Assembly (NCBI GenBank): GCA_025769875.1
Contig: JAGFNK010000277.1
Span: forward strand, 1-64,000
Origin: Russula earlei
Lineage: Eukaryota > Basidiomycota > Agaricomycetes > Russulales > Russulaceae
Direction: 5' to 3'
DNA: 64,000 bases
Below the pieces are notes generated by a model. That model had not been told where the DNA came from and searched no databases. It saw only the letters and a list, made by a program, of their open reading frames with translations. A program made the translations under genes and the position numbers. Shown piece after piece: positions 1 through 64,000 of this stretch. Numbering within the stretch: position 1 is the first letter of the stretch; each line of letters starts with the position of its first letter.

Positions 1-665
1 GCCTTGGATTTGGAGGCTCACGACCCCTTCAGCCTAGACTCGCGAAGATATCAGAAACGATCAAGCCGTATGACCAAGGAGGAAACTTGCAAGAAAATCT
101 TCGATGAGGCTCGTGATCGCTTTTATCTGACCCTGGATGGAGGCCGCATCTTCTCTACTACGGAGGATTCGGGTCAGCCTTCCGCGCGATGCGATCGTTT
201 GCAGGTCATCCGTGATGGTTTCAAGAGACCTGAATCGGGATCAGGATCAGCTCGCCACGATTGCACCCAATTTGAGAGCGAGGCAGAAGAATTATTACTT
301 GGAAAACCTTGTGACGAAATCGACGACAGATTCCGGGATATTGTTTGCCTTTGAGCGGCTTGAAAACGGATTGTTCCAGGTGTTCAGCGGCCGACCAGCT
401 CGTCGATGTCGTTAATGTTGTTGGCCGTGGTCTGGGGTATGACGATATCAGATCATTTCTCGGTTGTCGTAGTGGCATAGATTACCTGGACGATGTCAAC
501 GACTTGAAGTAGTCCAATCAGGGATCCCTTTATGATAGATCCTGCTGGAGGAGGAATCGCAACTGTGGTCTCCTTGAGGACGGAGAGCGAAACGATCAAT
601 CCAGCGACGGCAGTCGAGCGCACATTTTTTGCCCTCTTTTTTCCTGCACGTTTAGAAGTCGGCAT
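1..665 (-). pseudogene. NLR (NACHT-WD40) paralog, broken N-terminal exons, runs off the left edge
   Basis: The stretch matches, at high identity and in the same exon order and strand, the first exons of the intact NLR at 19.7-20.35 kb. Exon 1 starts with an ATG at 665-663 and encodes a basic start followed by a helical region (VLKETTVAIPPPAGSIIKG). Exon 2 begins near 440 after a CCAG acceptor. Relative to the intact copy it has two 1-nt deletions and one 2-nt deletion within about 60 nt, and the first gives an in-frame TGA near 395. The third exon (LRSREDAASIQGQ) is still readable near 110-225. The NACHT and WD40 parts would lie to the left of the window. The shared homology continues about 80 nt upstream of the ATG. 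A decayed tandem paralog is the simplest reading; rescue by alternative splicing is less likely. Confidence 0.8.
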
Positions 666-1129
666 GGGATGTAATAGTAGTAGTTGGGATGTTGCAAGGA
701 CAGGACTACTCGGATATCCGATAAGTCGGCGATAGCCGAGCCAGATAACACAACCCGATTTGATTCATTGACGATACCTTTTATACATACAAAAAGCAAT
801 AAACAACGATTACAACACAGAAGCCAATGCTGAGATGAAACAAATACCACAAGAGTAAAGGGCTCTCTACCCCGGGGCAGACAAAAAAAACAACTTACAG
901 GACCATAGCAGTCGTTCAAAAGGCCGAAGGGCACAATGCAAAGCAACGAAACAGATACCACAGAAAGCAGCACGATGTGCCTAGGTGACGCAGAGGAGGG
1001 ACAAGGGCAGATTGATACAAGAAGGGCGATGTAGAAGGCGTGGATGGAACAAAAATTTCATGAGCCGGACTGTTGCAAAGACATAATAAAATGTCTGGCT
1101 GACGCGTGAGCCCAGAGGTCCTGGTTCTA
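666..1129. other. Intergenic: NLR paralog 5' flank, then unassigned DNA
   Basis: About 666-750 is the 5' flank of the broken NLR paralog and is nearly the same as 20355-20440 beside the intact NLR, including a shared block ending in the motif GGCGATAGCCGAGCCAGATA. From about 750 to 1129 I recognise no gene or repeat. The tail of the neighbouring transcription-factor relic may reach into it. Confidence 0.6.
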
Positions 1130-4100
1130 CCATCGGATGGCATGGACTTAAAGGGTCCAGGGGAAAGATCTACCGTGTGTAACTGGGTCGGTGTGAGCTT
1201 AGCTGCGAAGTCCTTTTGCAGGTTCTGATAGGTATTCATGCCATTTCCGATCGTGTTTTGTGTGATCTTGAATCACCCTCTGCTTCTGCCGGCCAAAAGA
1301 ACCTGCGAGTGTTAGAGTCAACCCAATCTAGTCGAGAGGTTGTAAGAGACAAGCGTCTGCTGACCCTGGCATCATTATATTCGGCCACCAGGTCGGTTTT
1401 GGGATTGCTTGCAGTAGTCGTGAGCAAGTCATTGTTCCTAGGCGTGGTGATCGTGTCAAAACGTGAAGTCCATCAGTTCCCAGTTGGCCTACGACACCAG
1501 AACTGAAATCTGGTGGTTGTTCCAGGACGTAGTTTCCTGGTCCTTCCGTAGAAACTGCATTTGTTGAAATTGGGCGGAGCCTTCGCCCCGCTATTCTGTG
1601 GCACGGACTGATGGAAATCTGGGGTGCCCGCGTTGCCACTAACACCTGACGATAAGTGACGACGAGGTTGTGTTCTGCGGCAGCTGCTGCTGCTACTTGT
1701 CGTTCTTGCTGTTGCTGTGGTGGTCGCGGTGTCGTGATTGTGGTGGTTGCTGGTACCTTGGCTTACTCAAACCGCTCTGCCATCTGCTGTGGTGGTGGTC
1801 CCCGTTGAGGCATACGTCCTTGGGCCCGTGCCGTCGCGTTTACGTATCGCCAGTAAGTTTGCCAGGAAGTGCGAGTACAACTTTGGTGTGTGGCGCTCAT
1901 CAATTGCAATTTGGGAGACCCGATCGTGGCAATGAGGCGTTCGAACACTTTGTAGACCTTTGTTTCAAGCCCTGGGTGATAAACCTTGAGCATTCTTGGC
2001 GGAAGAAGCTAAAGCAGATGCAAGTCAGAAACTCCGACCAAGACCACGGGGGCGATAGAAGGCGGACGGGTACCTTGAATATGACGCCGAGGGCGAACAC
2101 GGCAAATACGAAATAACGTTAGGCTTGCTCAGAGGGAAGTGGCCCAGTCCTTTCACGCACCATCTGGTGCAAAACGTAATGTAACCTGTCGGGACCAAGA
2201 AATCGACGAGAACCGTGACGACGGTCTTGGCGCTCTCCAGGCGCTTGAAGAAGACCAGTTTCATATTAATTTTGGCCAACACTGCACGACGATGTGAAAT
2301 CTCTCACCCTTGGTGAAGAAGACCTTGTCATGGCTTCAAGGCCCCATTGGAACGCACTTTGGAACCCGAAAGAGAACATGACGAGCCTCGCATAATTGGT
2401 GTAGCTGTAGGGCGAAAGAAACACAAGTGAGCCAGCGAATCTGGCAGAACAAATGCCAGAGAGATATACAATGGAAGAAGCTTGACGCGGAACTCGCAGG
2501 CGGCGTCTGTAACGTAAGAAGATGGTCAGACAAGTCCGAGATAGCCAAAACAATGGGTACCACGTACCAGAGTGGTCCGAATCCCTTTCGAAGGGCTCTG
2601 ACCACTCCTGAAAACAGTTGGTCAATAGCCAGTCATGCTCCAGCGTCACTGCCCGGAAGTCGATTGAGTGGTTCAAGCTATTAGGTACAGTGGGACCCGA
2701 GAAAACTTTTTGGTGGAATTTGTTGACAATCCGGAACAGCGACGTGTAAGCGATTATGAGCACGTCATATTGATAAGCCTGGACAGGTCAGCAGAGTTTA
2801 CAAATGCCAGCGGAGGGAGGATGGGGAGGAGCGGATAACGCAACGTACAGGGTGATTGTTCGGAGAGGACTTGTATAATTCGAGGGATTTACGCACGATG
2901 CTAGATACCGATCATTAGCGAGGGAGAAAGTCGACGAGAAGAAAAAACGCACAAGTCCTCTTTCAACGTCGATGGCTTGCCAATCTGCGTAGCGGTCGAC
3001 TTGTCGATGTTAAAACAGATTATCCAAATCCGGGTGCGGTTCAACATCTCCAGCTCCTGCTGCTCCATAGTCGGCTTCTTCGAATGCAGGATATGTAGAT
3101 TCAGATCTGTCGCAACTCTAGCACCACAGAGTTCAAATGAGCGTGGGCCATGACATGCTTCGTCTTGAGGAAGATCCACACACCGAATGGCAAGACAGGT
3201 GTACAACCAACTACGATCTTCTTCCCACCGGCGGGCGGGCACAGCATAGATGCTCAAGAGAATATATGCTTTGCACAGCTCAACAGATTTCCATTCATCA
3301 ATCAGTGCATTGGCCGCGGCCGTCTTGGAAAAGTGCATGGCGATCGGGTACACTTCGCGCTTTTCCGAGTAGCGTAATGAGATTGCGCAGACTATGTGAG
3401 GAATATAGCAGGTGAACACATGAACGTTGTTGGAGGGGGGATTGTGACGAACCAACAGTGAACAAGAATGGACACTGGCCAGTGGGCGTGTGTAATTTGG
3501 CCTCATGAACGGTGCGATTCCAGATATCAATGAGAGCTCCTACACACAAATATTAATTCGCATATAGAAGCTGGCCAATGTGAGGTCGGCGTGAATACAA
3601 CAATGGACTCACATTTCTCCATGTCATCGCGTCACCAGCCTATGCACCAATATGTCCGGTGGACTCGTCTTGTTGATTAATGACTCGCGCAGACCGAGAT
3701 CCAGAGACGGGCCTGGCATGAAATATGACTTGTTGGCGACACCCTATCAACAATACAAAAGAGCCAGAAGCAACACCTCAATCCAGAAAAAGTTCTGTCC
3801 AGACAAGAATATTCTCACACCACTTCGTCGTCGTCCGCAGCTGCAGCATTTTCCTTACAGGTCATTTCCAGTGCAGTACCTGTGGAATGTACTGATCGCA
3901 AGCTTTGCACGGAGCCCGATGGGAACAGCATCGTCTGGGTATGGACCAATGTCTGATTCTACGAGGGTGTTGGGCGACACTGGTACATCTTTCGAGCCCG
4001 ACGATGGAGGGGGCTATTGAGCGCGCTCCTGAGACGCCAGCTCTTCGTCGGATTCATCCGATTGGCCGGCAACTTGTACGGCACGCGCGTCGAGGTGAAA

Positions 4101-5160
4101 CGGATGCGCGGCGGGGGCAGAGTGGGTAGGTGAGCGAACGGAGGACTGTAGCCGGTCGAGCCACGCGATCACATTCTGCCGGTGTTGATCATTTGAAGAT
4201 GTTGCGTTGTGGTATGCCTCGATGGGTTGTGGAGCTGATGTGACGAGGTCGGGATAAGCGCCGAAATCTTGATAGGATGGGTGTGGAGACGCACCTGCTT
4301 TACGAGGAAATCAATAAGCTCGTCCTTTTGTTTGGGCAAGAAGATATTCGTGTTTACTAAAGGGCGAGGAAACAGAAAACGAGGGAGCGCGGGAATGGGC
4401 AGAGTTCGGCATTTCGAGAGAAGGGGCGATGGAAAGGGGGAAAGGTAGACAGATTTTAAAAGCGCATGACGGTGCACGCCAATAGGGTGGGCCAGGCGGG
4501 AGAGCACTCACTTTCACTCCTGTGTTTTCGGCCTTGGACAATACAATCATGCTTGCCGGATCTGCAACGCTTGCACATCTCCCCAGGAGGAAAATATTAT
4601 TTCATCTGACGTGCGCACGGGATCGAGTTGCCAAGGATGAAAGGATGAACGGGATTGGGAGTTGGTGTTCGCAGGGGAAGCGGGACGTCAGCGCCGTTCT
4701 GTCGCGTCAGGTGGGGGGAGTGAGAACGCACCTTGAGGCGTTTGCAATAGGTACACGCTCTGGGACTGAGTTAGCAGCGAAGATACAGAAGAGACAAGAC
4801 ACGGAAGCACAGAACCGGGGTTAGGAGGATAGCGAAAAGCCAGGTTTGAGAGAGGGGCGCGAATTGTCGTTCGGTTGATAAAGAAAATTCCAAGAGGCAA
4901 CATGAAGATGACACGGCAGGCAAGAAAAATCAAGGCATGAAAATAAATTGAAGGGAAGGGAAAGACATCAGCCTCGGAAAAAGCGGCGGTATAAAATGGT
5001 AAAGCACTCACAGTCGATTGGTATTCGACTGAGGTACGTTCGGGTCAATGTTCGCGCCCGCCATGTCTTCATCTTCATTTTCGTCAGTTTCGGGTCGGTG
5101 ACGCTTGCGCCTATTCGTTTTAGGAGACGTGGAGTCGTCCCCTCGTCTAAGGCGAGGACT
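1130..5160 (-). pseudogene. PriB-like Zn2Cys6 transcription factor, frameshifted
   Basis: Read on the minus strand, this has the layout of the agaric PriB-like family: an acidic/basic leader, RLPRACTYCKRLK (exon ending near 4737), CKRCRSGKHDCIVQGRKHR after an intron (near 4590-4530), a short coiled-coil (KQKDELIDFLVKQ), the linker GVANKSYFMPGPSLDLGLR near 3700, and the fungal-specific TF domain from 3540 to 2900 (CPFLFTV|VCAISLRYSEK, ARRWEEDRSWLYT, LNRTRIWIICF, GKPSTLKEDL). The C-terminal part (RLVMFSFGFQSAFQWG, KTVVTVLVDFLVPTGY, PTWWPNIMMPG) reaches about 1330, and MNTYQNLQKDFAAKL lies beyond. Damage: an in-frame TAG near 4016, a frameshift near 2335, another before 1240, and the third zinc-cluster cysteine expected after CKRLK is not evident. 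The family is sure; loss of function is likely, though unusual splicing could hide some lesions. Confidence 0.72.
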
Positions 5161-5933
5161 GGCGAGAGAGGAGGTGGGCGAGGTCGTGTTCGAGGTCGGG
5201 AGCGTGGGACGGGTCGGAGAGCGCGATCTGGGTGAGGATGCCGACGGTGCCGTGCCATTTCCACGTTCGCAGGCGCGGCCGTGGAGAAGAGGCGAGGATG
5301 GCGCGAATGACGCGTCGGATGGTGGAGTCGATCTGTCGGATGATTTGTTGCTCGGGAGGATGAGGATGAGAGAGGAGGATAGATCTGGCGAGACGCAGGT
5401 GATAGAGCTATCCCGCGCGTCCGTAGAGCCATTCGTTGCTTGCTTCTCCCCCTTCCTCGAGCGCGGTGTCGTCAGTCAGGGCAGGAGCGAACGCGCAAAG
5501 TTGTTGCGCCACGGCGAGTGCGTCTGAAGGAGATGCGCGCAGCCGAGCGCCAAAAGTGCCAAAGTATCGTTTATGATGCCAGATTTGTTGGGCATCGGAG
5601 GAGGAAGAACAGAGGGCGCATCGGTCGTATGCCAGTGGGAAAAACGAAGGGCTCGTCGATGGAACCATTCGTGGCAGCTTTGATCGTGGATGCGGAGGTC
5701 CGACTCGGAGGATGGGGCAGGGTACAAGGTGTGGAGGCGGTGGAAGAGAAGTGCGATACCAAGCACACCGTGGTAGAATCCTCCCCTCGCTTCATTGTCG
5801 CTGAAGGAAGATGGAGGGTACTGGGTGGTGGGTGTGGCAAGGTGTGCTGTGACTGTTGACGGGCAAAGGCAGGATCTTGTTGGGGAACAGGAGATTCAGG
5901 AGGAGTAAAGTATCGCGATCGTGTTGTTAGCAT
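5160..5933 (-). pseudogene. LanC-like (lanthionine synthetase C-like) protein, 5' fragment
   Basis: The minus strand reads SRYFTPPESPVP at the start (ATG at 5933), then GGFYHGVLGIALLFHRLHT, then DTLALLALGCAHLLQ, ALTDDTALEEGG and ASNEWLYGRAG, then RTWKWHGTVGILTQIALSD and LEHDLAHLLSRQSS. This matches the first part of eukaryotic/fungal LanC-like proteins, which form an alpha/alpha barrel. The pieces lie in three frames: a shift near 5800, another near 5525, and a TAG at about 5410 where the family has an aromatic residue after GRAG. The second half, with the zinc-binding CHG region, is absent. The fragment runs straight into the leader of the transcription-factor relic on the same strand, so it is truncated, either by a rearrangement or by a fusion that later decayed. 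Confidence 0.65.
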
Positions 5934-6086
5934 GCGAAGTGGTGGATTCTACTAATGCTGGGTTAGTGCCGAGACAAAGATGATATCGAGTGTGCTGGGA
6001 AATAAAGACGGAAGTACGTACAGTCTTGCTCGGTTAGCAGTAACCGCCGCGCCGTCGTTTTCAACAGTCGGTTGGTCCCTCTTACC

Positions 6087-8320
6087 ATGTTCTCAAGGCT
6101 GCTCCCAGCTTTGCCGGCTTTCGTAGGAGTGGCCGTCGCCGCTTTACAGCTCCGTGTACAACTACCTGGTTCCTCTTCTGTCGTTCCAGCGCAGCTCTCC
6201 ACACAGGCAGAAGTGACCCAAACATCGGTTGATCACTCGTCCGTTCACGGTGATCGTCCATTTGGACCACAGTTTGAGCCTGTCGGAGAGCTCAGTGCGA
6301 TAAGTTCTGACCAATGGACTACATTGAGTCATCCCGTCTTCCCGAGCTACACCGTGAGGATCAAGCAGTCTCGCTTTTGCGATACTACTGTCAGGTGAGT
6401 ATCACGTATGTGTTTCCGAAACATCCATCATGGACCACCGTCTAGGGCGTACACCGGCTACATAGATTTTGAGGCAAGACATCTTTTCTTCTACTTTTTC
6501 GAGAGTAGAAACGCCCCGGATAGGGACGATGTGATCTTCTGGACAAATGGAGGTGAGCCTCTCGATTTCGCCGTCTTCTTCCCATAGATTCGTCACGTCA
6601 TTGTGTCTGTCCCGGATGACTTGCATGGACCCCATTTACTATGTAAACGTCTATGGCCTCCTGGATCACATTGACAGCCCAATTGCAGGCCCTGGTTGTT
6701 CGTCCTCTCTTGGACTTTTCATGGAATTAGGTATGTCCATGCGAACTGTCTTCCATCACAACCAAATTATTATGATTTTTAGGACCATGTCGGGTTACAA
6801 GCGCAACCGATGATCCACAGTTCTTCAAAGAATCGTGGAACAGCAACGCCAATGTGTTCTTCGTTGACCAGCCTGTCGGCGTTGGGTTTTCTTATGCCGA
6901 ACATGGCCAGTCAGTCGTGCGTGATATATTCGCGCACTTCCGCTCTCCATTGTCCTTGACCTACTTGCTATACAGAGCACCTCCGAAGAAGCAGCTCGAG
7001 ATATCGCTGCGTTCATTGCGATCTTTTTTGAGCACTTCCACTCGTTCAAAGGGCGTGCTTTCCACATGGCCGGTGAATCATATGGTGTAGGTTTCGATGT
7101 CTCCCCTATTTTGAACTCCTTACCGAAGGACCGCTCTGCAGGGACGATATATTCCACTCTTTGCTTCCGTGGTGTATGACCAGAACGCTTTGCTTGCCGG
7201 CAAAGGCTTGACCCCGATCAACCTTAAATCGATCATCATTGGTATGTGTCCTGAAGTATGCGCCATTGGTTTACTGACCCCAGTCCTCAGGCAATGGATA
7301 TACTGACCCTTCGACGATGACAGATGGATACTACTATATGACGTGTACCCCTTCCTCTCTGCCCCCTGTGGTGGATATTAGGTTAGATTTCAGTTTTCGT
7401 CCGCTTTCAAAGATATATTCTCAATCCCTTTCAGCTCGTGCGTTCGCATGAAGAAGGCAGTATGTTGGGTTCTCATATTCTTGATCTGAAGTAAAGAAGA
7501 CCATCTACTACCGCCAGCTTCCCCGATGCAAAAAATGGCTAAAGGACGCGTGCATGGACATGTACGACGCGATGAACTGTAAGGCCGCCTCTACCTTCTG
7601 TTCGACCGAGATTTCGCAGCCCTTTTATGCTACTGGTTTGTCCATGACTACTCCCTGTTTGAGTCACCTTTCTGATGTGCGTAGGGCTCAACTACTATGA
7701 CATGAGCAGTCCCTGCTTGGATCCCAAGAGCTTATGTTATCCGGTCATTACGTACGTCTCGACCCGTCGCACATTAACGATTCTACACTTCTTCTCATAG
7801 GACCATCTCGCGCTTCCTCGATCGCCCTGATATTCGCGCGACGCTCGGCGTCGACCCGCACGTTCCCCAAAATTTCACCTCTTGCTCGGAAGAAGTTTCA
7901 TCGGCGTTCGACGCGGCGGGTGATCACTTGCAGAGCTCGACGGAATACATCGCCGCGCTGCTGGCGCGCCAGGTGCGCGTGCTCATCTATGTCGGGACGT
8001 ACGATTGGATATGCAACTGGGTCGGAAACGAGGCGTGGACTCTCGCACTCGAGTGGCACGGTCAACGGGATTTTGCGGCGCTCCCGCTGCGCGAATGGCA
8101 CGTCGACGGTCGCATCGTGGGCAAGACCCGCGGCGCGCACGGCCTTACATTCGCCACCGTCGACAAGGCCGGTCACATGGTGCGTTATTTGTGGAACCCT
8201 CTATTAATGTTTTTTTTGGGGGCTTACTGGGCGTTGCGTGGATTTTTCAAGGTGCCGTATGACAAGCCGAAAGAGGCGGTCGCTCTTATCAATCGATGGC
8301 TTGCCCAGGAGGAACTCTGA
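6087..8320 (+). CDS. Secreted serine carboxypeptidase, family S10 (carboxypeptidase Y-like)
   Basis: Twelve exons join to an open frame of 516 codons plus stop: 6087-6394, 6446-6552, 6689-6730, 6783-6916, 6976-7086, 7142-7241, 7291-7381, 7435-7459, 7518-7635, 7685-7751, 7801-8179, 8252-8320, all with GT-AG introns and consistent phases. The enzyme removes C-terminal residues from peptides in the vacuole or outside the cell. MFSRLLPALPAFVGVAVAAL is a plausible signal peptide. The oxyanion/substrate motif NGGPGCSSS spans exons 2-3, the catalytic Ser is in GESYGG across exons 5-6, the Asp in VGTYDWICNWVGN, and the His in DKAGHMVPYD across exons 11-12. Paired cysteines typical of the family are present (MTCTP, SCVRMKKA, PRCKKW). 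Length is normal for S10. It is the only clearly intact gene in the first 15 kb. The start is the first ATG of the open frame. Confidence 0.93.
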
Positions 8321-8700
8321 CTTGCTCGTAAGATGTGTGGGAGGTGTGCAGAAAGTCGGCGGCGGCGTCAACAGTGTGGACCGGTCGGTTGTAAATTAGA
8401 GGAATGAACCAAACACGTTTCTCGTCCGAGCAACGGCGCAGGTGTGCTTCAGTCGGGCGAAACGGTGGCCCCATGCTCAAATCACACTCTCTGGTGTTCG
8501 TCCAGCTCTTTTATGGCACACACAATCCTTGCCAGTGTGGTGAGGTGCATGTGTTGGTTGCGCGATGCATCGATGCAGCGCTATGCCTTTTCAACGCCTA
8601 CAGATCCCGCGGTTTGCGTCGTGACCCTCAGGTCAATCTTCTCACCACCATTGAGAGCGCCCACCGCCAAAGAGATGTGGGAGACCAGGGTCGACTTTGT
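8321..8700. other. Carboxypeptidase 3' flank, nothing recognised
   Basis: This stretch follows the carboxypeptidase stop. I see no convincing coding segment, repeat or RNA gene. It may hold the carboxypeptidase 3' UTR and the lost promoter of the P450 relic. Confidence 0.4.
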
Positions 8701-8733
8701 CTCTCGCTATGTCAGAGGTCCTCGGAGAAAGTG

Positions 8734-9296
8734 GCCTCCGGGCCCTCGGCGTTTACCGATCATTGGGAATGCCCTTCAATAGATCTTGGTTTCTTTCAAA
8801 GGAACCCTTCGGTTAGTCCCCGATCATCGTCTGCCCAATAAGTGGTTAGATGCTGGGTTCACGGGAATTACAGAAGAAATCATGTATCTCGACGTGGCCG
8901 GGACAGCCTACGGTCGTGATCAACAGTCCCAAAGTAGCTTCCGAGCTCCTCGAGCGACGTGCGAGCAGCTATTCTGATCGACCCCGACTCACCGTGGCAC
9001 AGGAAATCCGTAACAACGGCCTGGCGTTCACGAGGATGAATTTCAGGGATCGGTAGGTGCTGCTTTGGTTCCGATTGTGAGTTCACAAAGTGCCAATGCG
9101 CAGCTCACGTCGTTGTGCCGTGCACGAAACTCTCAGCAAGAGGGCAGTGCAGAGCGATGATTATATTCAGACGAAGGAGGCTTTGTCTGATCCCTCTGCG
9201 AGTCTCAATCCAAATAAGCAAATCCAACGCCTTGCGGAATCCACAGTTATGTCCGTTCTTTACGACGATCATGTCACTGTTGCGAGCTCACCGTAT
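8734..9296 (+). pseudogene. Cytochrome P450 N-terminal remnant
   Basis: The plus strand reads KWPPGPRRLPIIGNAL, the proline-rich hinge of microsomal P450s, then MYLDVAG and, after a frameshift near 8900, QPTVVINSPKVASELLERR followed by SYSDRPRL. These are the beta-1 and helix-B signatures of basidiomycete P450s (CYP64/O-methylsterigmatocystin-oxidoreductase-like). After an intron at about 9055-9105 the text ETLSKRAVQ and STVMSVLYDDHVT matches the helix C-D region. A stop follows NAL directly, and no I-helix, ExxR or heme-cysteine motif is present downstream, so only about the first third survives. It ends just before the hairpin at 9318. Confidence 0.7.
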
Positions 9297-9317
9297 AAAT
9301 GCTTTGACAATGTAGGG

Positions 9318-9408
9318 AATAGTTATACCCAAGTTAGATATGCCAATTGTCCTTCCATGCGACGAAGCCCGATCGCATGGAAGGATAACTAACTTGGGTA
9401 TGACTATT
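9318..9408. repeat. Inverted repeat (hairpin) at the P450 remnant's broken end
   Basis: The left arm AATAGTTATACCCAAGTTAG and the right arm, reverse complement AATAGTCATACCCAAGTTAG, pair over about 36 positions in total. A second matching block is TCCTTCCATGCGA on both arms. The left arm carries about nine extra bases and the loop is under ten bases. The size and form fit a small fold-back or MITE-like insertion. It sits where P450 homology stops. Confidence 0.7.
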
Positions 9409-9687
9409 GCAGTGAACTCCGGGGCAGAGTCGGTCATATCGCAACAGTCATAGCATGATCACACTCCGAATCAGCCACGCGGCGATGCCAGGGTCGTATT
9501 ATACCTGCAAGGTCTTGTCGTGTGGGCTGACGCACGATCAAACATGGAAGCGAGAAGACTTGCGTTTAACGAAGACTATGCCATGTTCCTAGCAAGCTGT
9601 ACCCATCTCAACTGTGGCATTTGACGTCAAAGTAATACAATGGGGGGGGGGGCCGACCAAGTTTCAGCGCATCTCTGATACAGAACA
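9409..9687. other. Intergenic, nothing recognised
   Basis: No gene is seen. A run of ten G lies near 9643-9652. Confidence 0.3.
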
Positions 9688-10403
9688 ATGATCGCAATCA
9701 TGGGAGAACCAGCCGGTGAGTTTGGGGCAACTCTTGCCACTTGCTGCTTCAGGGTCGCGAAACCGGGAGCTGACTGTGGCCACCCCACACCCCACATGCA
9801 TTGCATGGTGGGAGTTCCATCCCTGTGGCCCCGGTTTTACCGTCAAGAACGTCAGCAGCGGGACCTTCCTTGTGCTCGAAGACCTGCAGGGGCTCCATGC
9901 GGAAACAAGCGTGGAGGTCGTCACCGGGGACTTCCCGACGTGCTGGGAGATGGAAGTCATGGATAACGGCAGCACGGAGGACGGCGAGAAAGCGAGGATG
10001 TGTATGCACGGTGCGTAGAAGGTTGTGGTTGGTTGTGCTACCGTGGGTTGCTACACTTGCCCGATTTTATGGTAGCATACGACTGCCGCGCTACGACATG
10101 GCCCTTGGCCTCAAGGGAGGCTATGCGGGGGCGCCGGTACATTTCGGCCTTTCTCCTCAGCCTCCATGTCCTCTCCGTGTCTGACAGGAGACGATGTAGC
10201 TTTTCCTGACCAAGGACGTGAACGCGATGAGCACGTACTGGCGACTGCGCGCGCCACGGCGCAAGCAGGTCATGAAGTATCCACCCCTCTTGAGCATCGA
10301 AACTGTCCGGCACGGTGGGGTGACGACCTTGATAACGACCACGAGCGTGACGACAACGACGAGAACCGTAACGCGGGTTGTTATGGACAACGACCCATGT
10401 TGA
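9688..10403 (+). CDS. Possible small beta-trefoil-like protein with Thr-rich tail (uncharacterised)
   Basis: An ATG at 9688 opens MIAIMGEPAG, followed by a GT-AG intron (about 9716-9752). The next exon reads WWEFHPCGPGFTVKNVSSG, LVLEDLQGL and PTCWEMEVMD, then after another intron IRLPRYDMALGLKGGYAGAP. Spaced W, GPGFTVKN and LGLKG blocks resemble the repeats of small basidiomycete beta-trefoil (ricin-B-like) proteins. The last segment ends with a Thr-rich stretch, TTLITTTSVTTTTRTVTRVV, and a stop at 10401-10403. The phase at the second junction does not keep the best-looking frame, so either the splice site is different or the gene is damaged. Function unknown. Confidence 0.35.
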
Positions 10404-11080
10404 GAAAGCCACCTCGGACGGGACGGCGATCATCAGGAAAAACCTCCTTTGCTAGCGAGGAGCTAGCGACAGAATAATTTAGCAATAAGCGAAATAAGGC
10501 AGATAATCATGTAATAGCTGTCAATAACTGTCAATAACTGTCAGTAAGTCCCGCTCCCCGCTCGATCACTCGATCACTTGCGGTCGTCAAAAGTACGCGG
10601 CTAAGTGCATACTTCAGCCAAGCCGTCGTATAACTGGGGTTTCAAGGCTGAGGCATAGCATTGCTTGGAATCAGAAGGCAGACTCTTTATTTCCATGCGG
10701 ATAGTTAGTTAGCAAATGTTTTCAATGTGTATTGACTGTTGCGTCTCCGTCTATTGCCCAGCCAAGTAATAGTATACTATATCGGCCGGAAATACAGGTA
10801 GTCGATAATGTCTCCCCATTCAGGACGAAATTATCGCCCCTCTTCTCATCACTCAGCCAATTCTTCCGCCCCGGCCCCTTCGACCCATCTTGATACTTCA
10901 CACCCTCGCCCAAAGGAGGGAACACACGCATGCAGGGACATTCAGAATGATAGAACTCAGGTTCTATTATTATAGACTAGCCTACTCGTATGTTCATGTT
11001 TATAGACCAGAGTCGAGTGGCTAAAAGAAGAGAAAATAAAAAAAGAATAGAAAGGGAAAGAAAAGCCTAGTGAGAGGTGG
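10404..11080. other. Intergenic, nothing recognised
   Basis: A few direct repeats of CTGTCAATAA occur near 10515-10545. No gene or RNA is seen. Confidence 0.3.
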
Positions 11081-11089
11081 GTGAGCATG

Positions 11090-11840
11090 CGCGAAGGCGA
11101 TCGTAGTGGCGCGACATGTCGGGATGATGGAGGCGGGGTCAAGCGCGTAAAATCGCGCGCGTGGTGAGCGTGCAGGCGCTGGGGGAGCAGCTGCGGCACG
11201 TGGAGCGTCGTCTCCGCCGTGCACGATGATTCCGATTCCAATAGGTCCACCAGGACAGTCCCGCATACCCTAGACCAACGGCAAGAACGTAAATGAAAAG
11301 AAAGAGAAAGAAAAGAAGAAAGAAAAGAAAGGGAATTGAAAGAAAGTACCTGAAAGCCAGAACGCCGCTCAATGACATCGAGGGCAGTGGCGTTGGGCGG
11401 GATCGTTTGGCCTTCACTTTGGGGTGCGCCGGTTTATCGGAAGAACCCGATCGCGCGGCGTGTGCTGGCGTGATGGAGGCGGCGAGGGAGTGGCGTTGGG
11501 CGGGACCATTCGGCCTTCGTGTGGTGTGTCGATTTGTCGGGAGGGCGCGCGCGCGACGGCGAGATGATGGAGGTGGGGGAGTGGCGTTGGGCGGGACCGT
11601 TCGGCCTTCGTGTGTGTCGATTTGTCAGGGGAACGCGCGTGCGAAGGTGATCGCAATCGCGCGGCGTGTGTTGGTAGGATGATGAAGGCGGCGAGGGAGT
11701 GGCGTTGGGCAGGGCCGATCAGCCATCGTTTTGGGGTGCATCAGTTTGTCGGGAGAGCGCGCGCGCAAAAGCGATCGCAAGGGCGCGATGTCTGTTGCTT
11801 GCAGGATGGCGGAGGTGCGAGGGGAGTGGCGATGACGAGG
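11090..11840. repeat. GC- and CpG-rich minisatellite, units of about 95-125 bp
   Basis: Recurring blocks contain GAGTGGCGTTGGGCGGGACC, then a TTCGGCCTTCGTGTG-type block, TCGATTTGTCGGGAG, and a GCGCGCGCG-rich end followed by GATGATGGAGGCGG. Copies start near 11383, 11483, 11576, 11693 and 11819, with a partial copy near 11090. Units differ by substitutions and small indels. Open frames on both strands inside the array follow from its high GC content; none looks like a gene. Confidence 0.75.
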
Positions 11841-12330
11841 GCATTCCGGAATGTGGCAGGTGGGCATCGTTGCAGTGGAAATGCGCGGCAGGACGTTGAA
11901 GGACGGACATTAACTATATATATCTGCACCAATTGTGGTCTTGAAAAGGCTTAAGTTCAGTATAACTCACCTTGTGTAAAACGTCTCCCCTTTCCCATTG
12001 TCCGATGCATTCTCCCTTCTAACCAGAATATCCTGTATTTGGATGGGCCGGGTGCAGGAGGATCCGTGGTTCACTCTACGTAAGCATAAGGGTTCGTAGC
12101 ATGGCGACACTCATTCAACGCATGGTTGATGTGATGTGTGTGCTTCGATTATCTTGTGAGAGGCAACCAAGAAGTTGGAGTTGTCCAATTGAATGGGGAC
12201 GATGTAACGACACTCGCACTCGTGAAGCGTGGTGTGCACGACTTCGAAAAAATCAATGAGCTGGGTGGGAGGGTCACCGGATTGGGGTGGGCACTTCCTC
12301 ACCTCTCACTCACCAATATATTACTAAGCA
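11841..12330. other. Intergenic, nothing recognised
   Basis: No coding segment, RNA or repeat could be supported here. Confidence 0.3.
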
Positions 12331-13100
12331 ATGAAAAAAATCTTTCAACCGCGGCGTCTTGAACGCGTGTTCGTTTTTCGTTTTGCCGTCCTTCCTCTCC
12401 TCCACTTCGTCTCCTTCCTTTCCAGTCCTTTCCATTCCCACTCTTCCTTCCCCATGGTCCCTGTTCCAGACTCCCAAGTTGCCAGTCTCCTCAATATCTC
12501 ACTGGCTATTTCACAGTGATTCGAATTTTCCCGCGAGCTATGATTTCTACACGTGCGTTTTTCGTTTTCGTTTTCGCGCCCTCTCTCTCATCCTCTCCCT
12601 CTGCTTCCCACACCCTTCTTCCAAGCAGGCCCCTGAAGGCTCTTCTACCTGCGTCCCCCCAATCCCGTCTCCTCCTGTGTCACTGCAGTGACACGTGGCG
12701 ACTCCAGGCCAGACCACAAGAATACCCAATGCCCATGAAAACAATTCTGTGTGACCACAAACCCGGTGCGCTTTTTTATTGCTTTTATTTTACACACATT
12801 TTACTCACAGCAACAGCATGGCCAGGATCGCGGTGATGATGCAGCCATCAAGACGCTCACGAGGTGTCTCACGCATTTTGTAAGTTTTCGTTATTCTCTC
12901 CCCTCTCTCCTCTACTGTGTACAGTGCTAACTAAGTTATGTCTTCCAGGAATAGGTCGCGCGGTGCGCATGTACGCGGCCATTTGCAGGCCCACGAAAGG
13001 CCGTTCTCCCCGCTTCCAAATCCCTCAAATGTCACTGGCCGTCCTTCCCAGCAGTATTGCTTCCCCGAGTTGGTGCTGGTTGCCAACAACCTTTATATTT
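12330..13100 (+). repeat. Diverged copy of the element-X dispersed repeat
   Basis: This segment matches 23310-23815 of element X in the same order: a pyrimidine-rich block with CTCTTCCTTCCCCATG, ACACCCTTCTTCCAAGCAGG, TGTCACTGCAGTGACACGTG and AAGAATACCCAATGCCCATG, then ACAGCATGGCCAGGA followed by GCGGTGATGATGCAG. Further on, GCGGCCATTTGCA near 12977 matches 33000-33012, beyond the point where element B entered X. Several pieces look like introns (GTGCG start, pyrimidine tract, CAG end) between exon-like bits. No long reading frame is kept. Confidence 0.65.
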
Positions 13101-14300
13101 TCTCCATAGTGCCATCTTGTCCATGATCACTGGCATACTTCCACGACTGTTCATCATCTTAATTTCACGACACCCCTCACAACGAATGCGCGCTTCGACA
13201 ATTTTGGCCATTTCCTGCCTCGCCATTGGCTACTATCCGTCATTCAGGCCCATGACTCCTGCCAAAGGGTATGCCCACCGCTTCATTGGATCCCTAGTGT
13301 TGATGTCAGCTCGCAGATCTGATCATGGCACACCGAAACTTTATAAACTTGCGTCCGGAGTCGTTTTTCGTCGCGGTCTCTTCCTCGCCCATCTGAGTCG
13401 TGGCGGGAGGAGCCGTGCGAGTCCCTATAGCGAGAACGATAGTCCGGCTGGTAGGAGTCACTGTAAGGTGAGCGAGACGTGTGGCGCTGCGTGCACAGAC
13501 AGGTACATCGAATGGCGTCTCGCTCGCTCGTTAATTGGACGTGCGCATGACTGACGGCGCTCCGTTCGTCAAGACTGGGTGGACGAACAGATCGAAGGTT
13601 TCAGGATCGTGCTGGATCGAGACGTGTTTGAGTCTCAAGTCATACAACCTGCTTGCTCCATCATGTTCCTGAAAATTTCTTTTCACCAGCCAAAATTGAA
13701 GGAAAAGACGCTTGCGAGGCACGAATTTGCAGGTAACAAGCCCTTCCAGACCCCCACTGTCAGGTCAGAACGGTCACAGTGGCCTTTTTTTTCCCCTTTT
13801 TTTTCTTTCTTTTTCTTACCACTCCATATTCGAATACCTGATCATGCGACATTTTTTCCCGCGTGCGCAATTTTCACGCGTTGGGCTCTGCGTTTTTTTC
13901 TTCTTCGTTTCTTTCTATAGTTTTATCGTTTTCATTGCTTTCTCTCGCGCGTGCGCGTGATATTCGCATGATCAGGTGCGTTTGTCCTTTTCGTTTTAGT
14001 GGGCTTTCTCTCATACCCTCCGCCCTCTCCTCAAGTGCTCCAAGCTCCACAGGCGATGGTACAATCCCCACACTCGATACCGGATGGCAAGAAACGCATG
14101 TTTTCCCGCGTGCGTTTTTCTTTTTTTCTTTGATTTTCATGTCGTTGCGAAACAGGTGGTCAACAGCCCATTGTCTCATCCCCAAATTTGATGGCCGCTA
14201 TACTCTCTGGCAAGGTGAGTACGTTGTTTACTGTATTATGTGGTTATTGTATCACTGACTATTTATTTACACCACGGCCTCTGTTTCGACTCGTTTGACT
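13101..14300. repeat. Further intron-like repeat modules
   Basis: Here too are modules starting GTGCG or GTGCGTTTTT and ending YAG (13863-13920, 14110-14156), with T-rich bodies. The segment CAATCCCCACACTCGATACC through CGCGTG (about 14062-14115) has a close match at about 45985-46040 inside the gene-carrying TIR element. I see no intact gene; 13101-13760 holds nothing recognised. Confidence 0.5.
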
Positions 14301-15636
14301 CGAATCTCAGGAGTACAGATTGCTGAGCTTGACCTTGATACCCTTTAAGATTGAGTCTTCGTTTGTGGTTTCAACAACCACTGATCTAACTGTGAGTCGT
14401 CTGTTCTGAAAATCCTATTCATGTTTTTGTTATTATACCCGGCATGCGCCATCAATTTCATAATGCTATTGGACACTTTGCTTATAACTTAAACAATTAC
14501 ACAAATATTATCACTGTTCATTACATTGCAATGTCTGAATACCGAGTGATACCGAGTGATAAATTTTCAATAATCCAGATGAGATTATTGTGGGTTATGC
14601 ATGTTAGCTTCCAAATGATAATTTATCAGTTGCCTATGGGGGGACAAGGGTAATGAGTGATAATCGAGAATATCGATATATTATCTAATAATATCTGGAA
14701 TTATCAAGGGATTATCAAGGGAGGTTTTTCCTGATGATATGACCCACGATACGGAATACACGAACGCATCACGACACACCACGTATCACGATTCATTTAT
14801 AATATGTTCCCCGAAGAGCTTATGGCTCGGAAGAAGAAAATAATATTGATATTTGTCTCTTGGCCCGTGGGTTACTGACGGAACTGAAAGTCGGGTCAGT
14901 CGATACAAGTAGCTTCGCCAAGAATGCGCTGACCGCATCATTTCGCGCGACGGAACTCGCAAAATCGGATCTCGGTTGTTGCACTACACGTGAATGTCAG
15001 GCCACACATACTGTACAAACCACGATCGAAATATCGACAGGGCTCAGATGTCGTTGTATCCGAGAAGGGTCGGTCAGCCACAAGCCCACCCCACACTCTC
15101 CCCGCCATACCGGTCCACAGTCCGCCGGGTGATCTGACGGGGTTACATGACCGTCTTGGACCGAATCCATCATTCACATCCATCATTCACATCAAATGCA
15201 ATTCAGTTGTGATGCAACTCGGTGCATTCAACAATGACGAACCATGGCGGCGATGACTTGTTCAAGTCAATCTCGGTTTTGTCACGTCACATTGCCACGT
15301 GATATACAAACAGAGACAAACAATCTGATCCCCTTTCCCCTCTCTCATCTCTCTGCTTTTGCTTGAACCCAAACGACCGCACGTGCGATACCGGCTCCTC
15401 TCACCCGCACGTCACTGGACGTGCTTCAGTGGGTCACTGGGAATACAGCGGTTCCCTAGTGGCATTCCCACACTGTCAGCCTGATCCGAATGGCAGACAA
15501 TTACACTTGCAACAATTGTCCTCTCTTTCACAAGAAATGTAATTGTAATTATATGCGTTCTAAGTAGAACTGGCACATACGATGTATTAAATAAGGGCGC
15601 AGCGCCAGAAGCTAATTCGAATATTATCTTAGCCAT
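14301..15636. other. AT-rich DNA and NLR 3' flank
   Basis: 14430-14740 is AT-rich with repeated ATTATC/GATAAT words and ends TTTTTCCTGATG, much like the right end of element X (33372-33383), so an old X-like terminus is possible. 14741-15636 holds no recognised gene. The last part should carry the 3' UTR of the minus-strand NLR. Confidence 0.4.
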
Positions 15637-18600
15637 TTAAGACAGCTGCGATAACTGACTGGGTGGGAAGTGCAGGATAACGGTGCGACCTCGTAAACAT
15701 AGTACTAGACTAGATTTGTACGAATCTTGACGTTCTGGCCTGCAAGACACGGGGACCCAACAGAGTCTCGTGGTATGAGTGCCATGAGTTTTAAAGACCC
15801 ACCCATCAATATTGCAATACAGACCATGTATCGCAATGGCACGGACTGATGTCCAGTCGCTCTCGAGGGTCTGGATGGCGGCACCAGTACTCGTGTCCCA
15901 GATCCGGACTGTGCGATCCGAAGACCCAGAGACAATCCGGGTGCCGTCTGGCGAAAACACGACGGCCAGGACATAACCTTTGTGGCCCTCGAGGGTCTTG
16001 ACGGTGGCGCCAGTACTCGTGTCCCACATCCGGACTGTGCGATCCCTTGACCCAGAGACAATCCGGGTGCCGTTTGGCCAAAACGCGACGGCGTAGACAG
16101 AATCTTTGTGGCCCTCGAGGGTCTTGACGGTGGCGCCAGTACTCGTGTCCCAGATCCGGACTGTGCGATCCGAAGACCCAGAGACGATCCGAGTGCCGTC
16201 TGGAGAAAACTCGACGGCTTCGACCGACTCTTTGTGGCCCTCGAGGGTCTTGACGGTGGCGCCAGCACTCGTGTCCCAGATCCGGACTGTGCAATCCGAA
16301 GACCCAGAGACAATCCGGGTGCCATCTGGCGAAAACGCGACGGCAAAGACCCAACCTTCGTGGACCTTGAGGGTCTTGACGGTGGCGCCAGTCCTCGTGC
16401 CCCACATCCGGACTGTGCGATCCTTCGACCCAGAGACAATCCGGGTGCCGTCTGGCGAAAACGCGACGGCTCCGACCAAATCTTTGTGGCCCTTGAGGGT
16501 CTTGACGGTGGCGCCGGTACTCATGTCCCAGATCCGGACTGTGCGATCCTCTGACCCAGAGACAATCCGGGTGCCGTCTGGCGAAAACGCGACGGCTCTG
16601 ATTAAATCTTTGTGGCCCTCGAGGGTATTGACGGTGGCGCCAATACTCGTGTCCCACATCCGCACTGTGCGATCCTCTGACCCAGAGACAATCCGGGTGC
16701 CATCTGGCGAAAACGCGACGGCTCTGACCAAATCTTTGTGGCCATCGAGAGTCTTGACGGTGGCGCCAGTACTCATGTCCCAGATCCGGACTGTGCGATC
16801 CGAAGACCCAGAGACAATCCGGGTGCCGTCTGGCGAAAATTCGACGGCTGTGACCGAACCTTTGTGGCCCTTGAGGGTTTTGACGGTGGCGCCCGTACTC
16901 GTGTCCCAGATCCGGACTGTGCAATCCAAAGACCCAGAGACAATCCGGGTGCCGTCTGGCGAAAACTCGACGACTATGACCGAACCTTTGTGGCCCTTGA
17001 GGGTCTTGACGGTGGCGCCAGTACTCGTGTCCCACATCCGGATTGTGCAATCCGAAGACCCAGAGACAATCCGGGTGCCGTCTGGCGAAAACGCGACGGC
17101 TGTGACCGAACCTTTGTTGCCCTCGAGGGTCTTGACGGTGGCGCCAGTAATCGTGTCCCAGATCCGGACTGTGCAATCCGAAGAGCCAGAGACAATCCGG
17201 CCGTCTGGCGAAAACGCGACGGCCAAGACGGAATCTTTGTGGCCCTCGAGGGTCTTGACGGTGGTGCCAGTACTCGTGTCCCAGATCCGGACTGTGCGAT
17301 CCCTAGACCCAGAGACAATCCGAGTGCCGTCTGGCCAAAACGCGACGGCTCCGACTAAATCTTTGTGGCCCTCGAGGGTCTTGACGGTGGCGCCAGAACT
17401 CGTATCCCAGATCCGGACTGTGCGATCCGAAGACCCAGAGACAATCCGAGTGCCGTCTGCCGAAAACGTGGCCGTCATCACTGAACCTTTGTGACCCTCC
17501 ATCGTTCTCAGCTCCGCATTCCATGATTGTTCCACCCCATTCAAGATCGTAACAGAATCTTCCAAGTCTCCGCGGAAGTGTGCACGGATTTTGGAGCCCA
17601 GTGGGGCGAATCGAAGGGCAGAGTGGTAAACATGCAGGGCTGCAATGCTTATAGGATCAAAGAACCCAAGCGTAAACCGTTCAAGATCATACAGCATGTC
17701 AATGATGCCAATTGGAAGCCTGACGTCGGCCAACATCTATCATGATGTCATGAACGGTCCACACCAAAATCAAGACAACTCACCGATAATCTTTGTCGAG
17801 CAAGTCGCAGTGCCGGAATGGCCACATCTAGCGAGTCCATCAGACTCAGAGCCTCAACCCAGTACAAACTGTGATCGAAACAGAATGCTTTCAAGACATC
17901 AAATAGCTCGTCTGATGGCGGCGAATTTGCCAAATGATCCGCCCAATGACGGCAAGCGTATTGCATCGCGAGCGGAATGTTTCCTTCAATTCTTTTTGAG
18001 ATATCTCCAATTTCATTGTTCAATTTTGAGTAATCTCCGATCTGGCACATATCCCGGTGAAGCCTGTTTAGTTGCTCCAGACAATCAATCGCGAGAAGGC
18101 CGTGATGCAGCGAAGTATCGATCAGAAATTTACGCTCTGTACAGCGTTTTGGATCAACGATAAAATCTGGGAAGGATGCATGCATCACTTGGACTGCCCC
18201 TGGGTCCGAAGGAATAATGACGATTGAACGAAGGCGCTGCAAAATGCTTGCTACAGGAACATCTTTGCTGATATTGTTGCCGAGCAAAGCTGATATGGAG
18301 CGTGCAGAGAGAGGGTCACAGAGTACGACAATGCAACCAAGAACCCTTCGTAAGCGGTTCATTGTGTCTGTACGGGACGACGGTGGAAATGCGTTAGATA
18401 AGACTGCGAGGTACAGCCGGTCTAGGTGCTGATAAGGATACGGATTTGACTGCCCAGGGATGTGTGTGGCAGAGACCAGTTCATGAAGCTGTCCCCATGG
18501 GTTGTAGAAATCAGGATCTTCGATAAATCGAACGGCGGTGGCAGCAAAGATAAACAATCCATCTGACAGTCGGACAAGTGTGGAGATGTCGTCATTAGTG

Positions 18601-20354
18601 AACCAATCCTGTTCCTGGAGGCCCTCGTTGCGAGACCCAACATGAGTAAGCTCATGAATTAAAAAGGTTTTGATGTCATGGTCGACAGACGATTTTGGAA
18701 TCTCGTGATGGAAGAGCGCATTTGTATGTGACTGGAGATGAGGAGGGAGGGAGGGCACGTGCAGTTTAGGCTCGGGTCGACTGGTGAGGAAGATGGAGAG
18801 CGGAAGGCGTTCAATGTGGGCCGAAAGTACCGACACGATGAATGAGGTCGCGTCATCATCTTTGCACTCATCGAGGGCATCTAACACAATGACAGCCGGT
18901 GATGGAAATGCTTGCCCCGTCTTGATGGACTTTTCGATCGGTTCGATGATGAGCTTTAGCAATTGGTTTGATGGATCAGAATACCAAATGTCCGTATTTG
19001 CTTTGAACGCCTCTTGCATGAAACGCGCGAGTGGTTGGTGGAACGTCGTGCCCAGTTGGTGAGCAATTGAGCTGAATACAAGCTTTGGATTATTTCGCTT
19101 GCTATCGTTAATTGAGAAGAAGAAACTCGCGGCAAGCCAACCGTTCCGGTCACAATACTCGGCAACGCTCTGTGCGATGGTGGACTTGCCGGTACCGGCC
19201 ACACCAGACAACCAGAAGATGCGGCGCCTGTTTGGGTTGACGTGAATAGGATCAACCGGAGCAGTGACGGGGCGTTGTTTTTGTATAGTTTCGGTCGAGT
19301 CATTGATCCATTGATAGACGGTGGCCAACAGATCCTCGCGTGTGTCTTTAAAACATGCATGCCTCTTTCTCTCATCGGGACAATTAAAGCGTGCCTTGTG
19401 AGCTCGAGGAAAGTTGAATAGATCATCGTGATCGTGAACTAAAATCAAGGTTGAATAAATTTCAGGATGCTATAACAGTTTTTCTCACCTCGGACATCAT
19501 GGAGTTTTTGCTGGGTGACCTATCAGTCAAAGACATCCAATTGGCCACGATGAGATGAACTTACCACCTCCTCCCGAACAACGCGCTGAATTTCCTGATT
19601 CCCCTCCCGAACTTCGCGCCGAATTTCCTGAGATATTCAGATGAACGAGACACATCTGACATTTCTGAGAACCACGCACGATGCCTTGGATTTGGAGGCT
19701 CACGACTCCTTCAGCCTAGACCCGCGAAGATATCAGACCAGATCAAGCCGTATGACCAAGAAGAAGGAAACTTGCAAGAAAGTCTTCGATGAGGCCCGTG
19801 ATCACTTTTATCTGGCCCTGGATGGAGGCCGCATCTTCTCTACTACGGAGAATTCGGGTCAACCTTCCATGCGACGCGATCTTTTGCAGGTCATCCGTGA
19901 TGGTTTCAAGAGACCTGAATCGGGATCAGGATCAGCTCGCAACGATTGCACCCAATTTGAGAGAAAGGCAGAAGGATGATTACTTGGAAAACTTTGTGAC
20001 GAAATCGACTACAGATTCCGGGATATCTTGTTTGCCTTTGAGCGGCCTGAAAACGGATTGTTCCAGGGTGTTCACGCGGCGGATCAGCTCGTCGATGTCG
20101 TTGATGTTGTTGGTCGTGGTCTGAGGTATGACGATGTCAGATCATTTCTCTGTTGTCGGAATGGCATAGATTACCTGGACTATGTCGACGACTTGAAGTA
20201 GTCCAACCAGGGTTCCCTTGACGATAGACCCTGCTGGAGGAGGAATCGCACCAGCTGTCTCCTTGAGGACGGAGAGCGACACGATTAATGCGGCGACGGC
20301 AGTCGAGCGCACATTTTCTGCCCTCCTTTTTCCTGCACGTTTAGAGGTCGACAT
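15637..20354 (-). CDS. NLR-type receptor: N-terminal helical domain, NACHT, 13+ WD40 repeats
   Basis: Minus-strand gene. Exon 1 is 20354-20175 (ATG), exon 2 20120-19984, exon 3 starts 19914. One or two short exons follow (a coiled piece QEIRREVREGNQEIQ, then VTQQKLHDVR), then the NACHT exon 19438-17784, a 47-nt intron, and the WD40 exon 17736-15637. The N-terminal region (PPPAGSIVKG, PESVVDFVTKFSK, LQKIASHGRLTRILRSRED) resembles the four-helix MLKL/HeLo-like domain found on agaric NLRs, a proposed membrane-killing module. The NACHT ATPase has Walker A GVAGTGKST and Walker B VIVLDALDEC. The 699-residue last exon carries 13 WD40 repeats of 42 residues and a degenerate 14th. This class senses non-self or damage and triggers cell death in fungi; the ligand is unknown. 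No lesion is seen, but the exon 3-5 junctions are uncertain. Confidence 0.85.
15871..17505 (-). repeat. WD40 array: 13 nearly identical 126-bp units
   Basis: Units share a fixed frame, LEGHK..V.AVAFSPDGTR then IVSGS.D.TVRIWDTSTGAT, and differ mostly at a few positions. The residue after V varies as M,G,L,T,I,T,R,R,G,F,E,Y,L, and the residue after SG(S) as S,R,S,S,L,S,E,E,K,S,S,R,S. Position R/C before TVR also varies. Unit 3 lacks one codon (near 17200). High identity between units implies ongoing exchange between repeats. Confidence 0.95.
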
Positions 20355-20440
20355 GGGATGTTATAGTAGTAGTTAGGATGTCGAGGACGGACTACTCGGA
20401 TATCCGATAAGTCGGCGATAGCCGAGCCAGATAACAATCC
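20355..20440 (-). promoter_or_regulatory. Conserved NLR upstream block
   Basis: The 80 or so bases upstream of the NLR ATG are nearly the same as 666-750 beside the broken paralog, so the duplication included the proximal promoter or 5' UTR. No clear TATA box is seen in it. Confidence 0.45.
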
Positions 20441-20759
20441 CATTTAAGGTAGAAGAGAAGACGTCCATCACCCACCAACGTCACGTGTCATTACTTTTTC
20501 TGTGACATACCTGTCCACAATGGGATGAATACACAGAAAAATGGCTCTAGAAGTTGTTTCACACCTGTTTCTCAAATTCTGCTCTCAGGGAATTGCTCAT
20601 AGACATGTTAAAATGTCATATTCAATTTGGCTTGCTGTGGGATGCAGAATTGAGTTGGGAATGTCAAAAGTTGTAATCATAAGGTATAACATTATAATAA
20701 GATACTGATAACTGTTGAACTGGAACCTGAATAGATCAAAGAAGGTGAAGACCTTCATA
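20441..20759. other. Spacer between NLR and transposon nest
   Basis: AT-rich; nothing recognised. Confidence 0.3.
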
Positions 20760-21375
20760 TTTAGGCTCCAAAGTGCCTTAAATAAGATCAATGGTCACGT
20801 CTATGAACACATCCTACAAATGCAGATATGCTTAAGTCAAGCAAGCAGTACTTGTGGAGGGAAGGAGTGTTAGATCCTTCTAGAGTATGGCAACAAGATG
20901 AGAGGGGCTCTGCAGATGGGGTAGGAGTCAACTGTTTGGGATTGGCAAACTAAGTTGAGCTTAAGGCTCAACTGCTACAAACTGGGGGCTTTATATAGCC
21001 CTCAGGGATACAGTTCGTGCTACTGTAGTACTGGTTGGTGCTATAGAAGCAAAGGCAGCTCATAGAAGCAATAGTTGCTTCTGTGTAAACGATCTCGATG
21101 CTGGAAGCATTAAGTGCTTCCCTAGTAGCAATCTCAGTGTCATAAGTACTTTCCCAATCAGGGAAACAATGTATGTGGCAGTACAGGAACATCTGGGACA
21201 GAAGCAATGCAACTCATTGCTTCTGTATCGCTTCAACAGAAAGATATGATCAACACGTTCCGAACGCAATATCAAGGAACATAAACAGTCAAGATCTGAT
21301 GCATGCATGATGCAAATGATGCAGTCCATAGTTCAGGTGTTCCAGCATCTTCTGGACCCCAAACCACTTGGTAAC
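20760..21375 (-). repeat. LTR family A, near-complete, 5' base(s) lost
   Basis: The plus strand reads from AGGCTCCAAAGTGCC to CCACTTGGTAACA. In the coding sense of family A this is minus. It contains TATATA (near 20992) and the self-primer segment at about 20955-20966. Palindromes GAAGCAATAGTTGCTTC (near 21065) and GGAAGCATTAAGTGCTTCC (near 21103) lie in it. It is followed at once by an inverted LTR piece, so it is not a clean solo LTR. Confidence 0.8.
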
Positions 21376-21877
21376 ATTCTATAGCACCAACCAGTACTAC
21401 AGTAGCATAAACCTTATCCCTGAGGGCTATACAAAGCCCCCAGCTCATAGTAGTTGAGCCTTAAGCTCAACTTAGTTTGCCAATCCCAAACAGTTGAGTC
21501 CTACCCTGTCTGCAGAGCCCCTCTCATCTTATTGCCATACTCCAGAAGGATCTAACACTCCTTCCCCCCATGAGTATTGCTTGCTTGACTCAAGCATATC
21601 TGCATTGGTAGGACACATTCATAGACATGACCATTGATCTTATTTAAGGCACTTTGGAGCCTTAACACTTAAGCTCAACTTAGTTTGCCAATCCCAAACA
21701 GTTGACTCCTACCCCATCTGCAGAGCCCCTCTTATCTTGTTGCCATACTCTAGAAGGATCTAACACTCCTTCCCTCCACAAGTACTGCTTGCTTGACTCA
21801 AGCATATCTGCATTGGTAGGACACATTCATAGATGTGACCATTGATCTTATTTAAGGCACTTTGGAGCCTTAACATA
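21376..21877 (+). repeat. Two truncated LTR family A pieces in A1 sense
   Basis: 21379-21668 and 21669-21877 both end GGCACTTTGGAGCCTTAACA in plus orientation and lack their 5' parts. The second abuts the A1 primer-binding site at 21878 and so is the remains of the A1 5' LTR; the first is a partial duplicate of it. Confidence 0.75.
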
Positions 21878-21889
21878 AGTTGAGCTTCT
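21878..21889 (+). promoter_or_regulatory. A1 self-complementary primer-binding site
   Basis: TAAGTTGAGCTT directly follows the LTR end TTAACA. Its reverse complement AAGCTCAACTTA occurs within the family A LTR (near 21455 and 21673), a perfect 12-nt match. This is the arrangement of self-primed Tf1/sushi-type elements. Confidence 0.7.
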
Positions 21890-22224
21890 ATCACAGACAT
21901 TGTTGTGAAAGTGAACCAGAATTAGGCAGGAAGCCTTAGGACTAGGATCTAGTCATCATACAGTCAGCAACCTACACTGAAGTAGTCAAGGGAGAGAATC
22001 TATACAGACCTCTCCATGACAAGAAGGTGTACTATGTGACTCTCGATGAGCAGCATGGTTGGACACATGCATACTTCTGTAAAGACCCCTACTATCATTG
22101 GCATAGACAGTGGTAAGTGGGCACACAAGTCCCAACTCCCTAGGAAAGGTAGTGGCAAGCGGACAAACTGGAGATCAAAGGAGAACATTGCATATGTGTA
22201 AAGTTCACCCAGAAAACAAAGCAA

Positions 22225-22957
22225 GGAACCAAATTTGGTTGGTTCAAAGCTAGAGAAAGGGATGATCTACCCTCAGGAATCAAAGGAACTGCCATCTGGT
22301 GTTGGGCAGACCAGGAAGGACCTAACAGATATGAGGTCTGATATAAAGGAAGCTTCCTTCCTTGCAAATATATCAATGATCAGTGGTACTTCATTGACTA
22401 CCACAATGGATGTCCCTATGCAGAAGAGGACAAAGATATCAATGAATATAAGGTTCTAGGTTTAGGAACCAAGACAGACCCTTATACTACTCATTGGGAA
22501 CCAAGAGACCCAGTGGGAGACAACCCAGCTCCACCGATACAAAAGTCATCCAGTGCAGAAACAGAAAAGTCAGACCCTCTGACTACAGACCAGAAAGCAG
22601 AAGCACCAGAAGTATTGGAGCTAGCTGAAAGACTGGAGCAGACAGTACATGTCTCACCCATTGAACCAACAATAGTTGAAGAACCAGAAGAATCATTTGA
22701 AATGGCTACCATTGCAGTGACACAGACAGCCACAATTGCCTCCCAGACAGTGGGTGGACGAACAGGGCCTACCATTGTAGTAAACCCTGGAGGCAGCCCA
22801 CCTGGTGGGGGAGGACCACCTGCAGCACCACCTGTAGGACCAGGAGCAAACCTGGCACCCCAGCCAGCACCAGGCCCCCATGGAGGCAATGGATCTCTGA
22901 AAGGAGACCCTCCTGAGGTCTTCAAAGGAGACAGAAAAAAGATGAAATACTTTGTCC
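22225..22957 (+). pseudogene. A1 gag, N-terminal part
   Basis: Reads FGWFKARERDDLPSGIKGTA, then after a stop codon (near 22340) YINDQWYFIDYHNG, GLGTKTDPYTTHWEPRD, a Pro/Gly-rich linker and GDPPEVFKGDRKKMKYFVQ, where X entered. It aligns with the open A2 gag (41371-43083) throughout. It would form the structural core protein of the particle, but this copy is split and broken. Confidence 0.85.
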
Positions 22958-24363
22958 AACATCAGGGAATCCTACATTTCTGAAATATCAGTAAATATGA
23001 GTATTCTCCATATTGTTACATATTCCGAGATACTGTAGATATTCTGATCCCACATTTCTGAAATATCATTAAAATATGAGTACTCTCCATATTGCTACAT
23101 ATTCCAAGATACTGTATAGATAGTTGAAGGTGTAATTTGGAGACAATCCAAAGGTGATTGTAGCTGCTTCCAGCACTGATCAAGAAATCTGATATTAATG
23201 AACAGTCAAATAGCTATGCCTATCAAGGAAAGGGTTAACAAAAAAATATGTGTTTGTGTCTAAAACAGTCGCACTTGTCCAGAATGACAGGAATGAGGTG
23301 AACACTTCGACGAATATGGGTTTCAACCGCTGCGTCTTCACATCTTTGTTTTTTGTTTTGCCGTCCTTCCTCTCCTTCCTCTCCTCTTCCTGTCCTTCCC
23401 ATTCCCACTCTTCCTTCCCCATGATCCCAGTTCAAGACTCCCAAGCTGCCAGTCTCCTCAAATTTTCACTGGCTAATTCACAGGTGATTCGAAATTTCCT
23501 GCAAGCTAGGGTGTGTTTGTTTTTGCGCCCTCTCTCATCCTCTCTCCCTCTCCTTCCTACACCCTTCTTCCAAGCAGGCCCCTGAAAGCTCTTCTTCTAC
23601 CTGCTTCCCCCAAATCCCCTTTCCTCCTGTGTCACTGTAGTGACACGTGGCTACTCCAAGCCAAGACCACAAGAATACCCAATGCCCATGAAATTGATTC
23701 CGTGTCCACAAACCCAGTGCGCTTTTTTTATTTCTTTCATTTGACACACTTTGTTCATGGCAACAGCATGGCCAGGACCGCGGTGATGATGCAGCCATCA
23801 AGACCCATGGGGTCAATGCCAGACATGACCAAAATGGCCACGAGAACGCTTCTGTGGAACCATGAACCTGGTGCGCGTTTTTATTTATTTTTATTTTTCA
23901 CTTGCTCTTTTTGACCTCTTCTCACAGCAACAGCATGGCTGGGACTGCGGTGATGATGCAGCTGTCAACACTCGCGATGGTGGGTTTCGTTTGGCACCAC
24001 ACCCATGTGAGCCTCCTTTTTCCTGGCTTTTCCAAGATGTGTTTTCCGCCGGTGCGTGTTAGGTTTTGTTTTCACACACGCTCTCTCATCCTCTCCTTCC
24101 CACTACACAGTTCCTTGTTGGGCTTCAAGGCGATGTGCTTATGGCCGTGACGGTGGTGCTCTCCCACCCACTGGCACCCATTCCCCTGCAGTGGCGACCA
24201 TGACGACTCGGCCATGGATATAACGATCTCGTGATGGCCACCACCGCGTGCATTTTTTCGTTTTCATTTCTATACAGTTTTTGATTGTTTCTTTTCCTCT
24301 CCAGCTCCTATACATGCCAGTTCCCGAGCGCACAGCATTCCTCTCACTTCCCCTCTGCTCCAG

Positions 24364-24915
24364 TGTTAAGATCTGCTTAGATCTTATCACTGACTCTTAG
24401 TGAAAGAGTTGCTTGATTTAGTTCAAGCACTAAACTTCGAAGCCTTTGATGTTATCGCAGGAAGAATGAATGTTTAAGAGAAGAGAGGGACCTCTTTCAC
24501 TTAGAGTTCTGGTTATTTTGAAAAGATGTTTGAGATAGCACAAGAAATGATATTTCTTGTGTCAGAGAGTAAGTCGAGCGTAAGGCTCAACTATCAGTAC
24601 ATGAGAGTATTTATACGATATCTGGAGAACGGCTGATCCGTTTCGTACGAAACTTGAGATGCACATAGCTGAGAACCAGTAGTATCCAAAAACATAGGGC
24701 GCAACTCGATAGTGTCAGAAATGACTCATGCGTGAGTCATTTTCTTATCAATCACTGAAATCTGTAAGCAATCCATAAGCAATGAGTCATCGGTTGGTAA
24801 GCAATCAACAGTAAGCAATCAGTAAGCAGTCAGTAAGCAGTTAGTAAGCAATCAATAAGCAGTCAGTAAGCAAGCATGAGTAAGCGACGATGGAGACGCA
24901 AATTGGATCCTAACA
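24364..24915 (-). repeat. Element B 3' LTR
   Basis: TGTTA...TAACA, 552 bp. TATAAATA lies at 24615-24608 in the element sense, about 30 nt before the self-primer segment at 24582-24570. The U3 start carries about ten degenerate copies of AGTAAGCAATC (24765-24893). An inverted pair ATGACTCATGCGTGAGTCAT lies near 24720. Confidence 0.95.
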
Positions 24916-24930
24916 CCATACCCCCTCTAG
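24916..24930 (-). promoter_or_regulatory. Element B polypurine tract
   Basis: On the minus strand AGAGGGGG precedes the 3' LTR by a few bases (TATGG lies between). This is the expected plus-strand DNA priming site. Confidence 0.6.
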
Positions 24931-24947
24931 ATTAGGTCTGGCACGAC

Positions 24948-27900
24948 CTAGTCACTCACTCCGTGATATCCTTCCACCCATTCGCCTTCCCATCCTTCGG
25001 TTACTGCTTGCGCATCTCTTTCAGTGAGAGTATTGTCAGTCAGTATAGGCCTTGGACTGTAATCTGGTGGAGCGTTTATTTCTGCATAATATTCATGCTG
25101 CCTGATTTCTGCTGCGGTAGTGATTGGTCCCAACTGAGAAGTACTGGCTCTTGGCATTCGTCGCGAGGTAGAAGCCAAGCGTACCGCGTTGGGGATTTCT
25201 CGAGCTGGAATCCCACCACCTCGTCTAGCAGTTTGAGGGGCATTGGAATTTCTTCCGATTCGCACACTGCGACGCACAGGTTGACCCCTGCCCCCTCTTC
25301 CTCGTCTTCCTCGATTAGTGAGTGGGGGTTCTGATCCAGCTCTAGCTTCCGCTGGTGTAGCGTGTCGTGAGGTAATCGGGGATGGAGTCAAGGAGGGAAA
25401 AGGGGTATCCAGATTAATAACACCGTCATTCAAGACGGTCGCTACCAGTCCTTCCGCTGCAGAAGTCTCCACAGTAGCACTAGTCAGAGTACTCTTGAGG
25501 CCTTCCATTGCTGTAGAGGTACGCGTCAAGCTAGTTTTGAGATCTTCTACTGCTGTAGACGCTGCTCGAGCATTAGTGACTGCATCTCGCAAGATCTCCA
25601 CAGTGCCTCGCAGGTGTCCCCTTAACGTCCTTTCTTCTGGCAGCAGCGGCCTCAGATGACTACACCGATCAGTGGGTCGGTAAAATTTGTGATTGCCAGG
25701 GACTATACAGTGTCGGCGAGAGATGCAGGCATAGTGGGGCGTTTCGCAATGTCGGTCCCAGTGTCCTTTCCACCTGCACCATCGGCACTTGTGCTCATAC
25801 ATGAGTTGCCACCATTTAGCCATTCCTGCATTGTAAGGGGGGGACGGAGGGCGAGAAAACTTTCCTCTTTCAATCTCTTCCTCCTCGCGAGCTCCTGAAG
25901 ATGGTCCTGCTTCTCCTGCCTCTTCGTTCGAAGAATTTTCGCTTCGAGCCCCTCCTCTAATTCTTTCTGCAACGTGGCGGGCAATGACAAGCTGTACATC
26001 TGGTAAGAGGAGCTCCTCTTGCCGTAGTCCCGCACCTTCCAGAATGCCTCGCGGGCCATTTGCTCTTGAGACAAGAGACCACATTTCTCGTGCGCGAGGG
26101 AGGAATTTGGCTGCTCGGAGACGAGAATACGCTCCCTGGTAGATATCCTCCGCTCTAGCTCTATCGAGAGCCAGTTGATCTCTTTCTCGCTGAATAATTT
26201 TTTGTTGCTCGTTAAGTAATTGATTTCGTCGAGCCAGGCTAGAGAGTCGCGTGGAATGCTGGTTAATGCGCCATATCTCGGCCTGGACTCCAGCATCACC
26301 CAGCGTCTGTGTGACTGAGGCAAGAAGGGAATTGAACATGTGGAGAGTGAAATCTGGGATGTCGCCTGTAAGAATGTCAGGGTATTCTTCTTCACCCTCT
26401 GGCTGGAACTCGGGGTAGAGGTTGTAGTTAGGGTGCGCGTATAAGGGTTCTCCGAAGACCAACTTGTCCTTCCCTTGACAGCCCCAGATGAATGGTTCTT
26501 CCGCACCCGAGTTTCCACCCACACCCCATCGAATATATTTGGCCGGGGTGAGTTCATGCCAGTTGTTTGGGATAGTGATGTGGGCAAGGTGTTGTCCAGG
26601 ATCGTAGCGCTCCCATCCTTCTCCAGGGATATCGGGATCCACGTAGGTACTCGTAGGGGAGACGGTTGTAACGGGAACTGGACTAACCGATCCTTCCGTA
26701 GTAGGCCCGGAGGGGACAACTGCCTCGAGGTATTCGAGGTCAGGAAGAGATGGAGAGGGGGTTCGGACATGGTAAGAGGGGGAAGTTCGCTCATCAATAG
26801 ACATTCTTGTTTTGTTGCCAATGAGATCAAGATAGACAGGGAGAAGTGGATCAATGTGAATACTGCTGAGTCGTTGGCAAATCTCTTCGATGGGGGATGA
26901 GGGCCTTCTCCAATCAGTGTCGCTTTTCATACAGGCTTTTATAGTCCTAATGGCCTTTGGATTTTTCTTGTGAAAGTCTTCCACGAGGTCGGGGGCATGT
27001 AGGTTAGCGGCTGGCTCCCAAGAGTCGTGAGCAGAGGAGTATCCCTTCCAACGAACGTAATACTGCAACTGTTTCTTCTTTCCTACACGCCTTGACCCCA
27101 AAACGTTTTCTAATTCCCATTCTTCTTCATCATTTACGACATCTGGTGGCGGTTCTTCATAGTTTACGCCATACTCCTCCGTTTCCTGATATGGATGTAG
27201 GAGGTTAGCATGGAAGACGTCGTGAACCTTCCATCTATCGGGCAATTTCAATTTGTATGCCACTGGGCTAATTACTTCCTTTATTGTGAATGGTCCTAGT
27301 CTTTTTGCGGCTAGTTTGGCCATCGGTTGGAACGTTTTGATGTTCTTTCCTTCTAACCATACTTTATCCCCTTCTTTATAAGGTTTAAACCCTATTTTCT
27401 TCTTCAACAGCCTATGCCCTAATAGGATAGCTTTCTGGGCGTCCTGTCTTGCCTTTTGTAATGATTCCTTTCTCTCTTCTAATCTTGGAAAATTTCCCTC
27501 TGTGGTTGGCTGATAGGCTTTCGGGAGGAAGCCCATCCATAACTCGTATGGTGTTTGCTGGGTAGCACTGGAGGTATGTGAGTTTATAACATATTGGGTT
27601 ATTGGCAGCAAATCCGCCCAATCATCTTGTTGGAAATTGCAATATATTCGTAATATGGTTTCCACTGTTTGATTTGTTCTTTCTGATTGTCCATCAGTTT
27701 GGGGGTGATAGGCCGTGCTCATGTTTCTGTCTATTTTGAGTTGTCGACAAATTTCTTGAGCGAGCTTTGACGTAAAGCGAGTATCCCTATCTGATATGAT
27801 CTTGGTTGGTAAGCCTACAAATGGAAAGATCCTCTCTCGATAGATTTCTGCCAAGTCTTCCGTACCCATAGTTTCTTTAAAGGGGAGGAGTATGACCGCT

Positions 27901-30443
27901 TTAGTGCAATCATGGTCTGTTATGGTGAGTATAGAATCATATCCTTTAGATAGCGGTAACTTGGTAATGAAATCCATAGCTATAGTTTGAAAAGGAGTAG
28001 CTTCCGCTTCAAGAGTGATAGGATACATTGGCGGTTCGTTACGTCTTGTGATGACTTTATTTGATTGGCATATTGCGCATCCTTTGACATAATTTTGAAT
28101 TACTTGTCTTTGGTTAGGCCACCAATAATCTCTTCTTATCGCGGTATAGGTTTTGCGGAACCCTGGATGTCCTGCTGTTGGTCCATCATGATATTCTCGA
28201 AGGATCGCTTGATATGCTTCCATGCCTCCTGTCACTACTAGGGCGGTATCTTTTCTCCATTGTCCATTCATCGTTTTGAGTTCATAATTGTCCTTCCATC
28301 TTTTGAGAAGCCTCATGCCTTCTTCTTTTCTTTGGTCTAATTTGACTCTTTCTTCCATCGCGGTCACTTCTAGAACTTGAACGAACAATTCGTCTGGGAG
28401 AGCAGTGATTTCTTCCTGTTCTGGGATGTCAGACCTGTAATCCGGTCTTCGTGACAGTCCATCGGCTCTATTCCTTTTTCCTGGTTGATGTCGTAGTTCC
28501 AAGTTGTATTGTGCCACTATGGGGAGGTATCTTGCCACTCGGTCCCTCAGTTTGTGAGGTTCTCGATAATACATCAGATTTTTGTGGTCAGTAAAAACCA
28601 CTACTTTGTGTCGTGATCCTAGTAAGAGGTGCCTCCAATTTTTGAGTGCGGCGACCAACGCTAGAAATTCCCTGTCCCATACTGCATAGTTTCGTTCTGC
28701 TGAGTTTAAAGTCCTTGAGTAGTATCCTACTTCTCTTCTTACTTGATCTTCGTCATATTGGTAGAGAATGGCCCCTAGAGCGTACGATGAAGCATCCACG
28801 TCTAGAAAGAATTGTCTTTCTGAGTTTGGTTGCCAAAGTATTGGATCACTTGTGATTGCTTTGATTAACTTATCCAGCGCTTCTCTACAATCATCTGTCC
28901 ATTGAAAGGGGACTCCTTTCTTGAGTAGTCGCGTTATAGGTAGAGCTATAGTTGAGAAATTTGGTATGAATGGCCGATGATATCCTATCATCCCTAGGGA
29001 TACTTGTATATCTGTCTTGTCCTTGCATTCTCTTGGCCATTCGCTCAGTCCTTTGATTTTTGAAGGGTCTATTCGTATCCTTCCTTCTTCTGCTATCCAT
29101 CCTAAGACTTCTATTCTTTCCTTTTCGAATTCGCATTTGGACACTTTTAGAAAGTACGAGTGTCGTTCCATCAAGTCTAGAAATTCATGCACAATTTGTC
29201 GATGTAGTGCGTGAGTTCCTTTTGGGGTCATGATAATCCAATCATCCAGGTAATTCGCAACATTTTCTGGATATTTTTGAAGGAGTGAGCGAAAATCTCT
29301 TCTCATAGATCGTGAGAAGTATGCGGGGGCATTTCTTAACCCAAATTGCATTACTTTTGGAATGTAAGTGCCCATGGGCGTCTTGAAGGCTGCTTTTGAT
29401 TGATCTTCTTCGGCAATCCTCATATTATTGTATCCTTTGACTATGTCGAACTTTGAGAATAGGCCATTATTTTGGATTCGTTCCATGATTCTTTGGATAC
29501 TTTCCAAGGTATCATTGTCTGGTATGGTCCATTGGTTTAGTTTCCTATAGTCGATGATCAACCTCTTTTCTTTACTGTCCTTTTTACCAATAAAGAACAC
29601 TGGTGACACATAATTGGATGCTCCAGGTTTGATGTACCCTTTCTCTAGTTCTTCTTCGAGATATTTTCTCAAATATTCTCTTTCTTCTTGAGATAAAGGG
29701 TAGATCTTGCAATCCAGGGACCTAGGAGCGTCAGGGAATAGGTTTATTTTCATATCTTCTTCCCTACTAGGAGGAAAACGTGTAGAGGCCTCTTTAGAGA
29801 AGACTTTTGAATGTCGTTGATACTCTTCTGGCAAATCTTGTTCAGTTAACTTTTGCGTTTTCAAGTTTTGCTCCCTTGCCCATTCTTGAGCTAAGCTAGT
29901 CTTTTGTATATATAAGGCTTGGTCTTCTTTGGGCTTTCCACATTTTTTGACCGCTTTTAGTTGTAAGGATTTGATATAGAGATCGAGATACTTGAGTCGT
30001 GCACTTTCCAGGCGCAAGGAGCCTTCCTTAAGTTCTCCTTTTTTCCAGTCCATAGTTGGCTCGAATTCCCAGAGAAAGGGGTATCCTAATATAACCCGAT
30101 CTCCTCCCAGGGATGTGATGTAGAATTTCTGTAGCTTGTTTCGTTTGTTATAATGGACCCTAAGCCAACAGAAATGCTTGAGTTCCCCTTTCTTGTTTTC
30201 AGTTCCGTCTACATTCCGAACCATCATTGGTTCTCGGAGGGCTTGTTTTCCTATTCCTAGCCGCTTCCAGGTTTCTTCATCCAAGAAGTTTTCTGTTGCT
30301 CCACTATCTAGCAGAGCCTTTTCTGTGGCCATTCCTCGCGCCGTATGAAACGAAAAGGGGATGTTCATAGTTGCAATTCTCCTAATGTACACGGTGCGAG
30401 TTACTGCTGCCCTTAGTCTGGCCATCGACCTTGGGCTAATCAA
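24948..30443 (-). CDS. Element B Pol: protease, RT, RNase H, integrase, chromodomain plus ~670-residue extension
   Basis: Open frame of 1831 codons; the first ATG is at 30426. Order with rough residues: aspartic protease ALLDSGATENF (46); reverse transcriptase 230-480 with NYLDD (398); RNase H with FFLDVDASSYALGA (545) and TDHKNL (618); integrase zinc region GHPGF...GCAICQSNK (760-796) and catalytic DDE (MDFITKLP, IISDRDTRF, TDGQSERTNQ; 822-925); chromodomain YYVRWKGYSSAHDSWEP (1105-1160), which usually steers insertion to marked chromatin. Then come about 670 residues not normal for this family: a block GEGWERYDPG...AGVQAEIWR (about 1274-1393), a coiled region, CRWCRWKGHWDRHC (CX2CX4HX4C, about 1553) with further Cys/His, and an RG-rich tail. 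The frame overlaps the gag end by 4 nt in -1. Confidence 0.95.
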   Translation of the reverse strand: MISPRSMARLRAAVTRTVYIRRIATMNIPFSFHTARGMATEKALLDSGATENFLDEETWKRLGIGKQALREPMMVRNVDGTENKKGELKHFCWLRVHYNKRNKLQKFYITSLGGDRVILGYPFLWEFEPTMDWKKGELKEGSLRLESARLKYLDLYIKSLQLKAVKKCGKPKEDQALYIQKTSLAQEWAREQNLKTQKLTEQDLPEEYQRHSKVFSKEASTRFPPSREEDMKINLFPDAPRSLDCKIYPLSQEEREYLRKYLEEELEKGYIKPGASNYVSPVFFIGKKDSKEKRLIIDYRKLNQWTIPDNDTLESIQRIMERIQNNGLFSKFDIVKGYNNMRIAEEDQSKAAFKTPMGTYIPKVMQFGLRNAPAYFSRSMRRDFRSLLQKYPENVANYLDDWIIMTPKGTHALHRQIVHEFLDLMERHSYFLKVSKCEFEKERIEVLGWIAEEGRIRIDPSKIKGLSEWPRECKDKTDIQVSLGMIGYHRPFIPNFSTIALPITRLLKKGVPFQWTDDCREALDKLIKAITSDPILWQPNSERQFFLDVDASSYALGAILYQYDEDQVRREVGYYSRTLNSAERNYAVWDREFLALVAALKNWRHLLLGSRHKVVVFTDHKNLMYYREPHKLRDRVARYLPIVAQYNLELRHQPGKRNRADGLSRRPDYRSDIPEQEEITALPDELFVQVLEVTAMEERVKLDQRKEEGMRLLKRWKDNYELKTMNGQWRKDTALVVTGGMEAYQAILREYHDGPTAGHPGFRKTYTAIRRDYWWPNQRQVIQNYVKGCAICQSNKVITRRNEPPMYPITLEAEATPFQTIAMDFITKLPLSKGYDSILTITDHDCTKAVILLPFKETMGTEDLAEIYRERIFPFVGLPTKIISDRDTRFTSKLAQEICRQLKIDRNMSTAYHPQTDGQSERTNQTVETILRIYCNFQQDDWADLLPITQYVINSHTSSATQQTPYELWMGFLPKAYQPTTEGNFPRLEERKESLQKARQDAQKAILLGHRLLKKKIGFKPYKEGDKVWLEGKNIKTFQPMAKLAAKRLGPFTIKEVISPVAYKLKLPDRWKVHDVFHANLLHPYQETEEYGVNYEEPPPDVVNDEEEWELENVLGSRRVGKKKQLQYYVRWKGYSSAHDSWEPAANLHAPDLVEDFHKKNPKAIRTIKACMKSDTDWRRPSSPIEEICQRLSSIHIDPLLPVYLDLIGNKTRMSIDERTSPSYHVRTPSPSLPDLEYLEAVVPSGPTTEGSVSPVPVTTVSPTSTYVDPDIPGEGWERYDPGQHLAHITIPNNWHELTPAKYIRWGVGGNSGAEEPFIWGCQGKDKLVFGEPLYAHPNYNLYPEFQPEGEEEYPDILTGDIPDFTLHMFNSLLASVTQTLGDAGVQAEIWRINQHSTRLSSLARRNQLLNEQQKIIQRERDQLALDRARAEDIYQGAYSRLRAAKFLPRAREMWSLVSRANGPRGILEGAGLRQEELLLPDVQLVIARHVAERIRGGARSENSSNEEAGEAGPSSGAREEEEIERGKFSRPPSPPYNAGMAKWWQLMYEHKCRWCRWKGHWDRHCETPHYACISRRHCIVPGNHKFYRPTDRCSHLRPLLPEERTLRGHLRGTVEILRDAVTNARAASTAVEDLKTSLTRTSTAMEGLKSTLTSATVETSAAEGLVATVLNDGVINLDTPFPSLTPSPITSRHATPAEARAGSEPPLTNRGRRGRGGRGQPVRRSVRIGRNSNAPQTARRGGGIPAREIPNAVRLASTSRRMPRASTSQLGPITTAAEIRQHEYYAEINAPPDYSPRPILTDNTLTERDAQAVTEGWEGEWVEGYHGVSD

Positions 30444-32086
30444 AAATCCTCATCTGCCATAATTTTGTCCAAGAAGGCGTCCTTTTCTTCTGTCTTCATT
30501 CCTTTAATTGCCGCCATGATACTATTGATGTCATAAGCAGGGGGTTGTTCTTCTTCTTTCAAACCTTTTACAGGTTCGTCTTCTTCTGCTTCTGTAGTTC
30601 GGGCTTTAACATCCTTCCCCTTTTGTTTAGGATCGTCCTTCTTCTTCCTTTGAGGACATTGTCGACTCATATGTCCAACCTTTTTGCATATGAAGCATTT
30701 TCCTTCTGCTTGTAGTTTCTTCCTTTCTTCTTCACTAAGCCTGGAAGTAGTTCTGACTACATCCACATCCATGGCATTAGGATCCTTTTTGGCTTTCTTT
30801 TCTTTCCAGTTTTTGAGCCGTTGTGCTCTAGAGGTCAGGTTCCCAGATGTTCCTAAGGCATTCTTCATTTCATTTAAGGCTGCCGCTTCTTCCCTTGCTA
30901 TAGTTTGCCATGCATCTAGATTGCCTGCTGCCGGCAGAGGTCTTCGTCGAAGAATCATCGCGTGTAAGTTTCTTCGAAGTCCATCTCTAAACAGTTTGAC
31001 TGTTCCCTGAGTGTTTCTCGGCCATCCAGACATGAGCAAATATTGATTGAAGGTTGCAATGTAATCATCCAGTTCTCCTTCTTTCATAGTGAGTTGTTGG
31101 ATGTTCATAGTGGCGTCTTCTATAGTGGTACTGTCATGCCATTGATTTAGGAAATCTGTAGAAAATAGATTCCACAAATCTTCATCTTCGCGAAGGTGAG
31201 TAGGCGGTAATTGATTTGCATGATCCCCTTGAACCCTTCTTATCAAGGCCTCTAGTTGTTGAATTACCCAACCATCGACCTTGTCTCCTTTTATAAAGGA
31301 TAATGCGCAGGCCACTCTTTCATATGGCACTGTCATGACGCTGCTTTGAGAGTTCATGATCCTGTACAGTTCGAATTCTTTCATAAACTGTATGGTCTTC
31401 TTCCTATTTCCTGCGAACATTGCGGGAGGTTGTCCTCTCATTGAGCCCGTTCCTCCAGGTACTCCTTGAACAACTCCAGCAGGCGCTACTTGGGGCGGTC
31501 CTCCTCCGGGTGGTACTCCTCCACCTGGAGGTCCTCCTCCTCCAGGATGTCCGCCATCTGGTGCACCTCCATCGGGAGGATCACCTCCTTGTTGCTGTAC
31601 ATTTGGTATTAGCATTGTCCCATGGTGAGTGGCATACAGATTTCCAGATGTAGAGTGTGTGGTTTGAGTCGCTATCTGAGTAGTGGTAGCCATTATCTCA
31701 GTTGCCGCTTGGGTTAGATCTATGGCTGTAGCAAAGCGCTCTGTGAGCTCGTCTATAGGCTCCTTATTCTTTTCAATAACTGGAGTTTCTTCTGGTGATT
31801 CCGACTTCTTGGGCTCACTATCAGTTGTGATGGATATATCTTGTTCTGGTTCGCTTCTGATCAACCACCCACTGGTATAGGGTCTTGCTTTAGTTCCTAG
31901 ACCAAACTCTTCTGGATTGCTAATGAAGTTTTCTTCGAGTACGTAGAATCCGTCTTTGTCCCAATCGACGAAATACCACTGATCGTTGATGTATTCTGCA
32001 GGTCGGAGTTCGTTGTTAAACTGAACGTTGAAAAATCCGCCTTTTGGTTCCGTAGTAGGATGCCAACGTGCTCCTACACCTGTCAA
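30440..32086 (-). CDS. Element B Gag
   Basis: Open frame of 548 codons as bounded here. The first codon is TTG and the frame stays open upstream to about 32170 (FQGRTKDLQNF), so the true start or splice site lies further up. Blocks: EYINDQWYFVDWDKDGFYV near the start, FGLGTKARPYTSGW, a Pro/Gly-rich linker, a capsid-like helical region (GNRKKTIQFMKEFELY, EEGELDDYIATFNQYL-type), and the zinc knuckle CFICKKVGHMSRQC. It packages the RNA and builds the particle. It ends TTTTGA, with the pol frame one base back. Confidence 0.92.
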   Translation of the reverse strand: MTGVGARWHPTTEPKGGFFNVQFNNELRPAEYINDQWYFVDWDKDGFYVLEENFISNPEEFGLGTKARPYTSGWLIRSEPEQDISITTDSEPKKSESPEETPVIEKNKEPIDELTERFATAIDLTQAATEIMATTTQIATQTTHSTSGNLYATHHGTMLIPNVQQQGGDPPDGGAPDGGHPGGGGPPGGGVPPGGGPPQVAPAGVVQGVPGGTGSMRGQPPAMFAGNRKKTIQFMKEFELYRIMNSQSSVMTVPYERVACALSFIKGDKVDGWVIQQLEALIRRVQGDHANQLPPTHLREDEDLWNLFSTDFLNQWHDSTTIEDATMNIQQLTMKEGELDDYIATFNQYLLMSGWPRNTQGTVKLFRDGLRRNLHAMILRRRPLPAAGNLDAWQTIAREEAAALNEMKNALGTSGNLTSRAQRLKNWKEKKAKKDPNAMDVDVVRTTSRLSEEERKKLQAEGKCFICKKVGHMSRQCPQRKKKDDPKQKGKDVKARTTEAEEDEPVKGLKEEEQPPAYDINSIMAAIKGMKTEEKDAFLDKIMADEDF

Positions 32087-32198
32087 GGAGAAGTTTTGAA
32101 GATCCTTAGTTCGTCCTTGAAATCTCGCGTATCGTTTTCCGTTGCTTGACGTGTTGAACGGAGTATTGATAGATTCTGAATCCAGTTTTGCCTAGCTT

Positions 32199-32341
32199 TC
32201 AATGATATTGACAAGCTTGTTCTCGGCAAAAATACCAATGGATTTGACTATGTTCTATATCCCTTTTATCTAGGATATAAAGTCTTGGAGGGACTCCTAA
32301 TCGACACAGGTTCCTCCCTATGACCACTTCTGCGTATGTTG
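32199..32341 (-). CDS. Small ORF upstream of element B gag (conserved with family A)
   Basis: Reads PTYAEVVIGRNLCRL, then IHWYFCREQACQYH and a TGA (32201-32199). The matching place in A2 reads ATYAEVVKGENVYRPL, then HTYFCKDPYCHWHRQW and TAA. Both keep TYAEVV.G.N and YFC-X4-C-X2-H and both stop just after it. It has no good ATG, so it may be a first exon or be joined to gag by frameshifting. Function unknown. Confidence 0.55.
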
Positions 32342-32378
32342 GGGTCCTAATTTTGTTCCTGCTTGGTACAAAGGTAAG

Positions 32379-32391
32379 TACGCTCGACTTA
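32379..32391 (-). promoter_or_regulatory. Element B self-complementary primer-binding site
   Basis: In the element sense, TAAGTCGAGCGTA directly follows the 5' LTR end. The reverse complement TACGCTCGACTTA lies in the LTR at 32610-32598, just downstream of its TATAAATA, at the expected 5' end of the RNA. The 13-nt match is perfect. This fits Tf1/sushi-type self-priming and not tRNA priming. Confidence 0.8.
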
Positions 32392-32943
32392 TGTTAAGAT
32401 CTGCTTAGATCTTATCACTGACTCTTAGTGAAAGAGTTGCTTGATTTAGTTCAAGCACTAAACTTCGAAGCCTTTGATGTTATCGCAGGAAGAATGAATG
32501 TTTAAGAGAAGAGAGGGACCTCTTTCACTTAGAGTTCTGGTTATTTTGAAAAGATGTTTGAGATAGCACAAGAAATGATATTTCTTGTGTCAGAGAGTAA
32601 GTCGAGCGTAAGGCTCAACTATCAGTACATGAGAGTATTTATACGATATCTGGAGAACGGCTGATCCGTTTCGTACGAAACTTGAGATGCACATAGCTGA
32701 GAACCAGTAGTATCCAAAAACATAGGGCGCAACTCGATAGTGTCAGAAATGACTCATGCGTGAGTCATTTTCTTATCAATCACTGAAATCTGTAAGCAAT
32801 CCATAAGCAATGAGTCATCGGTTGGTAAGCAATCAACAGTAAGCAATCAGTAAGCAGTCAGTAAGCAGTTAGTAAGCAATCAATAAGCAGTCAGTAAGCA
32901 AGCATGAGTAAGCGACGATGGAGACGCAAATTGGATCCTAACA
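32392..32943 (-). repeat. Element B 5' LTR
   Basis: By eye identical to 24364-24915 over all 552 bp. TATAAATA is at 32643-32636 and the self-primer segment at 32610-32598. It should hold the promoter for the element. Confidence 0.95.
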
Positions 32944-33383
32944 TCCAGTTTACCCATGCCAAAAGGGGCTGTGAGCGATGGGTCAACGCAGCGCATGTAT
33001 GCGGCCATTTGCACACCAAAAAGGGGCCATCTCCTCTCCTCCCTCTCTCCCCTCTCCTTTCCAGCCCCAAAATCTTTTCCCTTCCCCTTACCGAAGTTCA
33101 GTTGCTAAGCGGTGAAAATTTTGTTTTCACGGCCGCATTGCACCACGAATCGTCCCCTCCTGTCCTGTCCTGTCCTCTGCCCTAGCCCCAGTGTCCTACA
33201 GTCTCTACTACTGCAATATATTGTAGGGACAATTTGCCAATAATGTTGATATTTATCAATAAATATACATATGCAAATGATGACACTTCAAATTCAGATA
33301 ATTACCAATAATCAAGGTATTCTCCTATATACCAGTATATACTGATATTTAGAGATATTTCACAGATGTAGTTTTCCCTGATG

Positions 33384-34206
33384 AAGATTTCAACCTATAG
33401 AATTTGCTTAACAGTGACAACCTGACCATGACTATTCCAATGAAGCAAGTAGCCTCGGCTCTCACCTACATCAAAGGAGAGAAAGTACATGAATGGGTGG
33501 TCAACCAAATGAACCTGGTAGAAGCAAAAAGGAATGTGGACCCACTGTCACCCTATGCACCCATGCAATTGGATCCAACTGACATGCTCTTTTGGACTGA
33601 ATTTGTGGATGACTTCTTCAGAGAATTCAAAGATACCACAGAACCAGAAGATGCCTTCATGGAGCTGCAGCAGTTGTCCATGTCTAAAGTGGCATCACTG
33701 GATGATTACACCAGCAAGTTCCTTTTTCTGCTCAGTAAAGCAGGATGGGACCAGAACTTGCCAGGAGCCATTGAAGCCTATAAAGCAGGACTGATCACCT
33801 GGCTGGTGTGACAAATTTACAATTGACCAGTCAGAGACATACTGGCCATCAATGATCTATGAGCATGGATCAATGCTGCCAGGGAGGAACAAGCCAGAGA
33901 CCAGCTCATGAAAGCTAATATTGGATCTCGAGGTGGATCATTGATCACTAGGGAGAATTGCATGAAGTCCCTACAGTCTGGGAAAAGGCAAAACCAAAGA
34001 GACCCCAATGCTATGGAAGTGGATTCAGTATCCACTGATGCAGCAAGGACCAAGTGTCATCCTCCTCTGACAGAGGAAAAGAAGAAACTGCTAGCAGAAG
34101 GAAAATGCTTCATCTGCAAGAAAGCAGGGCACATTAGCCAGAACTGTCCTGACAAGGACAGAGTCAATAAGAAATCAAGTAACCCAAGGGACAAAGGAAA
34201 GGCTTG
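33384..34206 (+). pseudogene. A1 gag, C-terminal part
   Basis: Continues the gag cut at 22957: DFNL then a stop, NLLNSDNLTMTIPMKQVASA, KGEKVHEWVVNQMNLVEA, LDDYTSKFLFLLSKAGWDQ, then stops at about 33808 and 33823, and the zinc knuckle CFICKKAGHISQNC near 34110. It ends DKGKA with TGA at 34204-34206. The text after the TGA stays gag-like for about 30 codons, as in A2. Confidence 0.85.
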
Positions 34207-34310
34207 AGCTCTGGAAACAGAGAAGGAGGATGACTCAGGGGACAGTGGAAACGAAAGCACTGTCTCTGGATGATCCACATCTCCCCCTCCTACCTACAAC
34301 AGGAGCTCCT

Positions 34311-34931
34311 TGTTAAGGCTCCAAAGTGCCTTAAATAAGATCAATGGTCGCGTCTATGAACGCGTCCTACCAATGCAGATATGCTTGAGTCAAGCAAGCA
34401 ATACTCGTGGAGGGGAAGGAGTGTTAGATCCTTCTGGAGTATGACAATAAGATGAGAGGGGCTCTGCAAGACGGGGTAGGAGTCAACTGTTTGGGATTGG
34501 CAAACTAAGTTGAGCTTAGGGCTCAACTGTTACAACTGGGGGCTTTATATAGCCCTACAGGGATAAGGTTCGTACTACTGTAGTACTGGTCGGTGCTATA
34601 GAAGCAAAACATGGCTCATAGAAGCGAGGTTGCTTCTATGTAAACGATCTCGGTGCTGGAAGCATTAAGTGCTTCCCTAGTAGCAATCTCGGTGTCATAA
34701 GTACTTTCCAAATCAAGGAAACGACGTACATGGCAGTATAAGCACATCTGGAACAGAAGCAATGCTACTCATTGCTTCTTCCATACTTCTTCAAACAGAT
34801 ACGATCAACGCGTTCCGAACGTGATATCAACGAACATAAACGATCAAGATCTGACGCACGCATGATGCAAACAGTGCAGTCCATAGTTCAGGTGTTCCGG
34901 CATCTTCCGGACCCCAAACCACTCGGTAACA
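34311..34931 (-). repeat. A2 3' LTR (family A)
   Basis: TGTTAAGGCTCC...CTCGGTAACA on the plus strand, 621 bp. It cuts the A1 gag tail at 34310. The A2 polypurine tract lies just inside (34932-34941, reverse complement GGAGGGGTAA). Confidence 0.92.
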
Positions 34932-34991
34932 TTACCCCTCCTTCAGATTGGTGGTCCCACGCACCAACGATTCTAAAATCGAGTGGTGGGG

Positions 34992-36657
34992 TCACGCACT
35001 ATCATCATCAAGGGGAGGAGGTGATGTGGTAAAGGTGTATCGGCCTTCTTCTGCTGCCTCAGTAGGCAGCCTAATGCTGAGGCAACTATTCGCCTCTGAC
35101 TCCTCAGCAGTGGCTGAAGGAGACATGATCTGTGGGAGTCTGTCAGAGTCCCTAGGCAACCTCCAGACTGGAGGTGTGTCGGAGTGGAGAGGATTCGTAG
35201 TGAAAGGCTCCTGGAAGGTCCTGGACCCTTCTCCTTTCGCTACCTGCAAGATGCGTGGGTTAGCTATGTCCTCCCTCTCCTGGTCGGACTTCCTCTTCTT
35301 GCTCAAAGGTCCCAGTTCCCATCCTCGGTGAAAGGGGCATGATCTGACTGGGGCATAGCTGCGATGATAGGGAGGCACTAGGCAATGTGAGGCAGCGTCT
35401 GCTGCTAGTTGGTCGTGGCAATACTGGTGGGGTAGGGGACAGTACTTGTTAAAATGTCCTACCTCGCCACAGTACTTGCATCGGTTCCTTTTCCTCCTCC
35501 CTTCTATCATGTTCAGTTGCTGAGGCTCCGGAATGAAGTCAGCCGTCGCAGTAGACGCTTCTCCACTGCTGCTATAGGAGTGGTAATAGGATAGAGCTCT
35601 GGGGGGAAGGGTTTGGTGACGCTTCCAATCCTGCTCCTCCTCGAAGGCGCATACCGGACATGGTTTGGAGGACGTCAATCTCCTCTTCTGAATACCCTGG
35701 CACCGACGTAGGTGTGGGGCTGGCTGGTACTGGTTCTGGATTAGGGGTGGCATACCCCTGAACGATGTCTGCCAAAGGCAACTGAGGGACGAAGACGGGT
35801 AGAGGGGGAGTGGGCTGTCCAGCCCGGATAGTTGGTGAGGAGTTCTTCAGCCCAGACGCCTGGAGGGGTTTCTCCCTGGCTACAGCCTGCTTCGATGAAC
35901 TCCCAGCAACGTGAGCGTACTTTGGCTGCCGCCATTCTCTTCTTAGCCTCAGCCCTATCCTCTCTCTACTCCTCACTTCTCGGCTAGGTATTTATCTAGC
36001 TTGTAGCGCAACTGCTTTTCCTCTTCTTCGAGCACCTTAGTAATTAGCTTCCAACGTTTCTAGCAGGGTGTAGAGGTGGTCTAAGCGGTAGATTTCTGCC
36101 TGCAGCCCAAAGTCGCCTAGCAGGTAGAGGGTCTGTCTCCAGCGCCCTTCGAACTGCCTCTCTGTGTCGAAGCAGTCTAAGTCGTGTTCGTCTTGGCCAT
36201 AGTTATAGAGGTTATAGCAAGGGGTGGCCTGGAGGATCTCGCCATAGTCTGCATGGCCTTCTCCATTCTTCCCCCTCACTCTCGGCTCTCCCAAGGCTAC
36301 GTCATAGGCCACATACCTGGCCGGTTTGTTGCCCCAAGTTATGCCATCAGGGATGTCAATCCCTGTGTGGTGTCTGTCAGCATCCCATCGTACCCAAGGC
36401 TCTCCAGGGTGGGCATCCTGGTCAAGAGTGCTGGTGGGGGACGTCACATCCCAATCCCCAGGCTGAATGTCGACTTGGTCAGCAGGGGGTCCAAATTCGA
36501 GAGGACACATATCTGCTTCTCCTTCTCCAGTGTTATGTTCATCCATTCCTTGGAAGAAGGCGAGGAGGGAAGCATCGGGAGTGGTGATTTCAAGGGGCCC
36601 CTCTGCACCAGAGAGGTCGGATTGGGGAACGATTTCATTAGTGGGAGTTTGGGACAT
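34992..36657 (-). pseudogene. A2 post-chromodomain extension
   Basis: Minus strand, in two or three frames. 36657-36037 reads GEPWVRWDADRHHTGIDIP, NKPARYVAYD, QATPCYNLYNYG and LGDFGLQAEIYRLDHL, aligning with the element B block GEGWERYDPG...AGVQAEIWR. 35976-34992 carries CKYCGEVGHFNKYC (CX2CX4HX4C, about 35480-35440), then PHQYC, SHCLVPPYHRSYAPVRSC and FH, aligning with CRWCRWKGHWDRHC, PHYAC, RHCIVPGNHKFYRPTDRC in B. The order of the two blocks is the same in both elements. Confidence 0.8.
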
Positions 36658-39600
36658 TGGTGAGCGACTGATATGGGGATGAGGAAATAGAGGGCATCTT
36701 TCGCTGGACTTTTATAACCCGTATGGCTGTGGGGTTCTTTCTGTGATATTCCTCTATTAGTCTAGATGCTTTGATGTTCTCTACTGGCTCCCAAGAGTCA
36801 TGGGCTTCGGAGTACCCTTCCCACCGGACTTGATACTCCAGTTGTTTCCTCCTTCCAGTTCGTCTCGAACCTAAAATCGTTGCTACTTCATATTCCTCTT
36901 CTCCTTCCACCAATTCTGCTTCTGGATTGGTGTAGTTGGCCCCATGCTCCTCGGTTTCCTTGTAAGGTGTCAATAAGGAGGCATGAAACGTGTTATGGAT
37001 CCTCCAGCGGCTAGGGAGATCCAATCTGTATGTCACCGGACTAATCACCTCCGTGATTTCAAAGGGCCCATATCGTTTTGGGCGATAGTTTCACTGTAGG
37101 ATGTGTCGTTTTTAGGTTGGTGCTGTCGAGCCATACCCTTTCTCCTTTCTGATAAGGTTGGAAACTACTTCTTCGCTTCCACATTAGGGAAGCGATCTTC
37201 ATCGCTTCTTGTGCCTGTGATCTCGCTTCCTGGATCCGGACTTTCCAATTGTCTATTCTTGGTATCTTGCTTCCCCGATTTGGCTGGTGTGCCTTGGGCG
37301 TAAAGCCCATCCATAAGAAGAAAGGGGATTGTCTGGTTGTCTCTGAAACGTTAGAATTCATCGTGTATTGCACCAGAGGCAGCCAATCCACCCAATCATC
37401 TTGTTGGTGGTTGCAAAAGATTCTTAGTGATGTTTCCATCGTCTGATTCGTTCTTTCTGATTGTCCATCTGTCTGGGGATGGTAGGCAGTCCTGATATTC
37501 TGTTTGATATGCAGCTGGTCGCAAAGTTCCCTAATGAACTTGGAACTTATTAGTTTATCTCGATCGGATATGATCTTGCTTGGTACTCCCACAAATGGGA
37601 ATATTCTGTCCTTGTAGAGCTGTGCTAGCTCTTCTGCATCCATTTCTTCTTTGCAAGGAAGCAAGATGATGCCTTTAGTACAATCGTGGTCAGTGACAGT
37701 CAATATACTGTCGTATCCTTTCGACTTTGGCAATTTGACCACAAAGTCCATGCTGACAGTCGAGAAGGGAGTAGCCCCTTCTTCCGGTGGAATAGGGATA
37801 CAAGGGAGGTCGATTTGGATGAGTGTTTGACTTGTTACTTTGGCAAATTGCGCATCCTTCCACATATCGATCGAACAAAGCGTCTTATGGTGGGCCACCA
37901 GTAGTATCGCATCATTCCCAGTAATGTTTTAGCTTTTCCTGGGTGTCCTGATGTGGGACTGTCATGATACTGTTCCAGTAATGTCCTGTGGGTTCCTTCA
38001 TCGCCTGTAACCACCAAGGCTTCATTCTTCCACCATAAGTTATGTCGCTTCTCCAGTCGGTGTCTCTGTACCCAATCAAGTAACTTTAATCAGTGTCTTT
38101 CTTCCCCTTGTTGGTTCTTTATTCGTTCTTCCAATGCAGTAGTGTGCATTACTCGAATAAAAAGATGGTCAGGTAGCGCAACCACTTCTTCTTTATCCCC
38201 TTGTCCATCGTCAAGGTCAGGTCTCCTTGACAGGGCATCTGCTTTATTCCTTGCCCCTGCCTGATGTTTCAATTCTAAGTCAAAGTCCGCCAAGAAGGTA
38301 ATGTATCTTGCCACTCGACCATTTATTCACTGAGGGTGTTGGTAATGCAACAGGTTCGCATGGTCTGTATAAACCACCACCTTATGCTTTGCTCCCATGA
38401 GTAGGTGTCACCAGTGTTTCAAGGCTCGCACCATGGCTAAGAACTCTTTGTCCCATATGTCGTAGTTCTTCTCTGCTTGTTTCAAGGCTGCTGAGAAGTA
38501 ACCTATTGGCCTCCTCTTTCCTTGTTCATCCTTCTGGAATAATACTGCTCCAATGGCATAATTGGACGCGTCTACTTCCAGTTCAAAGGGTCGCTCCTCA
38601 TCAGGATGGAGCAGGACAGGGTCAGAAGATACTATCTGGATAAGTCGTTCCAAAGCATCTTTGCATTCTTGGGTCCATTCAAATGGCACCCCTTTCTTTG
38701 TCAAGGCAATAATGGGTCGAGCAATCTGACTGAATCCTCAAATGAAAGCCCTGTTGTAACTGAGGACTCCCATGACTTTGTGCACTTCATGTACATCCTT
38801 GATTTCCCGAGGCCAGTCCGTGATTCCTCGGACTTTGGAGGCCTCAATCTTCATCTTCCCTTCGTCTATGTCCTATCCTAGCATGGTTAGTTTTCGCACC
38901 ATGAACTGGGACTTCTGGGGTTTCAGGAAGTATGACTTCTTCTGCATCAACGTGAGTAGTTCGTTGACACATTGCTCATGGATTTCTAGTTGTTCAGGAC
39001 TGTCCCCCATGGCAATTCCAAAGTCATCCAAGTAGTTGACCGTGTATTCTGCCCATCGGTCCAGCCAGTCACCGAAGTCTCTTCTCATCAGCCTAGTAAA
39101 GAAGGCTGGTGCGTTCTTGAGCCCAAAATACATGATGTTGGGTAGGTAGGTTCCATATGGTGTCTTGAAGGCTGCCTTCCAGCGATCTCCTTCTGCCCGT
39201 CGCACATTATTGTATCCCCATCGTATATCGAATTTGGAGAAGACCTTTTTCCCTCGGAGTCTTTCCACCTCTTGTTCCAGATGTGGTAAGGGTTCATTGT
39301 CTCGTCTGGTCCACTGATTTAGTCATCGATAGTCTACAATGATCCTCTTCTCCTTGCTGTCCTTCTTGCCAATGAAGAACACTGGAGATGTGTAGCTGGA
39401 TGGACCTGGAGTGATGTATCGCTTCTCTACTTCATCAGCTAGGAATTTCTTGAGGTATTCTCGCTCATCTCGTGTTAGGGGGTACACTTTGCAGTTTAGT
39501 TCCTTTGGTGCGTCAGGTAACAGCTCTATCTGCATGTCTGGTTCCCTTGGTGGTGGGTGTCAAGACTCACTGTTGAACTATCCAGTTCAAGAGCGAGGGA

Positions 39601-41152
39601 TAAGCTCGAAGACGAGTCGATAGATGTCCAAGACCGCGTGGGCAAGAAGTAGAGTCCAGAGTAGTAACAGATACCAGAGAGGTACTGTTACTGTGAGAGT
39701 CGAGCAATCACGCAGGGAAGAGGCCAGGGTAGTCACAAGGGGATGGTCCTTAAAGGAGTATCCCAGGGATAGAGAGTGCCGTAAACAAATGGACAGTCTG
39801 AGGACTGTCTGCTACTTTATTGAGCGCTTATATACTACAAGAGAACTGCTAAATAGGGAACAAGTCATAACCTTGTTATCAAGCACAATAGAGTGATGAG
39901 TAAGAAGTCGGGGGATGCTTACTGAGCATGCTCAGTCATGCTCAGTAAGCTGCTGAGTAAGAAGACTCTTCTTGATGAGTAAGAGCTTCCATTGTCCACG
40001 TGTTCACTGCTTTAGTGCACGTGCAAGCACCTGATTCATTTCCTGTTAGTTAGTTTAGGGCCGGTCATTTGAGGACTTGTAGTTTGGTTAGGGAATAGTG
40101 ATATCTTATAAGGCCCTTATATAGTTCTATTAGGGTCCTTAGAGTCGACCCTAATACTTCTATTAAGGTCCTTAGTGTTGCCTTATAGTTCGTTCTATAG
40201 TTATTAGAGTTGGTCTAATAACGCGTTGTAGGGCCTTTGATACCAGGTTAGTACCTATTGTAGAGTTCCTAAGGTCGTTCCAAAGGGTCCTTAGGAAGGC
40301 CCTAATGCTGTCTTTTGTTGCTAGAAGGGTTGCCTTTAAGTGGGGCTTGCTGTATGTCGATTGTGCCGAGAATCGCTCGCGCAACAATGCGTGCGCGATA
40401 TTGTGGACACCTCTACTCACCCCTTTTGCTCGTGTGAACAGGGTGACACCATAGAGGCTGGGTTTCCTCCTATAAGGAAGGGTCCTTCAAGGGCCCTCTC
40501 CGGAGAATGGTTCATGACAGTGGGAATCTCTGGGACTTCTCTTCTGAGAAGACATCTGCAAAGTGGTGGAATTGCTTTGGAACATTGGCAAGGGGATCCT
40601 CTCCTTCCTGTGGTTTAATCGACTGCTGGGCCCACTTCTGAGCAATAGTTGTCTTTTGTAGGTAGATGGCTTCCCCTTTCTTCAATTGTCGGTTTTCATC
40701 TCTTGCTCGCTTTTGGAGTTTTGCAACATAGAGATCCAGGTACTTGTATTGAGCAGTCTCAATCTGTACTGTTCCTTCCATCAACTGTCCTTTCTTCCAG
40801 TTGATGGTGTGGTCGAATTCATATAGGAAGGATATCCCAGGATGACCCGATCCGTTCCTAAATCTGTGAGATAGAACCTTTGCAAGCTCTCCTTCTCCTT
40901 GTATCAGACGCGAAGCCAACAGTAATGGGTGAGTTCCCCTTGCTTATTCTGGGTTCCGTCGACATTTCATACTACCATGGGTTCATGTAGTTCTTGTTTA
41001 CCAATCTTCAGTCTTTTCCAAGCTGAGTGATCGATAAAGTTCTCTGTTGCTCCACTGTCCAGTAGAGCAGATTCCTCGGCCATTGTGTGTGCAGTGACGA
41101 AAGTGAATGGAATATTCATAGCATTCAGTCTTCTAATGTACACTTGCAACAC
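36638..41152 (-). pseudogene. A2 Pol (protease to chromodomain), many stops
   Basis: Pieces in order: protease ALLDSGATENFID (about 41060); ETAQYKYLDLYVAKLQKR (about 40750); then the inserted LTR; RT from 39535 (SPVFFIGKKDSKEKRIIVDY) with VNYLDDFGIAMG near 39030; RNase H FELEVDASNYAIGAVLFQ near 38570; integrase with IISDRDKLISS and TDGQSERTNQ (37898-37059); chromodomain YQVRWEGYSEAHDSWEP near 36800. Stops at 39323-39325 and 38337-38339 replace the Trp of DYRWLN and PQWIN; the stop at 38408-38410 replaces Arg after LKHW. All three fit single transitions. Confidence 0.9.
39558..40519. repeat. Solo LTR, family D, inside A2 pol
   Basis: TGTCAAGACTCACTG...GGTTCATGACA, 962 bp, flanked by GTGGG on both sides (39553-39557 and 40520-40524). 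Removing it and one GTGGG restores the A2 pol reading SQRFPP...EPDMQIELLPDA. It has no internal region, so it comes from LTR-LTR recombination. The coding sense of family D cannot be told here. Confidence 0.92.
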
Positions 41153-41370
41153 ACTATTCTTCCTAAGCCAGGCCGTCGACTTAGGTGTTCCTAAAAACCC
41201 TGTTCCATCAGTTCTTCCAACAAGTCCTCCTTCTGTTTGGTGGACATCTTCTTTATGGACACTGAAGAGGAGCTCTTGTTATAGGTAGGAGGAGGAGATG
41301 TAGATTGCCCGGAGACAGTGCTTTCATTTCCACTGTCTCCTGAGTCGTCCTCCTTCTCTGTTTCCAGAGC

Positions 41371-43083
41371 TCAAGCTTTCCCTTTGTCCCTTGAGTTACT
41401 TGATTTCTTCTTGACTCTGTCCTTGTCGGGACAGTTCCAACTGATATGTCCTGCTTTCTTGCAGATGAAGCATTTCCCTTCTGCTAGCAGTTTCTTCTTT
41501 TCCTCTGTCAGAGGAGGACATCGCTTGGTCCTTGCTGCATCAGTGGATACTGAGTCCACTTCCATTGCATTTGGATCTCTTTGGTTTCGCCTTTTCCCAA
41601 CCTGTAGGGATTTCATGCGATTTTCCCTGGTGGTCAACGATCCACCTCCAGATCCAATATTGGCTTTCATGAGCTGGTCTCTGGCCTGTTCTTCCCTAGC
41701 AGCATTGATCCATGCTCGTAGATCATTGATGGCAGGTATGTCTCTGACTGGTCGATTGTAGATTCGTCGCACCAGCCAGGTGATTAGGCCAGCCTTGTAG
41801 GCTTCTACTGCTCCTGGTGAATTCTGGTCCCATCCTGCTTTACTGAGCAGAACAAGGAATTTGCTGGTATAGTCATCCAGCGATGCTGCTTTAGACATGG
41901 ACAATTGTTGTAGCTCCATGAAAGCATCTTCAGGCTCTGTGGTGTCTTTGAATTCTCTGAAGAAGTCATCCACAAATTCAGTCCAAAAGAGCATGTCAGT
42001 TGGATCTAGCTGCACTGGTGCATAAGGAGACGGCAGGTCCCCGTTTCTTTTTGCTTCTACCAGGTTTGTTTGATTGACCACCCATTCATGTACTTTCTCT
42101 CCTTTGATGTAGGTGAGAGCTAGGGCTACTCGCTTCATTGGAATAGTCATGGTTGGGTTGTCGCTGTTGAGCAGATTCCATAGATTGAAATCCTGGACAA
42201 AGTACTTTGTCTTTTTCCTGTCTCCTTTGAAGACTTCAGGAGGGTCTCCTTTTAGAGATCCGTTGCCTCCATGGGGGCCTGGTGCCGGCTGAAGTGCCAG
42301 ATTCGCCCCTGGTCTTACAGGAGGTGCTGCTGGTGGTCCCCCTGCTGGAGGGCCTCCTCCAGGTGGGCCTCCTCCTGGTACTGGTGGACCTCCAGGTCCG
42401 AAGGGGACTCCTCCACCTCCAGGTGGTCCTCCTCCTCCCGGTGGACCGCCTCCAGGGTTTACTACAATGGTGGGCCCTGTTCTTCCACCTGCTGTCTGGG
42501 TGGCAATGGTGGCTGTCTGCATTGCTGCAATGGTAGCCATTTCGACTGATTCTTCTGGCTCTTCAACGACTGTAGGTTCAATGGGCGAGACGTGTACTGT
42601 CTGCTCTAGTCTTTCAGCTAGCTCCAATACTTCTGGTGCTTCTGCTTTCTGATCTGTAGTCGGAGGGTCCGACTGTTCTGTTTCTCCACTTGATGACTTT
42701 TGTATCAATGGAGCTGGGTCGTCTACTACTGGGCCTCTGGGTTCCCAATGAGTAGTATAAGGATCTGTCTTGGTTCCTAAACCTAGGACCTTATATTCGT
42801 CGATGTCTTCGTCCTCTCCTGCATAGGGATGTCCTTTGTGGTAATCAACAAAGTACCACTGATTGTTGATATATTCACAAGGAAGGTAGCTTCCTTTGTA
42901 TCGGACCTCGTATCTGTTAGGCCCTTCCTGGTCTGCCCAACACCAGATGGCAGTTCCTTTGATTCCTGAGGGTAGATCATCCCTCTCTCTAGCTTTGAAC
43001 CAACCAAATTTGGTTCCTTGCTTTGATTTCTGGTTGAACTTTATGCATATGCTATGTTCTCCTTTGATTTCCAGTTTGTCCAC
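41371..43083 (-). CDS. A2 Gag (open)
   Basis: Open frame of 570 codons. Blocks: FGWFKARERDDLPSGIKGTA, CEYINNQWYFVDYHKGHPYA, GLGTKTDPYTTHWEPRG, an acidic linker, a long Pro/Gly-rich run (near 42300-42460), a capsid-like region (KGEKVHEWVVNQTNLVEA, LDDYTSKFLVLLSKAGWDQ) and the zinc knuckle CFICKKAGHISWNC. A TGA stops it after DKGKA, yet the same frame stays open for about 60 codons (ALETEKEDDSGDSG ... LLEELMEQGF) to about 41190. A1 has the same TGA. The likely original is CGA, lost by C-to-T. Confidence 0.85.
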   Translation of the reverse strand: MDKLEIKGEHSICIKFNQKSKQGTKFGWFKARERDDLPSGIKGTAIWCWADQEGPNRYEVRYKGSYLPCEYINNQWYFVDYHKGHPYAGEDEDIDEYKVLGLGTKTDPYTTHWEPRGPVVDDPAPLIQKSSSGETEQSDPPTTDQKAEAPEVLELAERLEQTVHVSPIEPTVVEEPEESVEMATIAAMQTATIATQTAGGRTGPTIVVNPGGGPPGGGGPPGGGGVPFGPGGPPVPGGGPPGGGPPAGGPPAAPPVRPGANLALQPAPGPHGGNGSLKGDPPEVFKGDRKKTKYFVQDFNLWNLLNSDNPTMTIPMKRVALALTYIKGEKVHEWVVNQTNLVEAKRNGDLPSPYAPVQLDPTDMLFWTEFVDDFFREFKDTTEPEDAFMELQQLSMSKAASLDDYTSKFLVLLSKAGWDQNSPGAVEAYKAGLITWLVRRIYNRPVRDIPAINDLRAWINAAREEQARDQLMKANIGSGGGSLTTRENRMKSLQVGKRRNQRDPNAMEVDSVSTDAARTKRCPPLTEEKKKLLAEGKCFICKKAGHISWNCPDKDRVKKKSSNSRDKGKA

Positions 43084-43125
43084 TCGCCACTGCCTTTCCT
43101 AGGGAGTCGGGACTTGTCTGCCCTC

Positions 43126-43284
43126 TTACCACTGTCTATGCCAATGACAGTAGGGGTCTTTACAGAAGTATGTGTGTGTCCAACCGTGCTGCTCGTCAAG
43201 AGTCACGTAGTACACCTTCTTCTTGTTGTGGAGAGGTCTGTATACATTCTCCCCCTTGACTACTTCAGCGTAGGTTGCTGACTG
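43126..43284 (-). CDS. Small ORF upstream of A2 gag
   Basis: Reads SATYAEVVKGENVYRPLHNK, YYVTLDEQHGWTHTYFC and KDPYCHWHRQW, then TAA (43128-43126). A1 has it too (about 21960-22112), and element B has a related one at 32341-32199. It lies between the LTR and gag in each case. CX4CX2H suggests a metal-binding finger. Start codon unclear. Confidence 0.55.
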   Translation of the reverse strand, partial: QSATYAEVVKGENVYRPLHNKKKVYYVTLDEQHGWTHTYFCKDPYCHWHRQW

Positions 43285-43369
43285 TATGATGACTAGATCC
43301 TAGTCTTTAGGCTTCCTGCCTATTTCTGGTTTGCTTTCACAGCGATGTCTGTGATAGAAGCTTGACTTA

Positions 43370-44552
43370 TGTTAAGGCTCCAAAGTGCCTTATATAAGAT
43401 CAATGGTCGCATCTACAAACGCGTCCTACCAATGCAGATATGCTTGAGTCAAGCAAGCAATACTCGTGGAGGGGAAGGAGTGTTAGATCCTTCTAGAGTA
43501 TGACAACAAGATGAGAGGGGCTCTGCAGATGGGGTAGGAGTCAACTGTTTGGGATTGGCAAACTAAGTCGAGCTTAAGGCTCAACTGTTTCTACTGGAGG
43601 CTTTATATAGCCCTACAGGGATAAGGTTCATGCTACTGTAGTACTGGTTGGTGCTATAGAAGCAAAAGGCAGGCTCATAGAAGCGAGGTTGCTTCTATGT
43701 AAAACGATCTCGGTGCTGGAAGCATTAAGTGCTTCCTGTTACCGAGTGGTTTGGGGTCTGGAAGATGCCGGAACACCTGAACTATGGACTGCACCGTTTG
43801 CATTATGCGTGCGTCAGATCTTGATCGTTTATGTTCCTTGATATCACATTCGGAGCACGTTGATCGTATCTTTCAGAAGATGTACTGAAGAAGCAATGAG
43901 TAGCATTGCTTCTGTCCCAGATGTTCCTGTACCGCCACGTACGTCGATTCCTTGATTGGGGAAGCACTTAATGCTTCCAGCACCGAGATCGTTTACATAG
44001 AAGCAACCTCGCTTCTATGAGCCGCCTTTTGCTTCTATAGCACCAACCAGTACTACAGTAGTATGAACCTTATCCCTGTAGGGCTATATAAAGCCTCCAG
44101 TAGAAACAGTTGAGCCTTAAGCTCGACTTAGTTTGCCAATCCCAAACAGTTGACTCCTACCCCGTCTGCAGAGCCCCTCTCATCTTGTTGTCATACTCTA
44201 GAAGGATCTAACACTCCTTCCCCTCCACGAGTATTGCTTGCTTGACTCAAGCATATCTGCATTGGTAGGACGTGTTTATAGACACAACCATTGATCTTAT
44301 TTAAGGCACTTTGGAGCCTTAACACTTCCCCAATCAAGGAATCGACATACGTGGCGGTACAGGAACATCTGGGACAGAAGCAATGCTACTCATTGCTTCT
44401 TCAGTACATCTTCTGAAAGATACGATCAACGCGCTCCGAATGTGATATCAACGAACATAAACAATCAAGATCTGACGCACACATAATGCAAATGATGCAG
44501 TCCATAGTTCAGGTGTTCCGGCATCTTCTGGACCCCAAACCACTCGGTAACA
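43370..44552 (-). repeat. A2 5' LTR, interrupted
   Basis: The LTR is 43370-43736 plus 44330-44552; between them lies an inverted solo LTR of the same family. TATATA is at about 43609-43604 and the self-primer segment at about 43575-43564. The primer-binding site next to the LTR (43369-43358, TAAGTCAAGCTT in the element sense) matches it at 11 of 12 positions. Confidence 0.9.
43737..44324 (+). repeat. Solo LTR family A nested in the A2 LTR
   Basis: TGTTACCGAG...CTTAACA, 588 bp, opposite in sense to its host LTR. CTTCC lies on both sides (43732-43736 and 44325-44329). The pair of LTRs in head-to-head order makes an inverted repeat of several hundred bases. Confidence 0.92.
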
Positions 44553-44832
44553 TTGTCCAGGTAGGCTTGTCCGGTTGCTGATCCGGTCCAAAGAACCAGT
44601 GCTTGTGACAATATGAGTCCTTCACAGCTCAGTGAATTGAATCAGCAGTTCTGGCTTCCTTGCATCCTCATCATCATCTACATCTGCATGAAGAACACTT
44701 TGACTCCTCTTTTTCTTCAAGAACACACGCACACACACATCCAGTCTAATGCCTGTACTTCCAAGACATCAAGCTCATCACCTCCAAGACATCAAGCCTT
44801 GCATCTCAAGTCTTGCTTGCTCCCCTCTCAGT
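44553..44832. other. Short spacer, nothing recognised
   Basis: No gene or repeat seen. The last five bases, TCAGT (44828-44832), also follow the gene-carrying TIR element at 48395-48399. Confidence 0.4.
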
Positions 44833-44834
44833 TA

Positions 44835-45240
44835 CACGACGGGCAGGAAGGGATAAGTCGACTCTGCTTATAGTCAACTCAGTGCATAATAAAAGTAAAA
44901 TATTTCAAGTGCTGAGTAGGCTCTGTTGTGGCCACAAATTATATTACATAAGTAATGACCTTAGTTGAGCACGAAAAATGTGACAAAAAAGGTTAAATAT
45001 GGAGAGTCTACTCATTCTGGCACAACTTTTAGCCAAGCTAGGGTAAATGTTGTGCCAGAATGAGTAGACTCTCCATATTTAACCTTTTTTGTCAAATCTT
45101 TCGTGCTCAACTAAGGTCATTACTTATGTAATATAATTTGTGGCCACAACAGAGCCTACTCAGCACTTGAAATATTTTACTTTTATTGTCCACTGAGTTG
45201 ACTATAAGCAGACTTGACTTATCCCTTCCTGCCCGTCGTG
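44835..45240. mobile_element. Fold-back MITE, 406 bp, TTA target duplication
   Basis: The arms CACGACGGGCAGGAAGGGAT (left) and its inverse at the right end pair over about 195 bases with few mismatches, leaving a spacer of about 20 bases near 45033-45052. TTA is at 44832-44834 and 45241-45243. The size, near-perfect hairpin and 3-bp TTA fit a PIF/Harbinger-type MITE; a TTA-targeting element of another kind is possible. Confidence 0.85.
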
Positions 45241-45566
45241 TTAGTGCCTTCAGGTCTGGTCTGGTCCCAGTTTTTCACACATTTTTGGCATGACCGAGAA
45301 CTGTGACCGGTTTCCCGGCTTGCACAATCTACCAATGACCAGGACCAGGACCGCACATGACTGGTTACACACAGTCTTGACTCAATTGACCAGTTGAGGC
45401 CGGTTGAGACCGAGGCACTGCCTTCACTGCCCTCTCTCATCTTGCCACCTTCCTCCCTCCGTTTACACCCGCCTCCACCTCCACCTCCGCCTCCATCCTC
45501 CCACATATGGGATCCCCTAGTACAATCGCCCCCCCCCCCCTTTTTTTTATTGCTCGTGGATATCTA

Positions 45567-45753
45567 TGGTGGACAAATCTTATAAAAAGCGCGCCCTTGG
45601 TAACTTCTACAAAACATCGCCCACCGGAGGGTCCTCCCACGCCAAGGGCATCGTCCTCGAGAAGGTCGGCGTCGAAGCAGCCCAATACCACCATTCGAAA
45701 GTGCGCTCGCGTTCAACTCATCAAGAACGGGAAGAAGGTCACCGCTTTCCTAC
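45567..45753 (+). pseudogene. Ribosomal protein uS12 (RPS23) exon fragment
   Basis: Reads [36 protein letters not shown], then after a 1-nt shift [19 protein letters not shown] and KKVTAFLP, closely matching the middle of the small-subunit protein that guards decoding accuracy. It is followed by GTACGT, as at a real exon end. The N- and C-terminal parts are absent. It lies in the Pack-type element. Confidence 0.85.
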
Positions 45754-46202
45754 CCGTACGTCTTGCCCCTTGTCGTTGCATGCATTTTAAGGTGGATTCC
45801 TGCTGGCTTGGAAATCACGCGGTGCGCTACTTTCACGCGCTCCCTCCCTCCACGCGCGCCGGGCCAATTCCGACACACGAATTCCTGATGACACACAACT
45901 GTGCTTCCCGCTTGCGCGAAAATCGCTGAGCTGTACGTTTTTTTCGTTTTTTAGTTCTACGTTTTCGTGACTTTCTCTCATCCGGCCAATCCCTACACTC
46001 GAAACCCTGATGGCACGCAACGCGTCTTTTCCCGCGTGAGCGATTTTCACGCAGAGCCGTGTGTGGGTTTTTTTTCTCTTTCTTTCATTTTCACGGCTTT
46101 CTGATTTGCTTTGCAGGCTGCGTTTTCACCACTCGCGTGTTCGTGTTCGTACCGTGCCCACCCACTCGTGCGCCACAGCCCATGTTTGCTATCACCACCT
46201 TC

Positions 46203-47452
46203 TATGGCGAAGACCTCGACGCCACGGCCGGAAGACATCAACGCGACAACCACGCAAGCTTGGCTCGCCGCCCACCTCCATCCGAACGCGGATCACGTTC
46301 CGCCGCTTCACGTAGTCGCTCCCGAGCCCGCTTTCCGAGCTGTGCTGCGCATACGCGTGCGGGAGGACCTCCTCCTGCGGGTGCGGGACTACGGGATCGT
46401 CGACCCACAGGTGTCGTCGCTTGGCGCGCTGGGTGCGAAAGCTGCGCGATGGTGAGCTGAACACGAACATAGCGGACTCGACGGAAGAGGGCATGGTTTG
46501 GTTTATGTGCCTCGCGGACGTGGACATGGACGCGGACGATGATGGGCCATAGTTCGAGCCGGAGTTCGTCACGACTGCCGAGAACGACAAGAACGTGTCG
46601 AACTTGTTGCGCGACGCTGAAAGCCCACCGCTCGAAACGCGATTCTTCTGGCGAACGTTTGATGGAAGCAGCCACGGGCGGGTGGACGATGGTGAAGGTG
46701 GAAACCCTGGCTCGCTCGGTGTCTGCAACGAGGGGCTGGTGGGTGTCGACGTAGGTGATGATGTGAGAGACAGCGACCGTGCGCCATCTGTGCCATCCAA
46801 CTTCATCCTCCTTCGCTCGCGTTCGCGTTCAAGATTCAGAAAGCGGATATATCTGCGCCGTCATCTGCCATCACAGCAAAGGCAGTACAGGCTACTACAC
46901 CTCCATCCAGGGTTGCGAACTCAACACGGAAGAAAGGGCGCGGTCTTATTCTTACTTCTTTCACTTCAGCGCCCTCTAGTCACACCTCACAATCGCTCAT
47001 CCAGTCGTCCCCTTCGACTCCAAGCTTCCAGGCGAGCCACGATACACTGCCGGCCGTCGAAGTCTGCGCGTGGACGCAAGTACTTCTCTCTTCGTGGTGC
47101 TCTCCGCGGTCCGCGGCTCAGCTTGTCCTCTGAATTGTCCTCCGATGATGCCGCACCAGTTGCTACTCCGCCATCACCTTTTGACCTCGCAATGCAACAA
47201 GCTACCCAGGGACATGGAAATGACTCTATGAGCATACGCAGCATGTTTTCAATCCGCAGTAACAAGAGCGGAAAGAGTGATAGTATCCCTGGTTCACTGC
47301 GCCTTTCTCCTCGGTACGGTGTTGCAAGGGCGAGCTCCTTCACTGAGCGCCTGCTTAACAGAGCATCAAAGACGAAATCCATGTTGGACGATCCTGGTAG
47401 GCCGCACATCTCAAAAGAACTCATCTGCCATTTTCATTCCCAGATGATGTAG
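46203..47452 (+). pseudogene. Unassigned coding-like pieces inside the Pack-type element
   Basis: 46203-46455 opens MAKTSTPRPEDINATTTQAW and runs as one frame. Another frame runs 46595-47452 and includes the Ser-rich text GNDSMSIRSMFSIRSNKSGK. Both strands are open over parts of it (46192-46806 on the minus strand), so which is real is unclear. I recognise no domain. Probably fragments of one or two host genes. Confidence 0.3.
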
Positions 47453-47939
47453 GTATTCGGAGCTGCCCAGCCGCAATATACTCCCCGTCTCCGAATACTT
47501 TCGTGAAAAAAAAGTCGCTATTAGCTGCAGGCCGATGGTTCACCAAACGTCCAGGGAACGCGAGACCCAGCCATTTTCAAAAAACTTGTTGCATCACGAT
47601 AGAGATGCTCAACGTACGGCGGGATACTTCATTTCCCGTAAACCAATCAACGACCACACCATTCGTAGGTGTTTTATCATCCCACCCTTCTTCTGGGTCA
47701 TGCTCCGTGGCTAGTTTTTCCGTCCTTTTGCGATGAGAGCCACCGCGTTTACTCTTGTGTGCAATGCCGAATGGCTTGGTGGGATTCTTAGGGATCCGCA
47801 CGATCTCTTTGATCGTTGGCACGTAAGTTCTCTTGCCTGTGTCACGTCTTCCGTATACCACCTTCTCGCACCGCCACCACTCAAGTGGCTCATCGTAATC
47901 GCTTCCCTCTTCGGAGACCGGTTGCACTCGCCGGGGATA
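47436..47939 (-). pseudogene. CENP-C/Mif2 fragment
   Basis: The minus strand reads DYDEPLEWWRCEKVVYGRR, the CENP-C signature, then YVPTIKEIVRIPK, PEEGWDDKTPTNGVVVDW and TGNEVSRR. After an intron-like gap it reads NSDFFFTKVFGDGEYIAAGQ, the start of the cupin dimerisation domain, and then ends. In a whole gene this protein anchors the kinetochore to centromeric nucleosomes. The N-terminal part and most of the cupin are missing, so this is a captured piece in the Pack-type element. Confidence 0.75.
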
Positions 47940-48394
47940 CCGCCAAGCAATCAGCTAGATGGTTAAGCCATAGCCAAGAGACTCTTACATTTTTCCCACA
48001 AGTTCCCAATGAGAATCTTCACGGAATCAGTAGGTCGGCACTTGTACACGTGGAACATGGTCCCCTCTAAAATGCAAAGCGTGCGCCACCACTTTCAGTC
48101 GCGCGCTTGCACACCGGGCACAGAAAACTCCATCTTGCGCGTGCGCGTGCAAGTAAATACTGTATGATGTTTGTTAGATGTTGGCAAACTACTACACTGG
48201 TGAACCAAAACTTCAGTTAAGAACCGGTTGTGACCGGTTTCACGAGTTATGATGAATAACAAGATGAGGTTGAACCGGGAACCGATGACAACGTGAGGCT
48301 GTAAAACAGTGACTGAAGGTCCGGTCACCTCGGTTGAGGTTCGGTCCGGTTTCAGTCCGTTTTTCGCTCACAAGGACCGGACCTGAAGGCACTA

Positions 48395-49264
48395 TCAGTT
48401 TCTTCCCTGTCCGTACCCGCACTCGTGTTAAGTCACACGACTCCGCGTGCCTGTGGTGGCGCGCTACAATCGGGTTCAGCACCTCTTCCCAGTTGTCATC
48501 TGCGGGACCTTGGACAAGGGTTGAAGGATCTCATGGGAGCTTGCTGAGTAGATTTCCCACTGTCGCCAGAGGAGTTTCACTTGGTATTCACTCGATTGCT
48601 ATGCAGAGTTGGGAGAGCAGCCCTGATGCTATCATGCATGCATCTGCCTCGTCCGTTGTCGGATTGGACCTTGGCATGACTTGTTGAGAAAATGATGCTT
48701 GAGACCTTCTCAAGACAAGTCCAAACTGTTTTTTCGGCCTCCGGCCGGACCCCCCCCCCCTACCCAAGGTTCGGGATTCCGGTTCCGCCACCCCCTTGCC
48801 TTGGAGAGTCAGTTTTTTACCATTCCATCGGTCCACGTCGGATTGGGTCACCTGATGTCAACGCATTTCTCATTGGGATGCATCACTACTTGCATGCCGC
48901 CTCCCCAAGTCCATATGTTTTTTTTTCTTTTGGAAACCTTAAATGTCAGCTGACAGAATTGCTGTGCTCGTCACGTATCTTTTTGCGCCAACTGCGCAGG
49001 TTGGCGCAACTATAAGATTTCGAGGCTCAGCGCAGGTACTTAAAGTCTCGCGGGTCGACTCTGCCAGACGCCCCAAGCCCCAACGCCTTCTCTTCTTACC
49101 CATCCCTTCCTCCATCCCTCTTCTTGAGAGCGTCCCCTACCTACTTGACCTAGCTGAACCCCTGGAACCCTAAGCCCAACCAAATAAGCACCGACGTATC
49201 ATCACCAGTCTTCGTCTTATCAACTGTGCTCCTCATTCGGATCACCTTCCAACCTCTCATCAAT
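48395..49264. other. Spacer and promoter region of the hydrolase gene
   Basis: No gene recognised. The last 300 bases likely hold the promoter and 5' UTR of the gene at 49265, with the palindrome at 48983-49009 and TATAAG at 49011-49016. Confidence 0.4.
48983..49009. promoter_or_regulatory. Perfect 10-bp palindrome before a TATA-like box
   Basis: TTGCGCCAAC, a 7-base loop, then GTTGGCGCAA, followed within two bases by TATAAG. The TTGGCGC core resembles E2F-type sites, which is only a resemblance. It lies about 255 bp upstream of the ATG of the hydrolase. Confidence 0.4.
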
Positions 49265-50694
49265 ATGGGTGGCGCCGTCGTTTCCAAAGTTCCATTTTAT
49301 ACCGTCCGCATACGAAACATTCCCTCGAGCACTGATAGAAGTAGCCTCTTGGAGTCACTGGGCTGCCCTCAGGACACCGTCCTATCGCTTGAAGTTGGTC
49401 CCTATAACTTTACCAAGATGACTGCAACCGTCACAGTACAGGGCACACATAAGGTAGATGAGTTGCTGAAGCTTAATAACACAAGTCTGGGAGGCTCTTC
49501 CCGTGTGGAATCCAGGGTCTTAGTAGACACTCGATTCGACGGATTCACAGTAGTTGCCGGCGGTACTAATGGCAATTTAGAGTAGGTTTATGGAATTATT
49601 TCATCTCTAGATAAAGCTGAAGGTGATGTAACAACAGCATTATCGCGATTCATGGCTTAAACGGACATGCGTTCAGCAGTTGGGCAGTGAATGATGTCAT
49701 GTGGCTTCGCGATCTTTTGCCCAAGCGAGTACCGAACGTTCGGGTGCTGTTGTACGGATATAACGCGAATTACGTCGAGGATCCTTTCATGTTCCGGATC
49801 AACAAGTATGCCAGACTCTTCCTTCAGTCCCTGAAAGCCTTGGCGGACATCGTAAGGGCGACTTTTCATTTCTCAACTGTTCCCGTTTGTTCAGTTGTCA
49901 CCTTCAGAGAAGCCGTCGTGTGATTTTCATCTGTCATAGCTTTGGAGGATTGGTGCTAAAACGGGTGTGTACAACATTGGCCAAACGATTTGAGTGATGC
50001 TTATTTCATTTCAGGCGTTAATGGACATAGCGGAAAACCCATTTGAATATTCAGCCCTACAGCACGTCGGGCTAGGAGTCGTTTTCCTAGCAACACCGCA
50101 TAGAAGCAGCGAGTACACTAGTAATGATATAGCTAGTATTCTTGTCAACATTGCCAAAATCTCGTCCGGTGTCAAGGGACTCAACTCACGCAGGGCGGAG
50201 CAACTATCGCGTTCTCTTCAGTGGGATTCAAAGGAGGTGATGGACATGGCCCGAAGCTTCAGGTTTCATTATTGCCGAGAATCCCAACTGCAGTTTGCAA
50301 ACTTCTGTGAGCAGTTGCCGATGAAACTGTCCAAGGCACGTCTTAGAGTATCTTAGCTTGGATGCACGTTTTGACTGAGTTTGGGAATTAATTAATCTTT
50401 CTTGAAACAGACCATTGATGGACTGGTGAGATTTGAATAATTCGCGGGCCACAGAACATCAGCCAATCGTTTCTCTAGGTCGTCAATCCATACTCTGCAA
50501 CTCTTGAGGTCCTCCATGCACGGAAATTTTCCATTTCTAACCGCGATCATGTGACCATTGCTAAATATGCTGATCCAAACGAGGAGGCGTTCAACCTACT
50601 TGTTGGCGAGTTGACGAGGATGGTCATATTCGCGAGAGAACGTGGGATACTAGTAATTCCAAGACTTCTGTTGCTCACCCCCCCCTCCTTCTAA
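49265..50694 (+). CDS. SesB/SERAC1-like alpha/beta hydrolase (lipase-like)
   Basis: Six exons, 49265-49581, 49638-49851, 49908-49964, 50015-50335, 50411-50425 and 50479-50694, join to 379 codons plus stop. Residues 1-105 (MGGAVVSKVPFYTVRIRNIP...) are a leader I cannot assign. The hydrolase part reads IIAIHGLNGHAFSSWA, VRVLLYGYNANYVEDP, VIFICHSFGGLVLKR with the Ser nucleophile, VVFLATPHRSSEYTSN, and at the end NRDHVTIAKYADPNEEAF, as in SERAC1 and the fungal SesB group. SesB-type domains serve as N-terminal effectors of fungal NLRs; here it is free-standing with no NACHT attached. The fourth intron starts with GC (AAG|GCACGT). A 15-nt exon 5 is needed to keep the match. No lesion is seen. Confidence 0.85.
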
Positions 50695-51530
50695 ATGTGG
50701 TAATTTCACATCATGTGTTAGATCACATGTTCACTCAAGAAATGTATTTTCTCATGAATATCAAGTACGGCACCATTTTGTGTCACACGAGGCTTCCAGC
50801 TCTTCCAGAATAGCTTCAACCTTTGATTCAAACATGCTTCCCTTCAAACCACACCACATCATGAAGTACCCAATGAATGCTAAAAAGCCTTCAAGTCCAT
50901 ATTGACCCTGTTGCATCATGCCCTTTGCTGTGGCATGCATTGCATCCTCTCCCCACCCAAATGCTCTCTTCATTGTGTAAGGTGTGTGAGCCCACTGGTC
51001 AGTGCAGGTGCACCACATGACCACACCATGCATCCTCCATTTGCCTTTCATTGCCTTTCCCCCCTTTCCTCCAACTGTGGTCACTCCTTCCCTCTCCTTC
51101 CCTTTCCATCTTGCACACTCCTCTTGATGTTATCCCCTTGCATTCCCCACTCTGCACCCAAGAACTGCAACAATGGCTCAAGTCAATCACTGTTGATGTC
51201 ACTCACCTTGCTGCCCAACTCCTCACACTCTCTCACCTACATCTATCCCCTGCACCACTAGGCTCCTTTATCCACACATTCTTCCCCCTTTGGCATTATG
51301 TTCTTGCCCCTCTGACCAACTCTCAAGCATCATCCTCACCCCCACCACACATCAATGCACAGACCCAGATGACACACATGCATTGTCATCATCACCTCAC
51401 CCAAGGGCTTGCTGCCCATAGCATGTCACCCCTACATCATCGCCACACCGCCTTGCACTCTTGGACATTGCAGTAGGAAGAATAGGACTTTAGTATAGAT
51501 TGTCTTCCAGTTTGTCTTTGGTACAGTATT
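50695..51530. other. CpG-poor DNA, nothing recognised
   Basis: From about 50750 the base use changes: CG dinucleotides become rare while TG and CA are common. Open frames here have no family I know. Confidence 0.35.
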
Positions 51531-52226
51531 TACTGTCATTTTCATGTGACCTTGCACTTGCCATTTTTGGATATCATTTTGAGTGCAAAATTAAAACTGC
51601 TATATCTCAACAGTTTCTTAACAGATTGCCTTGAAACTTTGACAGTAGAACCTTATATACTGTATCTAGGTGCAGCTAGAATATGGGAGTCTAATATTCA
51701 GCTCTTGACATGTCAATTTTCAGGTGCTGACAGGAGTGCAAAACTTTGAATTGCCATATCTCAACTGTTTCTCAATTGATTTACTTGAAACCTTGACAGT
51801 GGGATCTCATGTACTGTATCTAGGTGCAGCCCAAGAGTTGGGTTCTAATTCTCAGTCCTTGAAGTTTCAATTTTTGGGTGCAATCTGAGTGTGAAAATTT
51901 GAACTGCCATATCTCAACTGTTTCTCAATAAATTACTTAAAACTTGGACAGTAGAATGTTATATACTGTGTCTAGGTGTAACTAAAATATGGGAGTCTAA
52001 TATTTAGTTCTTGAAGTTTCAATTTTTGGGTGCCAATCTGTATGCAAAATTTCAAACTGCCATATCTCAACCATTTCTCAATGGATTGCCCTGAAACTTG
52101 GACAGTAGAACCTCATGTACTGTATCTAGATGCATCCAAGTAATGGGTTTCACTTGTTGAATTCTCATGTTTTGGGGTGCTGACCCAGCATGATAAGATT
52201 ACACTATCCCTATACAGCTGAACATG
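51531..52226. repeat. Array of ~153-bp repeats, copy 1
   Basis: Units begin near 51597, 51749, 51903 and 52057 with CTGCCATATCTCAACTGTTT-like text, then a GAAACTTTGACAGT-like block, TACTGTATCTAGGTGCAGC and a TTTCAATTTTTGGGTGC-like block. A second copy of the array, in the same direction, lies at 57633-58311. No coding frame is kept. Confidence 0.8.
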
Positions 52227-52404
52227 CATGTGGATGGATGTGTTACAGCTTCCTCTGTTAGCCAGGTTTGTCTTTGTGCTCCATGAACTGCAAGCTGACC
52301 ATTGTGTAGGCTATTTTTTACAACTCATCCTCTTACTCCCCAACATCATCGCACTCACAATAATCATTGTTGCACATCCTCCATGCCTGCAAAGGCAGCA
52401 CTGA

Positions 52405-54190
52405 ATGGCTGGCAAACATCCAAGGAGTCCAAAACCCCATGGGCTTGATGTACATGGCAATGTCTCAAATTTATCCTGGTTGATTGATGGAAACCCATCC
52501 AGTGCCAACACCCATGATGCAGTTGTCCCTTATAGTCACCATCTCACCTTTGCCACTCCCTACACCTACATGCCATTTATTTTTACCATCATACTGTTGA
52601 GCACACTTCTCACCTTTCCCCTCCTGTACCTGGATCCTCTTCACCCATTGTTCCTCATAGGCAGCCTCACCTCATTTGCCTTCTCCCACCCTCTCATACA
52701 AGACACACTTGCATGACTCCTTGAGGCCCTGTGTCATGAACCATTTCCTGGAGAGGGCCCTTGAAGGACCCTTCCTTATAAGAGGAAACCCAACCTCTAT
52801 GGTGTCACCCTGTTTACATGGACAAAAGGGGTGAGTAGAGGTGTCCACAATATTGTGCACGCATTGTTTCACAAGTGATTCTCAGCACAATCAACATACA
52901 GCAAGCCCCACTTAATGGCAACCCTTTTAGCAATAAAGGACAGTATTATAGCCTCCCTAAGGACCCTTTAGGATGACTCTAAGTGCTCTACAATAAGCAC
53001 TAACACAATACTAAAGACCCTACAACGCGTTATTAGACTAACTCTAATAACCATAGAATAAACTATAAAGCGATACTAAGGACCTTAATAGAAGTATTAG
53101 GGTCAACTCTAAGGACCCTAATATAAGGGGCCTTAGAGGCAACTGTATTCCCTGAACCAAACTAGAAGTCCTCAAATGACTGGCCCTAAACTAACTACAG
53201 CAAATGAATCAGGTGCTTTGCACATGTACTAAAGCAGTGAACACGTGGACAGTAAAGGCTCTTACTCATCAATAGAGGCCTTCTTACTCAGCAGCTTACT
53301 GAGCATGACTGAGCATGCTCAGCAAGTGTACTCTGATTTCTTACTCATCCATCTATTGTGCTTGATAACAAGGTTATGACTTGTTCCCTATTTAGCAGCT
53401 CTCTTGTAGTATATAAGCACTCAATAAAGTAGTGGACAGTCTTCAGACTGTCCATTTGTTTACAGAACTCTCCATCCCTGGGATACTCCTTTAAGGACCA
53501 TCCCCTTGTGACTATCCTTGTTTCTCCTCTGCATACCTGCTCAACTCTACCAGTGACCATACCTCTTTGGTATTTGGTACTGCTTTGGACTCTACTTCTT
53601 GCCCACACCATCTTGGACGTCTATCAACTTGTCTTTGAGCTCACCCCTCACTCTTGAACTGGATTGTTCAACAGTGAGTCATGACACCCTGCCACTCTGC
53701 TGCTGGTGTGCATGCCTCACATGCCTAATTGATGACAACAGGCTCAAGGACCACTTCCAGGGTGAGCTCCACAAAGTGGAACTATTCAAGAATGAATGCT
53801 TGGCCCCAGGCAGGGAAGGGGAAGCAAGGCTAACCTCAAAATGGGTGAGTGTGTCACATGGATGCATGGATGGGATGGCTGCAGTGGCAGTGGTGCTGTG
53901 GGGTCTGTGGTCACCTTTCTTTGTGCCCATCATGCTGTCTGCTCACATGATAACAGCAGCAATCTCACATTCCTGCTTGAACCTGGTTGGGCATTTGATG
54001 AGACCAAAGACTGGTGGGCCAACACTGAATCCAAGTGGTGTGAAGTCAGTGCAGATAATTGTGAGCTTTCTTTCTTTTTTTTTGTCATCAATAAACCAGT
54101 TTGTTCATGCTTTCATGACTCCCAGTAAGATGGGTGTATACAAATGACACATGGCTTGAGCTGCACACTTTGCCAGTCCACCCATCTTAG
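52405..54190 (+). pseudogene. Peroxin with dysferlin-type domain (Pex24/Pex30-like), broken
   Basis: The first part reads YTYMPFIFTIILLSTLLTFP, then PLHPLFLIGSLTSFAFSHPL, a hydrophobic double span, and a TGA at about 52714 where CGA is expected. A solo LTR then splits it (52732-53686). After it come fragments in shifting frames, LIDDNRLKDHFQGELHKVEL, then SSNLTFLLEPGWAFDETKDW, and after a GT-AG intron RWVYTNDTWLELH with a stop at 54188-54190. W-rich blocks ending in WVYTND are typical of DysF domains in peroxisomal membrane peroxins. The N-terminal part is not identified. Confidence 0.5.
52732..53686. repeat. Solo LTR, family D (opposite in direction to 39558-40519)
   Basis: TGTCATGAACCATTTCCTGG...GAGTCATGACA, 955 bp, with CCCTG on both sides (52727-52731 and 53687-53691). 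It is the inverse of the copy at 39558-40519 and diverged from it mainly by transitions. Confidence 0.9.
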
Positions 54191-54283
54191 TGCTTCTCTC
54201 AATCAAGGGAACTACAATGGCCTCCATCAAGAGCAACATTCATCTCCCCACTGCTGACTTTCCTTGAAAACAATGCTGACGTT

Positions 54284-55946
54284 ATGCCCCATAGTCATGA
54301 GTGGAGCCTTGATTCCATAGCTGAGCATGAAGCATTGAATGCTCCTTCGGGGTCACCTCTGCCGCAACACTTGCGACATGTGTTTTCCATGGGAGGGTTC
54401 CTTGGATGCATTGTCAATCTGGTGCTTTGCTTGCTTGGCTATATTCTATTTGGTGTTCTCCACATGCTCTCTACCATCATGGACACCATTGGCCAGGCAC
54501 TAGGTGGTGCTCTCACTGCTCTTTTCAACAAGCCTGCTCATTGGATAGCCCAGTCAAACCATGCATTCCTACTAAAATGGTTGATCATTAGAGTGGTCCT
54601 TTATGCCAGGTTGTTGGGTCTCAAAAGAACAAGCCTTGTCAGTTACATCCCATCCCTACCAGCACAGACCACAACTCGCTACCAGGCTCCCAAAACACCT
54701 GCCACCAATATTGCAGAATTATCTGCACACCTTCAGGCCCTGGAGAATGCACTCACTGGTCTTTCACTTGATTTTGACAGTCAGTCCTGGAGCAACACTA
54801 ATGTTTTTTGCCAACTTGGAGCTCTTGAATCACACATACAGAAAGAAGGTGTCTGTGCTGCAGAAGATCAGAATGTCAACTGCATCACTGTGACCCAGGG
54901 CCTGCAAGTCATGCATCATGAGATTGATGCCCTCCAAAGGGCAGTTGCTGCTGTCCAACAATCAGAAAATGCTGCTGAGGCAGCTCCCACTAATGATGAA
55001 TTGGCCTGTGCAAAACTATCCATTTTGGAGGAATGTGTTGGCAACTTTGAGGGCAGCCTACAAGAAGCCCTCAAGCTTGGCAAGAATTCAGCCAAGATGG
55101 CTGGCAGCAGCACAGCTGCCACTGCAGTGTGGTGGAGCAAGATCATGTTTTTGGGAAAAAATGTGCTGAGCATCAAGGCATTAGATGGGCAGGATGTGAC
55201 TGAGCTTGTTGGCTACCTTGTTGACACTGCAATGATGAGTTACTACAAGGACCTGATCACCAAGGCAGACTTTGTGCTACACCTAGGTTGCACCATGGTC
55301 ATTCCCAGCCTCACGTTGGATATGCATGAAATCAAGCCAGAAGGCATGTGGCAACAGGTCATTGAGTACCTCACTGGCCATGGATATGCACTCGGATGGC
55401 CCCCAATAACAGCACTGCACCATGAGACCCATGTCAATCACTGTTGGCCCTTCAAGGGGGATCAAGGCCAGCTCAGCATCATGCTTTCACACATCGTTCA
55501 GATTGAAGAGATATTGATCGACCATGTGGGCATGACCTTGTGTGGGACATGAGCTCTGTGCCCTGCCAGATGGAAGTCTAAGGACTCATTGAGGGCATGT
55601 TGAATTAGGCCAAAGTGGCAGCCTTGGATGAGGCTCTGACAAAGGCTGGGAAGGAGATCCAAACACAGCCAAGGAGCTTGCTGTCATCTGCAAGATACAT
55701 GTGCATCATGCAGTTCAAGTACAATGCCAATGTGTTGTCTCAGGCTGTGCAGATGTTCCCTGTAGAGGAGGGGGTGCTTGAGTTGGGGATGGACTTTGGG
55801 ATGAAATTGTTGTGCTGCAGGTCCTGAGCAACTGGGGCCAGCAGTTTACATGCCTGTTTCGCTTCCACATGCACAGAAGGATGATCCTCAATGACAAACT
55901 GTTGGTGGCAGGAGCTGAGGCCCATGGAGCTGAAAATGTTGCATGA
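54284..55946 (+). pseudogene. SUN-domain protein, intron-free, broken near its end
   Basis: Open frame of 422 codons from ATG 54284 to 55552: a hydrophobic segment (GCIVNLVLCLLGYILFGVLH), a helical middle likely to form a coiled coil, then the SUN domain (ADFVLHLGCTMVIPS, PPITALHHETHVNHCWPFKG, DQGQLSIMLSH). SUN proteins cross the inner nuclear membrane and bind KASH partners. Past 55552 the domain goes on in another frame (DMSSVPCQMEV, then AKVAALDEALTKAGKEIQTQ, SARYMCIMQFKYNANVLSQA, and in a further frame NWGQQFTCLFRFHMH) to 55946, with TAA and TAG codons in the expected VWG and NQAKV. The lack of introns in 1.6 kb suggests a retrocopy or an unusual gene. Confidence 0.75.
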
Positions 55947-56230
55947 TTTTTGTTTCCTCTTGGACAACAAACCAACTGCATAATTGTGTTGCAACTTTTT
56001 CCTCATGATCACTTTTTATGATGTAGCATCCTACTCCCCCATGCACTCATGCCCCATCTCTCTGTTTCTGCTCTCATACCTTGGCTTCTCATGTTTTTTT
56101 TATAATATATGTTGCTGTCTTGTTCACTGGAATGTCCTTCCTTTGCACCTGACACAATAACTTCAGGAAATGTGAATGTAGTGCATAAATGCTGTGTCAC
56201 ACATGACAAACACCAAAAGGTGCCCAACAG
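55947..56230. other. Spacer, nothing recognised
   Basis: AT-rich end of the SUN relic and its 3' flank. Confidence 0.3.
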
Positions 56231-57022
56231 TGTCAAGACTCACTGTTGAACAATCCAGTTCAAGAGTGAGGGATAAGTTCAAAGACAAGTCAATAGACGT
56301 CCAAGATGGCATGGGTGAGAAGTAATGTCCAGAGCAGTACCAAGTACCAAAGAGGTATGGTTACTGGAAGCATTGAGCAGTTACGCAGGGAAGAGGCCAG
56401 AATGATCACAAGGGGATGGTCCTTAAGGAGTATCCCAGGGGTAGAGAGTGCCATAAACAAATGGACAGTCTGAGGACTGTCCGCTACTTTATTGAGTGCT
56501 TATATACTACAAAGGATTGCTAAATAGGGAACAAGTCTTAACCTTGTTATCAAGCACAATAGGCAGATGAGTAAGAAGTCGGAGTATGCTTACTGAGCAT
56601 GCTCAGTCATGCTCAGTAAGCTGCTGAGTAAGGAGGCTCATCCTGATGAGTAAGAGCCTTTACTGTCCACATGTTTACTTCTTTAGTACATGTGTAGAGC
56701 ACCTAATTCATTTCTTGTTAATTAGTTCAGGGCTGGTCATTTGAGGACTTGTAGTTTGGTCCAGGGAATAGAGTTGCTTATAAGACCCCTTATATAGTTC
56801 TATTAGGGTCCTTAGAGTCAACCCTAATACTTATATTAAGGTCCTTAGTACTGGTTCATAGTTCATTCTAAGGTTATTAGAGTTAGTCTAATAATGCGTT
56901 GTAGGGCTGTTAGTGTCTTGTTAGTGCCTCTTCAAGAGCACTTGGAGTCATCATAAAGGGTCCTTGGAGAGGCTATAATACTGTCCTTTATAGCTAAAAG
57001 AGTTGCCACTAAGTGGGGCTTG
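56231..57022. repeat. LTR family D, truncated at its end
   Basis: Starts TGTCAAGACTCACTG as at 39558 and runs to AAGTGGGGCTTG (as near 40350), where another LTR copy begins. About the last 170 bases are missing. Confidence 0.85.
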
Positions 57023-57632
57023 TGTCAAGACTCACTGTTGAACAATCCAGTTCAAGAGCGAGGGATGAGCTCAAGGATGAGTTGATAGATGTCCAAGACA
57101 GTGTGGGCAAGAAGTAGAGTCCAAAGTAGTACCAGATACCAAAGAGGTATGGTTACTGGTAGAGTCAAGCAGGTACGCAGGGAAGAGGCCAGAATGGTCA
57201 CAAAGGGACAGTTCTTAAAGGAGTATCCCAGGGATAGAGAGTGCTGTAAAACAAATGGACAGTCTGAAGACTGTCTGCTACTTTATTGAGCACTTATATA
57301 CTACAAGAGAGCTGCTAAATAGGGAACAAGTGATAACCTTATTATCAAGCACAATTGACAGATGAGTAAGAAGTTGGAGTATGCTTACTGAGCATGCTCA
57401 GTCATGCTCAGTAAGCTGCTGAGTAAGAAGGCTCTTTTGATGAGTAAGAGCTTTTACTGTCCACATGTTTACTACTTTAGTACATGTGCAAAGCACCTGA
57501 TTCATTTACTGTCACTTAGTTTAGGGCCGGTCATTTGAGGACTTGTAGTTTGGTTCATGGGACAGAGTTGTCCTATAAGGCCCCTTATCTAGTCCTATTA
57601 GGGTCCTTAGAGTTGACCCTAATACTTCTATT
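57023..57632. repeat. LTR family D, truncated, direct tandem of the previous copy
   Basis: Starts TGTCAAGACTCACTG and stops at about CCCTAATACTTCTATTA, where the 153-bp repeat array takes over. The two partial copies lie head to tail. Confidence 0.85.
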
Positions 57633-58311
57633 ATTGTCGTTTTCACGTGACCTTGCACTTGCCATTTTTGGATGTCATTTCAAGTGCAAAAATAAAACTG
57701 CTATATCTCAACAGTTTCTCAACAGATTGCCTTGAAACTTTGACAGTAGAACCTTATATGTTGTATCTAGGTGCAGCTAAAATATGGGAGCCTAATATTT
57801 AGTTCTTGAAATGTCAATTTTCGGGTGGTGACATGAGTGCAAAACTTTGAACTGCCATATCTCAACTGTTTCTGAACCAATTGACTTGAAACTTCGACAG
57901 TGGGATCCCATGTACTGTATCTAGGTGCAGCCCAAGAGTTGGGGTCTGATTCTTAGTTTTTGAAGTTTCAGTTTTTGGGTGTGATCTCAGTTCAAAATTT
58001 CAATCTGCCATATCTCAACTGTTTCTCAATAGATTGCCTTGAAACGTGGACAGTGGGACCTTATATACTGTATCTAGGTGCAGCGAAAATATGGGAGCGT
58101 AATATTCAGTTTTTGAAGTTTCAATTTTTGGGTGCCAGGCTGTGTGCAAAATTTCATACTGCCATGTCTCAACCATTTCTCAATGGATTGTCTTGAAACT
58201 TGGACAGTGGAACCTCATGCACTGTAGCTAGATGTTTCACTCATTGGATGTTCATGTTTTGGGGTGCCAACCCCAAGCATGATAATATTACATTATCCCT
58301 ACAGCTGAATC
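57633..58311. repeat. Array of ~153-bp repeats, copy 2
   Basis: Matches 51531-52226 unit for unit (starts near 57697, 57849, 58006 and 58159), with scattered transitions. Homology stops at about CCCTACAGCTGAA on both copies. Confidence 0.8.
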
Positions 58312-59733
58312 CATCCATGATATGATATGACTATTACAACTGTACTGCGCGAGAAGGGCACACTTAAGTTCATGGGGCTGGACAAGGACTGAGGGAAGAG
58401 TGAAAGAGACAAAATTGAAATGATGACGCGAGGCATGCATCGAGGCAGCAATAGGCATTGGCACAGGTACATGTGCGTGTAGCTTCTTCAGTGAGTCTTT
58501 GGCCTCGCGTGCATGTGGTCTCATCATTGCAAAGGAGGGTGTGCATGTTCTGAGGTGTTGCCATAGCGTTGGAATGCAGGCACAGTGCGGGGAAGCAGGA
58601 GGGAGGAGTGTGCTTGCATCGTGTGTCAAATGTGTCATCATGACGTGGTGTTGCCAGGCATTGGCCGTGTTGCTGATATTGCTGCTGCTGATATTGCTGC
58701 TGCTGCTGATATTGCTGCTGCTGCTGTTGTTGTTGTTGTTGATCCTGGTGCTGCTGTCATGGCAGAGGCTGAGGTGTGGTCATTTGAGGCAATGGGTGGC
58801 AAGAGGCAAGGGCGTAGGCAATGGCGTTATGGAAAGGCGTGAGCGTCTGAGGGGGTGACTTGCATGTTGCTCATGCTGTCATCTTGTGGGCATGGCAATG
58901 AGGTCTTCACCACTGCAGGTGATATCAGCGTTCATGGGTGAGGTTGTACATATGGATGGGGATGCGGTGGAAGGGGAGGAGTGGTGCAGTGTGGTGCTTG
59001 CATTGGTGACTTCTCCTGTGGTGACATCGTGGTGGTGGCTGGTGATCTTTCTGCGGGGCGGCGTCGAGGTAATGATGGGCGATGCTGGACATGTGGGAAC
59101 TGCAGGGACAACGGGAGCAGGCGATGTGAAGGCATGACATTTTGGCAACCATACCCGCTGTACGGGGCAGGGTGGGGAACGTGGTGGTGTGGGTTTTGCC
59201 TGGAGTTGTGTAGAAGCACAGCTGTGTGTGCACATATGTTGGGCAGCAGAGAGGTGATGTTGTGCCAGGCGGGAGAGCTGGGTAAATGTGCGCACACACT
59301 GAGGGGGTCCAGGGGGCGTGATCCATTCGTTGTGAAGGGAGGTAGGATGTTCCCATCCTCAGAAAGCACTGAAGAGTGTCCTGCTGGTGAGAAGGAGACC
59401 TGTCTCTTCAGAGGTCTCCTGGATTTCCGTCATTTGATGCAAATCATCCTGCTTCCTGTTGCAGTTTCCTCCAGGAGAGACCTGGGTGATACGGACTGGG
59501 TGGGATCAGCCAAAGGTATGCGCATGATGTCACCACCACTTGGATAAGCAATACATAGATTCAAATAGCATGAGAATGTGCGAGTAAGCACTCCAAGTGC
59601 TAGTGCTAGCATGCACAAGTGGAAATGCGGCACTGCGATTGCGAATACGAGACTACAGATAGGAAAACAAGAGAGAGAAGAGACAAGCAATCTGACTTAT
59701 TCCTTCATAGGTCTCCTGGTGCTTTTCTTATAG
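58312..59733. other. Unassigned DNA with a trinucleotide microsatellite
   Basis: 58671-58745 is an interrupted GCTGCTGAT / TGCTGC / TGTTGT tract. Long open frames on both strands between 58880 and 59550 have no family I know. CG is again more frequent from about 58900 on. Nothing else recognised. Confidence 0.35.
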
Positions 59734-60341
59734 TGTTATGATTTACCCCCTTGTCGGTTCATCCATAATCCCTTCCCATCATTGCCCCTTTTATTATCTC
59801 CAGTTTCCGTGGTTACCATTTTATCCCTTGATGGTGATCCTTTATTGTGTTTCATCTATTGTGTTTTACTTATTATGTTTCATCTATTGTTGAGCTACTT
59901 TTGCTATTGATCTGCCTTTTCACTTATTGTTCTGCTTATAGTACTGTACAGCCTCGCTACATACAGTATTTAAGCGCCTGTAAAAGCTGGGGAATGCCCC
60001 AAGCTTAGCTTTGTCCCATTTCCTGTCACATCCCTTGCCCTGTACCCTCTCTCAATCACAACTTATTTGTGCTGGCTCTTACCTTGCTTGACATCAACAC
60101 ACTAGGAGGAACTCTTGCATTCCTCTCACTCCTCTCTTGCTCTACCATCACCCTCCTCTTCTGTGTAGCCAGAAGATCGACTCTGTCTGCAGACTGAGTC
60201 ATTGTCTGACTCAGCCTTGAGATGCTAAACCATTGAACCGGTCTCCCTGAGCCGGGCCCACTGAACCCTTGAACCAAGTCACAGGGACTTGGCCCCCACT
60301 GAACCTTGAGCTAACGCTCTTACGGCCGCGACGCCGTAACA
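59734..60341 (+). repeat. Element C 5' LTR
   Basis: TGTTATGATTTACCCC...GACGCCGTAACA, 608 bp. TATTTAAG at about 59968-59975 lies some 30 nt before AAGCTTAGCTT (60001-60011), the probable 5' end of the RNA and primer. The right partner LTR is outside the window, so the borders rest on TG/CA ends and the primer site. Confidence 0.75.
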
Positions 60342-60353
60342 CAAGCTAAGCTT
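60342..60353 (+). promoter_or_regulatory. Element C self-complementary primer-binding site
   Basis: CAAGCTAAGCTT follows the LTR. Its reverse complement matches AAGCTTAGCTT in the LTR (60001-60011) at 11 positions in a row. Confidence 0.65.
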
Positions 60354-61826
60354 GCTTACTCCATTCTGGAGATCAACCTTGAACTACCATCAAATTGCTG
60401 GGTCCGTGTCCAACCTAGACCATCCCCAGACCTTCCCGAACATGTTGTAGGAGCTGCCACTTGGGACAGCTTCCATACTTTTCTTTGTTACATCACCACT
60501 GAAAACAACGAAGAACTACCAGTCGAATTCATCAATAACCGTTGGTTCAAACTACGACTTAGGAGAGGACAACTCTACACTCACCTAGACCTAGAACTCC
60601 TCAGAAACAGCCTTGGAATAGGCTACTGGAGGGAAAACGACCCCCTCTACGAACCACCATCAGAATCAGAGGCCTCTTCCACAGAAGGCAACCCCCCTGA
60701 ACCAGAAAACACTGTTGAAACTCAGACACCCTTTGAATCCCCTGCGCTAGAACCAGAGGACCCCCTTGAAAACCAGGAACCCATTGAAACCTTAGAAATC
60801 AACCCATAGAACCCCCCAGAACCCGATATGGCAGCCCAACCCCAAGTCGCTGTACAACCTCCCCAGATGGCTGCTCAGGCCCCTCAGATGGCCGCCCAGG
60901 TTCCTCCAGTCGTCGTTCCACCCCCTCAAGTAGCTGCTCCAGCACCACAAGGCACCAATGGGTCCCTCAGCGGTAAAGAACCCACTGCCTTCACAGGGGA
61001 AAGGAACAAAACAAAAAGATTCATCATGGAATTCAATCTATTTTGGGGTCTCAATGATGACAAGGCAGTAATGGTCTCCCCTTTCAAACGAACAATGCTG
61101 GCTCTCTCCTACATTCAAGGAGAAAAGGTTGAAGAATGGGTCAATTCACAAGCAAACGCACTCAGGGAAAAAGTAAACAGAGCCCAGAACCCCATTAACA
61201 GAACGAACGAAGCATTATGGAATGACTTTGTTACAGATTTTATGTTCAAATTCACTAACACCGCGGAAAAAGAGGATGCCCAAGCAGCTCTTGCCAAACA
61301 TACAATGAAGGAATCCCTTGACGACTACATTTCCACCTTTGAACAACTTCTGAATAAAACAGGGTGGCCAGAAACGGACGTTATCGCTATCGAAAGCTTC
61401 AAAAATGGTCTAAAAATTGGACTCTACCGTGCAATCTTAAACAGAGATGTCTGGCCCACCACCCTTCAAGAATGGAAGGAGGAGGCCAGAAGACAGCATC
61501 GACGTTTCATCACCATCAGAGAAAAGCTCAAAGGGAAAACCACACACTCCCCCCCAGAACACAAGACCCATCACCCTGACCGAATGCAAGTGGACGCCAT
61601 CAAGTCCAATTTCAAAAAACTCACTGAAGAAGAAAGGAAACAATTGGCAAAAGAAGGACGATGCTTCCGTTGCAGGGAAAAGGGCCACCTTAGCCGGGAA
61701 TGCCCTAAAAATACAGCTCCTACCACTTCCAAAGCCCGAATCACCGAATCACCCCCAGAACCAGCTAAAGAAGAAGAACCAGCTTCCATGGTAGCATGTA
61801 TGAAAACCCTACCAGCCGAAGAATGA
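60348..61826 (+). pseudogene. Element C Gag
   Basis: An open frame from about 60348 carries ELPVEFINNRWFKLRLRRGQ and NSLGIGYWREN, the same N-terminal block as in A and B, then a Pro/Glu-rich linker and a TAG at 60807-60809. From ATG 60828 the frame is open for 332 codons: MAAQPQVAVQPPQMAAQ, GERNKTKRFIMEFNLFWGL, KESLDDYISTFEQLLNKTGW and the zinc knuckle CFRCREKGHLSREC. If the TAG was once CAG or CGA the whole was one protein of about 490 residues. Confidence 0.8.
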
Positions 61827-64000
61827 GCCAAAATCTGGGATCTCATACTCAAAGAGGATTTTCTCTAGGCCAAAGTGCGACAGTCGGCACAGAGGCCCAA
61901 ATAGATACCATTGTCAACCATAAAGAGAACTCAATGAAAGTCCCTTTTATGCTAACAACCAATGGAAAGACTGGACAAGCACTCCTTGACAGCGGAGCAA
62001 CAGAAAATTTCATCAGTCAAGGAATTGTGGGAAAATTACAAATCCCACTCCGGACCCTCAGAACCCCCAGGCCCATCATTAATGTAGATGGTACCAATAA
62101 CCAAGGAGGAGCACTAACCCACTATGCTCATATGGCCTGTACAGCATGGCCCCACCACACGACTCCTCACCTTCTATGTCACAAACTTAGGAGAAGATAG
62201 AATGATCCTCGGTTATCCTTTTTTAAAGGCGATTAACCCCCTTGTCAACTGGAGCACTGGTCGCCTAAGAAATCACTTAGGAGTCCTTCTCACCCCCGTC
62301 CTCCTAGCCAAACCACCAAGAATCCAGATCGCACAAATAAGGACAACCACCATCCCCCCTGAATACTTACGACATCAGAAGGTCTTCTCAGAAGAAGCAG
62401 CCAAACGACTTCCACCCAGTCGAGGAGAACTCGATTTTAGAATCACACTGAAACCTGATGCCCCCAAGTTCCTAGATTGCCTGAACTTACCCACTCCCCC
62501 AAAATGAAAAACAAGAACTATCCAGACAAATACAAGAGGACCTAGCTAAAGGTTTCATCAAAGATGGCGTTTCAGACTTTGTATCCCCTGTTTTCTTTGT
62601 TCAGAAAAAGGATGGCACCGCCCCACGAATGGTAGTGGATTACCGAAAACTTAATAATGCCACAGTCCCCGATTACCACGCTTTACCCAACATGGAAGAA
62701 CAGTTACACCGACTAAGGGGCAAAACCACCTTCAGTAAATTCGACGTCCGAGCTGGTTACAATAACATTCTAATCCACCCCGAAGATCGACATAAGGGTG
62801 CCTTTAAAACCCAATTTGGTACCTTCATCCCCATGGTAATGGGCTTCGGCTTTACCAATGCCCCAGCTGCCTTCCAACGAGCAATGAACCATACCCTCTG
62901 ACCATGGCTTCTAAAATACCCAGAGAACACCTGCAACTACCTAGACGATGTGGCAATAGCCACAGGGGAGGGAGAAGAGCTCCTCCACCAATGAATTACA
63001 CACGAATTCCTTGACCTACTTGAAAAGGACTCCTATTTCCTGAAAGCGTCAAAATGCGCCTTTGAACAACACGAGATTGACTTCCTGGGTTTCCGGATCA
63101 ACCAGGGAACCCTCAAAATCGACCCAGTCAAAATGAACGGTCTCAAAAACTGGCCGAGACCCCCTAATAATCTGAAACAGGTACAACAAATCATGGGCGC
63201 CCTCAATTACCAACGACCTTTTATCCGAGACTTCGCAAAAATAGCTCGCCCTATCTTTTCCACAATCAAGAAAGGAACCCCCTTCCTCTGGACCCCAGAA
63301 GCAACCACAGCCCTAGAAACCTTGATATCAGCAGTCTGCGATGACCCGGAACTATACACTGCCAACCCTGACCTCCCTTATGAGTTAGAAACTGACGCTT
63401 CACAATTTGCCACCGGAGCAATTCTGTTTCAGAAAGACCCAAGAGGAAAAAGGAAAAAGATTGGCAACATGTCACATGCATTCAATGAAGCAGAAAGAAA
63501 CTATCCGGTATGGGATAGGGAATTCCTAGCCTTGATTCTAGCACTCCAACACTGGCGATACCTATTGGTTGGAACAAAGCACCCCATCAAGATCTTTACT
63601 GATCACGCTAACCTTGCCCACTATCGACTCCCCCACAAAATTAATCGAAGAATTGCAGGTTACATTTCCACACTGGCAGACTACCATTTTGAAATCCACC
63701 ACAAACCCGGAACCTCCAACCGTGCGGATGCCCTCTCACGACGACCTGATCACAACGATGGGTCAGGAGATAACCAGGATATCACGGCACTCCCCAACAA
63801 ACTTTTCATTCGCACGCTTCACACTGAAGATCTCTATACCCAAGTACTAACTGAACAAAGGAAGTGGAAGTCAGATCTCCTTATGTGGAAGATCAAACAT
63901 GATCTTCAAGAAGAAGAAAACGCACTGTTCAAAGATGGGAAATTGGTAGTACCCTATCAAGAACCCCTCTTACGAAAAATCTTGCACATCTATCACGACA
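61796..64000 (+). pseudogene. Element C Pol (protease, RT, RNase H; cut by window)
   Basis: Protease ALLDSGATENFISQ (about 61980), frameshift near 62140, GEDRMILGYPFLKAI, frameshift near 62500, RT with VSPVFFVQKKDGTAPRMVVD and NYLDDVAIA (about 62938), TGA at 62899-62901 and 62992-62994, RNase H YELETDASQFATGAILFQ (about 63383) and TDHANL (about 63600), then RADALSRRPDHNDGSG. Both TGA codons stand where Trp (TGG) is plausible. Confidence 0.88.

Follow-up and report, generated by a model that had tools for sequence, protein, structure and literature searches.

A selected Pol tail behind the chromodomain of a Russula earlei Ty3/Gypsy retrotransposon, and an apparent overprinted +1 reading frame within it

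The Pol protein of element B, a Ty3/Gypsy chromovirus within the 64,000-nucleotide stretch of Russula earlei DNA that we analyzed (hereafter the window), runs on past its chromodomain into a long tail, which is a real Pol-encoded module common to two of the genome's Gypsy families. The pattern of change in Pol codons 1396–1548 of the B lineage appears to mark a second protein-coding gene overprinted on Pol. As a whole, the explanation that accounts best for the sequence comparisons, and that we consider probable, is a selected Pol tail module combined with an overprinted gene in the +1 frame of B, both of which would be expressed from an internal RNA with leaky scanning.

Results

Element B and Its Pol

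Element B is flanked on both sides by a 5-bp target duplication, TCCAG, and has the following parts:

24364–32943, minus strand: element B, an LTR retrotransposon with identical LTRs, TG...CA ends and a target duplication
24364–24915 and 32392–32943, minus strand: LTRs of element B, 552 bp each, 100% identical
24948–30449, minus strand: Pol of B, 1833 codons plus stop in a single open frame
26964–27116, minus strand: chromodomain, Pol residues 1112–1162 (Pfam PF00385, E 5.9e-13)

The order along B Pol is protease, RT, RNase H, integrase, chromodomain and then tail. RT, RNase H, the zinc-binding and SH3 parts of the integrase, and the chromodomain scored above the Pfam cut-offs, and the protease and integrase core fell slightly under them. 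The RT-RNase H-IN order with an integrase-linked chromodomain, together with the LTRs and the short target-site duplication, identifies B as a Ty3/Gypsy chromovirus. The Gag frame of B ends at 30440 and Pol is open from 30449, an overlap of the open frames by 10 nt (30440–30449), and by coordinate arithmetic Pol is offset by −1 from Gag, so that its translation would call for a −1 shift or re-initiation.

A Tail Shared by Two Gypsy Families

The tail lies in the same open frame as the rest of Pol and, at 668 codons, is as long as the roughly 670 residues that an earlier note on this DNA had proposed; the two conserved blocks which that note described in B were both found where it had placed them. 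The parts of the tail, and the matching parts of A2, a broken copy of a second family (family A) in the window, are as follows:

24948–26954, minus strand: tail of B Pol, 668 codons plus stop (Pol 1166–1833)
26268–26627, minus strand: block 1 of the B tail, tail residues ~110–229 (alignment with family A; dN/dS 0.13–0.20)
26085–26282, minus strand: predicted coiled coil behind block 1, tail residues ~225–290 (AF2 helix; aligned with family A)
25746–25787, minus strand: second zinc knuckle, CX2CX4HX4C (tail C390, C393, H398, C403)
25662–25736, minus strand: second Cys/His cluster, PHX2C...C...H...C (tail H407, C410, C416, H422, C431)
36085–36408, minus strand: block 1 in A2
35337–35480, minus strand: knuckle and Cys/His cluster in A2

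Block 1 aligned between B and A2 over 159 columns with 33% identity (E 1e-15), and block 2, comprising the knuckle and the Cys/His cluster, aligned with an E of 4e-8. Against an intact family-A copy (P0005), the B tail was collinear over residues 84–435 with 25% identity (BLASTP E 5e-23), and the order common to the A and B tails is block 1, the coil, an R-[LI]-R-G-G-A-x-S-E motif, the knuckle and the second Cys/His cluster. Across 21 B copies, C390, H398, H407, C410, C416 and C431 were present in all 21, and C393, C403 and H422 in 20 each, while the metal-ligand residues were all kept in 20/20 A copies. The conservation of the Cys/His pattern claimed earlier is therefore correct for the metal ligands, but does not extend to the H of “HCXVP,” a position at which 6 of the 21 B copies have H and the other 15 have Q. 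On the opposite strand, a 151-codon open frame lies over block 1 (26445–26900, plus strand).

A2 had been described as carrying both blocks in the same order, which it does, but A2 itself is broken: aligned with another A copy, it has one stop in Pol and nine extra bases, and for this reason its blocks 1 and 2 lie in two separate frames. We read eight other A copies from inside the integrase onwards, and in six of these (L045–L049 and L051) the end of the integrase, the chromodomain, block 1, the coil and the knuckle shared one open frame. L050 has a stop ahead of the chromodomain followed by 673 open codons that reach the tail's end, and L052 is frameshifted. The middle region of L052 is open in +1, and this frame continues into that of the knuckle for a total of 328 codons; other family-A matches to block 2 among those listed have open frames of similar length (326–332 codons). 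Such a frame may reflect sequencing error, decay or a subfamily.

Searching the genome returned at least 73 rows for the B tail, at least 137 for A block 2 and at least 150 for A block 1, some of which are pieces of a single copy. Four loci with 37–60% identity (L053–L056) were considered as new tail lineages and rejected, being indel-ridden members of the second B subfamily. A third chromodomain Gypsy family, read at two places (L057 and L058), has an open frame of 1275 aa that stops about eleven codons past the residue matching the first of the B tail (matched by eye at A-[IL]-[RK]-T-I), indicating that the tail is not general to Gypsy Pol in this genome.

AF2 modeling of the trimmed Pol-frame tail from three window sequences gave a mean pLDDT of 49.9; the coil was modeled with confidence as a helix (pLDDT 89–96 at tail residues ~244–273), and block 1 had no resolved fold. 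The coiled coil probably dimerizes, and both Cys/His sites probably bind zinc. The tail would most likely be a nucleocapsid-like nucleic-acid-binding protein made at the Pol level, perhaps freed from the integrase by the protease; the zinc-knuckle pattern is what suggests that it might bind RNA or chromatin, or serve as a second nucleocapsid.

Searches for Relatives

No Pfam match was found anywhere in the last 668 residues of B Pol, PDB sequences gave only chance-level matches (E 0.81 and 1.9), and a set of 5.8 billion proteins held no relative that we could find. When viral contigs were scanned for the tail pattern, 35 stretches fit and 0 were confirmed. The protein sets searched are assumed to hold few fungal proteins, so the lack of a match is weak evidence of rarity. 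The zf-CCHC profile (PF00098) scored 15.0 bits against A2, compared with a gathering cut-off of 20.8, and left B unmatched; the knuckle of the tail has in common with this retroviral nucleocapsid/Gag knuckle the CX2CX4HX4C pattern, but differs from it in the PHX2C...C...H...C that follows and in lying under the Pfam cut-off. The protein predicted from the +1 frame (see below) had no match in Pfam or PDB sequences. A known extra domain of LTR-element Pol (dUTPase and the like) was rejected as an identity for either the tail or the +1 protein, as neither gave a profile match. The earlier note knew of no Ty3/Gypsy domain of this form, and the module was likewise not recognized in the Pfam, PDB and protein searches or in the passages of papers available to us.

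Purifying Selection on the Tail

We estimated dN/dS by the Nei-Gojobori method from 11 hand-picked pairs, chosen mostly for coverage and few stops, among 21 B copies (the window copy and 20 of the at least 73 genome rows). Between the window copy and L028, which belongs to a second B subfamily relative to it, dN/dS was 0.01 for RT, 0.04 for integrase, 0.13 for the chromodomain and 0.21 (0.16–0.26) for the tail, so that the selection on the tail proposed earlier is borne out, and a value near 1 does not describe the tail as a whole. By part, we obtained 0.15 for block 1, 0.30 for the coil, 0.63 (0.30–1.45) for the middle, 0.08 for the knuckle and 0.12–0.24 for the other tail parts. The other five between-subfamily pairs agreed with this one, the six together spanning 0.19–0.21 for the tail, 0.13–0.20 for block 1 and 0.05–0.09 for the knuckle, while pairs within a subfamily had few changes and were noisy (for example, 0.46 with an interval of 0–0.93 for the knuckle of L036 versus L041).

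Synonymous divergence between B and L028 was 0.16 in the coil and 0.19 in the middle, compared with 0.46 in block 1 and 0.8–1.2 in other tail parts, and it was this oddly low value in the coil and middle that led us to a second reading frame. The Pol-frame dN/dS of 0.63 in the middle would then be due to the suppression of silent changes by this apparent second frame. The overall reading of the earlier note, a selected and collinear module with a second knuckle and a Cys/His cluster, holds, but the overlapping +1 frame had been missed.

An Open +1 Frame over the Tail

The second frame and its parts are located as follows:

25703–26926, minus strand: overlapping +1 frame on the same strand as Pol, 407 codons from stop to stop
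25703–26794, minus strand: proposed +1 protein from the first conserved ATG, 363 aa (P0004), start codon inferred
25805–26263, minus strand: selected core of the +1 frame, Pol codons 1396–1548, +1 residues ~178–330

We compared the openness of this frame with permutations in which the Pol protein was kept and synonymous codons were drawn from Pol itself. The longest +1 run over the whole of Pol in 2000 permutations was 232 codons (95th percentile 136), compared with 407 in B, and over codons 1175–1581, where 15.4 +1 stops were expected, 0 of 20000 permutations were stop-free. Over the same stretch the number of +2 stops was ordinary (21 vs. 23.3 expected). By this test the +1 frame stays open for longer than chance would allow under the constraint of the Pol protein, with the caution that the +2 frame in codons 230–660 also has few stops (16 vs. 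29.0 expected, reached in 2 of 2000 permutations), a region in which the rate test described below shows nothing and no gene is proposed.

Nine of the 21 B copies (B, L025–L028, L033, L036, L041 and L043) were free of +1 stops over codons 1175–1581 and the other 12 had at least one; over codons 1219–1548, ten copies had a +1 stop and 17 a Pol stop. We read the +1 stops as decay. The stops inside the listed B copies are mostly TGA, as expected from C-to-T changes at CGA codons (RIP-like or methylation decay).

Rates of Change in the Two Frames

To sites at which B and L025 agreed, and at which at least two of L028, L036 and L041 were present and agreed, we assigned four classes according to the effect of a change on each frame, with neutral rates set by base pair and CpG context from the silent changes in Pol codons 1–1100. 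In codons 1396–1548, changes that are silent in Pol and alter the +1 protein numbered 9 vs. 58.0 expected (P 1.6e-15, in a single subfamily comparison of two copies with three, of 21, and with sites assumed independent). Changes that alter Pol and are silent in +1 numbered 16 vs. 50.1 expected, those that alter both frames 10 vs. 84.8, and those silent in both 6 vs. 3.2. Both frames are therefore constrained in this stretch, +1 more so than Pol (omega 0.32 vs. 0.79), although a comparison of the +1-silent with the Pol-silent changes alone (16 vs. 9) was not significant (binomial P 0.058). Amino acid identity between B and L028 was likewise higher for the +1 protein (135/153) than for Pol (126/153), whereas in the other five stretches compared it was Pol that was better conserved.

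A scan of the whole of Pol with a 51-codon sliding window gave P <1e-3 in only six windows, all within codons 1376–1551. Classing the changes by the +2 frame likewise gave low values in these six, even though +2 is interrupted by stops there and so cannot be coding. Among the 21 copies, polymorphism (states found in at least four copies) showed the same dip, at 0.028–0.065 compared with 0.12–0.15 outside, and within the first subfamily (B vs. L026) the dip was weaker, at 0.027 compared with 0.043–0.057 in RT and integrase. Constraint on the +1 amino acids was lacking in codons 1171–1290 (0.81–0.98 of expectation) and in codons 1582–1830, and was intermediate in codons 1291–1395 (0.42–0.47 of expectation) before becoming full from 1396. 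Since codons 1171–1290 carry no +1 constraint, the start of the +1 protein is uncertain.

Alternative Explanations

Loss of silent changes could also arise if the tail encoded Pol only, with an RNA signal (for packaging, reverse transcription or splicing) in codons 1396–1548 and a +1 frame left open by codon composition. Several points are compatible with this reading: constraint on synonymous sites does not by itself distinguish an RNA signal from a protein, no +1 signal was seen in family A, and by the permutation test stops were also scarce in the +2 frame of a different part of Pol. An RNA signal should, however, slow the +1-silent changes too, and these stood at 0.32 of expectation in codons 1396–1548 compared with 0.28 (36/127.7) in tail codons 1171–1290 and 1582–1830; the doubly silent sites were above expectation, and the ratio of the classes differed between these two sets of codons (Fisher P 2.5e-4). 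Folding of the constrained stretch was ordinary (z −0.10 against shuffles, compared with −0.68 for a control stretch), which disfavors RNA structure as the cause, and a codon-composition origin has to contend with a run longer than any seen in the 2000 Pol-preserving permutations. We therefore regard this reading as unlikely. Recent recombination between the B subfamilies would mimic constraint by lowering divergence, and between-subfamily synonymous divergence is indeed low here (0.14–0.29, compared with ~0.34–2.8 in other parts of Pol and the tail), but it would lower all classes of change, whereas doubly silent and +1-silent sites diverge as they do elsewhere in the tail, so that we give it very little weight. 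Slightly less weight still goes to the tail being a passenger rather than a part of Pol under selection: the interval on the Pol-frame dN/dS of the middle includes 1, and the third Gypsy family does without a tail, but the between-subfamily values for the knuckle and block 1, the retention of the ligands in both families and the collinearity of the tail with family A all speak against it.

The main rival, which we hold to be improbable though less so than an RNA signal, is that ribosomes enter the +1 frame through a programmed +1 frameshift within the tail, which would yield Pol with an alternative end and not a free protein. Ty3 shifts by +1 between Gag and Pol, the same direction as would be needed here, and the onset of +1 constraint within codons 1291–1395 fits a frame entered partway along the tail. 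Against this, the +1 frame is also stop-free upstream, in codons 1175–1274, where 5.0 stops were expected and 37 of 20000 permutations were as low, with each of the upstream parts weak when taken alone (811/20000 for 1175–1218 and 984/20000 for 1219–1290).

Origin of the +1 Frame

In family A, the longest +1 run was 95 codons, compared with a permutation 95th percentile of 144, and the reference copy has +1 stops at tail codons 242, 248 and 344, so the frame is not open across the stretch. No drop in silent changes was seen among the 20 A copies, which are too alike for a strong test. Over the stretch, the Pol frames of B and A aligned with a score of 72 (shuffled 32.1, sd 5.2, reached in 0/500), from which it follows that the Pol frame, common to both families, is the older one. 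The +1 frames of B and A scored 53 (shuffled 31.2, sd 5.1, reached in 3/500), a likeness that could follow from the Pol frame that they share, or could point to an ancestral +1 frame that A has since lost. Of the two histories, gain of the +1 frame in the B lineage is the simpler.

Predicted Products and Expression

AF2 modeling of the +1 protein from a single sequence gave a mean pLDDT of 42.0, with helices at residues 185–328, inside the selected core, of which only residues ~281–310 were confident (77–92), the helices before residue 260 scoring 31–52. The C-terminal ~150 residues are thus weakly predicted to be helical. Sequence features that could bear on expression are:

26936–26943, minus strand: TATAAAAG, directly behind the chromodomain, a weak candidate for an internal promoter
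26802–26804, minus strand: Pol-frame ATG at Pol 1216, candidate start of a separate tail protein, in 21/21 B copies
26768–26770, minus strand: second +1 ATG (codon 1227, ACCATG), in 19/21 B copies

The first +1 ATG, at codon 1219, was present in 21/21 B copies and has a weak context. Just past the chromodomain, TATAAAA was found in 20/21 B copies and the full 8-mer TATAAAAG in 5/21, and the 8-mer was also present just past the chromodomain in 8/8 A loci looked at and absent from the matching place in the one third-family locus examined. Together with the conserved ATGs, this arrangement would fit a short internal mRNA read by leaky scanning. The 8-mer recurs once in B, however, at 31295 within Gag, few B copies carry it in full, and B Pol uses ATA more than any other Ile codon (32/70), all of which weaken the case for a promoter.

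Under the explanation that we favor, a second gene would have arisen in the +1 frame of the B lineage, overprinting the DNA of block 1, the coil and the middle; selection maintains the carboxy-terminal ~150 residues of the protein that it would encode. The tail would most likely also be expressed from a shorter internal RNA, on which ribosomes could start at the Pol-frame ATG 1216 to make the tail protein, and leaky scanning to the +1 ATG at 1219 or 1227, which is a guess on our part, would yield the overprinted protein. A bolder version of this, which we put forward tentatively and think rather unlikely in its entirety, is that the region behind the chromodomain is a third, virus-like bicistronic gene, with TATAAAAG as internal promoter of a short RNA, the first ATG giving a coiled-coil double-knuckle protein, and the next +1 ATG giving a de novo helical accessory protein in the B lineage only.

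Discussion

Fungal Ty3/Gypsy chromoviruses (Metaviridae) have the LTRs and RT-RNase H-IN-chromodomain order seen in B, but B differs from them in the 668 residues that follow the chromodomain. In the parts available to us, two papers on such elements mention dUTPase, an additional ORF and inserted domains, and not this tail (PMC2864245, PMC3248453). Bdelloid Juno elements carry an extra Pol zinc knuckle, located after a dUTPase between PR and RT according to the portion seen (PMC5408684). Juno and B are alike in having a second knuckle outside Gag, and differ in that the passages seen of that paper name no chromodomain or second Cys/His cluster for Juno. In the titles, abstract openings and passages that we covered, which included few subscription papers, there was no tail or overlapping frame like that of B, and no case of overprinting in the Pol tail of an LTR retrotransposon. 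The tail is thus, within that literature, an undescribed module behind the chromodomain, and it could influence integration or RNA handling.

Overprinting is a recognized source of new viral genes. The paramyxovirus P/C gene is one example of an overprinted accessory gene. Overprinted accessory genes are also reported for deltaretroviruses (PMC3744397). As in these viral cases, B has a younger frame over an older one; unlike them, it is a retrotransposon, the overlap lies inside the Pol tail, and the +1 product is predicted from sequence. Ty1 p22, which lies in the Gag frame, offers a second comparison, as both it and the product proposed for B would be internally expressed extras of LTR retrotransposons, the latter differing in that it uses an alternative frame of Pol. 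The p22 and p18 proteins of Ty1 come from a subgenomic transcript, p22 being made from within GAG, according to the part of the source that we saw (PMC8458377). Since family A has the tail alone and B has the tail plus the second frame, a single genome could show how an overlapping gene arises, and in elements that have many copies. Dense nested direct and inverted repeats, at 20757–21876 and 43370–44552, lie on either side of the region studied here.
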